In this document: one piece after another, positions 1 to 64,000 of the stretch
Layout: the number at the start of each line of letters is the position of its first letter
Position numbering within the stretch: the first letter of the stretch is position 1
DNA from: an uncultured Pelagibacteraceae bacterium
Lineage (GTDB): Bacteria; Pseudomonadota; Alphaproteobacteria; Pelagibacterales; Pelagibacteraceae
Assembly: GCA_902572515.1 (NCBI GenBank)
Contig: CACGGJ010000002.1
Coordinates: forward strand, 62,001 to 126,000
Length of the DNA stretch: 64,000 nucleotides
Direction of reading: 5' to 3'
Program-made: the position numbers and the translations under genes
Notes under the pieces: model-generated
The model's database searches: none
Told to the model about the DNA's origin: nothing
Seen by the model: only the letters and a program-made list of their open reading frames with translations

Positions 1-2
1 GT

Positions 3-479
3 TATGGAGAATTGATTTTGCCTGAAAACGAACCTGGATCCTCAATTATGCCTGGAAAAGTTAACCCAACACAGTGTGAAGCTGTTACAATGGTTTGTGT
101 TAAAGTTATTGGAAATCACAATGGAATAACTATGGCAGGATCTCATGGACATTTCGAACTAAACGTATTCAAGCCATTAATAGCTCATAATATCTTGCAA
201 TCGATCGACTTAATCGCTGATAGCACAAAAAATTTTGCTCTTTATTGTGTTAAAGGAATAAAAGCTAATAAAAAAAAAATACAAGAACATTTAGATAATT
301 CATTAATGCTTGTAACTGCTCTCGCTCCGCATATTGGATATGACAAAGCTGCAAAAATCGCAAAAACAGCACTTAAAAACAATACAACTTTAAAATATGA
401 AACGCTGAAGACTGGATTAATCAACGAAAAAGATTACAACAGAATAGTAGATCCAAAAAAAATGATCTATCCAGAATAA
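3..479 (+). CDS. fumC: Fumarate hydratase class II, C-terminal part (truncated by window start)
   Basis: Frame is open from the window edge; [26 protein letters not shown] is the class II fumarase/aspartase signature. Confidence 0.93.
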
Positions 480-1957
480 TTTTTTAATGCTTCATTTAAT
501 AAGTTTTTAAAATAAATTTTATTTTTAAGTTTATGTTTTTTTAAAATTAAATTATTTAAAATCTTATTAATATCTTGATTAATAATATTATCGATTTTAA
601 TATCTTTTAATTCCGCTATCCTTTGATCAAAATTATAAGAAAAATTTAAATCAATTTGATTTATCTTTCTTCTATAATTTTTTGGTGTAACGAAAAATTT
701 ATATATTTCATTATAGTCAATAATATTTATCTTTAATTTTCCATCTAAAACCAATTCACCATCATTGATAAAAATTAAACTCTCTAATAATTCAAATTCT
801 ACAAAATTTCTCCATCCAAATTTTGTATTATCTACATCAATCAAACCATCTTGAATTTTTGACTTTAAATTAATGTCTTTAAAATTATAATTTTTATAAA
901 TTTTATCTGCATTTATTTTTAATTTAAAATCTATGTTTTTATTATTCAATATTTCTGTTTTTAAAAATTGTACAATAATTGCATTTGACCCAAATATAAA
1001 ATCTAGATTTAGTTCCTCTAAATCACCTTCTAAACTTGCAAAAAAAGGTTTAAAATTAAACTCTCCCTTATAGGATAAAGTTTGTTGATCTATTTTATCA
1101 AATACATGAAATTTAAAAATATTTTTTTCAATTTGATAATTTAAATTTCTTTTTAGTTTGTTAAAAATAAGTTCAGATTTTCCTATTTTTTTTTCATTCT
1201 TTAGGCTTAATTCATTTTTAATTTTCAGGTTTAATTGATTAAAATTGATTTTTGAAAAAATATTACTTTTATCCTCATTGAAAAAAGTTTTCATAGAAAA
1301 TGGAATATTAAAAATTTCATTTTCTGAATAAAAAATGTTTTTTTGCTCTTTTTTTTCAAAATAGTATTTAATTTTAATAATTTTATTTATAAAAAGTACT
1401 TCATCCTCAGAATTTTTGAAAAAAATATTACTATTTTTAATTATAAAATCTGTACTTTGAAAATTTTTTTTCAACATATTTTGGAAAAAGTTATAATTTT
1501 TTTTGTTAAGATTAAAATTTGCATTTTCTAAAATTAAATCAGCGATTTCAATATTTTTTAACGAAAAAAAATTATTATATGATACAAAAATTTTTAACTT
1601 ACTGATCTTTGAAATTTCAGTTTTATTGACTAATAAAACTGATTCTGTAGTTGTAAAGTGTGGTTTGGGGAAAAAATTATATTTTAGGTTTTGAGAAAAC
1701 TCAAAATTTAAATCTAATTTATTTTGAAGTTCAGTTTTCAAATGTTTTGAGATATCAGATTGATTATAGAAAGTAGGTAATAAAAGATAAGATGTTAATA
1801 ATACAAAAACTGCGACAAATATTAAAATTATTTTATTATTTCTAAATAAATTGCTTAAATTTTTAAAATTTAACTTGTTTAAATTTTTTTCTAAAAGACT
1901 ATTAATAAATCTACTGATGTTTTTTATATATTTTACAAAAAAATTTGTTTTACTCAT
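467..1957 (-). CDS. AsmA-like large envelope protein with N-terminal TM helix
   Basis: Single long ORF (ATG likely at 1957) with one N-terminal hydrophobic segment and a long beta-rich Asn/Lys/Phe-rich domain; AsmA-like by general architecture only. Confidence 0.55.
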
Positions 1958-1991
1958 AACAGCCAAAAAAACTTATAAAGTATTATTTTAA

Positions 1992-4028
1992 ATGATAAAC
2001 AACGAATATTTGAAAAATTTAAACGAGGCACAAAAACAGGCTGTAATGCATCTTGATGGACCTTTATTAATTGTTGCAGGGGCCGGATCTGGAAAAACAA
2101 AAGTATTAACCTCAAGAATAGCTAATATAATTAAAGAAAAAAAGGCTTTTCCTAACCAAATTTTAGCAGTCACATTTACTAATAAGGCAGCTAAAGAAAT
2201 GGAACATAGAGTCAGTAAAATACTTGGCTCCACTGCTGTAGGCCTTTCATGGCTTGGTACGTTTCATTCCATTTGTGCAAAATTATTAAGAAAACATGCC
2301 TCAGCAGCAAATCTTAACTCTAATTTTACCATTGTGGACTCTGATGATCAGATCAGGCTTATAAAAAATATTTGTAAATCAGAAAATATCGATATCAAGC
2401 AATTGTCTCCACGATTTATACTAGCAATAATCGATCGCTGGAAAAATAAAGGATTTTATCCAAATGAAGTAATAATAAATAAAAAAGATCTTTATGAAAA
2501 AACAATTCTTCCACTCTATAAAATTTATCAACAAAAATTAACCGACCTTAACTCTTGTGACTTTGGTGATCTTATATTGCATGCTGTAAAAATTTTGGAA
2601 TTCAATTCAGACATTAGAGAAATATATTCAAAAAATTTTAAATATATTCTTGTCGATGAATATCAAGATACAAATTTTATTCAAAGTAAATGGCTTAATC
2701 TCCTTTCAGAAAAAAATAATAATATTTGCTGTGTAGGAGATGATGATCAATCGATTTATAGTTGGAGGGGTGCAGAAATAAAAAATTTTTTAGAATTTGA
2801 TCAAGTTTATAAAAATACAAAAGTAATAAGATTAGAGCAAAATTATAGATCTTCTCAGAATATTTTATCTGTAGCTTCAAACCTTATTTCTAACAATCAA
2901 AATAGAGTCGGAAAAACATTGATTACTACAATGGAAGAAGGTGATCTTGTGCAATTAAACTGTTTTAAAAATGGTAAAGATGAAGCAATAGGGATTTCTG
3001 ATGAAATTGAAAAAAAAATTAAAAAAAAGTTCTCATATAACAATATTGCAATTTTAGTTAGAGCTATTTTTCAAACACGTGAATTTGAGGAAAGATTTCT
3101 TAAAATTGGTATGCCTTATAGAATATTAGGTGGTACAAAATTTTACGAAAGAGCTGAAATTAAAGATTGTGTTGCATACTTGAGATTAATTCATCAAGAG
3201 AAAGATGACTTAGCTTTTGAAAGAATAGTGAATAACCCTAAAAGATCGATAGGTGATAGTACTTTAAAAAATATTCATAATTTTGCTAAAGAAAATAATT
3301 TAAATTTAGAAAGAGCATCAATAAAAATGCTTGAACAAAATTTAATTAAACCGAAAGCTAAAATTGGTCTTAGTTTGTTTATAAATTCTTTGATGAAGTG
3401 GAGAAACGATTTAATTGTAAAAAAATCAAGTCATATAAAATTATTACAAATTGTTCTGGATGAATCAGGATATTCAGCAATGCTTAAAAATAAAAAAGAC
3501 TTGGATAATGAAAATAGATTAGAAAATATTAAAGAGTTATTAAGTGCAATGAAAGAATTTGACAATTTAGAAAGTTTTTTAGAACACGTTTCTTTAGCAA
3601 CGTCTATAGATCAGGAATGGGATGGCGAAAAAATTAACATGATGACTATGCACGCAGCAAAAGGTTTAGAGTTTGATGTTGTATTTTTACCTGGATGGGA
3701 AGAAGGGTTGTTTCCACACCAAAAATCTATCGAAGAAAAAGGTCAAAATGGCCTAGAGGAAGAGAGACGGTTAGCATACGTAGGAATCACAAGAGCAAAG
3801 AAAAAAGCTATAATTTCCTTTTCAATGAATAGATTTTATCAAGGAGATTGGATTGATAGTATGGCTTCAAGATTTGTTGATGAGCTTCCGGAAAAACATT
3901 TAGAAAAAAACTCCTTTTTTGATGAGGAAATTAATAATGATGATGATTTTGATTTTAATCAAGATTTTGAAATTGAGGAAGGTACAAGAAGTCCAGGCTG
4001 GATAAGATATCAAAAGAGAATTAAATGA
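1992..4028 (+). CDS. uvrD: UvrD/PcrA-family superfamily I DNA helicase
   Basis: Walker A AGAGSGKTKVL, motif II DEYQDTN, QSIYSWRGA, MTMHAAKGLEFDVVFLPG, VGITRAKK motifs. Confidence 0.95.
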   Translation: MINNEYLKNLNEAQKQAVMHLDGPLLIVAGAGSGKTKVLTSRIANIIKEKKAFPNQILAVTFTNKAAKEMEHRVSKILGSTAVGLSWLGTFHSICAKLLRKHASAANLNSNFTIVDSDDQIRLIKNICKSENIDIKQLSPRFILAIIDRWKNKGFYPNEVIINKKDLYEKTILPLYKIYQQKLTDLNSCDFGDLILHAVKILEFNSDIREIYSKNFKYILVDEYQDTNFIQSKWLNLLSEKNNNICCVGDDDQSIYSWRGAEIKNFLEFDQVYKNTKVIRLEQNYRSSQNILSVASNLISNNQNRVGKTLITTMEEGDLVQLNCFKNGKDEAIGISDEIEKKIKKKFSYNNIAILVRAIFQTREFEERFLKIGMPYRILGGTKFYERAEIKDCVAYLRLIHQEKDDLAFERIVNNPKRSIGDSTLKNIHNFAKENNLNLERASIKMLEQNLIKPKAKIGLSLFINSLMKWRNDLIVKKSSHIKLLQIVLDESGYSAMLKNKKDLDNENRLENIKELLSAMKEFDNLESFLEHVSLATSIDQEWDGEKINMMTMHAAKGLEFDVVFLPGWEEGLFPHQKSIEEKGQNGLEEERRLAYVGITRAKKKAIISFSMNRFYQGDWIDSMASRFVDELPEKHLEKNSFFDEEINNDDDFDFNQDFEIEEGTRSPGWIRYQKRIK

Positions 4029-5719
4029 AAAATTACATAAAAGAATTAAGAAGTAAATTTAAGAAATTTGAAATTGATGGATATGTAATTCCAAAAAATG
4101 ACGATTATTTTACAGAATATTCAAAATTAAATCGATTAGAGGTAATCTCAAAGTTTAGTGGATCTGCTGGTTTAGCCATAATTCTTAAAAATAAAAATTA
4201 TTTGTTTACTGATGGAAGATATACAATTCAAAGTAAAATCGAGAGCGGAAAAAATTTTAAAATTTATGGATTTGAAAAACTAATAAATTGTAGTTTGTTT
4301 AAAAATCTTAAACTTGGAATAGATCCAAAGTTATTTACAAATACTCAAATTAAAAATTATTTTTTAAAACACAATAAAATCAAATATGTTGAAAAAAATC
4401 TCATTGATGAAATCAAAAAACAAAAAGAACATACTTCAATCCCATTTTTTTCGTTAGATAAGAATATTGTTGGTGAGAGTATCAATTCTAAATTAAATAA
4501 AATAACTAAATACTTAAAAAAAAATAAATGTGATTATATTTTTATTAGTGCACCAGAAAATGTTGCGTGGACTTTAAATATAAGAGGTGGAGATGGCCCC
4601 AACAGTCCAATTCCCAATTCAAGATTGATAGTAAGTAAATCAAAAAAAATACTACTTATAAGTAATCTTAAAAAGTGTAAGCAATTATTAAAAAATAAAA
4701 CTATTAAGAAAGAAGAATTTTTAGATACAAATGATTTACCAAGTAAAATACTGCATCTTAAGGGAAAAAACTTTATTGTAGATGATAAATCTTGTTCAAT
4801 ATTTTATGAAAATTTAATTAAATCAAAATTCAAAATTATAAATAGAGAAGATCCTACTTATCTTTTAAAGGCAATTAAAAATAAAACTGAAATTAAGAAT
4901 ATTACTAATGCTCATATCTCTGATGGGGCGGCATTAACAAAATTTTTATTCTGGATAAAAAAAATTAATAAAAAAAAAATTACTGAAGTTGAGGCTGCTA
5001 AGAAATTAGAAAATTTTAGAAAATTAAATAAAAACTTTCTGTATCCTAGTTTTGATACAATTGCAGGTTCAGGTAAAAATGGTGCTATTGTACATTACCG
5101 TGCTAAAAAAGAAAATTGCAGAACTATTAATAAAAAAGATATTTTGCTTTGTGACTCTGGTGGGCAATATAAATATGGTACGACCGACGTTACAAGAACA
5201 ATTTGTTTTTCAAAACAAAAACAAAAAATCAAAAATATTTTCACTAAAGTTTTAAAAGGTCATATTGCTGTAGCTACAACTAATATAAGTAAAAATGATA
5301 TTGGTAAAAAAATTGATAAAAGAGCGAGAAAATTTTTAAATGAAAGTAACTTAGATTATGCACATGGTACTGGACATGGTGTTGGTTTTTTTCTTAATGT
5401 TCATGAAGGACCTCAATCAATTACAAAAATAAACACAGTAAAAATAAGAGAAGGCATGATATTAAGTAATGAGCCTGGCTATTATAAAACTAATGAATAT
5501 GGAATTCGGATTGAAAATTTAGTTTATGTAAAAAAAGTAAATAAAAAATTAATATTCCAAAATCTTACCATGGCACCTATAGAAAAAGATTTAATTAATT
5601 TTGATTTATTAACAGTTAATGAAAAAAACTATCTATTTAAGTATCATCTAGAGGTTTATTCAAACATATCAAAATATTTAAGTCGAAATGAGAAAAAGTG
5701 GTTAGCTAGTTTTATTTAG
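4025..5719 (+). CDS. pepP: Xaa-Pro aminopeptidase (M24B)
   Basis: M24 metal-ligand motifs (DSGGQYKYGTTDVTRT, HGTGHGVG, NEPGYY); overlaps uvrD stop by 4 nt. Confidence 0.88.
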   Translation: MKNYIKELRSKFKKFEIDGYVIPKNDDYFTEYSKLNRLEVISKFSGSAGLAIILKNKNYLFTDGRYTIQSKIESGKNFKIYGFEKLINCSLFKNLKLGIDPKLFTNTQIKNYFLKHNKIKYVEKNLIDEIKKQKEHTSIPFFSLDKNIVGESINSKLNKITKYLKKNKCDYIFISAPENVAWTLNIRGGDGPNSPIPNSRLIVSKSKKILLISNLKKCKQLLKNKTIKKEEFLDTNDLPSKILHLKGKNFIVDDKSCSIFYENLIKSKFKIINREDPTYLLKAIKNKTEIKNITNAHISDGAALTKFLFWIKKINKKKITEVEAAKKLENFRKLNKNFLYPSFDTIAGSGKNGAIVHYRAKKENCRTINKKDILLCDSGGQYKYGTTDVTRTICFSKQKQKIKNIFTKVLKGHIAVATTNISKNDIGKKIDKRARKFLNESNLDYAHGTGHGVGFFLNVHEGPQSITKINTVKIREGMILSNEPGYYKTNEYGIRIENLVYVKKVNKKLIFQNLTMAPIEKDLINFDLLTVNEKNYLFKYHLEVYSNISKYLSRNEKKWLASFI

Positions 5720-7732
5720 CATTCTCATAAATTCAGCTTGATTTATTACATTTATTCTTAGCTGTTTTGCATTCTCTATTTTCTTTTTGGTTGGCTTGTC
5801 TCCAATTATTAAATAATTTAATTTCTTAGAGACGCTGCTAACTGTTTTGCCTGAATTTTTCTCAATTAAAGATTTTAATTCTGCTCTACTGATCCCATTT
5901 AATTTTCCGGTAACTAAAAAAGTTTTATTTTTCAACAAACCATTGTCAGAATTTTGAATAGCTTTTTTAACTACTAAAACTTTTTCTAATTCATTCAAAA
6001 CTCTTAGGTTAGTTTTATTTAAAAAAAAACTTTTAATAGAATTTACTTGTGTTTCACCAATGCCATCAATATTTAATAAATCTTCATAATCACTTTGGAC
6101 AGATAAATTTTTAAATTTTGAAAATGATGTAAAATGTTTTGACAACAGTTTTGCATTCTCTAATCCTATATGTCTAATTCCTAACGAGTAAATTAATCTT
6201 TCTAGAGAAATATTTTTTTTTTGATCAATTGAATATATTAAATTTTTAACAGATAATTGACCCCAACCATCTAGTTTCTCAATTTTTGAATAATCTAATT
6301 TAAATATATCTTGAGGATATTTTATAAATTTTAATTTCCAAAAATTTTCGACTATTTTTTTTCCAAAACCTTCTATATTAAAAGCCTCTTTTGAAACAAA
6401 ATGTTTCAATTTTTCAATCGATATTTTATCACAATAATAGCCTTCGCTAGAACATCTCCTAACTGCATCAACTTTTTTTGTTATCTTATTAAATTCTTTA
6501 ATTGTTTTTGATCCACACGAAGGACAATATTCTGGAAAAATAAATTTTTTAGAATTTTTTAATCTTTTTTTTATATCTATAGAAAGTATGTGCGGTATGA
6601 CATCTCCTGCTCTCTCTATAACAGCCGTATCACCTACTCTAATATCTTTTCGGTTGATTTCATCTTCGTTATGCAATGTTGCATTTGAAACTAAAACTCC
6701 ACCAATATTAATTGGCTTTATCTTTGCAACCGGCGTTAAGGCACCAGTTCTTCCAACTTGGACCTCTATGTCTAAAATTTTAGAAATAGCTTTATTTGAT
6801 GAAAATTTGTGAGCAATGGCCCATCTAGGTGCGCTAGCTACATTTCCTAATCTTTTTTGCATTGCAAAATCGTTAACTTTATAAACTATTCCGTCTATAT
6901 CAAAATCTATATCAGCTCTTTTTTTTTCTAATTCATTGTAATTTTTAATTAAATTTTTAATTCCAGTTATTTTTTTATTAAATGGATTTGTTTTAAATCC
7001 CCAATCACTTAATTTTTTGAGAAAATCAATTTGATTATAAATTAACAAACCTTTTTCATGCCCAAAGGTATAGGCGATAAATTTTAAAGGTATTTTTCTT
7101 GTATCATCTGGATTTTTTTGCCTCAAACTACCTGAGGCAGCATTTCTTGGGTTAGCAAATTTATCTTTTAGATTTTTAAAGTCACTATTTTGAATAAATA
7201 CTTCTCCTCTAATATCAATCTCTTGAGGAAAATCTTTATGCAAAACTTTTCTTGGAATATCTTTTAATGTTTTAAGATTTTCAGTTATATCCTCGCCTTC
7301 CGTGCCATCCCCTCTGGATAAGCCTTTCTCTAATTTACCATTTTTATAAATTAATGAGGCAGAAATACCATCAATTTTGGGTTCTGTGCTATAAGATATA
7401 GTAAAGTTATCATTTTCAGATAAATAATTTTTTATTTTTTTTTCAAAATTAATTAAATCCTGTTCACTAAATGCATTAGCTAAAGACAGCATTGGAATTT
7501 TGTGTGAAACTTTTTTAAAGTTTTTTGATGGTTTGAAACCAACTTGTATTGTAGGAGAGTCTAATGTTTTTAAAAAACTATATTTTTCCTCTATCTTCTG
7601 TATTTCCTTTTTGAATAAATCATAATCAGCATCAGACAATTCAGGCTTACTTTCATCATAATATTTTTTATTGTAGTGGTTTAATAATTTTAGTTTCTTT
7701 AAATATTCTTTTTTGATCAAGTCAATTTTCAT
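5702..7732 (-). CDS. ligA: NAD-dependent DNA ligase
   Basis: TEPKIDGISASLIY adenylation motif, RGDGTEGED, four-Cys zinc finger, HhH region, BRCT C-terminus; ATG at 7732. Confidence 0.96.
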   Translation of the reverse strand: MKIDLIKKEYLKKLKLLNHYNKKYYDESKPELSDADYDLFKKEIQKIEEKYSFLKTLDSPTIQVGFKPSKNFKKVSHKIPMLSLANAFSEQDLINFEKKIKNYLSENDNFTISYSTEPKIDGISASLIYKNGKLEKGLSRGDGTEGEDITENLKTLKDIPRKVLHKDFPQEIDIRGEVFIQNSDFKNLKDKFANPRNAASGSLRQKNPDDTRKIPLKFIAYTFGHEKGLLIYNQIDFLKKLSDWGFKTNPFNKKITGIKNLIKNYNELEKKRADIDFDIDGIVYKVNDFAMQKRLGNVASAPRWAIAHKFSSNKAISKILDIEVQVGRTGALTPVAKIKPINIGGVLVSNATLHNEDEINRKDIRVGDTAVIERAGDVIPHILSIDIKKRLKNSKKFIFPEYCPSCGSKTIKEFNKITKKVDAVRRCSSEGYYCDKISIEKLKHFVSKEAFNIEGFGKKIVENFWKLKFIKYPQDIFKLDYSKIEKLDGWGQLSVKNLIYSIDQKKNISLERLIYSLGIRHIGLENAKLLSKHFTSFSKFKNLSVQSDYEDLLNIDGIGETQVNSIKSFFLNKTNLRVLNELEKVLVVKKAIQNSDNGLLKNKTFLVTGKLNGISRAELKSLIEKNSGKTVSSVSKKLNYLIIGDKPTKKKIENAKQLRINVINQAEFMRMLNKTS

Positions 7733-7733
7733 A

Positions 7734-8573
7734 TTAATCAAAAAGTTTTTTAAATTTTTCTATTACACCCTTTTTATCTTTATTAATTTTTTTTGGAACT
7801 ATTTCCTTATAATCTTTATTAAATACTTTATAGGATTTTTTATACCATTCACTAGATTGATAATTATAACCTAAAAGACTTGCATATTTTTTTGATTCAT
7901 CAATTAGTCCAATTTTATAATTTGTTTCAACTAATCGATGCAAAGCTTCTTCAACATAAATAGTCTTATCATATTTTTCTATAACAATTTTGTACCGATT
8001 TATTGCTGCGATCCATTTATTTTTTTTTTGATAATGCCTTGCCAAATACATCTCTTTTGAAGCTAATACATCTTCGATTAAATCTAGTTTAAATTTTGAG
8101 TCCATTGCAAAATCTGTATTAGGATAATTTTCCATCAAAAATTCAAATTTATTTTTGGCCTTCAATAAAGGTTCTATATCTCTTTTTTCATCTTCGATCA
8201 TCTCATAGTAACAAATTCCAATTAAATAATGAGCATAAGAAACTCCTTTGTCTTTTGGATAAATTGTTAAATATCTTTCAAGATTTGATAAAGCCTCAGA
8301 ATAATAATTTTGAAGATAATAAGCATATGATGCCATTAACGCAGATTTAGGTGCCCAAGATGATTGGGGAAATAGAAGTTCAGCTTCTAAAAATTTTTGT
8401 GCTGCATTGTAAGTGTCATTGTTATTAAGTTTCTCTAATCCATCTTTATAAGCTTCGACCATTTCTAGTTCTTGGGTTTTTTTTTTTATATTTTGAGTAG
8501 TTGGCTGCTCTTTTGAGCATGATACTGTAAATAATAAAAATAATAAAAATAATAGTACTTTAGAATAACTCAT
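7734..8573 (-). CDS. bamD: Outer membrane assembly lipoprotein BamD
   Basis: Lipobox-like FTVSCSKE, TPR-type repeats (YYLQNYYSEALSNLERYLTIYPKDKGVSYAHYLIGICYYE), position between lpxC and ligA. Confidence 0.9.
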   Translation of the reverse strand: MSYSKVLLFLLFLLFTVSCSKEQPTTQNIKKKTQELEMVEAYKDGLEKLNNNDTYNAAQKFLEAELLFPQSSWAPKSALMASYAYYLQNYYSEALSNLERYLTIYPKDKGVSYAHYLIGICYYEMIEDEKRDIEPLLKAKNKFEFLMENYPNTDFAMDSKFKLDLIEDVLASKEMYLARHYQKKNKWIAAINRYKIVIEKYDKTIYVEEALHRLVETNYKIGLIDESKKYASLLGYNYQSSEWYKKSYKVFNKDYKEIVPKKINKDKKGVIEKFKKLFD

Positions 8574-8620
8574 AAAATATTTATATAATTTTCAGCGATA
8601 ATTTGAAAGTTCTATATAAC

Positions 8621-9541
8621 CTATGCTATAGATTTCAAAATACTTCTATTAACTAAAGTGTGTGGTAAATTTCTTTCCTTAATTTCAATAATTGAAAAAT
8701 TTTCGCTATTTTTAAATACTTTCCTCAACAATTCATTTGTCAAATAATGGCCACCCCTAAAACAATTAATGCTACCAATTAATCTATATCCTGATGTAAA
8801 TAAATCACCAATACAATCTAGGATCTTATGATTAACAAATTCCATGGGATTTCTTAGTCCACCTTTGTTCAAAATCTCTTTATCTTTAACAACTATTGCA
8901 TTATTTAGGCTTCCACCTTTGGCCAATCCAATTTTTTTTATTGCTTCAATATCCTCATATAAACAAAAAGTTCTTGAGTTCAAAATATCCTCTAAATTAT
9001 CTTCGTAAACATTGATTTTATTCTTTTGATTTCCAATTACTGGATTTTCAAAACATAGTTCAAAATTAATATCCAGACTTAGCTTTGAAGGTTCAATAGA
9101 CATATATCTATTTCCATCTTTAAATTCTATTTTTTTATTGATTTTTATTATTTTTATGGGGGCTTCACTTATTTCAAAACCAGCTGGTACAATTTTTTCT
9201 ATAAAATCTTTAGCTGAGCCATCTAAAATTGGAACTTCCTCATTGTCTATTTCTATCAAAGCATTATCAATACCAAGACCAAATAAAGCTCCCATCAAAT
9301 GTTCTATAGTTGAGACTTTAACTCCAAACTCATTTGAAATAGTTGTATTTAATGAAGTGTTACTTACATTGAGAAAATTGGGATAAACTATATTATTATT
9401 ATCTATGTCAACCCTTTTGAATATAATTCCAGTATCTGGAATTGCGGGTTTAATAGTAACATTTACATCAACTCCAGTATGTAAACCAATGCCAGTAAAT
9501 GATATAGAGTTTTTAATAGTTTTTTGATTTAAATAAGACAC
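8621..9541 (-). CDS. lpxC: UDP-3-O-acyl-N-acetylglucosamine deacetylase
   Basis: TGIGLHTG, STIEHLMGALFGLGIDNA, PILDGSA, EFVNHKILDCIGDL motifs. Confidence 0.96.
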   Translation of the reverse strand: MSYLNQKTIKNSISFTGIGLHTGVDVNVTIKPAIPDTGIIFKRVDIDNNNIVYPNFLNVSNTSLNTTISNEFGVKVSTIEHLMGALFGLGIDNALIEIDNEEVPILDGSAKDFIEKIVPAGFEISEAPIKIIKINKKIEFKDGNRYMSIEPSKLSLDINFELCFENPVIGNQKNKINVYEDNLEDILNSRTFCLYEDIEAIKKIGLAKGGSLNNAIVVKDKEILNKGGLRNPMEFVNHKILDCIGDLFTSGYRLIGSINCFRGGHYLTNELLRKVFKNSENFSIIEIKERNLPHTLVNRSILKSIA

Positions 9542-9605
9542 AGTAAATTTATAATTGGGTGTGATTATTTAATAAAAACAACTAATGTTACGAGAAAAAA
9601 CAATA

Positions 9606-10304
9606 CTAACTAAATAATTGAAAAAATTTTTCAAAAATACCCCTATTTTTGCTAATTTTTGGGATTAATTGTACTTCATTTAAGTTTGATCCATTTAAAA
9701 TTTTACAAACCATTACAGGAAATTTAATTGTTTCATCTTCAAAGAAACTACTAACGTATTCTTTATCTAGATACTTGTTAATCTTAATTTGATATTTTTG
9801 TAACAAATTTTCCAGGGGATATGACAAGCTTTCTGGAATTGAAATAAAGTTTATAATCAAACTCAAATCATCTGCTTGAATATCTTTTTTAAGATATTCA
9901 AAATTTTTGCCATTTATCATGTAACTATTAACAATAATGTGCATTATTTTTTGATCTCTATAACTTTTTTGAAACAATTCTTTTGACTCTACAACCAAAC
10001 TTTTAACAGAACCATAATTTAATGCTTTATTATAATTTTTTTTTTTAATTCCAATATGTGTCCTAAATAATTGCTCATTTTCGATTATTATGAATATATT
10101 TTTTACAAATTTACCAATTAACTTCTCTATTTTTAAAATATTTTTATCAAGAAAATTATCAAGAATTGTGTAATCCAAAAAATTATTTTCAATTATAATT
10201 TCATTGCTGTATAAATTCTCAAACTTTATAACATCAAACAAATAAATTTCTAATTTATTACTTGAAATACTTAAGTAGGTTTGTGTATTTGACTCTTCAT
10301 TCAT
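9606..10304 (-). CDS. Short, highly divergent FtsA-like protein (232 aa)
   Basis: Occupies the ftsA slot directly after ftsQ; N-terminal half collinear by eye with FtsA 1A/1C segments (RDQKIMHIIVNSYMINGK versus RDEHRVLHVIPQEYAID in E. coli FtsA); hydrophobic/basic C-terminal tail NRGIFEKFFQLFS. Confidence 0.6.
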   Translation of the reverse strand: MNEESNTQTYLSISSNKLEIYLFDVIKFENLYSNEIIIENNFLDYTILDNFLDKNILKIEKLIGKFVKNIFIIIENEQLFRTHIGIKKKNYNKALNYGSVKSLVVESKELFQKSYRDQKIMHIIVNSYMINGKNFEYLKKDIQADDLSLIINFISIPESLSYPLENLLQKYQIKINKYLDKEYVSSFFEDETIKFPVMVCKILNGSNLNEVQLIPKISKNRGIFEKFFQLFS

Positions 10305-10965
10305 TTAAAATAATTTGGTTTTCTATTCTAGCATCTAAAGTAAATTTCTCTCCATCATAATTTTTTAAAAATTTATTTAAATTGTTTAAGGTTTCTTGTT
10401 TAAAATTATTTGGAAGTTTTAATAAAATATTGCTGTTAAGTTTTAAATCCCATCTTTTTGAGGGAAAAAAATATAATTCCTCAATTTGTTCATATAAAAG
10501 ATTTGATTTATCTATTTTTTTTTTGAAATTAAGAAATTCATTTATATTTGGTTTTCCAAATATAAATGGTAAATCATGATTATTAAATTTAGCAGGTGTT
10601 AATTTACCATTTGATCCAATTAAAAAAGTTTTTCCATTTTTATTTATTTGTGCAAAGAAATTTGTTTTTTCAATTTTTATGTCAATAGTATTTGGGTATC
10701 TTTTAAATATCTCGTATTTTTCAATTAAAGAATTTGAATCAATCAACTCATTTAAATTATTTTTATTTATAAAAAAAATATTTTCTAAATTTAATTTTTC
10801 AATTTTATTCAATAGAATTTGATTATTTTTTTGATCTAGACCAGATATGGAAATATTTTTGATCCTATCAAATTTTAAATTGTTAATAGCATTATTACTT
10901 GTAGAGGAAACAAGTATTAGTAAAAAAAAATAAACTAATATTTTTTTATTTTTTTTTTGATGCAT
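10297..10965 (-). CDS. ftsQ: Cell division protein FtsQ (POTRA)
   Basis: N-terminal TM, POTRA-like ISGLDQKNNQILLNKI...RYPNTIDIKIEKTNFFAQI; located after ddl. Confidence 0.8.
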   Translation of the reverse strand: MHQKKNKKILVYFFLLILVSSTSNNAINNLKFDRIKNISISGLDQKNNQILLNKIEKLNLENIFFINKNNLNELIDSNSLIEKYEIFKRYPNTIDIKIEKTNFFAQINKNGKTFLIGSNGKLTPAKFNNHDLPFIFGKPNINEFLNFKKKIDKSNLLYEQIEELYFFPSKRWDLKLNSNILLKLPNNFKQETLNNLNKFLKNYDGEKFTLDARIENQIILNE

Positions 10966-11860
10966 CTTTCAACATCCATTCAATTAATTTTAAAAAAGTA
11001 ATTCCCTTGTATGCCGCTATCTCAGGAACAAGAGATAATTTGGTCATACCTGGCTGGGTATTAATTTCTAATAAATAAAATTTTCCTTGAAAGTATTTAA
11101 AATCTGATCTTGTAACTCCTCTACAGCCAATAATTTTATGAGCCTCATAAGCGATATTCATTAATTTTTTTAATTTAAATTTTGGCAAATCAACAGGGAT
11201 TATATGTTTTGTCTTTGCTTTTGAATTATATTTTGCTTGATAATCATAAAATTTTCTTTTTGGTCTAAGTTCAATAGCTCCTAATTTTTTATCACCCATG
11301 ATTGCAACTTGAATCTCTCTTCCTGCAATAAATTCTTCAATTAAAACTTTTTTATAATTTTTTAGTTTATCAATAATTTTACTTAAATTTTTCTTCCCAC
11401 ATATATAAACATTTACGCTTGAGCCTTCATTTAAAGGTTTAACTACGACTGGAAAATTTAGTTTTTTATTTATTTTTTTAATTAAATTAAGTTTTGTTTC
11501 GTCATAAGAATATGTAAAAAATTTTGGAGTTTTTATTTTATTTTTTATAAATAATTTTTTTGAAATTTCCTTATCCATTGCTATTGATGAGGAAATTACC
11601 CCTGAATGGGTATATGGAATTTTGTGTCTCTCCAATATAGTTTGAATATATCCATCTTCGCCAAACTGCCCGTGCAATGCATTGAAAATTACATCAGGTT
11701 TAAAAGTTTTTATATTTTTTTCTAAATTATGGTCAGGCTCAGAAATTTTAACTTTATAACTATTTTTTTTTAACTCTTTAGCAACTTGATGACCTGTATC
11801 AAGGCTAATCAACCTCTCTTTAGAAATTCCACCTGACAGTATAAGTATTTTTTTTTTCAA
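10946..11860 (-). CDS. ddl: D-alanine--D-alanine ligase
   Basis: ATP-grasp motifs: LHGQFGEDGYIQ, NEGSSVNV, EEFIAGREIQVAIMG, LEINTQPGMT. Confidence 0.95.
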   Translation of the reverse strand: MKKKILILSGGISKERLISLDTGHQVAKELKKNSYKVKISEPDHNLEKNIKTFKPDVIFNALHGQFGEDGYIQTILERHKIPYTHSGVISSSIAMDKEISKKLFIKNKIKTPKFFTYSYDETKLNLIKKINKKLNFPVVVKPLNEGSSVNVYICGKKNLSKIIDKLKNYKKVLIEEFIAGREIQVAIMGDKKLGAIELRPKRKFYDYQAKYNSKAKTKHIIPVDLPKFKLKKLMNIAYEAHKIIGCRGVTRSDFKYFQGKFYLLEINTQPGMTKLSLVPEIAAYKGITFLKLIEWMLKDASKKK

Positions 11861-11861
11861 T

Positions 11862-12767
11862 TTATTCTAATATTTTTAATTCTGTTTCCAACTTAACCCC
11901 AGTCTTTTTAAAAACACTATCTGAAACAAAATTAATTAATTTTTTCATATCTTCAAACTTAGCATTACCTTTATTTACAAAAAAATTACAGTGTTTTTCA
12001 GAGATACAAGCATCTCCAAATGATTTTTCAAGTGGAACAGACTCTCTAATTAATTGCCAAACTTTTTTATCTGATTGATCAATAGGATTTTTAAAAGTGC
12101 TACCACTAGTCTTAATTCTTGTTGGTTGTGCTTTTTCTTTATTCTCTTTAAGTAATTGTATTTCATTTTTGATAATATCTTTGTCTTTTTTGAATCCTTT
12201 AAATGAGGCACTTAAGAAAATTAGATCATCCGATAATCCACTATCTCTATATTTAAAATTTATGTCTTTAGAAGGTATAGTAATTACATGTCCTGATTTA
12301 TTTAGTGCTTGAATAGAAATTAAAATATCTTTAAACTCTCTTTTAAAACACCCAGCATTCATTTTTATACCTCCACCAATTGTGCCAGGTATGCATGAAA
12401 GAAACTCAAAGCCGCCTAGACTGTTTTCCATAGCAAACTCTGATAATGATTTATCAGTAACAGCACTCCCGGCTATAATAATTTCGCCTTTAAGAAGAGA
12501 TATATTGTTAAAATTACTTGTAAGCTTAATAACAACTCCATTAAACTGTTTATCTGAAATTAATGTATTTGAACCAGCACCTAAAACGAATATCTTTTCT
12601 TGATTTTGAATTTTTTTAAGAAATTTAATTAATTCTTTTAAACTATCTGCCTTATAGAAAGCTTTTGTTTTACCTCCTATATTAAACCAATTTTTTTTTT
12701 TTAAATCATGATCTAATTTTAAATTATTACCAAATTCTTGAACTAAATCTTTCAAATCAATTTTCAT
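11862..12767 (-). CDS. murB: UDP-N-acetylenolpyruvoylglucosamine reductase
   Basis: WFNIGGKTKAF, LGAGSNTL, SCIPGTIGGGIKMNAGC, SGSTFKNP motifs; ATG at 12767 overlaps the murC stop. Confidence 0.95.
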   Translation of the reverse strand: MKIDLKDLVQEFGNNLKLDHDLKKKNWFNIGGKTKAFYKADSLKELIKFLKKIQNQEKIFVLGAGSNTLISDKQFNGVVIKLTSNFNNISLLKGEIIIAGSAVTDKSLSEFAMENSLGGFEFLSCIPGTIGGGIKMNAGCFKREFKDILISIQALNKSGHVITIPSKDINFKYRDSGLSDDLIFLSASFKGFKKDKDIIKNEIQLLKENKEKAQPTRIKTSGSTFKNPIDQSDKKVWQLIRESVPLEKSFGDACISEKHCNFFVNKGNAKFEDMKKLINFVSDSVFKKTGVKLETELKILE

Positions 12768-14161
12768 GATAACAATTGAGGTAATTCTCGCATCCAACTT
12801 GAGATAGTGCCTGCGCCCATTCCTATAACAATTTTTTTTCCATAGATATTTGCTTTAATAAATTTAGCTAATTGAAATTTATCATCTACTAAAAATAATT
12901 TAACTTTTGAATTTTTAATTATTTCCTTTGCAAAATTTATATAACTAAATCCAAGCTTTAATTTTTCTCCAGCAGTATAAATTGGAAACAAGATAACTTT
13001 ATCTGCATTTTTAAAGGCAAAAGTAAATTCTTTTTTTAAATCTTTTAATCTTGATATTCTATGTGGTTGGAAAATACATATTTTTTCATAATCTTTATAA
13101 ACATTTTTTAAGCCGTCTAGCACCTCTTTGATTTCTGTAGGATGGTGGGCGTAATCATCATAAAAATCTACATTATTAAAACTGAAAATTTTATTAAATC
13201 TTCTTTGAACCCCTTTAAAATTTGCAAGTCCTTTTTTAATATTTTTTATTGGCAGACCTACAGTTAACGCTAATGCAGCTGCAGCTACAGAATTTTTAAT
13301 ATTATGAGTTCCTAATAAAGGAATTTTGAATTTTCTAATTAATTGATTTTTTTTATTAGGTAATTTTATACTTAAATCAAACTCTGAGAATTCTTTTAGT
13401 TGTTTGATATTTTTAATACAAAAATTTGATTTTGTATCCAAACCATATGTATAGAAGTTTTTATTTTTAATATTTTTAATTAAGTTTTTATTATTTTTAT
13501 CGTCTAAACAAATAAATGATTTTCCAAATGAAGGAACCTTATTAACAAAATTTTCAAAATATTTATTTAATTTATCCATAGTGCCATAATAATCCATATG
13601 CTCTCGATCTATGTTTGTGATTATTGAATATGTTGGTGGTATGAAAACAAAACTTCCATCAGACTCATCTGCCTCTAATATAGACCAATCACTTTTCCCA
13701 AGCTTTGCAGAATTGTTTATTGAATTTATTACACCTCCATTAATAATAGTGGGATCGATTTTTGTTTCTTGAAATATAGATGCAATTAATGATGTTGTTG
13801 TGGTTTTGCCGTGCGATCCTACTACCACGATATTTTTTGTTAAAGAAACAATATTGGCGAGCATCTCTCCTCTTTTGTAAATCGGTAATTGTTTTTTTTT
13901 AGCCGCAACAAGCTCTGAATTATTTTTTTTAATAGCTGAAGATATAACTAGTATAGTTCCCTTATCTATATTTTGTTTCTTATGTCCAATAAAAATTTTT
14001 ATTTTTTCTTTTCTTAATCTTTCAATATTTTTATTGTTTGAAATATCACTTCCTTGAACTTTAAAACCTTTTCCTTTCATTATTAATGCTAGGCCACTCA
14101 TGCCTATTCCACCTATTCCAACAAAATGAATCAGTTCAGATTTTGCTAATTTAATTTTCAT
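12764..14161 (-). CDS. murC: UDP-N-acetylmuramate--L-alanine ligase
   Basis: HFVGIGGIGMSGLA, VVGSHGKTTTTSLIA, YDDYAHHPTEI motifs. Confidence 0.97.
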   Translation of the reverse strand: MKIKLAKSELIHFVGIGGIGMSGLALIMKGKGFKVQGSDISNNKNIERLRKEKIKIFIGHKKQNIDKGTILVISSAIKKNNSELVAAKKKQLPIYKRGEMLANIVSLTKNIVVVGSHGKTTTTSLIASIFQETKIDPTIINGGVINSINNSAKLGKSDWSILEADESDGSFVFIPPTYSIITNIDREHMDYYGTMDKLNKYFENFVNKVPSFGKSFICLDDKNNKNLIKNIKNKNFYTYGLDTKSNFCIKNIKQLKEFSEFDLSIKLPNKKNQLIRKFKIPLLGTHNIKNSVAAAALALTVGLPIKNIKKGLANFKGVQRRFNKIFSFNNVDFYDDYAHHPTEIKEVLDGLKNVYKDYEKICIFQPHRISRLKDLKKEFTFAFKNADKVILFPIYTAGEKLKLGFSYINFAKEIIKNSKVKLFLVDDKFQLAKFIKANIYGKKIVIGMGAGTISSWMRELPQLLS

Positions 14162-15215
14162 TAATTATATCTAATATTTTTTGATTAACATTATTCCATG
14201 TATTTTGATAATTTAATTTCTGCAAATTATTTTTTTTTGTCATGTAATCCTGACTTTTATTTACCAATTCTAATAAAAATTTCTCAAATTTTTGATCGTC
14301 AAAATTTTTTTGATCAATTATCCAACAGCAACCCTGTTCTTTGTAATATTTTGCATTTTCATACTGATGATTATCTTTTGATGATGGAAGTGGTATTGCT
14401 ACAAATGGAATATTTAAGAATGATAGTTCAGCTAAACTTGATGCACCTGCTCTTGTTATGCATAAATCACCTTGTTTTAAAACTTCATTTAAATTGTGAT
14501 CAAAACTGAAAACTTTATTTTCAACATTTTTTTGAGAATAAAAATTTTTTAAAACATTAATATTTTTTTCACTTGTTTGATGAATAATTTTAATAGAAAC
14601 TTGTTTTGCTATACTTATTAAGGATTTATTTAATAGTTCATCAAAGATTTTTGCACCCTGACTACCTCCGATAATTATAATTGTGAATAAATTATCTTGT
14701 TTTTGATACGTGCCAGAATCATAATATTCTTTTCTTATCAAAGGATTGATAGTAGTTAATTTATGATTAATTCCAGAAGGTAAATTAATTAAATTCTTTG
14801 AATAACATATTAATTTTCTTGAAAAATTTAAAAAAAATTTATTAGCTCTTCCAAGAACCATATTTGGTTCAATTAAAAAAATTTTAATTCCCAATATTTT
14901 TGCAGCTAAACATAGCGGCAAAGACATATAGCCACCTGTAGAAATTAAAATTGAAAAATTATTTTTTTTTAAAAGAAAAAAAGATTTAACAGTTAGAAAT
15001 AATATTTTTAAAAATGAAAAAGGAAGTAAAAAATAATTATTTAATTTTGGGGTGTTGATTACAACCGTGTTATAATTTTTATCTAAATATGCAAGACCTC
15101 TTAAGTCAGTAGAAATCAGTGTTTCGTGGGTATTCTTTAAATGATTATAAATTGTTATCGCTGGTATTACATGTCCTCCTGAACCACCTGTGGATATCAA
15201 AACTTTTTTTGTCAT
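14151..15215 (-). CDS. murG: MurG glycosyltransferase
   Basis: STGGSGGHVIPA, GGSQGAKIFDELL, TRAGASSLAEL motifs. Confidence 0.96.
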   Translation of the reverse strand: MTKKVLISTGGSGGHVIPAITIYNHLKNTHETLISTDLRGLAYLDKNYNTVVINTPKLNNYFLLPFSFLKILFLTVKSFFLLKKNNFSILISTGGYMSLPLCLAAKILGIKIFLIEPNMVLGRANKFFLNFSRKLICYSKNLINLPSGINHKLTTINPLIRKEYYDSGTYQKQDNLFTIIIIGGSQGAKIFDELLNKSLISIAKQVSIKIIHQTSEKNINVLKNFYSQKNVENKVFSFDHNLNEVLKQGDLCITRAGASSLAELSFLNIPFVAIPLPSSKDNHQYENAKYYKEQGCCWIIDQKNFDDQKFEKFLLELVNKSQDYMTKKNNLQKLNYQNTWNNVNQKILDIINEN

Positions 15216-15218
15216 TTT

Positions 15219-16340
15219 TTAACTTATTTTTCTTTTTGTTAAATTTAAAATAATCCCAGCCAATATTGATGTACTAATTATTGATGAACCGCCATAACTT
15301 AAAAAGGGCAATGTCATACCAGTAGTTGGAAATAATCTTATATTAACTCCAATATGAATGGTGGCTTGCATTAATATTAAACTAATAGATCCAATTAAAA
15401 TAAGTTTAGCTTTTTCATTTGTTTCAAAACTTACTTTTTTAAAAACCATATAAATAAAGATCAAAAACAATAATAATATTAAGATTATGGCAACAACACC
15501 AAACTCTTCAGAAATTACTGAAATAATATAATCAGTATGGGCTTCTGGAACCCTATTTTTAAGAACCCCCTCACCTATACCTTTGCCAAAAAAACCTCCA
15601 CTCGTTATCGAGTCTATGGCTTTATCAGATTGAAAATTATGAGTTCCTAATTCTCTGTTAAAAAAAGAAAAAATACGTGCCTGTATATAATCAAACTTAG
15701 GAACATAAATAATTAAGTAAGTTAACAAAGAAGTTCCCAAAACAAATATTGCTAAGAGAATATATATATTAATACCTGACGTAAAAATTAAAACAGCCCA
15801 AGAAAAAACTACTAATAATGTTTGACCAATATCTGGTTGCATTATTAAAAGGAAAGAAACAACAACTATCAAAATAGTTGATATCAAATACTTTAATAAA
15901 ATATTTGATCTACTGCTGCATAAAATAGTTGATAAAATAATTATCAAAAATGGCTTTAAAACTTCTATTGGTTGAAATCTTGGTAAGAAAAATAGGTCTA
16001 TCCATCTTTTAGAACCTTTAACTTCAACGCCGATGAATGGCACTAAAAATAAAGAAATTAGAGAAATAAAAAAAAGAAAAATAGAGTATTTATATAATTG
16101 TTCTGAATTTAAAGAGGAAAATATAAAAATAAGTGATACTCCAATTAAAACATAAACCAAATGTTTAAAAAAAAAGAAGTAGCTGTTGGTATCTAACTTA
16201 TCAGAAGCTATTAAAGAAGTTGAAACTAAAGAAAAAAACAATCCAATAATAAATAATAAACTTATTAATGTAAGAATAGACTTATCTATATTTTTCCACC
16301 ATTGATAATAAAATTTATAGACTAAACTATCGGATTGCAT
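15219..16340 (-). CDS. ftsW: Peptidoglycan polymerase FtsW (SEDS)
   Basis: Multi-TM protein with KGSKRWIDL, QPDIGQT, LPFLSYGGSSI; likely ATG at 16340. Confidence 0.95.
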   Translation of the reverse strand: MQSDSLVYKFYYQWWKNIDKSILTLISLLFIIGLFFSLVSTSLIASDKLDTNSYFFFFKHLVYVLIGVSLIFIFSSLNSEQLYKYSIFLFFISLISLFLVPFIGVEVKGSKRWIDLFFLPRFQPIEVLKPFLIIILSTILCSSRSNILLKYLISTILIVVVSFLLIMQPDIGQTLLVVFSWAVLIFTSGINIYILLAIFVLGTSLLTYLIIYVPKFDYIQARIFSFFNRELGTHNFQSDKAIDSITSGGFFGKGIGEGVLKNRVPEAHTDYIISVISEEFGVVAIILILLLFLIFIYMVFKKVSFETNEKAKLILIGSISLILMQATIHIGVNIRLFPTTGMTLPFLSYGGSSIISTSILAGIILNLTKRKIS

Positions 16341-17625
16341 TTGTGTACTTTTTAATAATTTTATTAAAATAATATCCTCTATCTTCAAAATTTTTGAAAC
16401 TATCAAATGAAGCTCCAGCTGGACTGAAAAAAATAATATTTTTTTTAGATTTCTCATTACTAATTTCTGAAAAGATGACTTTAAGAGCCTCCTGCAAATT
16501 TCTGAAAGTTTTTACATTTAATTTATTTTTTAAGATTCTCAAAAATTTATTTCGATGTGTTCCAAAAATATAAGCTTTAAAATTTTTATTTTTTATTTTT
16601 GATAATTTAAATTTATCTTTCTTTTTTGGAATTCCTCCCAATATCCAATAAACATTATTTAAATTTTGTAATACATTTTCTGAGGAAGCAAAACTTGTAG
16701 ATTTAGAGTCATTGATTATTGTAAGGTTTTTTTTATCAAATATAATTTGTTGTCTATAATTTAGGCCTTTAAATTTATTAATAGTTTTAATTAATTTTTT
16801 TTTATTAAGTTTTAATTTTGAAGCAATTTTGAATATAAATGATAAATTTTCTTTATTACCATCAGATAAAAAATATTTATTAGTAATTTTATTAAACTTT
16901 TTATCTATACTTGAAGTCTGTACTCTGTAGATTTTTGAACTATATTTATTTTTATTTAATTTTTTACTTATCAGTTCGTCCTCTTTTTTTACATAAGCAA
17001 AAGATCCACTTATTTGAGATTTTAATAATTTAAATTTTGCATTTACGTAATTTTTTAAACTTTTATGTCTCTCAATGTGGTCTGCAGTTATGTTTAATAC
17101 TACCGCATATTTTGATCTAAATACGCTACTGTAATCTAGCTGATATGAAGAAGCCTCTATTACAAAGATTGTTTTTTTTGTAATATTTTTTTCCGATAAT
17201 GCTGGATTGCCAATATTCCCAATAAGTCTTGAGTCTCTTTTTTGATGGATTAAAGCATCATGTAAAATTTTAGCAGTTGTAGATTTACCGTTAGTTCCAG
17301 TAATCGTAATACTTTTATTGTTATAAAATGAAAATAAAACATCAAGGTCAGTATGAATTTTCTTAAAATTTTTCTTTAAAAAATTCGATAATTTACAATT
17401 TGAAATATCAATTCCTGGACTAATAATAATTCTATCAAAATTTATTTTTTTAATTTGCTCTAACTTAATTATTTTTTTTTTAAGTTTTAATTTAATTTTT
17501 TGATTGTCATCAAACAAATATACATCAGACTTATTTTTTAAAAACTTATAAGATGAAATGCCGCTCTTTCCTAAACCATAAATTAATATTTTTTTTCTAA
17601 AAAAAATATTATTAAATATTTTCAT
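16327..17625 (-). CDS. murD: UDP-N-acetylmuramoylalanine--D-glutamate ligase
   Basis: ITGTNGKSTTAKIL, NITADHIERH, INDSKSTSFAS; ATG at 17625 overlaps mraY stop by one nt. Confidence 0.95.
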   Translation of the reverse strand: MKIFNNIFFRKKILIYGLGKSGISSYKFLKNKSDVYLFDDNQKIKLKLKKKIIKLEQIKKINFDRIIISPGIDISNCKLSNFLKKNFKKIHTDLDVLFSFYNNKSITITGTNGKSTTAKILHDALIHQKRDSRLIGNIGNPALSEKNITKKTIFVIEASSYQLDYSSVFRSKYAVVLNITADHIERHKSLKNYVNAKFKLLKSQISGSFAYVKKEDELISKKLNKNKYSSKIYRVQTSSIDKKFNKITNKYFLSDGNKENLSFIFKIASKLKLNKKKLIKTINKFKGLNYRQQIIFDKKNLTIINDSKSTSFASSENVLQNLNNVYWILGGIPKKKDKFKLSKIKNKNFKAYIFGTHRNKFLRILKNKLNVKTFRNLQEALKVIFSEISNEKSKKNIIFFSPAGASFDSFKNFEDRGYYFNKIIKKYTNAIR

Positions 17626-18710
17626 TATCTTAATTTTAATGTAGCTAAACCAATCATTGCAAGGATGATAGAGATAATCCAAAACCTAATTACAACTGTA
17701 GACTCTGGCCATCCCTTTTTCTCGAAATGATGATGAATAGGCGCCATTCTAAAAATTCTTTTTCCAGTAAGTTTAAACGAAATCACCTGAACCATTACTG
17801 AAACTGCCTCTAGTACAAAAAGTCCACCAGTTATAGCTAAAACAATTTCATGTTTTGTGATAATTCCTACTGCACCTAAAGATCCTCCAAGAGATAATGA
17901 GCCTGTGTCACCCATAAAAATTTTAGCAGGTGGAGCATTAAACCACAAGAAACCTAAACAAGAGCCAATAATTGCACCACAAAAAATTGATACTTCACCA
18001 GTTCCTTCTATGTATGGAATTTGTAAATAATTTGAAAATACAATGTTTCCAGTAACATAACTTATAAAAGCAAAGCATGCTGCAACTAATATTACAGGCA
18101 CTGTTGCTAAACCATCTAATCCATCAGTAAGATTAACTGCATTAGATGAACCTATGATTACAAATATTGCAAATGGTATAAAAAACCATCCGAGATTTAC
18201 GATCAAATTTTTAAAAAATGGAAAATATAAGTTATTTAAATCTTGATAATCATTTAAAAAAACAAAAAAACTTACACCAATAATTGCTAACATTATTTGT
18301 GAAATTATTTTAAACTTTGAAGAAATACCTGATGAGTTACTATTTTTAATTTTCTTAAAGTCATCATATGCTCCCAATAAACCAAAAGTAATTGCTATGT
18401 AGATACAAAATAAAATATTAATATTTGATAAATCTGCCCAAAATACTACTGATACCAATAAACCAAATAAAATTATTACACCTCCCATAGTTGGTGTACC
18501 AATTTTTTTAATTATATGATCTTCTGGTCCATCATCCCGAATAGGATTTAAAATTTTTTGTTTTGAAAAAAATTTAATAAAAGGACCCCCAATAATTAGC
18601 ACGATAACCAACGAGGTAAAAAAAGATAAACCTGTTCTAAAAGTTAAATATTTAAAAACATTTAAAAAACTAAAAGTATCAACAAAATTTAATAAAAATT
18701 GATAAAGCAT
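17625..18710 (-). CDS. mraY: Phospho-N-acetylmuramoyl-pentapeptide transferase
   Basis: GTPTMGGV, NAVNLTDGLDGLA, GDTGSLSLGG, MAPIHHHFEKKGWPE. Confidence 0.97.
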   Translation of the reverse strand: MLYQFLLNFVDTFSFLNVFKYLTFRTGLSFFTSLVIVLIIGGPFIKFFSKQKILNPIRDDGPEDHIIKKIGTPTMGGVIILFGLLVSVVFWADLSNINILFCIYIAITFGLLGAYDDFKKIKNSNSSGISSKFKIISQIMLAIIGVSFFVFLNDYQDLNNLYFPFFKNLIVNLGWFFIPFAIFVIIGSSNAVNLTDGLDGLATVPVILVAACFAFISYVTGNIVFSNYLQIPYIEGTGEVSIFCGAIIGSCLGFLWFNAPPAKIFMGDTGSLSLGGSLGAVGIITKHEIVLAITGGLFVLEAVSVMVQVISFKLTGKRIFRMAPIHHHFEKKGWPESTVVIRFWIISIILAMIGLATLKLR

Positions 18711-21554
18711 CTAACGTAACCCTTTCAGGCTTTTTACTATGTCATTGAATCCTGTCGCAAGTGAGGCTTTAATCATTATATAATCATTATTATTTAAATC
18801 TTTTCTAATCAATTCAATAATTTGTGATTTATTCGATAAAATCTTTCCCTTTTTTCCTTTTGAGATATTTTTAAATATTATTGAAGCTAATTTTCCTTTA
18901 ACAAATACCCTGTCTATCTTGGTTTGATTAATTATTGGAGCAATAGATTGATGGAGTTTTTTAGAATGACTACCAAGCTCTAACATATCACCAATTAATA
19001 AATATTTATTTGATTTTTTTGAGTTTATTTTATCAAAATTTTTTATTGCTGATTTTAATGAAAGAGGATTTGAATTATAACTTTGATCAATTAAATTAAT
19101 TTTTTTATTATTAATTTTTACTACGGAATGATCTCCTCTTCCCCCAGGAATTTTGAAATTTAGAAAAATATTTTCATTAAGTTCAAATATATTTTTATAA
19201 ATACTAATAACAGCTAAAGCAGCAAGTGTATTGTATATATTGTTTTGAAAATCGTTTGATAATATGAAATGCTTTTTTTTATTTTTTAACTTAATATTAA
19301 TTTTAAATTTTTTTCCAAAAGCCTTTACATTAATTAATTTAATGTCCGTTTTCTGACTTTTAATACCAAAAGAAACAATTTTAATTTTCTTTTCTTTGGC
19401 AATTTTTCTATGTAATTGAAAAAAACTATCATCTGCATTCAATACAACATAACCATTAGATTTTATGTTGTTTATAATTTCAGATTTTGCCAAAGCAATT
19501 TGATTGATATTTTTAAAATTTTTAGCATGTGCATAATTTATATTTGTTATTACTGCAACATCTGGTTCTATTATTTTTGATAAATAATCAATTTCACCTT
19601 TTTTATCCATTCCAACTTCTAAAATTCCAAATTCATCATTTTGTTTTAAATTAAAAAGACTCAAAGGAACTCCAAATTTATTATTGTAAGATTTTGGAGA
19701 AATACTTACTTTTGAAATTTTACTTAATACCTTGCCCAACAATTCTTTAAGTGTAGTTTTGCCACAACTACCTGTAATAGCTATAATATTTGTATCAATA
19801 CTTTTTCTAAAAGTTTTCGAAATTTCTGTTAGGAATTTTAAAGTATTTTTTACTTTAATCTGGCGACTTTTATTTAAGTTATTTCGGATTTTATTTACTA
19901 TAGCTAACGATGCTTTTTTCTTGAATGATTGTGCAACATATTTGTTTCCATCATTTTTTTTTCCTTTAATAGCAAAAAAAATATCGTTTTTAGTAACTTC
20001 TTTAGAATTAATTCTTGCCGTTTTTAAAGATATTAAAGGAGATAATTTTTTAATTTTAACTGCCTCTTTAATCACATTTAATTTTAAATTATCTGATAAA
20101 GTTTTATTTTTATTCTTAATAGTATTTAGAATTACTTTTCTATCTGAAAAAAAAATTTTCTTATTTCCAATATCTTGGGTTTTCTCATGGCCTTTTCCAG
20201 CAACTAACAAAATATCTCCTGAATTCAAATTATGAATAGCTTGTTTTATTGCTGTTGCTCTATTGGATATTTCGGTAATTCTCTTTTTTTTAATTCCTTT
20301 TTTTATATCTCGTCTTATTTTTTGAGGATTTTCAAGTCTAGGATTGTCATTTGTAAGAATGATCCTGTCTGCAAAATCACTAGCTATTTTACCCATTTTT
20401 GATCTTTTATTTTGATCCCTATTTCCGCCGCAACCGAATAGCACTGTTATTGCTTTATTAGGAAATTGTTCTCTAAGATTTAAAAGACACGTTTTTAAAG
20501 CATCAGGCGTATGGGCATAATCGAGAATTACTTTTGATTGATTTTTAATTTTGCCTATTTTTTCAAATCTTCCTTCAACTGGTTTCAATTTTGAAATTGT
20601 ATTTAAAATCTTATTTAAACTAACATCACTATATTTTGCTGCAATTATTGCCATTAAAACATTTTTTAATTGTACTTTTCCTATTAAATTTAAATTTAGT
20701 TCATGTATTGAACTATTTAATTTAATTCTGAGAACTTGCCACTCTCCTTTAAACTTATGAGATAAAAGCTCTAGATTATTTTTCTTATCATTTAGTGTGC
20801 GTAATTTTAATTTCTTATTAGTTGTAATTTTTTTTATATTTTTAAACTCTGGTATTAATTGATCTGTAATAACATTACCTCTTTTTTGGATTAAGTTTTC
20901 AAATAAATAAAGTTTTGCTTTTAAATAATTTTTTAAATTTTTATGATAATCAAGATGATCCTGGGATAAATTAGTAAATATTCCCGAATTAAACTTCAAT
21001 CCATCCAATCTATTTTGTTTTAAACCATGACTTGAGGCTTCCATAATTACATTTTCTATTTTTTGAGTTTTTAACTTGCTCAAAATTTTACCCAATTTGA
21101 TTGGATCTATTGTGGTATTAGATAAATTCAAATTAATTCTTTTTGATTTGACACCTAATGTGCCAATTGAAGCAGCCTTTTTATTATTTAATTTTAATAT
21201 TTGATAATAAAAATTAGCAACTGAAGATTTTCCATTTGTACCTGTAACTGCGATTAAATTTTTTGGTTTTTTATTATAAATTTTAAAAGCAGTTTCGGCT
21301 AATAATTTTCTTATATTCTTTGTGTGAATATATAAAATACCATTTTGTAATTGATTTACTTTTTTTTCAGTTACAATAATTTTAGATCCTTTTTTAATTG
21401 CTTTAGTAATAAATTTATTACCATCAATTGTATTTCCTTTGATTGCAAAAAAAATATTATTTTTTTTAATACTATTCGTGTCAAATGAAATTCCTGAAAA
21501 AGAAAAATTTTTATAATTTTTATTTATGTTATGAAAGTAGTTTCCTAGAAGCAT
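18711..21554 (-). CDS. murE-murF: Fused MurE-MurF bifunctional ligase (947 aa)
   Basis: N-half MurE (AVTGTNGKSSVANF, DNPRLENP meso-DAP motif, YAHTPDAL); C-half MurF (AITGSCGKTTLKELLG, LEVGMDKKGEI, DQSYNSNP) in one uninterrupted ORF. Confidence 0.94.
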   Translation of the reverse strand: MLLGNYFHNINKNYKNFSFSGISFDTNSIKKNNIFFAIKGNTIDGNKFITKAIKKGSKIIVTEKKVNQLQNGILYIHTKNIRKLLAETAFKIYNKKPKNLIAVTGTNGKSSVANFYYQILKLNNKKAASIGTLGVKSKRINLNLSNTTIDPIKLGKILSKLKTQKIENVIMEASSHGLKQNRLDGLKFNSGIFTNLSQDHLDYHKNLKNYLKAKLYLFENLIQKRGNVITDQLIPEFKNIKKITTNKKLKLRTLNDKKNNLELLSHKFKGEWQVLRIKLNSSIHELNLNLIGKVQLKNVLMAIIAAKYSDVSLNKILNTISKLKPVEGRFEKIGKIKNQSKVILDYAHTPDALKTCLLNLREQFPNKAITVLFGCGGNRDQNKRSKMGKIASDFADRIILTNDNPRLENPQKIRRDIKKGIKKKRITEISNRATAIKQAIHNLNSGDILLVAGKGHEKTQDIGNKKIFFSDRKVILNTIKNKNKTLSDNLKLNVIKEAVKIKKLSPLISLKTARINSKEVTKNDIFFAIKGKKNDGNKYVAQSFKKKASLAIVNKIRNNLNKSRQIKVKNTLKFLTEISKTFRKSIDTNIIAITGSCGKTTLKELLGKVLSKISKVSISPKSYNNKFGVPLSLFNLKQNDEFGILEVGMDKKGEIDYLSKIIEPDVAVITNINYAHAKNFKNINQIALAKSEIINNIKSNGYVVLNADDSFFQLHRKIAKEKKIKIVSFGIKSQKTDIKLINVKAFGKKFKINIKLKNKKKHFILSNDFQNNIYNTLAALAVISIYKNIFELNENIFLNFKIPGGRGDHSVVKINNKKINLIDQSYNSNPLSLKSAIKNFDKINSKKSNKYLLIGDMLELGSHSKKLHQSIAPIINQTKIDRVFVKGKLASIIFKNISKGKKGKILSNKSQIIELIRKDLNNNDYIMIKASLATGFNDIVKSLKGLR

Positions 21555-21556
21555 AA

Positions 21557-23248
21557 TTAATTAACCTCTATATATTTTGTGGCTAAAATAGGCCCGATTT
21601 TATCTATGACTTTTCCAGCTACCTCTACTGAGGTCCAGCCAGCAGTATTATAAAGTGTGCCCTTCCAACCTCCTTTTCGATGTCTATACTTATAGTAATA
21701 ATCTTTAGATTTTTTTGGAGTGTCTAGCATTACAACAAAAACAAATTGTGGATTTGATGTGGGAAAAATGGAGGCAAAAGTATTTATTTTTGCCTCAGAA
21801 TATGCTCCACCCTCGGGTTGATCAGCCGTCCCTGTTTTTCCACCAATTTCATAATTTTGAACATCTGCAAATTTAGCTGTCCCTTCTTCAGTATTTACAA
21901 TTTTTCTTAAAGCGCTAACAACTTGTTCTGAAATACCTCTGTTTAGTATTCTTTCATTTTTATTATTAAAATTATTTTCTTTATAGATTAATGTTGGCTT
22001 AATTTCATAACCACCATTTGATAAAACAGAATAACCTTTTGCTAATTGAAGAATTGTAGTTGCTATTCCATGTCCAAAAGAAGCTGTAGCTAATCTACAT
22101 TTTCCAAAATCATAATTTTTTTGAGGAGCGACTTCTTCAATATCAAATTCAATATCACTTAACACGCCAACTTTTTCTAAAAATAATTTAAATTTTTCTG
22201 AGCCAACTTTTTGGGCAATTTTTACTGATCCTATGTTTCCAGATCTAACTAAAATTTGCTCTGCAGTTAAATCTGAAGGTATTTCATTGTCGTACTCACC
22301 TATTCTGTATTTGTCACATTTAATTGATTTGGGTAAATCTAAAAATTCGGTCTCTGGTTTAATTACCTTTTCATTTAAGGCGCTTGCAAAAGTAAATGCT
22401 TTAAATACAGACCCGAGTTCATATGTCCCTTTAGTTACCCTGTTAATATAATTTACATCTGTAATATTTTGTCTTTCATTTGGATTAAAATCTGGCAAAG
22501 AAACTAATGATAAAATATTGCCATTATTAACATTCATTAAAATGGCTGCACTACCTTTGCTTTTAAAAATTTCCTGATATTTAATTAATTCTTTTCTAAT
22601 TAAAAATTGAATATCTTTATCTAATGTAAGTTTAATTGACTCTTTAGATTTTCTAAGTTCATCATTTAACGATTTTTCTAATCCAGAAATACCATTATTA
22701 TCATCATCTATCTGACCTAAAACATGACTAAAAAGATTTTTTTGTGGATACATTCTTAAAACTCTTTCTTCTGGAACTAAAGATTTGTCACCTAATTTCA
22801 TTATTTTTTCGTAATTTTCCTCTGAAATTTTCTTCTCTAAATAAAAAAATTTCTTGGTTTTTATTTTTTTTTTAATTTCATCAAAATTTTTATCAGGAAA
22901 AATAATATTTAAACTTAGAAGTAATTTTTCTTCATTGATTATGTCTGAGGTTTTTAAACCAATATCAATCGATTTAACTGTCTTAGCTAGATAATTTCCA
23001 TTAATATCTATGATGTCTGCTCGATAAAGCTGATTTTTAGATGCAGGAATATTATTTATTTTTTCTAATTTACTCTTTCGTGAACCTAAGTGAACTAAGT
23101 GTATTGTGTAAATTAAATATATAATAAAAAAGACAAAGAAAATAAAAGCTACACGATTAAATTGAATATTTAATCCATTCTCTTTTTTCTTAAATATAAA
23201 ATCACTTTTGTAGTCTTCTATGGTTAATTTTGATTTATTATCAGCCAT
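21557..23248 (-). CDS. ftsI: Penicillin-binding protein 3 / FtsI
   Basis: Transpeptidase motifs STGT-like TKGTYELGSVFKAFT, SGNIG (SXN), GGKTGTA (KTG). Confidence 0.95.
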   Translation of the reverse strand: MADNKSKLTIEDYKSDFIFKKKENGLNIQFNRVAFIFFVFFIIYLIYTIHLVHLGSRKSKLEKINNIPASKNQLYRADIIDINGNYLAKTVKSIDIGLKTSDIINEEKLLLSLNIIFPDKNFDEIKKKIKTKKFFYLEKKISEENYEKIMKLGDKSLVPEERVLRMYPQKNLFSHVLGQIDDDNNGISGLEKSLNDELRKSKESIKLTLDKDIQFLIRKELIKYQEIFKSKGSAAILMNVNNGNILSLVSLPDFNPNERQNITDVNYINRVTKGTYELGSVFKAFTFASALNEKVIKPETEFLDLPKSIKCDKYRIGEYDNEIPSDLTAEQILVRSGNIGSVKIAQKVGSEKFKLFLEKVGVLSDIEFDIEEVAPQKNYDFGKCRLATASFGHGIATTILQLAKGYSVLSNGGYEIKPTLIYKENNFNNKNERILNRGISEQVVSALRKIVNTEEGTAKFADVQNYEIGGKTGTADQPEGGAYSEAKINTFASIFPTSNPQFVFVVMLDTPKKSKDYYYKYRHRKGGWKGTLYNTAGWTSVEVAGKVIDKIGPILATKYIEVN

Positions 23249-23553
23249 TACTCTTTAATAATTTTATACTTTTGGATTTTATTTATATCATCTGAAATAT
23301 TATAGATTTTTATGTCGATTATATTTTTTTGAATTAACTCACTCTCAAAATATAGAGATTGATATTCAAGTAGTTTTTCTGCCGAACTTAAATAATCATG
23401 CTCCAAAGATACATTTTCAAATTCAGATTTTAAAACTCTTATATTCTCTTTTGCCGTAAATATTTCATCTTCAATCTTTTTGGTTGTATTTTTTATTATT
23501 GCAGTTGATAGAACTAAAAAAAATATAATTGCTGCTAAAGCAAACTTTTTCAC
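23248..23553 (-). CDS. ftsL: FtsL-like single-pass division protein
   Basis: 101 aa, N-terminal TM plus coiled-coil-like segment; between rsmH and ftsI. Confidence 0.75.
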
Positions 23554-24560
23554 AGTTTGTCTCCATAATTTTCAATTTCAATATAATTTCTGAATTGCTC
23601 CTCTATATCGGTATCAAAATTATAAAAATCAGTTTTTTTTATTGCATATCTAAATTTAGCAGATCTAGATGGTGGATTTTCGCTTACCTCTTCTTCTGAG
23701 GGAGTTATTGGTTTTTTGTGAATTAAATTAAATAATGTGTCTGCTTGTTTTACAACAGGGCTATATCTTGAAATACTTTTATTTTCAGAGAGACTTTTAA
23801 AAAAATATTTTACAATTTTATCTTCTAAGGAATGAAAAGTAACTACCCCTAAAATTCCACCTTTTTTTAAAACCTTCGTAGCATTGATAAGTCCAAATAT
23901 TAATTCACTTATTTCTTTATTCACAAATATTCTAAGTGCTTGAAAAACCTTAGTCGCATTATGCACTTTAAAATTTTTTCTTTTTTTCGATTTATCAATA
24001 ATTTCAACTAAACTTTTTGTATCAATTTTTTTTTTTAATCTCTCTTTTATGATATTTCGTGCAATGTATTTTGCTTCTTTTTCATCTCCAAAAAATTTAA
24101 AAATTTTTTCTAATTCTTTTTCATCTAGTTTATTAATAGCTTCTTCTGCTGAAAAAGTATTTAATCCCAGCTGCATATTTAATTTACCACCGGCATCGAA
24201 TGATAATCCTTTTTGTGGGTCTTTTATTTGAGTATAAGAATAACCAAGATCAAAAATTACACCTCTTATATTTTCATTTTTGAGCTTTAAATTTGTTAAT
24301 TGACTAAATTTTATATTTTTAAAAATAAATCTATCTTCAAAGTTTTCTTTTAATTGATTAGCAATTTTTTCACTCTCTATGTCTCTATCAAGAGCTATTA
24401 CTTTTGTATTATTAAAATCTAAAATTCTTTTGGTATAACCACCTTGACCAAACGTACAATCAATAAATGAGCCACCATGTTGAGGGGAAATAACGCTAAT
24501 AATTTCTTTTAGCAGTACCGGATAATGCTTTTGCATTTTTGGTACTATGGTGGCGTCCAT
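23550..24560 (-). CDS. rsmH: 16S rRNA m4C1402 methyltransferase RsmH (MraW)
   Basis: [45 protein letters not shown]. Confidence 0.96.
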
Positions 24561-24578
24561 TTATTTCTTGGAAGACCA

Positions 24579-26060
24579 TTAATTTTTTTGTCTTCTTAAG
24601 AATGCTGGTATCTCAAGATCATCTTCTTCTTCTTGATCAGAAGATAAAAGTTCATCTGGACTTGAGTTTTCATTGTCTGAACTGAATAAATCTGGTGCAT
24701 CAGAGTCAACTCCAAATTCTTTAAGATCATTAGAAACTTGCTCATCAACAGTGTTCTCAAGATATTCTTCATGAGTAGTTTCCATAGCTTCTTGAGTAAA
24801 AGATTTTTCTATTTCATTGACTGAACTATCCTCAACTATACTCTCACTTTCCATGCTAGTATTTTGGACAACTTCTTCACTTATCATTTGATTATTGGAA
24901 CTCTCGTTTTCTTGTTCTTGGACAATCTCATTTTCTAACTTTAAAGCATTTGCTCCATGTGTAATTGGATTTGATGCTGTTGTATTTGAAAAATTGAAAG
25001 ATTGAGATGATCCCATACTTGAAAAATCTGAGTAACCAGGGTTACGATTTTGAATTCGATGAACCATGTTTACAACAGATTTTGACTCGGGCTGTTGACC
25101 ATCTAAAGAAGTAGCAACAATTGAAACTCTCATTTTTCCATCTAGCTCTGTATCAGTGATCGCACCTATAATTAACTCTGCTTCAGGATCAACTTCTGCT
25201 CTTACTTTATTTACGGCCTCATCAACCTCAAAAAGTTTAAGGTCTTTACCACCAGTAATATTTACTAGTAATCCTTTTGCACCTTTTAAAGTATAGTCAT
25301 CTATTAGAGGATTACTAATTGCCATTTCTGCAGCTTTTAAAGCTCTACCCTCTCCCTCAGCTTCACCAGTTCCCATCATAGCTTTACCCATAGCTGCCAT
25401 AACAGTTTCAACATCAGCAAAATCTAGGTTAATTAAACCAGGTCTAACCATCAAATCAGTTATACTTTGAACACCATGCATCAAAACATTATTTGAAAGG
25501 TTGAAAGACTCTTCAAATGTTGTTTGTTCATTTGCTATTTTGAATAGGTTTTGGTTTGGAATAACAATGATTGTATCAACGTGTTTTCTTAATTCTTCCA
25601 AACCTTGTTGTGCTCTTCTCATTCTAGAGGGGCCTTCATATAAAAATGGAAGAGTCACAACACCTACAGTTAAGATATTTAATTCTTTAGCAGCTCTAGC
25701 GATGACGTGAGCAGCACCAGTGCCTGTTCCACCACCCATACCAGCTGCAATAAAAACCATATTTGCACCTTGAAGTGTATTTACAATTTCATTTAAAGAT
25801 TCATCTGCTGCTGCTTGACCAATATCAAGTTTTGCACCAGCTCCTAATCCTTTAGTTAAATTTAAACCAATTTGAATTCTTGTTTTTGCTTTGCTAAGCT
25901 TTAAATCTTGCGCATCAGTATTTACTGCAATAAACTCTACTCCTTGCATATTATTTTCAATCATTTCATTGATTGCATTTCCGCCAGCTCCACCAACTCC
26001 TAAAACTAATAGTCGTGGCTGTAGCTCTTTTATCTCTGGTGCTTTAAAATTAATTGTCAT
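24579..26060 (-). CDS. ftsZ: Cell division protein FtsZ
   Basis: Tubulin signature [20 protein letters not shown], and conserved C-terminal peptide [11 protein letters not shown]. Confidence 0.98.
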
Positions 26061-26070
26061 CTTTTATCCC

Positions 26071-26529
26071 CTATTGTTTGTTATGTTGAAGCTCCCATTT
26101 AAGATTACCACGATTAATATTTGCTTTTTTCCTCGCTGTTATCTTAAATTTTTCAAATGCTGTTGGTTCCCATATTTGAAATGTTTGGCCTTGACCAACA
26201 AACAACATGCTGTTTTTTATTTTTGCATGTTTTAATAATTTTGATGAAAGTGAAATTCTTCCCTCACTATCAAATTGTAAATTTATACTTTCTGCTAATA
26301 TTGATGTTGCAAAGTAATCTCTTTTTTCCTCAAAGGGATTTAAGGAGTCAATTGCTGAAGAAATTTTTTCAATTCTATCTTGGGAGCATGCTTCTATAGA
26401 TGAGTTATTAAATGATGGATAACATATAACACCATTGTAACCTAAGTTGGATAAATGTGACCTAAAACTAGCAGGCACAGATACTCTCCCTTTTTTGTCT
26501 AATTTGTTTTCGTATGTTGATAAAAACAT
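26071..26529 (-). CDS. mraZ: Transcriptional regulator MraZ
   Basis: SpoVT/AbrB-type repeats: LDKKGRVSVPASFR and DSEGRISLSSKLLKHAKI. Confidence 0.94.
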   Translation of the reverse strand: MFLSTYENKLDKKGRVSVPASFRSHLSNLGYNGVICYPSFNNSSIEACSQDRIEKISSAIDSLNPFEEKRDYFATSILAESINLQFDSEGRISLSSKLLKHAKIKNSMLFVGQGQTFQIWEPTAFEKFKITARKKANINRGNLKWELQHNKQ

Positions 26530-26559
26530 AAAACATAATTTCCTTTATTCCCACATAAA

Positions 26560-26602
26560 TGGGAATTTATGGGATATTATGGGTTTTACAACTAGACGTC
26601 AA
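26560..26602 (-). promoter_or_regulatory. dcw promoter with MraZ-box-like operator
   Basis: Minus strand: TTGACG (26602-26597), 17-nt spacer, TAATAT (26579-26574). Plus-strand TGGG at 26560, 26570 and 26580, exactly 10-bp period. Confidence 0.75.
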
Positions 26603-26711
26603 CACCTAATATTTTAGTACTTTTATTGTTTTAGTATTAAATAAAATAGACACTTGTGCTTATAAAACGAGAACAAACAAAGAAACTTAAAGTGATTTTT
26701 TGATTTGATAT

Positions 26712-27066
26712 GCCAGATAAACTATAAGCCGGGTTCTGTCATTTAAACTTATCATTTGTCTAGGCTTAAGATCACTCTTAAGCTCAAGCAACTAACCCTG
26801 ATGACTAGCCAAGGACGGCTTTTAGTTTTTCAACAATGTCATCTCTACTTAGTCTTGCTCCCAGTGGGGTTTTCCAGCGTTCATTGTTACCAATAGAACC
26901 GGTGTGCTCTTACCACACCTTTTCACCCTTGCCATGTTATGGCGGTTTATTTTCTGTGGCACTATCCCTAGGGTTTCCCCCGCCAGGTATTACCTGGCAC
27001 TGTGTCCTTGTAGAGCCCGGACTTTCCTCTTTAAAATAAATTAAAGCGATAAGTCATTTATCTGGC
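26712..27066 (-). ncRNA. rnpB: RNase P RNA (bacterial class A)
   Basis: Minus strand contains GAGGAAAGTCCGGGCTC, GGGGGAAACCCTAGGGATAGTGCCACAGAAA, AAGGGTGAAAAGGTGTGGTAAGAGCACACC and 3' ACAGAACCCGGCTTATAG; P1 ends pair perfectly (26712-26721 with 27057-27066). Confidence 0.97.
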
Positions 27067-27106
27067 TATTTCAATTTATTACTAATTTTGAAAACTTCAA
27101 GAAATT

Positions 27107-27850
27107 TTATGAAAATTTTTTTGCTAAATTATTACTAATAATCAAACATTCTTTATCAATCTTACCATTTACCAATTCTTGTCTAAATCTTCTTTGAAAA
27201 GCTTTGATAATATAATTATTAAATTTTCTATTTTTCGAGTTTTCAGTTTTTTTAATTACATACCCAATTTTTGATAGATTGTTATAAAACATTTTTTTAC
27301 TGACTTTATCTAATTCAATTTTTCTATTTTTTTTAAGTGATCGAATAGACAATGAATGCCATAAACCTATGCCTTTCTTTGACAGCTCTTTCCATGGAAA
27401 TTTTTCTCCTGGATCTTTTTTTCGTTCTGGGGCTACGTCCGAATGTCCCAAAATATTTTTAGAATTAATTTTATATTTTTTTATTAATATTTTGCTTAAC
27501 TTTATTAAAGATTGAATTTGTTTTTTAGAAAATTTTTTATAATTGTATTCATGTCCTGGATTGCTGATTTCTATACCAATAGAATATCTATTAAGTGATT
27601 TGTAATATTTCCACCTAGATTTACCAGCGTGCCATGCAACATATAAATCAGGCACCATAACAGAAGTTTTGCCGTTATTTTTTATAAAGTAATGGCAGCT
27701 AACATCGGATTTAAAATTAGTTAACTTGTTAATTGCATCAAGCTCTCTCTTCATTCCTGTATAATGAAAAATTAAAAAATTTATTTGAGTTTTATGTCTT
27801 TTTATAGGGTTGAAATTTGGCGAGTAATTAGAAAAAATTTTTAATCTCAT
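27107..27850 (-). CDS. N-acetylmuramoyl-L-alanine amidase (AmpD/AmiD-type amidase_2)
   Basis: LIFHYTGM, HYFIKNNGKTSVMVPD, WHAGKS, GHSDVAPERKKDPGEKFPW. Confidence 0.92.
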   Translation of the reverse strand: MRLKIFSNYSPNFNPIKRHKTQINFLIFHYTGMKRELDAINKLTNFKSDVSCHYFIKNNGKTSVMVPDLYVAWHAGKSRWKYYKSLNRYSIGIEISNPGHEYNYKKFSKKQIQSLIKLSKILIKKYKINSKNILGHSDVAPERKKDPGEKFPWKELSKKGIGLWHSLSIRSLKKNRKIELDKVSKKMFYNNLSKIGYVIKKTENSKNRKFNNYIIKAFQRRFRQELVNGKIDKECLIISNNLAKKFS

Positions 27851-27951
27851 TTTAGTTGTATTGTTAGATTATTTTAAGCCATAATTAAGTCATTTTTAAT
27901 ACTAAATCTTGATTTACTTTAGATGCATTTACATTATATAATTCAATACAT

Positions 27952-28743
27952 ATGATTAGATTTTTAAAAATTATTTTTTTACTCATTTTTATTACATCAA
28001 ATGCTTTAGCAGGATCTGATGGAGACTTAAAGTTGTCAAATAAAAGCAAATCTACTAAAGATTGTTTTGAACCACTTAACCGGGCAACTTTTGCCTTGAA
28101 TCAAGGTTTGGATAAAGCTGTTTTAAAACCTGTAGCTAAAGGATACAGATCTTTACCAGCTCCAATAAAAAGAGGAACTGGTAATGTTTTAAATAATCTA
28201 TCAACTTTGATAACTATTCCAAATAATGTGTTACAGGGTGATATAAAACTTGCAGCAATTAATACTGGAAGATTAGTTGTAAATACAACAATTGGAATAT
28301 TAGGTATATTTGATCCCGCATCTGAAATGGGTTTTCCTAAATATGTTAAAGAAGATTACGGACAAACATTAGGAGCTTGGGGAGTTGGTCCAGGTTGTTA
28401 TTTAGTTTTGCCAGTTTTAGGACCGTCTTCAATTAGGGACACTGCAGGCATGTTTGTTAATGTTATGGGTGGTGATCCTTATTATAATATTTCAGTAAAT
28501 GGTAATAATGAATATTTAGATGGTAAATTTTTTGCTGCTACAAAAATGTTATCAGGTGTAGAGTTTAGAGCAAATAATATTGAGTCATTAGATAATTTAG
28601 AGACAAATTCTGTAGATTTTTATGCTTCGGTTAAAAGTTTATATACTCAAGATAGAGAGAATAAAATTAAAAATATTCAACGAGGAAGCATAGAAGTAAT
28701 TTATAATGAAGATGGTGATTGGGAAGAGATAGATACAAAGTAA
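27952..28743 (+). CDS. mlaA: MlaA/VacJ-family lipid asymmetry protein
   Basis: DCFEPLNRATFALNQGLDKAVLKPVAKGYR, NNVLQGDIKLA, EDYGQTLGAWGVGPGCYLVLPVLGPSSIRD. Confidence 0.93.
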   Translation: MIRFLKIIFLLIFITSNALAGSDGDLKLSNKSKSTKDCFEPLNRATFALNQGLDKAVLKPVAKGYRSLPAPIKRGTGNVLNNLSTLITIPNNVLQGDIKLAAINTGRLVVNTTIGILGIFDPASEMGFPKYVKEDYGQTLGAWGVGPGCYLVLPVLGPSSIRDTAGMFVNVMGGDPYYNISVNGNNEYLDGKFFAATKMLSGVEFRANNIESLDNLETNSVDFYASVKSLYTQDRENKIKNIQRGSIEVIYNEDGDWEEIDTK

Positions 28744-28755
28744 ACACACAATAAA

Positions 28756-29349
28756 ATGAAAAGATTATTTATTTTTACTCTTTTTGTAATAATTTTTTTC
28801 ACAAATTTTAATCAGGCATATTCTATTTCGCCCGATGTATTTATTCAATCAACAGTCAATAGAGCTTCTCAAATATTATCTAGAGATTTATCTAAAGAAG
28901 AAAAAATAAAACAACTAAAAATAATTGCAAAAGAAACTGTAGATATAAGGGGTGTTGGCTTTTACTCCCTAGGTTCTGCAAGAAAAGAAATTAGCAATGA
29001 TCAAAAAAATACTTATTTAGATTTGTTTGAGAATTACTTCTTAAAAAGTTTCTCAAGTAGATTAGCTGAATATACTAATCCAGAAATTGACGTAAAAAAC
29101 AAACAAATCTTAAATAATAATTACACTATAGTTAATAGTATTTTAATTGCCACTGATGATAGGCCCGAGGTGAAAATTGATTGGAGGGTTTATACAAAAA
29201 ATCCAGACAATCCTTTAATTAGAGATTTAATTATAGAAGGACTTAGTTTGGCAAGAACTCAAAAAGAGGAATTTGCATCTATTTTAAATTCCAATGATGG
29301 CGATATAAATGCTCTTTTCAAAATTTTAGAAAAATTTTCTAATAATTAA
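28756..29349 (+). CDS. mlaC: MlaC/Ttg2D-family periplasmic lipid-binding protein
   Basis: Signal peptide, ~197 aa, VKIDWRVYTKNPDNPLIRDLIIEGLSLARTQKEEFASIL typical of MlaC; downstream of mlaA. Confidence 0.88.
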   Translation: MKRLFIFTLFVIIFFTNFNQAYSISPDVFIQSTVNRASQILSRDLSKEEKIKQLKIIAKETVDIRGVGFYSLGSARKEISNDQKNTYLDLFENYFLKSFSSRLAEYTNPEIDVKNKQILNNNYTIVNSILIATDDRPEVKIDWRVYTKNPDNPLIRDLIIEGLSLARTQKEEFASILNSNDGDINALFKILEKFSNN

Positions 29350-29363
29350 TTTTTTATTGGATT

Positions 29364-29440
29364 TGGTGGGCCCGCCAGGACTCGAACCTGGGACCAATAC
29401 ATTATGAGTGTACTGCTCTAACCAACTGAGCTACAGGCCC
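29364..29440 (-). tRNA. tRNA with CAT anticodon, probably tRNA-Ile2 (lysidine type), alternatively Met
   Basis: Cloverleaf GGGCCTG-TA-GCTC-AGTTGGTTA-GAGC-A-GTACA-CTCATAA-TGTAT-TGGTC-CCAGG-TTCGAGT-CCTGG-CGGGCCC-ACCA; canonical D and T loops, encoded CCA. Confidence 0.9.
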
Positions 29441-29499
29441 AAAAATTAAGAATTTACTATATCATTTTTTTATACTTATCAATTAAAGATAATCATAAA

Positions 29500-29574
29500 T
29501 GGTGGGCCGTGTTGGTTACGCTCCAACTACCCCTGCAATGTCAATGCAGTACTCTACTATTGAGCTAACGGCCC
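29500..29574 (-). tRNA. tRNA-Val(GAC) with atypical D- and T-loops
   Basis: GGGCCGT-TA-GCTC-AATAGTA-GAGT-A-CTGCA-TTGACAT-TGCAG-GGGTA-GTTGG-AGCGTAA-CCAAC-ACGGCCC-ACCA; acceptor, anticodon and T stems perfectly paired, encoded CCA, but T-loop is AGCGTAA and D-loop lacks GG. Confidence 0.8.
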
Positions 29575-29579
29575 AAATT

Positions 29580-31403
29580 TTAACTTTCTAAAAAACTTTT
29601 TAATTGTTTTGATCTACTTGGATGCTTAAGTTTTCTTAAAGCTTTAGCTTCAATTTGTCTTATTCTTTCTCTTGTTACAGAAAACTGAAGACCAACTTCC
29701 TCGAGTGTATGATCAGTATTCATTCCGACACCAAATCTCATTCTCAGCACTCTCTCTTCTCTTGGAGTTAATGTAGACAAAATTTTTGTTGTTGCTTCGC
29801 CAAGATTTGATTTTATAGCTTGCTCAAGAGGCGCAAGGGCTTTCGTATCTTCTATAAAATCTCCTAAACTGCTGTCCTCCTCGTCTCCAACAGGTTTTTC
29901 TAATGATACTGGTTCTTTAGAAATTTTTAAAACCTTCCTTACTTTATCAAGTGGCATCCTTAATTTTTGAGCTAACTCTTCTGGGGTAGCCTCTCTACCA
30001 AATTCGCTTAAAATTAATCTTTGAGTTCTAACAATTTTATTTATTGTTTCTATCATATGAACTGGAATTCTTATTGTTCTAGCTTGATCTGCAATTGATC
30101 TTGTAATTGCTTGTCTTATCCACCAGGTTGCATATGTTGAAAATTTATATCCTCTTCTATATTCAAATTTGTCAACTGCCTTCATAAGGCCGATATTTCC
30201 TTCTTGAATTAAATCTAAAAATTGAAGACCTCTATTAGTGTATTTTTTAGCAATTGAAATGACAAGTCTTAAGTTTGCTTCAACCATTTCTTTTTTAGCA
30301 ATTCTAGATTCTTTTTCTCCTTTTTGAATTCTGCTCACTAATTTTTTAAAATCAGTAACAGATATTCCAAGCTTATTGCTTATTTCAATTAATCTTTCTC
30401 TAATATTTTTAAATTCATCTTTATATTTATTAAAAAATTGCTTCCATATATTATTTGTATCTAAAAATTTTTTTAAATTAGGATTTATTTCATTTCCTAC
30501 ATAAAATTTAATGAATTCACTTCTTTGAATTTTATGATCTAAAGCAAATCGTAGTAAATTACCTTCAAGAGATATTATTTTTTTATTTTCAACATAATGT
30601 TTTTGAACAAGTTCCTCTAAAACCGATGGAGAGAGCTGAAGTGATTTGATATTTTCTAAAATATCATTTACAATTTTCTCATAACCTTTTTCTTTAGCAG
30701 GTGAAAAGTTTCTAGAATTCAATATACATTCTAGTTTTTCTTTCTGATATTTTATTAATTTATTATATTCTTTAGTAAGAATATTAATAGTTTTTAAAAC
30801 TTTTGGTTTAATTTCAGTTTCCATGGCAGCAAGCGTGGGATTAAAATCATCATCCTCATCTCCAGAACTTTCATCTTTATCAGTTTCTCCTGAATTTTTT
30901 TGTTTAGCACTAGGTCCGGTAGACTCGTCTTCCATATAATTTGTATCAATATCAATTATTTCTCTCACTAAAATTTCATCTCTATTGAGCTGATCATTCC
31001 ATTCAAAAAATTGTTGAGCAGTTATTGGACTTTGAGAAAGAGCAATTAGCATCACATCTTTACCGGCCTCAATTCTTTTTGCAATTGCAATCTCGCCCTC
31101 TCTAGAAAGCAACTCAACTCCACCCATCTCACGTAAATACATTCTGATAGGATCATCACTTTTTTCAATTGTTTTTCCCTCTTCCTTACTAGAGTTTTCT
31201 TTTTTTCTTAAAACTTTATAATCTGATTTTTTTTCTACTAAATTAATCTTCTCATCCAAAATATGAATAAATGCTTGAGATAAATTTTCATCAGACAAAT
31301 TTCTTTTACCTAGAGATTTAGATAGCTCTTCATAAGTAATAAAGCCTCTATGGGTCCCTCGCCCCATTAATCTAGCAAATGATTTAGTAATAATTCTTTC
31401 CAC
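29580..31403 (-). CDS. rpoD: RNA polymerase sigma factor RpoD
   Basis: [91 protein letters not shown]. Confidence 0.98.
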
Positions 31404-31470
31404 GATAATTTGAGTTTAGAGATCTTATATAGTGTCAATTATATAAAAATCTATTACTAATTTAGTCAGT

Positions 31471-33246
31471 TTAATTGAGATTCTGCTTTTTTTTAAGCTC
31501 TTTTAGCTCATTAAATGTAGACTCGCTCATATCCACAGAGAACTTCGATTCTAATTCCTGGATTCTGAACTCAAGATCATAATTCATTAAATCTCTAGAG
31601 ATGTCCTCTAATAATTCTATTATTTTTTGATCATCATTAGATTGGTTTTTTAGAATATGTTTGATTGGAGCAAATTTATTTATTTTTTCTGCTAATTGAT
31701 TATCCAAGTTAAGATCTTGGATTGTAATTTGTGAACTAGATTTTAATTTTTCAGTAATCATTTCAAATATTTTTTTATTAAACTCCGTAAAAAATTTAAT
31801 GTTTTCAATCAAATGAATATTTGCTTGAAACAAATCTAGCTTATTTATGACCAAATATAATACAGAAAACTCTTTTAATTCAACACCAGTCAAAGACTGA
31901 CTTTCTTTAAAATATTTTTTTGTACTTTCCAAAGATTTTGCTTTCTTTGAATAAAATCTTTTATTATTTTGATTGGAATGTGGTGTTAACTCAGCTATTT
32001 TTTCTAAAAAATATTCCAAAACATATTTTTTTATAAAATCATCTTTTATTGTATTTGCAATTCCTCTTAGTTTTTTCTCAAAAATAGCCATTGATGAAGG
32101 ATTATTTTTTGTTTGTTTTTTATAATGACTAAAAATAAATTGATGAATAGATAATTTACTCTGTTTTGTAAAATCTATAAAATTAGCCTTACCATTTTTA
32201 TTTACATAGCTATCTGGGTCCTCTTTATCTGGAAGAAATAAAAATGAAATTTGTTTTTCAGGTTTCAGTTCCTTTATTGAATTTTCAGCAGCTCTAACAG
32301 CAGCTTTATATCCACTTTCATCACCATCAAAGCATATTATGATGTCATCAAAAAATTGATTTAAAGTTAAAATTTGTTTATCAGTTAAAGATGTACCAAG
32401 ATTTGCTACTGCATTATCTATTCCATTTTTACTTAGACCTACTACATCCATGTATCCCTCAACCAGATAAATATGATCGATTTTATTGGAAAGCTTTCTA
32501 GCTAGATCCAAATTATATAAATTTGATCCTTTTTTAAAAAAATTTGTTTCAGGTGAATTTATATATTTTGCTAGATAATCTAAATTTTCAATTATTCTTC
32601 CACCAAGAGCAATTGGTTGACCTGAAATATTATTTATCGGAAATATTAATCGACCTCTAAATCTTTCGACATAAATTTTTTTTTTCTCGTCTAAATAGAA
32701 TAAACCAGTTTCTGCTAAAGTTTGTTCACTATAATCTTCTTTCAATTTTTCGAAAAAATTTGGATTTTTTTCTATGTATCCTATTTTAAATTTTTTTACT
32801 TCATCTTTACCTAGTGATCTATTTTTTAAATAATCTCTAGCAATTGAATATGATTCATTTTTTAAAAGTTCATTGTGATAAAAATCTACATAATGAGTAA
32901 AAATAGATTTGTACTCATTCCATTTTTTCTCTCTTTCTTCATCTTGTTTTGAAAACATATGCGGTTGCATACCCGCTAATTGAGCTAAATATTTAACAGC
33001 TTCGCCAAATTTTAAATTTTGAGTTTTCATAACAAAATCAAAAATGTTGCCATGTTCTGAAGTTGCGAAACAATGATAAAATTCTTTTTCATCATTCACA
33101 GTAAATGATGGTGTTTTTTCATTTTTGAAAGGTGATAAACCTACAAATTCTTTACCTCTTTTTTTTAAAGAAACAGTTTTTGATACTACCGTTGAAACTT
33201 TCAATCTACTTTTAATTTCATCAAGATACTCTTTTGGGTATTTCAT
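31471..33246 (-). CDS. dnaG: DNA primase
   Basis: GRLIFPI, GGRIIENLDYLAKYINSPET, VEGYMDVVGL TOPRIM, FDGDESGYKAA. Confidence 0.97.
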   Translation of the reverse strand: MKYPKEYLDEIKSRLKVSTVVSKTVSLKKRGKEFVGLSPFKNEKTPSFTVNDEKEFYHCFATSEHGNIFDFVMKTQNLKFGEAVKYLAQLAGMQPHMFSKQDEEREKKWNEYKSIFTHYVDFYHNELLKNESYSIARDYLKNRSLGKDEVKKFKIGYIEKNPNFFEKLKEDYSEQTLAETGLFYLDEKKKIYVERFRGRLIFPINNISGQPIALGGRIIENLDYLAKYINSPETNFFKKGSNLYNLDLARKLSNKIDHIYLVEGYMDVVGLSKNGIDNAVANLGTSLTDKQILTLNQFFDDIIICFDGDESGYKAAVRAAENSIKELKPEKQISFLFLPDKEDPDSYVNKNGKANFIDFTKQSKLSIHQFIFSHYKKQTKNNPSSMAIFEKKLRGIANTIKDDFIKKYVLEYFLEKIAELTPHSNQNNKRFYSKKAKSLESTKKYFKESQSLTGVELKEFSVLYLVINKLDLFQANIHLIENIKFFTEFNKKIFEMITEKLKSSSQITIQDLNLDNQLAEKINKFAPIKHILKNQSNDDQKIIELLEDISRDLMNYDLEFRIQELESKFSVDMSESTFNELKELKKKQNLN

Positions 33247-33707
33247 TATTTATTTAATAATTCTTTAATCATTGATCCTGCTTTGGAAAAATCAATTTCG
33301 TCTGCATGAGTTTTTTTAAGTTCGCCCATAACTTTTCCCATATCTTTTAATGAGTTTGCTCCAATTTTCGAAATAACATCTGCACAAATTTTCTTAGTTT
33401 CCTCTTCACTAAGCTGCTTTGGTAAGAAACTCGTTAAAATATCATATTCATTTTGTTCAACCTCTAAAAGATCTGTTCTATTATTTTTTTTATAAATATC
33501 GATCGATTCGGCACGCTGCTTAACCATTTTTTTTAAAAGTTTCTTAATATCCTCATCATCAGTCTCCTTTTTATTAGGGCCCGATCTGTTAACAATGTCT
33601 AAATCCTTAACAGAAGATAATATTAACCTATAGGTTGATATTTTATTTTTATCTTTAGATTTAAGAGCATTTTTATATTCGTTTTCAATGGTTTGTTTTA
33701 AAGACAT
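33246..33707 (-). CDS. GatB/YqeY-domain protein
   Basis: ~150 aa; KMVKQRAESIDIYKKNNRTDLLEVEQNEYDILTSFLPKQLSEEE typical YqeY. Confidence 0.92.
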   Translation of the reverse strand: MSLKQTIENEYKNALKSKDKNKISTYRLILSSVKDLDIVNRSGPNKKETDDEDIKKLLKKMVKQRAESIDIYKKNNRTDLLEVEQNEYDILTSFLPKQLSEEETKKICADVISKIGANSLKDMGKVMGELKKTHADEIDFSKAGSMIKELLNK

Positions 33708-33833
33708 AATTTTTTAATCTACTTTAAAGAAAAAATTCTTCAAAAGAAAAATTGTTTTTTTACAATTTTATATTACATCTCTGTTGCGATAATAAAGCAA
33801 TTATTGTATTAACCTTTAACTCATGAGTTGTAA

Positions 33834-35030
33834 TTGATCAAAAAAGCAAAAAAAAATAACTCAAAAATAAAATCTCAAATCAATACAGGCGTTTTAGTTC
33901 TCGAAAATAAAAAAGTATTCAAAGGAATTGGAATTGGTTACCAGGGAGATGCCACTGGCGAAGTTTGCTTTAATACATCATTAACAGGCTATCAAGAAAT
34001 TATCTCTGACCCATCATATGCAGGTCAAATTATTAACTTTACCTTTCCGCATATAGGAAATGTTGGAACTAACAAAGAAGACCATGAATCTGATAAAATA
34101 TGGGCAAGAGGAGTAATAATTAACTCTGAAATAACTTCACCCTCAAATTACAGATCGTTCCTGCATTTAGATTCTTGGCTTAAGAAAAATAAAATTGTTG
34201 GAATTACTGGATTAGACACCAGAAGCCTCACAAACTTTATTAGAGACAAAGGCGCTCCCAAAGGCACAATTAGTTATTCAAAAAAAGGAAAGTTTAATAT
34301 TAATAAATTAACTAATTTTACCATCAAATGGAGTGGATTAAAAAATCTTGATCTTGCAGAAGTAGTTTCCACTCAAAAAAATTATATTTGGAAAGGTCTT
34401 AAAACCTGGAAAAAAGAATTTGGATATAAGAAAAATAATAAAAATTCATTTCATGTTGTTGCAATTGATTATGGAATAAAAAAAAATATCCTAAGATATT
34501 TTTCTGACTTTAATTGTAAAGTTACAGTTGTTTCTTGTAAAACTAGTGCGCAAAAAATTTTAGCTTTAAAACCAAATGGAATATTTTTATCAAATGGTCC
34601 TGGTGATCCAGCTGCAACAGGAAAATATGCTATAGAAATTATTAAAGATTTAATTAAAAAAAATTTACCAATATTTGGTATTTGTTTGGGTCATCAAATT
34701 TTAGCATTGGCATTAGGTGGTAAAACAAAGAAAATGAAGCTTGGTCATAGAGGAGCAAATCACCCTGTTAAAAATTTAATTCATGATAATGTAGAAATAA
34801 CAAGTCAAAACCATGGATTTGAAGTAGTTAAAGAAACATTACCAAAAAATATTGAAGTCACACATAAATCTTTATTTGATAACAGTATTGAAGGTATCAA
34901 ACTAAAAAATAAACCAGTCTTTTCAGTTCAATATCATCCAGAGTCTAATCCAGGACCTCAAGATAGTGTTTATTTGTTTCAAGAATTTATTAACAACATG
35001 AAAAAAAATGCCAAAAAGAAAAGATATTAA
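33834..35030 (+). CDS. carA: Carbamoyl-phosphate synthase small subunit (TTG start)
   Basis: [40 protein letters not shown]; in-frame TAA immediately upstream of TTG at 33834. Confidence 0.96.
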
Positions 35031-38000
35031 AAAAATATTAGTTGTAGGAGCTGGTCCAATAATTATAGGACAAGCATGTGAATTTGATTATTCAGGGACA
35101 CAAGCATGTAAAGCTCTTAAAGATGAGGGTTATAAAGTAGTCTTAATAAACTCAAATCCTGCAACAATTATGACAGATCCAGATGTTGCGGATAAAACTT
35201 ATATTGAGCCCATTACACTTAATGTATTAGAAAAAATTCTCAAAAAAGAAAAACCAGATGCAATTCTACCGACAATGGGTGGCCAAACCGCGCTTAACCT
35301 AGCGATGGAAGCAGAAAAAAAAGGAATACTCAAAAAATATAAAATTGAATTGATAGGAGCAAATTCTAAAGCAATTTCTAATGCCGAGGATAGAAAGAAA
35401 TTTAGAAAAAATATGATAGATATTGGTTTAGATTTACCAAAATCAGAAATCGTAAATAATAATAATCAAGCATCAAAAGTATTAAAAAAAATTGGTTTAC
35501 CTGCAATTATAAGACCTGCTTTCACACTAGGTGGGCTTGGTGGGGGAATAGCCAAAACTAGAAAAGATTATTTAAAGATTGTTAAAAATGGATTGCATGA
35601 ATCTCCAGTAAACCAAGTTCTTGTAGAAGAGTGCTTAGAGGGTTGGAAAGAATTTGAGATGGAGGTTGTAAGAGATAAGAAAGATAACTGTATCATCATT
35701 TGCTCGATTGAAAATATAGATCCAATGGGAATTCATACGGGTGACTCAGTAACAATTGCACCAGCTCTTACACTTACAGATAAAGAATACCAAGTAATGA
35801 GAAACGCATCTATTGCATGTTTGAGAAAAATTGGAGTTGAAACTGGAGGATCAAATGTTCAGTTTGCTATCAATCCTAAAAATGGTCGAATGGTTGTCAT
35901 TGAAATGAATCCACGTGTATCAAGATCATCAGCACTTGCATCAAAAGCAACTGGATTTCCAATTGCGAAAGTAGCTGCAAAATTAGCGGTTGGTTATACT
36001 CTGGATGAATTAAAAAATGAAATAACTAAAGTTACTCCTGCATCATTTGAACCAAGTATAGATTATGTTGTGACTAAAATTCCAAGATTTACATTTGAAA
36101 AATTTTCTACTTCTCCTGCAACTTTAGGGACATCAATGAAATCGGTAGGTGAAGCAATGGCCATTGGAAGAAACTTTAAAGAATCTTTGCAAAAGGCGCT
36201 GGTATCTCTTGAAACTGGTTTTTCAGGTTTAGACAGAATTTTTGATTTAAATAAAAAGCAAATTGAAAAGAAGCTTAAAGAGACTATTCCAAATAAGATA
36301 TTACTTGTTGCCGAAGCAATTAGAAAAAAAATTAACTTAAAGAAAATATATAGTTTATCTAAAATTGACCCTTGGTTTTTAGAACAAATTAAAGAGATTG
36401 TTGATTGTGAAGCACAGATCAAAAACAAGGGACTTCCTAAAGATTTTGTAGAATTTAATAAAATAAAATCAATAGGATTTTCAGATAAAAAACTTTCGGA
36501 ATTAACTAAAACTTCTGAAGACATTGTTAGAAGAAAAAGATCAGCGCTTAAAATATTTCCAGTTTATAAAAAAGTAGACACTTGCGCGGCTGAATTCAAA
36601 TCTTTTACTCCTTATATGTACTCAACCTATCAAAGAAATTTTTCAATTAACTCTGAATGTGAAGCTGATCCATCCAATAAGAAAAAAATAATTATTCTTG
36701 GAGGTGGACCAAATAGAATTGGTCAAGGAATTGAGTTTGATTATTGCTGTTGTCAGGCAAGTTTTTCATTAAAAGACGCAGGTTTTGAGACTATCATGGT
36801 TAATTGTAACCCTGAAACAGTATCAACAGACTATGATACAAGTGATAGATTATACTTTGAACCTTTAAAAGAAGAATACGTTTTTAATATAATTAAAAAA
36901 GAGCAAGAAAAAGGAAACCTTATAGGTGTAATAGCTCAGTTTGGAGGCCAAACTCCAATTAAACTTGCTAAATTTTTGCACGATAATAAGCTTCCAATTT
37001 TAGGAACTCAATATACTTCTATCGATTTAGCAGAGGATAGAGATAGATTTAGAAATTTATTAAATAAATTAAAACTAAAACAAGCAGAGAGTGGGATTGC
37101 AAAGACATTTAATCAGGCAATAAAAATTGCAGACAAAATAGGATTACCATTAATGGTAAGACCTTCATATGTTCTAGGTGGAAGAGCAATGGAAATTGTT
37201 CATGAAAAAAATCAGCTTAAAAAATTTGTTGAAGAGGCATTTAAAGCCGCAGAAGAAAATCCAATTTTGATTGACAAATTTATTGATCATGCAATGGAAG
37301 TAGATGTGGATGCCATATCAGACGGAAAACAGGTTCACGTTGCTGGAATTATGCAACATATCGAAGAAGCTGGAATCCATTCAGGAGACTCAGCCTGTAG
37401 TTTACCACCTGTATCAATTAAACCTTATCTTCTTAAAGAAATAGAAAATCAAACTAAAAAACTTGCTATAGCCTTAAATGTAAAAGGTTTCATGAATATA
37501 CAGTTTGCAATTAAAAAGGATGAAATTTATGTGATTGAAGTAAATCCTAGAGCAAGTCGAACAGTACCTTTTGTGTCAAAAGCAAAAGGATTGCCCCTAG
37601 CTAAAATTGCATCAAGAGTAATGGCTGGTGAAAAGTTATCTAAGTTTAATTTAAAAGATAAATCTAAAGGTATGTACGCAGTTAAAGAAGCTGTATTTCC
37701 ATTTAATAAATTTCCCAACAGTGACTTATTATTAGGGCCTGAGATGAAGTCGACAGGAGAAGTTATGGGATTTGATAAAAATTTTGGAATGGCTTTTGCA
37801 AAAAGTCAGATTGCAGCAGCTAACTCATTACCAAAACAAGGATTAGCTTTTATATCTCTCAAAGATAGTCACAAAGATGAAGGAATAGATTTAGCAAAAG
37901 AACTTATTAAACTAAAGTTTACATTATGTGCAACAAAAGGAACTGCGGAATATATTCGAAAACATAAAATGAAATGTAAAATTATAAACAAAGTAAGCAC

Positions 38001-38232
38001 AGGTTCACCTCATATAGTAGATATTTTAGATTCTAAAAAAATTGCATTAGTAATAAATACTGGAGGTGGAAATAGTGAACACCGATTAAGTGATGCTATA
38101 GCATTAAGAAGAGCAACGCTTAAGAATAAAGTTCCTTATTGTACTAACATGTCTACTGCTCAAGCCTGTTTAGAAGCAATTAGATCGCTAAAAACAAAAA
38201 AACTAGAAGTGACTTCTCTTCAGGAAGTTTAA
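35008..38232 (+). CDS. carB: Carbamoyl-phosphate synthase large subunit
   Basis: Duplicated ATP-grasp domains, [38 protein letters not shown]; 1074 aa. Confidence 0.98.
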
Positions 38233-38894
38233 GAATTTACTTTCCAATCAGTTTCAAAGGTAACGTAATTTACTTGAATACATCTTCTTTCTTTAACAAT
38301 TTTTTTCTTTTCCATACCATGCCAGGTATTTGGTCCACTTGTAAAAAGATAACCATAATTATGTTTGTAAGGAAGTGTCTTAACTTTCTCTAATTTTTCA
38401 TTGTAAAAATCAGTTCCTAAATCTTCAGATTCATTTGTATTATTTACAAATATTAAGCCTGACATTAGTTTTTCTTTTATATCGCAATGAGGTTTTAACC
38501 AAAAACCCTCTCTATCACATATAACCTCAACTCTAACATAAGAATTTGATAAATCTTTATTTATCATTTTAGAAATTGTTTCATATGTTTCTTTAGATTG
38601 AAGTTCGTTTATAAATTTTACTAAATTTGGAAATTGTGATGCATTTTCTTTATTAATAAAACATCTAAACTTTATTGCTTGTCCACCTGAAGCTATACCT
38701 TGTCTAAATTCTGCAGCTCCACCATCTATTGCTCTTGTTCCATCATAATTAAGATTATGTTTACTGACATCAGGAATGTCTGCTTTAACTATTTCATCAA
38801 TAGCATCTTCTGACAAGGCATCGCTATACTCCCAGTGATCGAAAGGGAAATTGTATTGCTTCGAATTATTTTTAATTGAGTTTAAAAATGACAT
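38229..38894 (-). CDS. Putative 2-oxoglutarate/Fe(II)-type oxygenase
   Basis: HxD-like PHCD followed by distal WHGM...ERRCIQVNY; size and spacing fit the fold. Substrate unknown. Confidence 0.55.
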
Positions 38895-39838
38895 TATGAT
38901 TGAATTTTTTCTTTAATAATTTTTGCTACTCTATTCGTTTCATCTAATTTTTGATAGTTCCAATTTTCAATTTCTTCACCTAAGTTTCTAGTAATATTTA
39001 ATTCTCTGAATAAATTTCTAAAATTTTGAAATCTCACGTCTTTTCTTTTCGGTAAAATATTAGCAACATAAATTGGTTTTCCAGTTAAAGCAGCTTCAGA
39101 TATCATTGAGCTAGAGTCACATGTAACAACTATATTTTCTGAAATTGCTAAAGCTGAAAGATAAGCTTTTTTATCAACGTTCATAATCACAGTGTGATTT
39201 TCTCCAAAAAACTCTTTTGCATAATGTATAGTATTTAATGGTGTTCTCATTGAAGGTATCACCACAAGTTGAAAATCATGTTTTTTCAATAGTTTGTAAA
39301 AAATTGAAAATATATGCTTCATATTTTTTGTTGAGTAGTCATAATATTTTGTAGGACCACCCATTATCAAACACCAAACTTTTCTATTATCCTGTTTGAT
39401 ATATGAATTTAGATAACTTCTATTTTCTTCAATTTCATTTTCTGTTAAATAATGAATTGCACCCTTTGTTTTAATTATATTTGTGCCGCTTATCCCATCA
39501 TGTTCGGGAGCAACAATAAAATCAAAATGATTAAAATCTACCTTTGGATCTTGAATATGAATATTTGAAACTTTTTTTTTTGAGATACTTTTTAAGTGGA
39601 TTGATGGAATCACACTTTTTCTTCCACATGAAATAATTACATCAAAATCATACTCGTTTATTTTTTGATAAACATTTTGTGATATTGGAGTTAATTTTGG
39701 AGGAACAATTTTCCAAAAATTATTTAGTTCAACCTTATGGTGTGTAAAATCCAAATCTAAAGCTTTAGCTAAACCTTCTACTTGGCTTATCATGCCATGC
39801 ATACCTTGAGTTAATAAAATACCTTTTAATTTAGTCAT
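38894..39838 (-). CDS. ELM1-family (mitochondrial fission-like, GT-B-like) protein
   Basis: ILLTQGMHGMISQVEGLAKAL, VVTCDSSSMISEAALTGKPIYV typical of this family. Confidence 0.7.
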   Translation of the reverse strand: MTKLKGILLTQGMHGMISQVEGLAKALDLDFTHHKVELNNFWKIVPPKLTPISQNVYQKINEYDFDVIISCGRKSVIPSIHLKSISKKKVSNIHIQDPKVDFNHFDFIVAPEHDGISGTNIIKTKGAIHYLTENEIEENRSYLNSYIKQDNRKVWCLIMGGPTKYYDYSTKNMKHIFSIFYKLLKKHDFQLVVIPSMRTPLNTIHYAKEFFGENHTVIMNVDKKAYLSALAISENIVVTCDSSSMISEAALTGKPIYVANILPKRKDVRFQNFRNLFRELNITRNLGEEIENWNYQKLDETNRVAKIIKEKIQS

Positions 39839-39859
39839 TAATCACTATATAGCTTTCAT

Positions 39860-40804
39860 ATGAGTCAAAATCCAACTAAACACACAAAAGTGTTAATAAT
39901 TGGATCAGGTCCAGCTGGATACACTGCAGCAGTTTATGCTGCTCGTGCAATGTTAAATCCTATTTTAGTTTATGGATCTGAGCCAGGAGGACAATTAACA
40001 ACGACAACTGATGTTGAAAATTATCCAGGATTTTCTGAAGTTATTCAGGGGCCATGGTTAATGGATCAAATGAAAGAACAAGCAAAAGCAGTTGGAACTG
40101 AAATGATTGAAGACCATATTGGATCTGTAAATTTAAAAAGTTCACCATTTGAAGCAATTGGTGATAGTGGTCAGAAATATACTGCTGATAGCATTATTAT
40201 TTCTACTGGAGCTCAAGCAAGATGGTTAAATATAAAATCAGAACAGGAATTTAGAGGATTTGGAGTTTCTGCTTGTGCAACTTGTGACGGTTTCTTTTTT
40301 AAAAATAAAGAAGTTGCTGTAGTTGGAGGAGGTAATGCAGCGGTTGAAGAAGCAATGTTCCTTACAAAGTTTGCATCTAAAGTGAAATTAATCCACAGAA
40401 GAGATAGTTTAAGAGCTGAAAAAATGCTTCAAAAAAAATTAATGGAAAATAAAAAAATAGAAATAATTTGGGACTCTGTAGTTGAAGATGTGTTAGGTGA
40501 TAAAGATCCTAAAAATGTCAAAGGAATAAAGATTAAAAATGTTAAAACAAATAAAATACAAGAATTGAAACTTGATGGCGTATTCATTGCTATCGGTCAT
40601 GATCCAGCTACTCAACTTTTTAAAGATCAATTAAAAATGGATAATGAGGGATATTTAATTACCAAACCCGACTCAACAGAAACTAATGTTCCTGGTGTTT
40701 ATGCAGCTGGAGATGTAAAAGACAAAACATTTAGACAAGCTGTAACCGCTGCCGGTATGGGATGTATGGCTGCACTTGAAGCAGAAAAATTTTTATCTCA
40801 CTAA
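39860..40804 (+). CDS. trxB: Thioredoxin reductase
   Basis: GSGPAGYTAAVYAARA, active-site CATCDG, GGGNAAVEEA, GVYAAGDVKDK. Confidence 0.97.
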   Translation: MSQNPTKHTKVLIIGSGPAGYTAAVYAARAMLNPILVYGSEPGGQLTTTTDVENYPGFSEVIQGPWLMDQMKEQAKAVGTEMIEDHIGSVNLKSSPFEAIGDSGQKYTADSIIISTGAQARWLNIKSEQEFRGFGVSACATCDGFFFKNKEVAVVGGGNAAVEEAMFLTKFASKVKLIHRRDSLRAEKMLQKKLMENKKIEIIWDSVVEDVLGDKDPKNVKGIKIKNVKTNKIQELKLDGVFIAIGHDPATQLFKDQLKMDNEGYLITKPDSTETNVPGVYAAGDVKDKTFRQAVTAAGMGCMAALEAEKFLSH

Positions 40805-40807
40805 AAA

Positions 40808-41221
40808 ATGAAATTAAATTGGATTATTTTTGTAACTGGATGGATGTCATTCAGAGCAATTGGGTCAGGTTTATTTTTGTTTTGGATTTTTACCGAAAAT
40901 GAACGTTCGGCACCATCCGAATGGATAATTCCTTTTGTGGGTGACTTTTTTATTGGGATAACTGCTTTATTTTTAGTTTACTACATTATAAAAAAACCAA
41001 GCACTATACTATGGGGTCTTTTGCTGTCTTGGAATGTGATTGGTTTGTTAGATTTAATTGGGGCAATAAATGTAAGTTTTGCTGCTCCTTATGCACCTAT
41101 ACCAGAAATAGGATTTAATGAATTGGTTGTAAGATTTATTTTAAGTTTGAATACTTTATTTCAGATTTCTTGTATTTACTTATTATTTCAAAAAGACATA
41201 AAAGAATATTTTAAATTTTAA
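40808..41221 (+). CDS. Small multi-TM membrane protein of unknown function
   Basis: 137 aa with about four hydrophobic segments; starts right after trxB. Confidence 0.7.
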   Translation: MKLNWIIFVTGWMSFRAIGSGLFLFWIFTENERSAPSEWIIPFVGDFFIGITALFLVYYIIKKPSTILWGLLLSWNVIGLLDLIGAINVSFAAPYAPIPEIGFNELVVRFILSLNTLFQISCIYLLFQKDIKEYFKF

Positions 41222-41224
41222 AAA

Positions 41225-41880
41225 TTAATTATTACTAATTTCAACTATTTCATTAGACTCGAATACTTGTTGTCTAAAGTCACCATTAGAAATTTTAATC
41301 ATTGCTTTTGCAACTTTTTTAGAATGAATTGGTTTCATTTTTTTTAATGGTCCTAAAAATAAAGGTGATAATAATTTAAATACAAAAATACCTAATTTCT
41401 CTGCTAATCTTTTTTCTTTTCTATCTCCAATTAAAAAAGAAGGTCTCATTATTCCAAGTTTATTAAAACTCAATCTTTTTAACTCTTCCTCTACTAATCC
41501 TTTAAATTTTAAATAATCTCCTGAACTATTAGGATCTGCATAGCCCGAAGAGACAAAAACGAATGAATTTACTGAGTTAGATTTTGTTATTTGTGCGATT
41601 TGTTTTGGTAAATCAAGTTCAACTCTTCTATATTCATCTTTATCAGGTGAATTTTGCTTTGTAGTACCAATGCAAAAATAACAGTGATCACCTGTCATCT
41701 CTTCTTTATGCTTTTCTATATTATTAAAATCAGTTTTAACAATCTCAACTTTAAGGTCATTAATGATGATTTCTGAACGTACAAAAAGTTTAATTTTATT
41801 ATAGTTCTCATTTTTTATTAATTGATCAAGAAGATGACCACCAACTAAACCTGTTGAACCAAAGACTAAGGCTGTTTTCA

Positions 41881-41881
<1 letters not shown>
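41225..41881 (-). CDS. NAD(P)-binding Rossmann protein (HTATIP2/YwnB-like)
   Basis: ALVFGSTGLVGGHLL nucleotide-binding motif; CIGTTKQ, KFKGLVEEELKRL, IMRPSFLIGDR. Confidence 0.8.
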
Positions 41882-45272
<3,391 letters not shown>

Positions 45273-45291
<19 letters not shown>

Positions 45292-46028
45292 TTATTACTG
45301 GTGGGGCAACTAGAATTGGAGCTGCAATTGCAAAAAAATTATCTGGCACAAATAAAGAAATATTAATTCATTTCAATAAATCAAAATTAAAAGCTAAAAA
45401 ATTAAAAAAAGAATTAGAGGGTAATGGTACTGAAGTTTACCTTGTAAAAGGAGATTTGAGTAAAGAAAAAGATGTAAATAAAATTGTTAAATATGCCAAA
45501 TTAAAATTAAAATATTTTGATTGTTTAATTAACAATGCTTCTTTATTTGAAAATGATAAAATAGAAAACTTCTCAACAGATAGTTGGGGTAAACACTTGA
45601 GAACGAATTTAAGAACACCTGCTTTATTATCAAAAGAATTTGCTAAAAATACAAAAGGAAAAAATAATAATATAATAAATATAATTGATCAGAGAGTCTT
45701 TAAACTTACTCCTTACTTTTTTTCATACACTATAAGTAAGACTGGCCTTTATACTCTTACCAAAACAAGTGCTATGAGCTTAGCTCCAAAAATAAGGGTC
45801 AATGGAATAGCACCAGGACCAACCATAAAAAATCAAAGACAGTCTGAAAAACATTTCAAAAAACAATATTTAGCAACCCCTTTAAAAAGACAAGTTGATG
45901 TAGAACAAATATGTAACGCTGTTGACTTTTTTATTAAAAATAGATCTATTACTGGTCAAGTATTAGCAATTGACAGCGGGCAGAATTTAAACTGGCAAAC
46001 ACCAGATATAATGGGAGGGAAAGAGTGA
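45273..46028 (+). CDS. Short-chain dehydrogenase/reductase, possibly pteridine reductase-like (FolM)
   Basis: [35 protein letters not shown]; close to a FolB-like gene. Confidence 0.8.
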
Positions 46029-46957
46029 AAAAAATTTTCATAATTGTTATTTTTAGCTTGATTTTATGTGGAAATGCTTTTGCGAATGGAAAAATTTTAA
46101 AAAGTGGCTTTATTACCAAATCTGCCTCAGTAAATGAGAGCATGAACATTAATGATCCAAAAAATAAAATTATAATTATTTATAATCATGGACAAAATAA
46201 AAATGATAAAGGAATAAAGAATGAATGTATTTGGGTTAGTCAAATAAGAAATAAAGCTTCACTGGTAGATTTGGAAATTAATAGCAAAAAAATTATGGTT
46301 TATAACTTTTGTACTAACCATTTAGCTGGAGACATGTCGCCGAAAAAATACTGGAAGTTTAAAGAACCTTATGAAGGTATACATAAATTAGATAAAAGAA
46401 TTGAAAAAAATTTAGAATTAGTAGAAAAATTTGTAGAAATAGGTGTGCCTAGAAAACAAATTATTATATCAGGTCACTCTTGTGGTGGTCTATTAACTTT
46501 AATGTTATTGGCCGCTCATCCTGAAAAAGTAGGTGGAGGTATATCATATATGCAAGCTTGTTATGGCAAACTCTCCAAAAATTATAAAGTAAAAAAAGTT
46601 GGTTCTGAGGAGGCACTAGCAAAATTTGCAAAAAAATACCCAGGGGGTGCTGAGCTAAGACAAAGACAGATTGATAATATTAAAAAATCAAATGATATGC
46701 CTGTTCTTGCTTTTACACATCCAAAAGATAAGTATGAAGGTCTGTTATCTGATTGGTTAGAAGATGTTCCGGGGGTTAAAAGAATTGTGATTTCAGAGGA
46801 TTTCAAAATAAATGGAAAAAACTGTGTCATGAAAGGAATTGACTGGGAGGAAAAAGTATCTGAAAGAAAAAATGGTGGTCATGAAATGAATCAGGGACTT
46901 TGTTTTCAGTACTATAATCCAGTAATTTTAGATTATATTGCCTCAAGAATTAAATAA
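46025..46957 (+). CDS. Secreted alpha/beta-hydrolase-like protein
   Basis: Signal peptide ([20 protein letters not shown]), nucleophile elbow GHSCGG. Confidence 0.72.
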   Translation: MKKIFIIVIFSLILCGNAFANGKILKSGFITKSASVNESMNINDPKNKIIIIYNHGQNKNDKGIKNECIWVSQIRNKASLVDLEINSKKIMVYNFCTNHLAGDMSPKKYWKFKEPYEGIHKLDKRIEKNLELVEKFVEIGVPRKQIIISGHSCGGLLTLMLLAAHPEKVGGGISYMQACYGKLSKNYKVKKVGSEEALAKFAKKYPGGAELRQRQIDNIKKSNDMPVLAFTHPKDKYEGLLSDWLEDVPGVKRIVISEDFKINGKNCVMKGIDWEEKVSERKNGGHEMNQGLCFQYYNPVILDYIASRIK

Positions 46958-46958
46958 T

Positions 46959-47105
46959 ATGAAAAAAATTAATCCTTTTTTTGCAGCAGCAATAATTTTG
47001 GTTGGTGGTTTTTTTGCATTTAAAATAATGTCATTTTTTGGTTGCTATGTTCGTATTGAGGATGGGAATGCATGTTGGAATCTTACTATTTTTGGAACTA
47101 AATAA
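46959..47105 (+). CDS. 48-aa single-pass membrane microprotein
   Basis: ATG..TAA: MKKINPFFAAAIILVGGFFAFKIMSFFGCYVRIEDGNACWNLTIFGTK; tightly spaced, TAATG overlap with next gene. Not in the ORF track (too short). Confidence 0.65.
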   Translation: MKKINPFFAAAIILVGGFFAFKIMSFFGCYVRIEDGNACWNLTIFGTK

Positions 47106-47530
47106 TGAAAAAAAATAATTTAAAAATTGTCAAAATAGATAAAAATAAAACTTTATTTAATTATGAGAAAAAAATCCTAATTAATGAATTAATTTTAGAT
47201 TTAAAACTTGGTTATTACGATTTTGAAAAAGAAAAACCACAGAAGGTTAAATTTAGTCTTGAAATAGACTATGAGGACAAAAAACCTTCAAGCGATAAAG
47301 ATATAAAATCCATTGTTAATTATGGAACTATAGTAAAATTAATTACGAAACTTGTAAAAAAGAAACATTATAATTTCCTAGAAACTTTAGCAGAAGCTGT
47401 TTTTGATGAACTATTTAAAGACAAAAGGATTGCTAAAATAATGTTGAAAATTGAAAAATTAGAAATCTTAAAACAGTGTTCATCTGTTGGTATTCAAATT
47501 ACCAAAAAGAGAAGCCATGATAAGCTCTGA
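47105..47530 (+). CDS. folB: Dihydroneopterin aldolase-like (FolB)
   Basis: [54 protein letters not shown] fit the DHNA fold family. Confidence 0.78.
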
Positions 47531-49352
47531 AATAGGAAAAGAAGTAATTAAAAAAGAGCTACCTCTAGTACCAAAACTTCCAGGCGTATACAGGATGCTT
47601 AATGAAAAAAATGAAATTCTTTATGTGGGTAAAGCCAAAAATTTACCAAATAGATTAAAGAGTTATGTTGCAGAAAAAAATCACATAATTAGAACTGAAA
47701 GAATGTTATCTCAAACAAGAAAATTAGAGATAACAACAACATCTAATGAAAGTGAAGCATTACTTCTAGAAGCAAATTTAATTAAAAAGCATAAACCAAA
47801 GTTCAATATCCTTTTACGTGATGATAAGTCGTTTCCATTTATATTTATAGGTAATAAAGACAAGTGGCCTCAAATAAAAAGACATAGAGGGAAAAAAACA
47901 AAAGAAGGTTTTTACTTTGGACCTTTTGCCTCTGCTGGTTCAGCTAATTGGACAATCAAAATGATCCAAAAAATTTTCCATCTAAGAGTTTGTGATGACA
48001 CCGTTTTCAAAAACAGAGAAAGACCATGTATTTTATATCAAATAAAAAGATGTTCTGGGCCTTGTGTGGGATACATAAAAAAAGAGGAGTATAATCAAAC
48101 AGTAGAGGATGCTATTGAATTTGTTTCAGGCAAATCTAGGAAAATTCAAAAAAATCTTTCTAATCAAATGGAAAAGGCGAGTGAGGATCTTGATTTTGAA
48201 AAAGCTGTAATTTTAAGAGATAGAATCAAAGCATTGAATATAATTCAATCTTCACAGAGAATTAATGAAGCAAATTTAGTTGAGGCAGATGTTATTGGTG
48301 GTTACAAAGAATCTGGAAAAACTTGTATTCAAGTATTTTTTTATAGATCAAAACAAAATTGGGGTAATCAAGCTTTTTTTCCAAAACACGATCCCGATGA
48401 AAAGTTTAGTGAAATTCTGAATTCATTTGTTTCTCAATTTTATGAAAACAAAAGTGTTCCTTCGTCAATTATTCTTTCAGAAGAAATAAAAGAAAAAGCA
48501 CTAATTGAAAAAACACTGACCCAAAAAGAAGGTAAACATATAAATATTACAGTTGCGAAAAAAGGATCAAAACTAAAAGTAATTAGTCAAGCAATTAAAA
48601 ATGCAAAGGATAGTCTAAATAGAAAACTTTATGAAAGTCAGAATAATAAAGAATTGTTCGATGCAGTAGCTAAAAAATTTAATTTAGAAACCAATATAAA
48701 TTTAATCGAGGTTTATGATAATAGTCATATTCAAGGCACAAATAGTGTTGGCGCTTTAATAACCTACGGCGATGAAGGATTTATCAAAAAAAGATATAGA
48801 AAATTTAATATTAAGCATAAAAAAAATGAGCAAGACGACTATGGAATGATGAGAGAAGTATTAAATAGAAGGTTCAAAAGAGCAGTTCAAGAAAAAGATA
48901 ATTATCTTGCTTTTCCTGATTTGGTTTTAGTGGATGGAGGAAAAGGTCAATATTCAGTAGCTAGAGAGAGCCTTAATGAATTAGGACTTCACGACATTCC
49001 AATTATTGCAATAGCAAAAGGTAAATTTAGAAATAGTGGAAATGAAACTTTTTTTCACAATGGCAAAGAATATAAATTCACTAGAAATGACCCTACCCTA
49101 TTTTTTCTTCAAAGAATAAGAGATGAATCACATAGATTTGCCATTAGCGCTCACAGAGCAAAGAGAAAAAAAGGTATAAGCAAATCTCTGTTAGATCAAA
49201 TAGAGGGGATTGGGGCCATAAGAAAAAGAGCTTTATTGAACCATTTTGGATCTGCTAGATCGGTTGAGTCTGCTAGCTTAGATGAAATAAAATCTGTAGA
49301 AGGTGTTGAAGAAAAAGTAGCAAAAAAGATATATAACTTTTTTCACGAATAA
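47517..49352 (+). CDS. uvrC: Excinuclease ABC subunit C
   Basis: [35 protein letters not shown]-like [22 protein letters not shown], HhH end. Confidence 0.97.
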
Positions 49353-49354
49353 TT

Positions 49355-49939
49355 ATGCTAAAAAAAATTCCAAATATATTAACGATAGGGCGAATAATAA
49401 TTGTTCCCTTTTTTGTTTTAGCTTTTTATCTTCCAGGATTTTATGGTGATCTTACTGCTTTAATATTATTTATTGTTGCATCTTTTACGGACTTTTTAGA
49501 TGGTATGTTGGCCAGAATGTTTGGGGTAGAGTCAAAACTGGGTGAGTTATTAGATCCTATAGCTGATAAAATTATTGTTGCTACAGCATTAATACTTCTG
49601 GTTATGGATGGAACAATCAGAAATTACGAAGTAATTGCAGCAATTATAATTCTTACAAGAGAAATTTTAATTTCAGGTTTGAGAGAATTTTTAGCAAAAG
49701 GAAGAATAAAACTTCCTGTTTCAAATCTTGCAAAACTTAAAACAGTATTACAAATGGTATCAATTGCTCTTTTATTGTCTGGAGATACTGGAAATAAAAT
49801 AATTAATTTCCAAGATTATAATGCTCAAACTATAGGTATAATTCTTTTGTGGTTATCGGCTGCTTTAACACTTTTTACTGCATATGATTATATGCGAAAA
49901 GGTATTGATCACGCTATGTCTGAAGACAGTAAAGACTAG
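49355..49939 (+). CDS. pgsA: CDP-diacylglycerol--glycerol-3-phosphate 3-phosphatidyltransferase
   Basis: CDP-alcohol phosphotransferase motif DFLDGMLARMFGVESKLGELLDPIADK. Confidence 0.95.
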   Translation: MLKKIPNILTIGRIIIVPFFVLAFYLPGFYGDLTALILFIVASFTDFLDGMLARMFGVESKLGELLDPIADKIIVATALILLVMDGTIRNYEVIAAIIILTREILISGLREFLAKGRIKLPVSNLAKLKTVLQMVSIALLLSGDTGNKIINFQDYNAQTIGIILLWLSAALTLFTAYDYMRKGIDHAMSEDSKD

Positions 49940-50817
49940 GCTGCTTTTTTCTTCCTAACTAATGCCTGATAACTTTCATTTAAATCAATAATAGTATCAC
50001 AAACTTTAAACTGATTTTCAGCAATACAAGATACTGGTGTTACCTCTGCTGCTGTTCCTGTTAAAAAACATCCAACAAAATTAGGTAATTCAGTTGGACT
50101 AATTTTTCTTTCATGTACTTTTATATTTTTTGATTTTGCAATTCCAATTACAGTTCTTCTTGTGATACCATCTAAAAAAGAATCTGGTATTGGAGTGTGA
50201 ATTTCTTCATTTTTATCTTTGAAAAAAATATTTGCTCCAGTTGCTTCAGCAATATTTCCTTCATGATCAAGCATTAAAGAATCTGTGTAACCTTGCTTTT
50301 CTGCTTCATGTTTTGAAAGAGTACAAATCATGTAAAGACCTGATGCTTTTGTGTCCCATGGTATTGTATTGGGTGCTGGTCTTCTCCAATTTGAAATATT
50401 TAATCTTATTCCTTCCACTTTGAGTTTAGGATCAAAATATGATCCCCATTCCCATGTAGCAATCGCAACATGTATTTTTGTTTGTTGCGCAGAAATAGCC
50501 ATCATCTCACTTCCTCTCCAAGCAACAGGTCGTACATAACCATTTTCTACTTTTTGAGTTGCGATAATTTTATTTGATGCATTATTGATTTCTTCTTCGG
50601 TATATGGAATTTCAAAACCCATTCTTCTAGCGGAGTGAAAAAATCTGGCTGTGTGCTCTTCTAATTTGAAAATTGAACCATCGTAAACTCTCTCACCCTC
50701 AAATACACAACTAGCGTAGTGCATACCATGGCTTAAAACATGAAGTTTAACGTCAGCCCAATCAACTAATTCATTGTTGTACCATATTTTTCCAGATCTC
50801 TTGTCGTAAGGTATCAT
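49936..50817 (-). CDS. ilvE: Branched-chain amino acid aminotransferase
   Basis: HGMHYASCVFEGERVYDG, EATGANIFF, TGTAAEVTPV. Confidence 0.94.
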   Translation of the reverse strand: MIPYDKRSGKIWYNNELVDWADVKLHVLSHGMHYASCVFEGERVYDGSIFKLEEHTARFFHSARRMGFEIPYTEEEINNASNKIIATQKVENGYVRPVAWRGSEMMAISAQQTKIHVAIATWEWGSYFDPKLKVEGIRLNISNWRRPAPNTIPWDTKASGLYMICTLSKHEAEKQGYTDSLMLDHEGNIAEATGANIFFKDKNEEIHTPIPDSFLDGITRRTVIGIAKSKNIKVHERKISPTELPNFVGCFLTGTAAEVTPVSCIAENQFKVCDTIIDLNESYQALVRKKKAA

Positions 50818-50888
50818 GTGTGAAAATTTTTTATTTATAACTGAAAAATATCTTTGTATCTTTAATATGTCAATATAACTTACCTATT

Positions 50889-51326
50889 ATGAAAGAACTT
50901 TTATATTTAAAAGATGACCAGCTTAAAGATCTAATTGAAAAACTATTCGTAAGCTACAGAGAAACCTTTTCTGACTCTAAAAAAATATTAGATAGACATT
51001 CAATTGGTTTAGCACACCATAAAGTAATTCATTTACTTTCAATGTATGAAGGGATCTCAATTTCTGAGCTGCTTAAGAGATTAAAAGTCACAAAACAAAG
51101 CCTAAATCGTGTTCTTAAAGATTTGATTAAACTTGAAATCGTAATTTTTAAAAAAGATGACCAAGATACCAGAGTAAAGCATGTTTTTCTTAATGATAAA
51201 GGTAAAAAAATTTTTAATGAAATTTTCAATTTACAAAAAAAGAGAATTTATAATGCTTTATTAAATTCAAGTTCTGAAGAAGTTATAAATTTTGATAATG
51301 TACTAAGTAAAATAATTAATGGATAA
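50889..51326 (+). CDS. MarR-family regulator
   Basis: wHTH: ISISELLKRLKVTKQSLNRVLKDLIKLEIVIFKKDDQDTRVKHVFLNDKGKKIF; followed by response regulator (PetP-PetR-like arrangement). Confidence 0.88.
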   Translation: MKELLYLKDDQLKDLIEKLFVSYRETFSDSKKILDRHSIGLAHHKVIHLLSMYEGISISELLKRLKVTKQSLNRVLKDLIKLEIVIFKKDDQDTRVKHVFLNDKGKKIFNEIFNLQKKRIYNALLNSSSEEVINFDNVLSKIING

Positions 51327-51996
51327 ATTTATTGCACATATACTAGTGGTTGATGATGATGATGGAATTAGATCTCTTGTAAAAAAGTATTTAAATGAAA
51401 ATAAATTTTTAGTCACTACTGCTGAAAATGCAGAAAATGCATTTGAGAAAATAAAAATTATTAAGTTTGATTTAATAGTTTTGGATATCATGATGCCTGG
51501 TAAAAGTGGGCTTGAATTTTTAAAAGAAAATAAAAAAAAATTAGATACACCAGTTATACTTCTGACTGCTAAAGGTGAAGCAAGTGAAAGGGTTGAGGGG
51601 TTAGAGATTGGTGCTGATGATTATTTACCAAAACCATTTGAACCAAAAGAATTAATTCTAAGAATACAAAACATATTAAATAAAACTATCAAAACAGATC
51701 AGAAAAGAGTTATAGAATTTGCAAATGTTAAGATTGATTTGAATAAACTTTTAATATTTAAAAGTGAAAAAGAATTTAAGATTAATGCAACCGAAAAAAC
51801 TATTTTAGAAAAAATGATTAATAAACCTGGTAAAACATTTTCTAGGGAAGATATTGGTCAATTAATCAATCTAGATAAAGAGAGATCAATAGATGTTATT
51901 ATTACTAGGCTTAGAAAAAAAATTGAAATTGATCCAAAAAATCCAAAATTTTTACAGACAATAAGAGGTGCAGGATATGTTCTCTGGATTGAGTAA
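51319..51996 (+). CDS. OmpR-family response regulator
   Basis: VVDDDDGIRSLVKKYL, LDIMMPG, LTAKGEA, GADDYLPKPFEPKEL, C-terminal wHTH. Confidence 0.95.
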   Translation: MDKFIAHILVVDDDDGIRSLVKKYLNENKFLVTTAENAENAFEKIKIIKFDLIVLDIMMPGKSGLEFLKENKKKLDTPVILLTAKGEASERVEGLEIGADDYLPKPFEPKELILRIQNILNKTIKTDQKRVIEFANVKIDLNKLLIFKSEKEFKINATEKTILEKMINKPGKTFSREDIGQLINLDKERSIDVIITRLRKKIEIDPKNPKFLQTIRGAGYVLWIE

Positions 51997-53296
51997 TTAC
52001 TTAAAAAAAATATTACCAAAAAGATTATTTTACAGAGCGCTTCTTATAGTTGCTATTCCAGTTTTGGTTTTGCAACTAGTAATTACAATTGTCTTTTTTG
52101 ATAGCCTTTGGATCAAAACAAATAAAGGTATGACAAGAACCTTGGTAAATGAAATTAGTACATTTATTGAAGCCTATGGAAGTGAGCAAGAAAATAAACA
52201 AGAGTTGCTAGATCTTTTTTCTATATTTTTAGATTTAAATATTGAATTCGCCAATAACGAAAAATTGCAAAATACAGATACCGAAAGATGGTTTAGTCCT
52301 ATAGATAGAACTTTAAGAAGAGAGCTAAAATCTAAATTTGGAGTAGATGAATACTGGTTTGATACAACAAGTTATCAAGAATTAATTGATTTAAGAATTA
52401 AATATGAAGATAGTTATTTTAAATTTTTAGTGCCTAAAGACAGAGTTGCAAGTTCTTCAGCAAGAATATTCGCACTTTGGATCACAGTACCTGCAATTAT
52501 AATGGTGATCATTTCTCTAATTTTTTTAAAAAATCAAACCAGACCTATCACTAACCTAGCTCGTGCGGCTGAAAGGTTTGGTAAAGGAGAAAATATTGAA
52601 GAGTTCAAACCTTCTGGGGCCCTTGAAATAAGACAAGCAGGACATGAATTTGATAAAATGAGAAAGAGAATTGAAAGACACTTAAATCAAAGAACAGAAA
52701 TGTTATCTGGAATAAGTCATGATTTAAGGACACCCTTAACAAGGATGAAACTACAATTAGCTTTTATAAAGGATAAAGAAACTGTAAATAAATTGACTGA
52801 AGACATCAATGAAATGGAGAAAATGTTAAATGAATATTTACAATTCACCAGCTCATCATATGTTGAAAAAGATGAAATGTTTAATTTATCTGAATTAATT
52901 TCAGAAGTTATTGAAAAATATAATAATGAAAATATTTCACAAAACTTAACATCAAGAATTTACTTTAATGGTAGGAAAAATTTAATTAATAGGTGTTTAA
53001 ATAATTTAGTTGATAATTCACTAAAATATGCAAATAAAGTTGAAATTAGCTTAAGTAAAAAAAATACAAACTTATTCATTATTATTGATGATGATGGTCC
53101 TGGAATACCGAAAAATGAATATGAAAATGTATTTAAACCTTTCTATAAAATAGATAAAGGTCGAGCAGACTCTAAATCAAGTGTCGGTCTTGGCTTGTCA
53201 ATTTCGTCAGACATTATCAAATCTCACGGAGGAAATATAATGTTAGAAAAATCAAAAATGGATGGTTTAAGAGTTAAGGTTTTCTTGCCTGTTTAA
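51977..53296 (+). CDS. EnvZ-like sensor histidine kinase
   Basis: Two TMs, HAMP, GISHDLRTPLTRMKL H-box, NLVDNSLKYA, DDDGPGIP, GLGLSIS. Confidence 0.95.
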   Translation: MFSGLSNYLKKILPKRLFYRALLIVAIPVLVLQLVITIVFFDSLWIKTNKGMTRTLVNEISTFIEAYGSEQENKQELLDLFSIFLDLNIEFANNEKLQNTDTERWFSPIDRTLRRELKSKFGVDEYWFDTTSYQELIDLRIKYEDSYFKFLVPKDRVASSSARIFALWITVPAIIMVIISLIFLKNQTRPITNLARAAERFGKGENIEEFKPSGALEIRQAGHEFDKMRKRIERHLNQRTEMLSGISHDLRTPLTRMKLQLAFIKDKETVNKLTEDINEMEKMLNEYLQFTSSSYVEKDEMFNLSELISEVIEKYNNENISQNLTSRIYFNGRKNLINRCLNNLVDNSLKYANKVEISLSKKNTNLFIIIDDDGPGIPKNEYENVFKPFYKIDKGRADSKSSVGLGLSISSDIIKSHGGNIMLEKSKMDGLRVKVFLPV

Positions 53297-53540
53297 CTTT
53301 TTTATTTTTTTTTCTCTCAAGTTTATTTATTTTATTTTCAAGATTCTCAACACGTTTTGAGAGTACTTCAAACTCATCTTTACTTGTAAGTTTCATTTTA
53401 AAAACAAATTCATCTCTTTTAGATTTTAAGATATTAAATAATTCAGTAGTTAAGTCTTTTGAAGATACTAGTCCCTGCTCTATTAATTTAGCAAACTTAT
53501 CAATTATAAATTTAGAATTTTTCATATTTAAGATATACAT
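53274..53540 (-). CDS. UbiK/BMFP-family accessory protein
   Basis: 88 aa, KFIIDKFAKLIEQGLVSSKDL..., C-terminal coiled coil VENLENKINKLERK. Confidence 0.7.
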   Translation of the reverse strand: MYILNMKNSKFIIDKFAKLIEQGLVSSKDLTTELFNILKSKRDEFVFKMKLTSKDEFEVLSKRVENLENKINKLERKKNKKVKQARKP

Positions 53541-53557
53541 TATAAGTATTATTAGAA

Positions 53558-54328
53558 ATGTTCATTAATAATTTTGACCCAGTAGCCTTAGAAATATTTT
53601 CTTTAGAGATCAGGTGGTATTCTTTGGCTTATATATTTGGAATTATATTTGGTTGGATTCTCGCTAAAAAATTATTTATCCAAGACATAGAAGTTAAAAA
53701 TAAATTTGATGATTATTTAACTTATTTAATTATAGGTATAATTTTAGGAGGAAGACTTGGTTATATTTTTATTTATAATTTAAGTTTTTATATAAATAAT
53801 CCATTAGATATATTTAAAATTTGGCAAGGAGGGATGTCCTTCCACGGTGGTTTAATTGGAGTTATTTTGGCATCTATATTTTTTGCTAAAAAAAATAATC
53901 AAAACCCGTTTTTATATATGGATATTGTCGCTTTAGTAGCTCCATTCGGTTTATTTTTTGGACGAATAGCAAACTTTATAAATTCAGAGTTATATGGAAA
54001 TGTAACTAATGTGCCCTGGGCAGTAATATTTGTACAGGTAGATAATCTTCCTAGGCATCCCTCACAACTATATGAAGCACTATTAGAAGGTTTATTTCTA
54101 TTTTTATTATTAATTTATTTTAGAAATAAATTTTCAAACAAACCTGGTGTAATTTCAGGATTATTTTTAATAATTTACTCAATCTTCAGATTTGTTGTTG
54201 AATTTTATAGAGCACCAGATGAACAGCTAGGTTATGCATTTTTAAACTTAACAATGGGACAAGTAGTAAGTTTAATATTTATACTATCAGGAGTAATCTT
54301 ATTTTATTTAAAATATGAAGCTCGCTAA
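53558..54328 (+). CDS. lgt: Prolipoprotein diacylglyceryl transferase
   Basis: IRWYSLAYIFGI, GGRLGYIFIYN, WQGGMSFHGGLIG, GRIANFINSELYG. Confidence 0.97.
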   Translation: MFINNFDPVALEIFSLEIRWYSLAYIFGIIFGWILAKKLFIQDIEVKNKFDDYLTYLIIGIILGGRLGYIFIYNLSFYINNPLDIFKIWQGGMSFHGGLIGVILASIFFAKKNNQNPFLYMDIVALVAPFGLFFGRIANFINSELYGNVTNVPWAVIFVQVDNLPRHPSQLYEALLEGLFLFLLLIYFRNKFSNKPGVISGLFLIIYSIFRFVVEFYRAPDEQLGYAFLNLTMGQVVSLIFILSGVILFYLKYEAR

Positions 54329-55367
54329 AACAAATAATTTACCATTAGATCAATTTATAAATTTAGCTCTTTACGATAAGGATAAGGGTTTTTATATGAA
54401 AAAGAATCCTTTTGGTGAAGATGGAGACTTTATTACTGCTCCCAATATCACAAGATTATTTTCAGAGATAATTGCAATTTGGACAATTACTTTTTGGAAA
54501 AGTATAGGCTCTCCAAGAAAATTTAATTTGCTAGAACTGGGAGCTGGAAATGGCGAAATGATGAAGGTTATAGATGAGACACTTATAAATTTTCCCGAAT
54601 GTTACAACGCCTGCAGTTTTGTAATTCATGAAAAAAGTGATTTTTTAATAAATGAACAAAAGAAAAATTTAATTTCTAAAAAATTTTCATGGTTAAAAAA
54701 TATTGAAAAAATAAAACCTAACCCAACAATTTTTTTAGCTAATGAATTCTTTGATGCCATACCAATCAAACAATTTTTTAAAAAAAAAGATGGTTGGTTT
54801 GAAAGATTCGTAAATTTGAATGATCCAAAACAAGCTGAGTTTAAAGATGAAAAAATTGATATAAAAAAAATTGAGGAACATCTAAATTTTGAAATATCAA
54901 AAAATCAGAACATTATAGAATATTCACCAGATACATTTAAATATTTAAAAAAAATTTGCAATTTAATAGAAAAAAATGATGGTGGAATGTTGGTTATTGA
55001 TTATGGTTATGCAGATAGCAAAATGCATGAGACTCTTCAGGCAGTTAATAATCACAAATATTCTAACATTTTAGAAAATATTGGAGACTCTGATATTACT
55101 TACAATATAAACTTTCATTCTTTTGAGAAATTTATAAATCAGTTTAAAGAAATTAATTCAATTTTTACAAATCAAAAAAAATTTTTAACAAGTATGGGTA
55201 TTCTTCAAAGAGCAGAAATAATCAGCAAAAATATAGCATTTTCTAAAAAAACAGATTTATTTTATCGGGTAAGACGTTTAATAGATGAAAAGCAAATGGG
55301 TGAATTGTTCAAAGTCATGCTTATAAAAAATAAGAAAAATAATTTTAGAACAGGTTTTCAAAATTGA
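54315..55367 (+). CDS. MidA/NDUFAF7-family SAM-dependent methyltransferase
   Basis: DGDFITAPNITRLFSEI, LLELGAGNGEMM, ANEFFDAIPIKQF. Confidence 0.9.
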   Translation: MKLAKTNNLPLDQFINLALYDKDKGFYMKKNPFGEDGDFITAPNITRLFSEIIAIWTITFWKSIGSPRKFNLLELGAGNGEMMKVIDETLINFPECYNACSFVIHEKSDFLINEQKKNLISKKFSWLKNIEKIKPNPTIFLANEFFDAIPIKQFFKKKDGWFERFVNLNDPKQAEFKDEKIDIKKIEEHLNFEISKNQNIIEYSPDTFKYLKKICNLIEKNDGGMLVIDYGYADSKMHETLQAVNNHKYSNILENIGDSDITYNINFHSFEKFINQFKEINSIFTNQKKFLTSMGILQRAEIISKNIAFSKKTDLFYRVRRLIDEKQMGELFKVMLIKNKKNNFRTGFQN

Positions 55368-56122
55368 TAAAATCAAAAAAACTCTCGAAAATTAAAATAA
55401 TTAAACATGGTTTTTTTAATAAAACTGGTGGTAAATCAAAAAAAATTTATAAGAGTTTAAACTGTGGCCATGGTTCTAAAGACAAACGATCAGATGTAAA
55501 AAAAAATTTACAAATAGTTAAAAAAAAAATAAATAGCACCGCTAAAAGTATTTTTTTACTTCATCAAATACATAGTAATAAGTTTGTTTATATTAATAAA
55601 AAAAATATATTTAAATCAAAACCAAAAGCAGACGCAGTAATTACAAACCAAAAAAACATACCAATTGGTGTTTTAACTGCTGATTGTGTGCCGATTTTAA
55701 TCTGTGATGAAAGAGCAAAATTAATTGCAGCAATTCATGCTGGTTGGAAAGGTGCATACAAAGATATAATTAGCAAAGTAATCCAATTTATGATCAAAAA
55801 AGGATCTAATCCTAAAAATATTACTGCAGCTATCGGACCTGCTATCTCAGCTAAAAATTATGAAGTCAAGCAAGATTTTAAAAAAAAATTTATAAAAAAG
55901 GATAAAAAAAATAATAAATTTTTTAAAATTAAGTACAAAAAGCTTTATTTTGATTTGCCTAAGTATGTGAAATCGTGCCTTTTAAAGAATAAAATAAAAA
56001 ATATTGAATCTATAAATATTGATACATTTGATGTTAAAAATAATTTTTTTAGTGCAAGAAGAGCGTTAAGGCTAAATCATGATGATTATGGTAGAAATAT
56101 TTCAATAATTATGCTTTATTAG
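55364..56122 (+). CDS. pgeF: Peptidoglycan editing factor PgeF (YfiH/laccase-domain)
   Basis: HQIHSNKF, LTADCVPILICD, AAIHAGWKGAYKDI, AAIGPAISAKNYEV. Confidence 0.95.
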   Translation: MIKSKKLSKIKIIKHGFFNKTGGKSKKIYKSLNCGHGSKDKRSDVKKNLQIVKKKINSTAKSIFLLHQIHSNKFVYINKKNIFKSKPKADAVITNQKNIPIGVLTADCVPILICDERAKLIAAIHAGWKGAYKDIISKVIQFMIKKGSNPKNITAAIGPAISAKNYEVKQDFKKKFIKKDKKNNKFFKIKYKKLYFDLPKYVKSCLLKNKIKNIESINIDTFDVKNNFFSARRALRLNHDDYGRNISIIMLY

Positions 56123-56131
56123 GTTTTTTTA

Positions 56132-57064
56132 ATGAAATTATTATCCGGAAACAGCAACAAACCATTAAGCAAAAATATTGCTAAATATCTTAAATCTAAA
56201 TTAGTTAACTCTAGTATTAGAAATTTTTCTGATGGAGAAATTTATGTTGAAATAAATGAGAATATCAGAGGAAACAGTATTTTTATTATTCAATCTGTAT
56301 CTTCGCCTGCTAATGATAATTTGATGGAGCTTTTGTTATGTATTGATGCACTAAAAAGATCTTCTGCAAAAAATATAACTGCAGTAATTCCATATTTTGG
56401 TTATGCTAGACAGGACAGAAAAGTAGTACCTAGAACTTCAATTTCAGCAAAGTTAGTATCAAACTTAATTACAAAAGCTGGTGCTGACAGAGTGGTTACT
56501 GTTGATTTACATGCAGGTCAAATTCAAGGTTTCTTTGATATTCCAGTCGACAACTTGTTTGCAACACCTATTTTTGCAAGACATGCAAAAAAAAAGATAA
56601 ATAGTAAAAACCTTATTTGCGTTGCTCCAGATGTGGGTGGAACTGAGCGAGCAAGAGCACTGGGTAAGCTCTTAAATGTTGGATTAGCCATTGTAGATAA
56701 AAGACGACCAAAACCAGGTCAATCCCAAGTAATGAATGTGATAGGAGATGTAAAAGGTAAAACTTGTATAATTGTAGATGATATAATCGATTCTGGTGGA
56801 ACAATAGTAAATGCAGCTAAAGCTCTTAAAGATAGAGGGGCTAAAGAAGTTTATGTCTATATAACTCATGGTGTACTCAGCGGTGAAGCTGTAAAAAAAA
56901 TTAAAAATTCAGTAATTAAGAATTTAGTAATAACTGATACAATCGATAACATGAGCAGAACTAAAGGTGTTAAAAACATTGAGGTTCTGTCAATTTCAGG
57001 GCTTATGGGAGAAGCAATTAAAAGAATATCTAATTCAACCTCAGTATCAGATTTATTCAAATAA
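56132..57064 (+). CDS. prs: Ribose-phosphate pyrophosphokinase
   Basis: [56 protein letters not shown]. Confidence 0.97.
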
Positions 57065-57109
57065 ATACCTTGAGTTATTAAGTAACTTGAGCTAAAAACC
57101 CTTGTTTTT

Positions 57110-57823
57110 ATGAATTCATTAGACGCCAACATCAGAAATACCAAAACTAAAGGTGAATTAAATTCATTAAGAGATAATGGTAATGTGCCTGCTATAATTT
57201 ATGGTGGGGAGGCTCAAAACGAGAAAATTTCCATATCTAAAAAAATACTTAAATCACTAATTGAAAAAGAAAACTTTTTATCAAGCATCATAACTTTAAA
57301 TATTGATGGCAAACCTCAAAAAGTTCTACCAAGAGAAATAAAATATGACATTATATCAGATGAACCAATTCATGTAGACTTTCTAAGAATTGTTGCAGGT
57401 ATAAAAGTTAGAATTGAAGTTCCGGTAAAATTTTTAAATCATGAAAAATCTCCTGGTTTAAAAAGGGGTGGGGTTTTAAATATTGTACGAAGAAAAGTAG
57501 AGCTAAAATGTCCAAGCGAAAAAATTCCTGAAAATCTTGTAATAGATCTTGATGGAGTTGATATAGGAGAGAGTTTTAAAATCTCTTCTATAAATCTTGA
57601 CAGTGAAGTTACTCCTACAATTCAAGGAAGAGATTTCGTAATTGCAACACTAGCAGCTCCGACTGTTATGAAAGAACCTGAAAAACCTGCAGAAGCTGAG
57701 GCGGCTGAGGGAGAGGGTGCTGAAGGAGCAGAAGCGGCAGCAGCTGAGGGTGGAGATAAGCCAGCAGCTGAAGGTGATAAAAAAGAAGGTGAAGATAAAA
57801 AACCTGCTGAAGAGAAAAAATAA
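57110..57823 (+). CDS. rplY: 50S ribosomal protein L25/Ctc with long acidic Ala/Glu tail
   Basis: L25-TL5 architecture (RDNGNVPAIIYGGE, PREIKYDIISDEPIHVDFLRI), tail EPEKPAEAEAAEGEGAEGAEAAAAEGGDKPAAEGDKKEG. Confidence 0.95.
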   Translation: MNSLDANIRNTKTKGELNSLRDNGNVPAIIYGGEAQNEKISISKKILKSLIEKENFLSSIITLNIDGKPQKVLPREIKYDIISDEPIHVDFLRIVAGIKVRIEVPVKFLNHEKSPGLKRGGVLNIVRRKVELKCPSEKIPENLVIDLDGVDIGESFKISSINLDSEVTPTIQGRDFVIATLAAPTVMKEPEKPAEAEAAEGEGAEGAEAAAAEGGDKPAAEGDKKEGEDKKPAEEKK

Positions 57824-57864
57824 GTTAATTAAAATTGAATTTTATCCTCCAATATTAATATTTT

Positions 57865-58425
57865 ATGCTTCTACTTGTAGGATTAGGCAATCCAACCCCA
57901 GACAGTGAAAACAATAGACACAATATTGGTTTCAAGATTATAGATGCAATAAATAAAAAATTTGGACTTTCAAAACAAAAACCAAAATTCAAAGGACTTC
58001 TTACGACTGGTAATGTAGGAGATCAAAAGGTTTACGCTATTAAACCTTTAACTTTTATGAATAATTCTGGAATTTGTATTAGAGAATTAATTGAATATTT
58101 TAAAATAGATGCTCAGAATGTTATCGTTTTTCATGATGATCTAGATATAGAATTTGGAAAGATTAAAGCAAAATTTGGTGGATCTGATGCTGGACATAAC
58201 GGAATTGCATCAATAGATAAATTTATTGGTAAAGATTATTCAAGAGTTCGAATAGGAATTGGTAAACCAAAAGATAAAATTGAAGTAAGTGATTTTGTTC
58301 TTCAAAATTTTGATGAGGATGAAATGCTTGAATTGGAAAAAATTACAAATAACATCACAGATACTATTTCAATACTTATCGACAAAAAATTAGATTTATT
58401 CTCTAGCACTGTAAATAATAAATAA
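57865..58425 (+). CDS. pth: Peptidyl-tRNA hydrolase
   Basis: LLVGLGNPTPDSENNRHNIGF, KPLTFMNNSG, FHDDLDIEFGKIKAKFGGSDAGHNG. Confidence 0.97.
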   Translation: MLLLVGLGNPTPDSENNRHNIGFKIIDAINKKFGLSKQKPKFKGLLTTGNVGDQKVYAIKPLTFMNNSGICIRELIEYFKIDAQNVIVFHDDLDIEFGKIKAKFGGSDAGHNGIASIDKFIGKDYSRVRIGIGKPKDKIEVSDFVLQNFDEDEMLELEKITNNITDTISILIDKKLDLFSSTVNNK

Positions 58426-59498
58426 TGAGTTTTAAATGTGGAATTGTTGGTTTGCCTAATGTGGGTAAATCTACACTTTTCAATGCACTTACAAACTCAA
58501 GCAAAGCTCAAGCTGCAAATTTTCCATTTTGCACCATAGATCCCAATGTGGGAGTAGTCCCTGTTCCAGACGAAAGATTGAACAAATTATCAGAAGTTTC
58601 AAAATCAAAAAAAACAATAAATACAACTATTTCATTTGTAGACATAGCTGGTCTTGTCAAAGGTGCTTCTAAAGGTGAAGGATTAGGCAATAAATTTCTG
58701 TCCCACATAAGAGAAGTTGATGCAGTTATTCATATGATTAGATGCTTTGACTCAGATGATATTCAAAATGTTAATCCTGATGTTGACCCAATAAGAGATC
58801 TTGAGATCATTGAAACTGAGATGATGCTAGCTGATTTAGAATCTATTCAAAAAAGACTTGAAAAAAATAATAAGAAAAATGTAGACGAAGATCAGATAAA
58901 GATTTTAGAAATTGCATTAGACTGTATTAATAATGATAAAGATATATCAATATTAAAATCTCAATTTGATACCAAACAACTTAATCAAAGTGGTCTTTTA
59001 TCAATAAAACCAAAGATTTTTGTTTGCAATGTAGATGAACAAAGTGTCCAGGGGGGAAATAAATATACTAAAGACTTTATTGAAAAATTTGGAAAAGATA
59101 ACACTCTGATTGTTTCTGCGGACATAGAGAACCAAATAAATGAATTAGCAGATGATGAAAAAAAAAATTATATGGATATGATTGGTTTAAAAGATACAGG
59201 TTTAAGTATGTTAATTCAAAAAGGCTATAAAATATTAGAACTTGATACGTATTTTACTTCTGGACCTGAAGAAACAAGGGCTTGGACTATACGAAAAAAC
59301 TGCACTGCTCCTAAAGCTGCAGGCGAAATTCATACAGATTTTGAAAAAGGTTTCATTAGAGCTGAAACTATATCTTATGAAGATTTTGTTGCTAATGATG
59401 GATGGGTAAATTCTAAAACTAATGGAAAAATGAGATTAGAAGGTAAAGAATATATTGTTAAAGATGGAGATGTATTAAACTTCAGATTCAACACGTGA
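58425..59498 (+). CDS. ychF: Redox/ribosome-associated GTPase YchF
   Basis: GIVGLPNVGKSTLFNALT, DIAGLVKGASKGEGLGNKFL, TGS C-terminal domain. Confidence 0.97.
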   Translation: MSFKCGIVGLPNVGKSTLFNALTNSSKAQAANFPFCTIDPNVGVVPVPDERLNKLSEVSKSKKTINTTISFVDIAGLVKGASKGEGLGNKFLSHIREVDAVIHMIRCFDSDDIQNVNPDVDPIRDLEIIETEMMLADLESIQKRLEKNNKKNVDEDQIKILEIALDCINNDKDISILKSQFDTKQLNQSGLLSIKPKIFVCNVDEQSVQGGNKYTKDFIEKFGKDNTLIVSADIENQINELADDEKKNYMDMIGLKDTGLSMLIQKGYKILELDTYFTSGPEETRAWTIRKNCTAPKAAGEIHTDFEKGFIRAETISYEDFVANDGWVNSKTNGKMRLEGKEYIVKDGDVLNFRFNT

Positions 59499-60254
59499 CC
59501 AGATTCTTTTCATACTAAAATAAACTAAAACAGTCAAAATAATTAAATAAACAATCGCTTTAAAGCCCATCTGGTGTCGAGATTCTAAATGAGGTTCAGC
59601 TGACCACATTAAAAAGGTCGTTACATCTTTTGACATCTGTTCTACTGTTGCATTTGTTCCATCACCATACTCTACTAATCCATCTGATAATGGAGCAGCC
59701 ATTCTAATTTTGTTACCATACATATATTTGTTGTAGTAAACTCCATCATCTAAAGACACGTTGCTAGGAGCTTCTTCATATCCTTGTAATAAGGAATAGA
59801 TATAGTCAACTCCACCTCCTCTAGCTTTTACTAAAACAGACATGTCTGGAGGGTATGCACCACCATTTGCCGCTTGGGCAGCTTTTACATTGTCATATGG
59901 CATTACAAATTTATCAGATAATTTACCTGGTCTTGTAAACATTTCACCATCTGAATTTGGACCATCAGTTACTTCAAATGAAGCTGCTATAGCTTTAGCC
60001 TGAGCTTCAGAGAATTCTGGCCCTCCAGGCTCTGCTAAATTTCTATAACTTAAATACTTCATCGAATGACATGAGGCACATACTTCAGTATAAACTTGAT
60101 AACCTCTTTGAAGAGAAGCTCTATCAAATTTTCCAAATAGACCCTTAAAACTCCAGTCAGTTTTTAGATATTCTACTTTTTCAGCGGCAAAAGAAAATGA
60201 ATTTGAAGTAATAATTAAGATTATTATAGAAAATAATTTAAGTAAATTTTTCAC
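59475..60254 (-). CDS. petC: Ubiquinol-cytochrome c reductase cytochrome c1
   Basis: CASCHSM heme site, signal peptide, C-terminal TM. Confidence 0.96.
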   Translation of the reverse strand: MKNLLKLFSIIILIITSNSFSFAAEKVEYLKTDWSFKGLFGKFDRASLQRGYQVYTEVCASCHSMKYLSYRNLAEPGGPEFSEAQAKAIAASFEVTDGPNSDGEMFTRPGKLSDKFVMPYDNVKAAQAANGGAYPPDMSVLVKARGGGVDYIYSLLQGYEEAPSNVSLDDGVYYNKYMYGNKIRMAAPLSDGLVEYGDGTNATVEQMSKDVTTFLMWSAEPHLESRHQMGFKAIVYLIILTVLVYFSMKRIWSRVESEV

Positions 60255-60255
60255 C

Positions 60256-61518
60256 TTATTCTATTTTACTTTCTTTATTTCTGGCGGCAGCTAGATTTGG
60301 TGAACCACCTAGAACAGGTTCAGTAATACTTAGAGGCACTGGTAAAGTTTTTTCTTTAAAGCCTAAAACAGGAAGAATAACTAAAAAATGCAAGAAGTAA
60401 TACGCTGTTGCAATTCGTGCTACCAACAAGTAAAGTCCTTCAGCTGGCATCGCACCCACATAGCCAAGTATCAAAACATCTGCAACTAGTATCCAGTAAA
60501 ATTGTTTATATAATGGTCTAAATACTGCTGATCTTATTTTTGAGGTATCTAACCAAGGTAAGACAGCTAAAATTAATATTGCAGATAACATAGCCACAAC
60601 TCCTAGCAATTTATCAGGAACTGATCTTAATATTGCATAAAAAGGTAGCAAATACCATTCAGGAACAATATGTGCAGGTGTTACCATTGGGTTGGCCTCT
60701 ATATAATTGTCTGCATGTCCTAAAATATTTGGTGCATAAAATACAAAGAAGGCAAAAACAATCATGAACATTAGTAAAGCAAAACCATCTTTAATTACGA
60801 TGTAAGGATGGAAAGGCACAGTGTCTTTAGATGGTTTTTTGATATCTATTCCAACTGGATTGTTGTTACCAGGAACATGTAAAGCCCATATGTGTAAAAC
60901 AACTAATCCTAAAATTAAAAATGGAATTAAATAGTGCAAAGTAAAAAATCTAGTTAATGTAGGGTTATCAACTGAATAACCACCCCATAACCAAGTAACT
61001 ATTCCCTCACCTACCAGAGGAATAGCACTAAACAAATTTGTAATAACTGTTGCTCCCCAAAAACTCATTTGACCCCATGGCAACACATAACCCATAAAGG
61101 CTGCAGCCATCATTAATAAATAAATTATTATTCCTAAAATCCATATTATTTCTCTTGGAGATTTATAAGAGCCATAAAACAAAGATCTAAATATATGAAT
61201 ATAAACAGCTAAGAAAAACATTGAAGCGCCGTTTGCATGAATATATCTAATTAACCAACCATAGTTAACATCACGCATGATGTGCTCTACACTTTCAAAA
61301 GCCATATCAGCATGAGCAATATAATGCATTGCAAGAGTTAATCCTGTTACAATTTGAGTGATTAAACAAAAAGTTAAAATTCCACCAAATGTCCACCAAT
61401 AGTTTAAATTTTTAGGTGTTGGGTAATCTGTTAAATGATTTGCAAGAGTTAATAGTGGCAACCTATCATTGAACCACTGTCCTGCTTTCGATTTTGGTCT
61501 GTAATCATGGTCACTCAT
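60256..61518 (-). CDS. petB: Cytochrome b of the bc1 complex
   Basis: [57 protein letters not shown]. Confidence 0.98.
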
Positions 61519-61539
61519 TTTTTCTTTTCTCTTTTTTCT

Positions 61540-62049
61540 CTATCCAATTTTAATTGTATTGGCGTTAACAAATTCGTATTTGGGAACTTCCATATTCCAA
61601 GGTGCTGGTCCTTTTCTAATTCTTCCAGAAGTATCATAATGAGATCCATGGCATGGACAGAACCAACCATTATAATCACCTTTATCATTTAGAGGCACAC
61701 ATCCAAGGTGAGTACATACACCTAACATAACAAGCCACTCAGGGTTTTTTGCTCTATCTTCATCTTTTTCAGGATGAATTAAATCCTCCATCTTCACAGA
61801 TCTTGCCTCATCAATTTCTTCTTGAGTTCTTCTTCTTATAAATACTGGTTTCCCTCTCCATAAAACAGTCAATGTATTTCCAGGTGTTAATGAACTTACA
61901 TCAACCTCTGTACTAGCTAGTGCTTTAACAGAAGCATCTGGATTCATTTGATCTATCATTGGCCACACTACTGCAGCGGCACCAACAGCACCTACAGCAG
62001 TGGTAGCTGTAAATAAAAAATCTCTTCTTTTTGTTTTTTTTTCAGACAC
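61540..62049 (-). CDS. petA: Rieske iron-sulfur protein
   Basis: Tat-like RRDFLF, CTHLGC and CPCHGSHYD cluster ligands. Confidence 0.97.
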
Positions 62050-62141
62050 TTTTAGTTGCTTTAATTATTATCTCTTTTTGATTTAAAATAGTTAATATAC
62101 GAATTCATATAATATAAAATAATTATTTTACTACTGAAAGA

Positions 62142-62615
62142 ATGACACAGAATTCAACAATTTTAGGACCCAAAATAGCTTTGTATGAGCCTGATATACC
62201 TCAGAATACAGCTGCAATCATTAGAACCTGTGCTTGTTTGGGTGCTAAATTAGAAATAATTGAACCATGTGGCTTTCTATTATCAGACAAACGTTTTAAA
62301 AGAGTGGTTATGGACTATATGGACTATAGTCAAATAGAGTTTTATCAAAGTTCTGAAAAATTTTTTGAAGCAAAAAAGAAACAGAGAGTCGTATTGATGA
62401 CAACTAAGGCTTCAATAAATTATACTAAATTTAAATTTAAGCCTGATGATACTATTTTGTTTGGAAGAGAAAGTGCTGGGGTACCCGGAAAGGTTCATAA
62501 AATGATCAAAAATCGTTTAAAAATACCAATGAATAATCAAGTAAGATCTCTTAATATTGCGTCGTCTGTTGCCATTGTTTTGGCAGAAAGTTTGCGTCAA
62601 ATAGAATTAATATAA
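62142..62615 (+). CDS. trmL: tRNA (cytidine(34)-2'-O)-methyltransferase
   Basis: SPOUT motifs: LYEPDIPQNTAAIIRTCACLGAKLEIIEPCGF, LFGRESAGVP, IPMNNQVRSLNIASSVAIVLAE. Confidence 0.95.
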   Translation: MTQNSTILGPKIALYEPDIPQNTAAIIRTCACLGAKLEIIEPCGFLLSDKRFKRVVMDYMDYSQIEFYQSSEKFFEAKKKQRVVLMTTKASINYTKFKFKPDDTILFGRESAGVPGKVHKMIKNRLKIPMNNQVRSLNIASSVAIVLAESLRQIELI

Positions 62616-62616
62616 A

Positions 62617-63444
62617 ATGGATATTTCAATCAAAAAAGACTTAGCGAGTAATTGGTTTAAGCTATTACAAAATGCAATATGTGACGACATTTTAAAAATT
62701 GAAAAAAACAAAGTAAATTTTCAATCAACTTCTTGGAATAGAAACATTAAAAAAGATGAGGGTGGTGGTGAATATAGAATTCTTAAAAATGGAAAAGTTT
62801 TTGAAAAAGTAGGAGTAAATTTTTCAAAAGTTTATGGAAAATTTCCTAAGCAATTTCAAAAGAATATACCGGGCGCAAGTAAAGATCCTAGATTTTGGGC
62901 ATCAGGAATATCAATAGTTATGCACATGCAAAATCCCCATATTCCTGCAATGCATTTTAATACCAGATTTATTTGTACAACAAAGAATTGGTTTGGTGGA
63001 GGTATGGATGTAACCCCAGCAATAAAGGATAAAAAAGAGAAGAAAAACTTTCATAAAATATTAAAAGCAATGTGTGATAGACATAATAAAAATTATTATA
63101 AAAAATATAAAAAGTGGTGTGATGAATATTTTTATCTACCTCACAGAAAAGAAGCAAGAGGTATAGGTGGAATCTTTTTTGACTATAAAAATGATAATTT
63201 TGAAAATGACTTTAAATTTGTCAGAGATGTTGGTGTTACATTTCAAATACTATTTAATGAAATAATTAAAAAAAAAATAAAAAGAAAATGGACTTTAAAA
63301 GACAAAGAGTTTCAGTATATTAAAAGAGGTCGATACACAGAATTTAATTTGCTCTATGATAGAGGAACAAAATTTGGGCTACAAACTGGTGGTAATGTTG
63401 AAGGAATTTTAATGTCATTACCTCCGATTGCAAAATGGAAATAA
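62617..63444 (+). CDS. hemF: Oxygen-dependent coproporphyrinogen III oxidase
   Basis: [65 protein letters not shown]. Confidence 0.97.
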
Positions 63445-63448
63445 AAAA

Positions 63449-63925
63449 ATGGATAAAGAGCCAATAACATTAAACGGACTAAATAAACTAAAAGAAGAAT
63501 TAGTTTTTTTAAAAGAAAAAAAAAGACCTGAAATAGTAGCTGCAATTGCTGAAGCAAGATCCCATGGAGACCTTAAAGAAAATGCTGAATATCATGCAGC
63601 TAAAGAAGAACAATCTCATAACGAAGGAAGAATAACCGAAATTAACGACATTATTGCAAGAGCAAATGTTATTGATGTTACAAAACTAAATAATGAAGGA
63701 AAAGTAATTTTTGGATCTACAGTTTATTTAGAAGATTTAGATACCGGTGAAAAAATTAATTATAAAATTGTTGGAAGAGATGAGGCAGATTTAAAACAAA
63801 AACTAATTTTCTTTCAATCACCAATTGGTAAAGGTTTGATTGGAAAAAATAAAAGTGATTTAGTTGAAATAAATACACCCTCTGGTGTAAAAAATTTTGA
63901 AATTAAAGACGTTAAATATATTTAA
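63449..63925 (+). CDS. greA: Transcription elongation factor GreA
   Basis: [52 protein letters not shown]; likely ATG at 63449. Confidence 0.97.
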
Positions 63926-64000
63926 CTTTTAACTATTTGCTGTACTTGCTTATCTGAAATTTGAAATCCGTTTTGAACCCAAATTTCTTCTATTTTTTTT
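63922..64000 (-). CDS. C-terminal end of an unidentified protein (runs off the window)
   Basis: Open minus-strand frame ...[25 protein letters not shown]-stop; convergent 4-nt overlap with greA. Confidence 0.45.

Follow-up and report, generated by a model that had tools for sequence, protein, structure and literature searches.

The 64,000-nucleotide stretch of DNA analysed here (the window) contains, on the minus strand at 29500–29574, a 75-nt gene for tRNA-Val(GAC) with an encoded CCA, whose anticodon was placed by ARAGORN at 29540–29542. Its downstream neighbour is a tRNA-Met(CAT) gene (29364–29440, minus strand; ARAGORN and Rfam), and its upstream neighbour is rpoD, encoding sigma-70 (29580–31403, minus strand), which was identified from its open reading frame and by tblastn on the corresponding loci of relatives. 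The same tblastn comparison showed that the linkage of rpoD to tRNA-Val is kept within the genus. The 5' end of the tRNA gene lies only 5 nt past the rpoD stop codon (window 29574–29580), a spacing from which it may be inferred that the tRNA is probably excised from the rpoD transcript. In several congeners (G002, G014, G012 and others; loci L018 and L024) from one to several kilobases of DNA are inserted between the rpoD-side tRNA-Val and tRNA-Met, as if this site were taking up islands.

Read directly, the arms of the tRNA-Val are an acceptor stem of GGGCCGT/ACGGCCC, a D-stem of GCTC/GAGT, an anticodon arm of CTGCA-TTGACAT-TGCAG and a T-stem of GTTGG/CCAAC, followed by A73 and CCA. Its score against Rfam RF00005 is 53.6 bits, above the gathering score of 29, compared to 72.7 bits for the adjoining tRNA-Met. 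The first-pass annotation of the window had described a complete tRNA-Val(GAC) with paired stems and an encoded CCA, next to a CAT tRNA with canonical loops; both descriptions are borne out, the first of them by ARAGORN, RF00005 and direct reading alike.

It is in its loops (numbered here according to Sprinzl) that the tRNA departs from the canonical elbow of bacterial elongator tRNAs, which is built from G18–Psi55, G19–C56, a U54–A58 reverse Hoogsteen pair and R15–Y48. By comparison with canonical Val D-loops of the form AGTGGTA, the D-loop AATAGTA (29555–29561, minus strand) reads A14 A15 U16 A18 G19 U20 A21, with A18 at 29558 and A15 at 29560; and alignment with relatives gives the T-loop AGCGTAA (29516–29522, minus strand) as A54 G55 C56 G57 U58 A59 A60, with A54 at 29522, G55 at 29521 and U58 at 29518. 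Where the canonical elbow has G18 and U55 there are A18 and G55, and where it has U54–A58 there is the reverse, A54/U58, while G19–C56 is retained, as it is in all 39 of the SAR11 Val and Phe genes that were compared. All three of these features had been pointed out beforehand, and direct reading confirms them. Position-by-position comparison adds a fourth, absent from the first account: the variable loop GGGTA (29528–29532, minus strand) sets A48, at 29528, opposite A15, a non-standard Levitt pair of A/A. With A60, this completes the list of differences at the level of residues; the tRNA offers neither a target for TruB at position 55 nor a methylation target for m5U54. The cloverleaf, the stem lengths, the 7-nt T-loop, U8, A14 and A21, R57 and the CCA end are all shared with the canonical form.

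Many genomes of the genus have a near-identical copy of this tRNA-Val adjoining rpoD, and its odd loops are therefore well beyond chance. In a sample of 198 genomes from the order, all rows listed for the genus have G55–C56, and the same tRNA-Val gene was found in contigs assigned to Pelagibacteraceae, Pelagibacterales and Candidatus Pelagibacter ubique in a named collection. An assembly error is ruled out by this conservation in many independent genomes. When 13 distinct A18/G55 versions of tRNA-Val from SAR11 relatives were compared, 273 of 273 stem cells were paired (100%), and 13 of the 21 stem pairs showed compensatory two-sided changes, a result equalled in none of 500 shuffles. The intact stems, the compensatory changes and loops that are nearly invariant throughout the genus rule out a pseudogene or a tRNA in decay, in keeping with the original opinion that the gene is not a decayed one.

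Search patterns that left positions 18 and 55 unspecified yielded 39 distinct Val and Phe tRNAs from the SAR11 family, with G–U at 18–55 in 19 of them, A–G in 20, and mixed combinations in none. Covariation of loop positions, which had been put forward as a check, is observed: 18 and 55 change together, and are either G–U or A–G. All Val(GAC) genes recovered from the other Alphaproteobacteria sampled have G18G19 and TTC. Within the genus itself, four congeners (G081, G082, G192 and G210) bear a canonical G18/U55 tRNA-Val at the rpoD locus, and the G210 gene is identical to that of the window throughout the acceptor and anticodon arms, the differences being confined to the D-loop, the variable loop and the T-arm. 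It had been stated in advance that relatives whose T-loop here is a canonical TTC would count against the idea, pointing to an assembly error or strain-specific decay. Such relatives do exist, but they have canonical D-loops as well, and this argues for compensation and not decay. On a tree of rpoD the elbow state changes four times, and counting well-supported branches alone leaves at least two changes; with good support for 4 of its 41 inner branches, however, the tree does not resolve the order of the switches. Judged on these sequence comparisons, it is strongly supported that the elbow of tRNA-Val(GAC) is a compensated alternative, and decay is disfavoured.

The same elbow is found in other tRNAs of these genomes. 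The complete genome of a congener (G012) has 32 tRNA genes, including a single tRNA-Phe(GAA) whose D-loop AGGAGTA and T-loop TGCGAAT give A18/G55 together with U54–A58 and G15–C48; its tRNA-Thr(GGT) (L795) is likewise A18/G55 (AGGTAGTA/TGCAAGT). In the window's own genome tRNA-Phe and tRNA-Val(GAC) are both A18/G55. The tRNA-Thr(GGT) of this host (L055; G000:C5:45993–46063) is unusual in another way, in that its T-loop GTCAGTA has G54/G58, with G18 and U55 kept. Since the sole tRNA-Phe(GAA) carries A18/G55, an elbow of this kind must, to go by the gene complement, support translation. This bears directly on a second option that had been offered for tRNA-Val(GAC), namely that its elbow is merely relaxed or decaying because another Val tRNA can read all GUN codons. 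The part of that suggestion that stands is the existence of a tRNA-Val(TAC), which was duly found elsewhere in the genome, with canonical loops; and a few congeners either gave no match for Val(GAC) (G093, G163 and G168) or have a damaged copy (G145). What does not fit is that the only tRNA-Phe has the same pair, that the stems are held by compensatory change with loops near-invariant across the genus, and that 18 and 55 change only jointly. As no mixed 18/55 states occur, relaxation is already refuted in large part, and it appears very improbable.

Viral contigs give the same picture for positions 18 and 55. When each combination was scanned for separately, A18/G55 and G18/U55 each came to at least 120 tRNAs, against 9 A18/U55 and 7 G18/G55, and the A18/G55 elbow was found in many phage isotypes. 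Scans for Ile, Phe and Val with 7-nt D-loops, in which positions 18 and 55 were left free, gave 147 G18/U55, 21 A18/G55 and no mixed cases; the corresponding numbers after clustering at 80%, which was the only means by which phylogeny was handled in the statistical tests, were 66, 16 and none. A similar free-position scan for Phe with 8-nt D-loops gave 69 G–U, 2 A–G and none mixed, so that the free-position scans sum to 216 G–U, 23 A–G and 0 mixed. The first-pass annotation had raised a compensated alternative elbow as one of its options, and this is the one strongly supported, by joint switching of 18 and 55 in orthologues, in isotypes and in phage tRNAs, and by the absence of mixed states from the unbiased samples.

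The remaining changes in the elbow appear to follow a rule of their own. In the phage set the 54–58 swap accompanies a non-standard 15–48 combination and a purine at position 60, and any link of 54–58/15–48 to 18–55 is not significant in the unbiased phage set (p = 0.17). This makes it less likely that the elbow changes all belong to a single package; a much stronger association came from a set that was selected on 18/55. The change at 54–58/15–48 looks like a second, separable switch, and tRNA-Val(GAC) has both. In many phage tRNA-Ile(GAT) genes, where 18/55 may be G/U or A/G, A54/U58 is combined with A15/C48 and A60, apparently a separate alternative core.

The T-loop of tRNA-Val(GAC) in two viral contigs (L308 and L360) is AGCGTAA, identical to that of the window's tRNA-Val, and these contigs are a possible source or recipient of transfer. 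An origin of the A18/G55 tRNA-Val in phages, followed by spread through recombination at the rpoD locus, would be consistent with this identity, with the two or more state changes on the rpoD tree, and with the finding that one and the same 75-nt tRNA-Val gene is shared by G132, which belongs to genus g7, and G007, from the window's own genus (g1). The stems of the phage copies differ, however, and in canonical genes of the G210 type the acceptor and anticodon arms are the very ones of the A18/G55 form, a match that points instead to conversion in place or to recombination at the level of arms. A phage origin is, in our view, rather unlikely.

Searches with TIGR00431 for TruB, the Psi55 synthase and an almost universal enzyme of tRNA modification, gave no match in g1 (complete genomes included) or in the two sister genera g8 and g9, but located the enzyme in the other SAR11 genera g5, g6, g7 and g155, in the sister family and 14 of 14 control genomes. 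Around rpsO, the gene order infB-rbfA-truB-rpsO is intact in TruB-bearing genera; in TruB-less genera (L244, L246, L248, L250 and L252), and also in the window's own genome (L247, in G000:C10), infB-rbfA-rpsO abut and truB is cleanly missing. Within SAR11 the A18/G55 form of tRNA-Phe is confined to the TruB-less g1, g8 and g9, and is never seen in the TruB-bearing g5, g6 and g7 or in f2, the sister family. It is tempting, given this distribution and the clean gap at truB, to see loss of TruB as the driver, an unmodified U55 being weaker without Psi55 and some tRNAs having moved to a modification-free A18–G55. Yet the switch is limited to two or three tRNAs out of about 32, g7 combines TruB with an A18/G55 tRNA-Val, and of 20 genomes outside SAR11 with A18/G55 tRNAs on their contigs, 17 have TruB; some g1 species, moreover, are TruB-less and yet have a canonical tRNA-Phe. 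As most non-SAR11 cases keep the enzyme, its loss was rejected as a general requirement for A18/G55, and the association in SAR11 rests on about one loss event. TruB loss is a doubtful candidate for the driver of the change, and may at most have been permissive for A18/G55 in SAR11.

Named genomes with A18/G55 tRNAs include those of candidate-phylum bacteria (Phe, His), Chloroflexi/Anaerolineae (Phe), DPANN archaea (Ala), Streptomyces and Streptacidiphilus (Gly) and Nostoc, and such tRNAs also occur in several tRNA arrays. A tRNA-His of Daviesbacteria (L188, 6755–6829) has the D-loop AAAAGTA, the T-loop AGCGTTA and A15/A48, which is the loop set of the SAR11 tRNA-Val in G105 and G191; no TruB match was found in the genome that carries it. 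The tRNA-Gly(TCC) genes of Streptomyces and Streptacidiphilus (L130, L140, L152, L153 and L183), three of which stand in tandem in L130, mostly lack CCA and are candidates for dedicated cell-wall glycine tRNAs. Their recovery in the same scan, and the dedicated cell-wall tRNA-Gly genes of S. aureus (PMC9976931), lend some colour to the idea that tRNA-Val(GAC) is specialised for a non-ribosomal role, with an elbow altered to avoid EF-Tu. The staphylococcal non-proteinogenic tRNA-Gly resembles tRNA-Val(GAC) in having altered loops on an intact cloverleaf, but it serves the cell wall and escapes EF-Tu, whereas the elbow of tRNA-Val(GAC) is also that of the only tRNA-Phe, and of many phage isotypes. 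A cell-wall or lipid transferase that depends on valine is not known to us from SAR11, and such a specialisation seems extremely improbable.

The reading that we prefer is that tRNA-Val(GAC) is very probably a working tRNA, in which the D-loop and T-loop make mutually compensated alternative contacts. In atomic terms, the canonical contact has G18 donating to O4 of Psi55, with U55 making the turn, and G19–C56 forms the face used by many partners. The canonical G18 stacks within the T-loop and pairs with Psi55 (PMC7912444, PMC4810234). In tRNA-Val(GAC), A18 would face G55 in place of G18–(pseudo)U55, against a background of retained G19–C56, reversed A54/U58 and A/A at 15–48. The run G55-C56-R57 is predicted to turn as U55-C56-R57 does, a GNR turn being substituted for a UNR turn; residue 18 would still donate the hydrogen bond (A18 N6-H) and residue 55 accept it (G55 O6 or N7), and A18 would still be intercalated in the T-loop stack. 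Coupling of 18 and 55 does not by itself give the geometry of the pair, and docking of the loops in this manner is deduced from their coupled change. An A18–G55 pair within a GNR turn would account for the avoidance of mixed pairs and for the dispensability of Psi55 and m5U54, and the L-shape and the exposed G19–C56 face could be kept in the absence of either modification. Loss of TruB in the lineage may have lifted the selection that otherwise holds U55.

Eukaryotic initiator tRNA, which has A60, shares both A54 and A60 of its T-loop with tRNA-Val(GAC). It forms an A54–A58 pair (PMC7912444), and differs in that it keeps the 18–55 contact and A58, whereas tRNA-Val(GAC) has U58, and is altered at both 18 and 55. 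Natural tRNAs in which the G18–Psi55 contact is lacking or shifted include tRNA-Pyl and bovine mitochondrial tRNA-Ser(UGA) (PMC7609411, PMC6337575); their D-loops are short, their anticodon stems 6 bp long and their variable regions 3 nt, while tRNA-Val(GAC) has standard arms and is changed at tertiary positions only. The literature describes the G18–Psi55 contact as invariant (PMC6337575), and no tRNA modification is said to be conserved more universally than Psi55 (PMC7912444). Other departures are collected in a review of unusual tRNAs found in nature, in which a keyword search showed no A18–G55 (PMC7609411). No description of a tRNA having A18 with G55 was met with in open-licence full text, though the pair may have turned up in engineered D/T-loop selections published in subscription journals; nor did any of the open-licence papers retrieved for truB and Pelagibacter appear to deal with loss of the gene.

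We propose, tentatively and as something a little short of probable, that A18–G55 is a second, interchangeable solution to the elbow, used in an essential tRNA of SAR11, recurrent in phages and found as single instances in DPANN archaea and several further bacterial phyla, which frees a tRNA from Psi55 and which in SAR11 accompanies a natural loss of TruB and translation without Psi55. Both tRNA design and tRNA gene finders assume the TTC/GG rule. Because the G210 orthologue and the window's tRNA-Val differ only around the elbow, a clean side-by-side test of the two forms is possible. SAR11 are the most abundant bacteria in the ocean, and as a natural lineage without TruB in which some tRNAs are pair-swapped, they would constitute a ready-made experiment on the purpose of both the contact and the modification.
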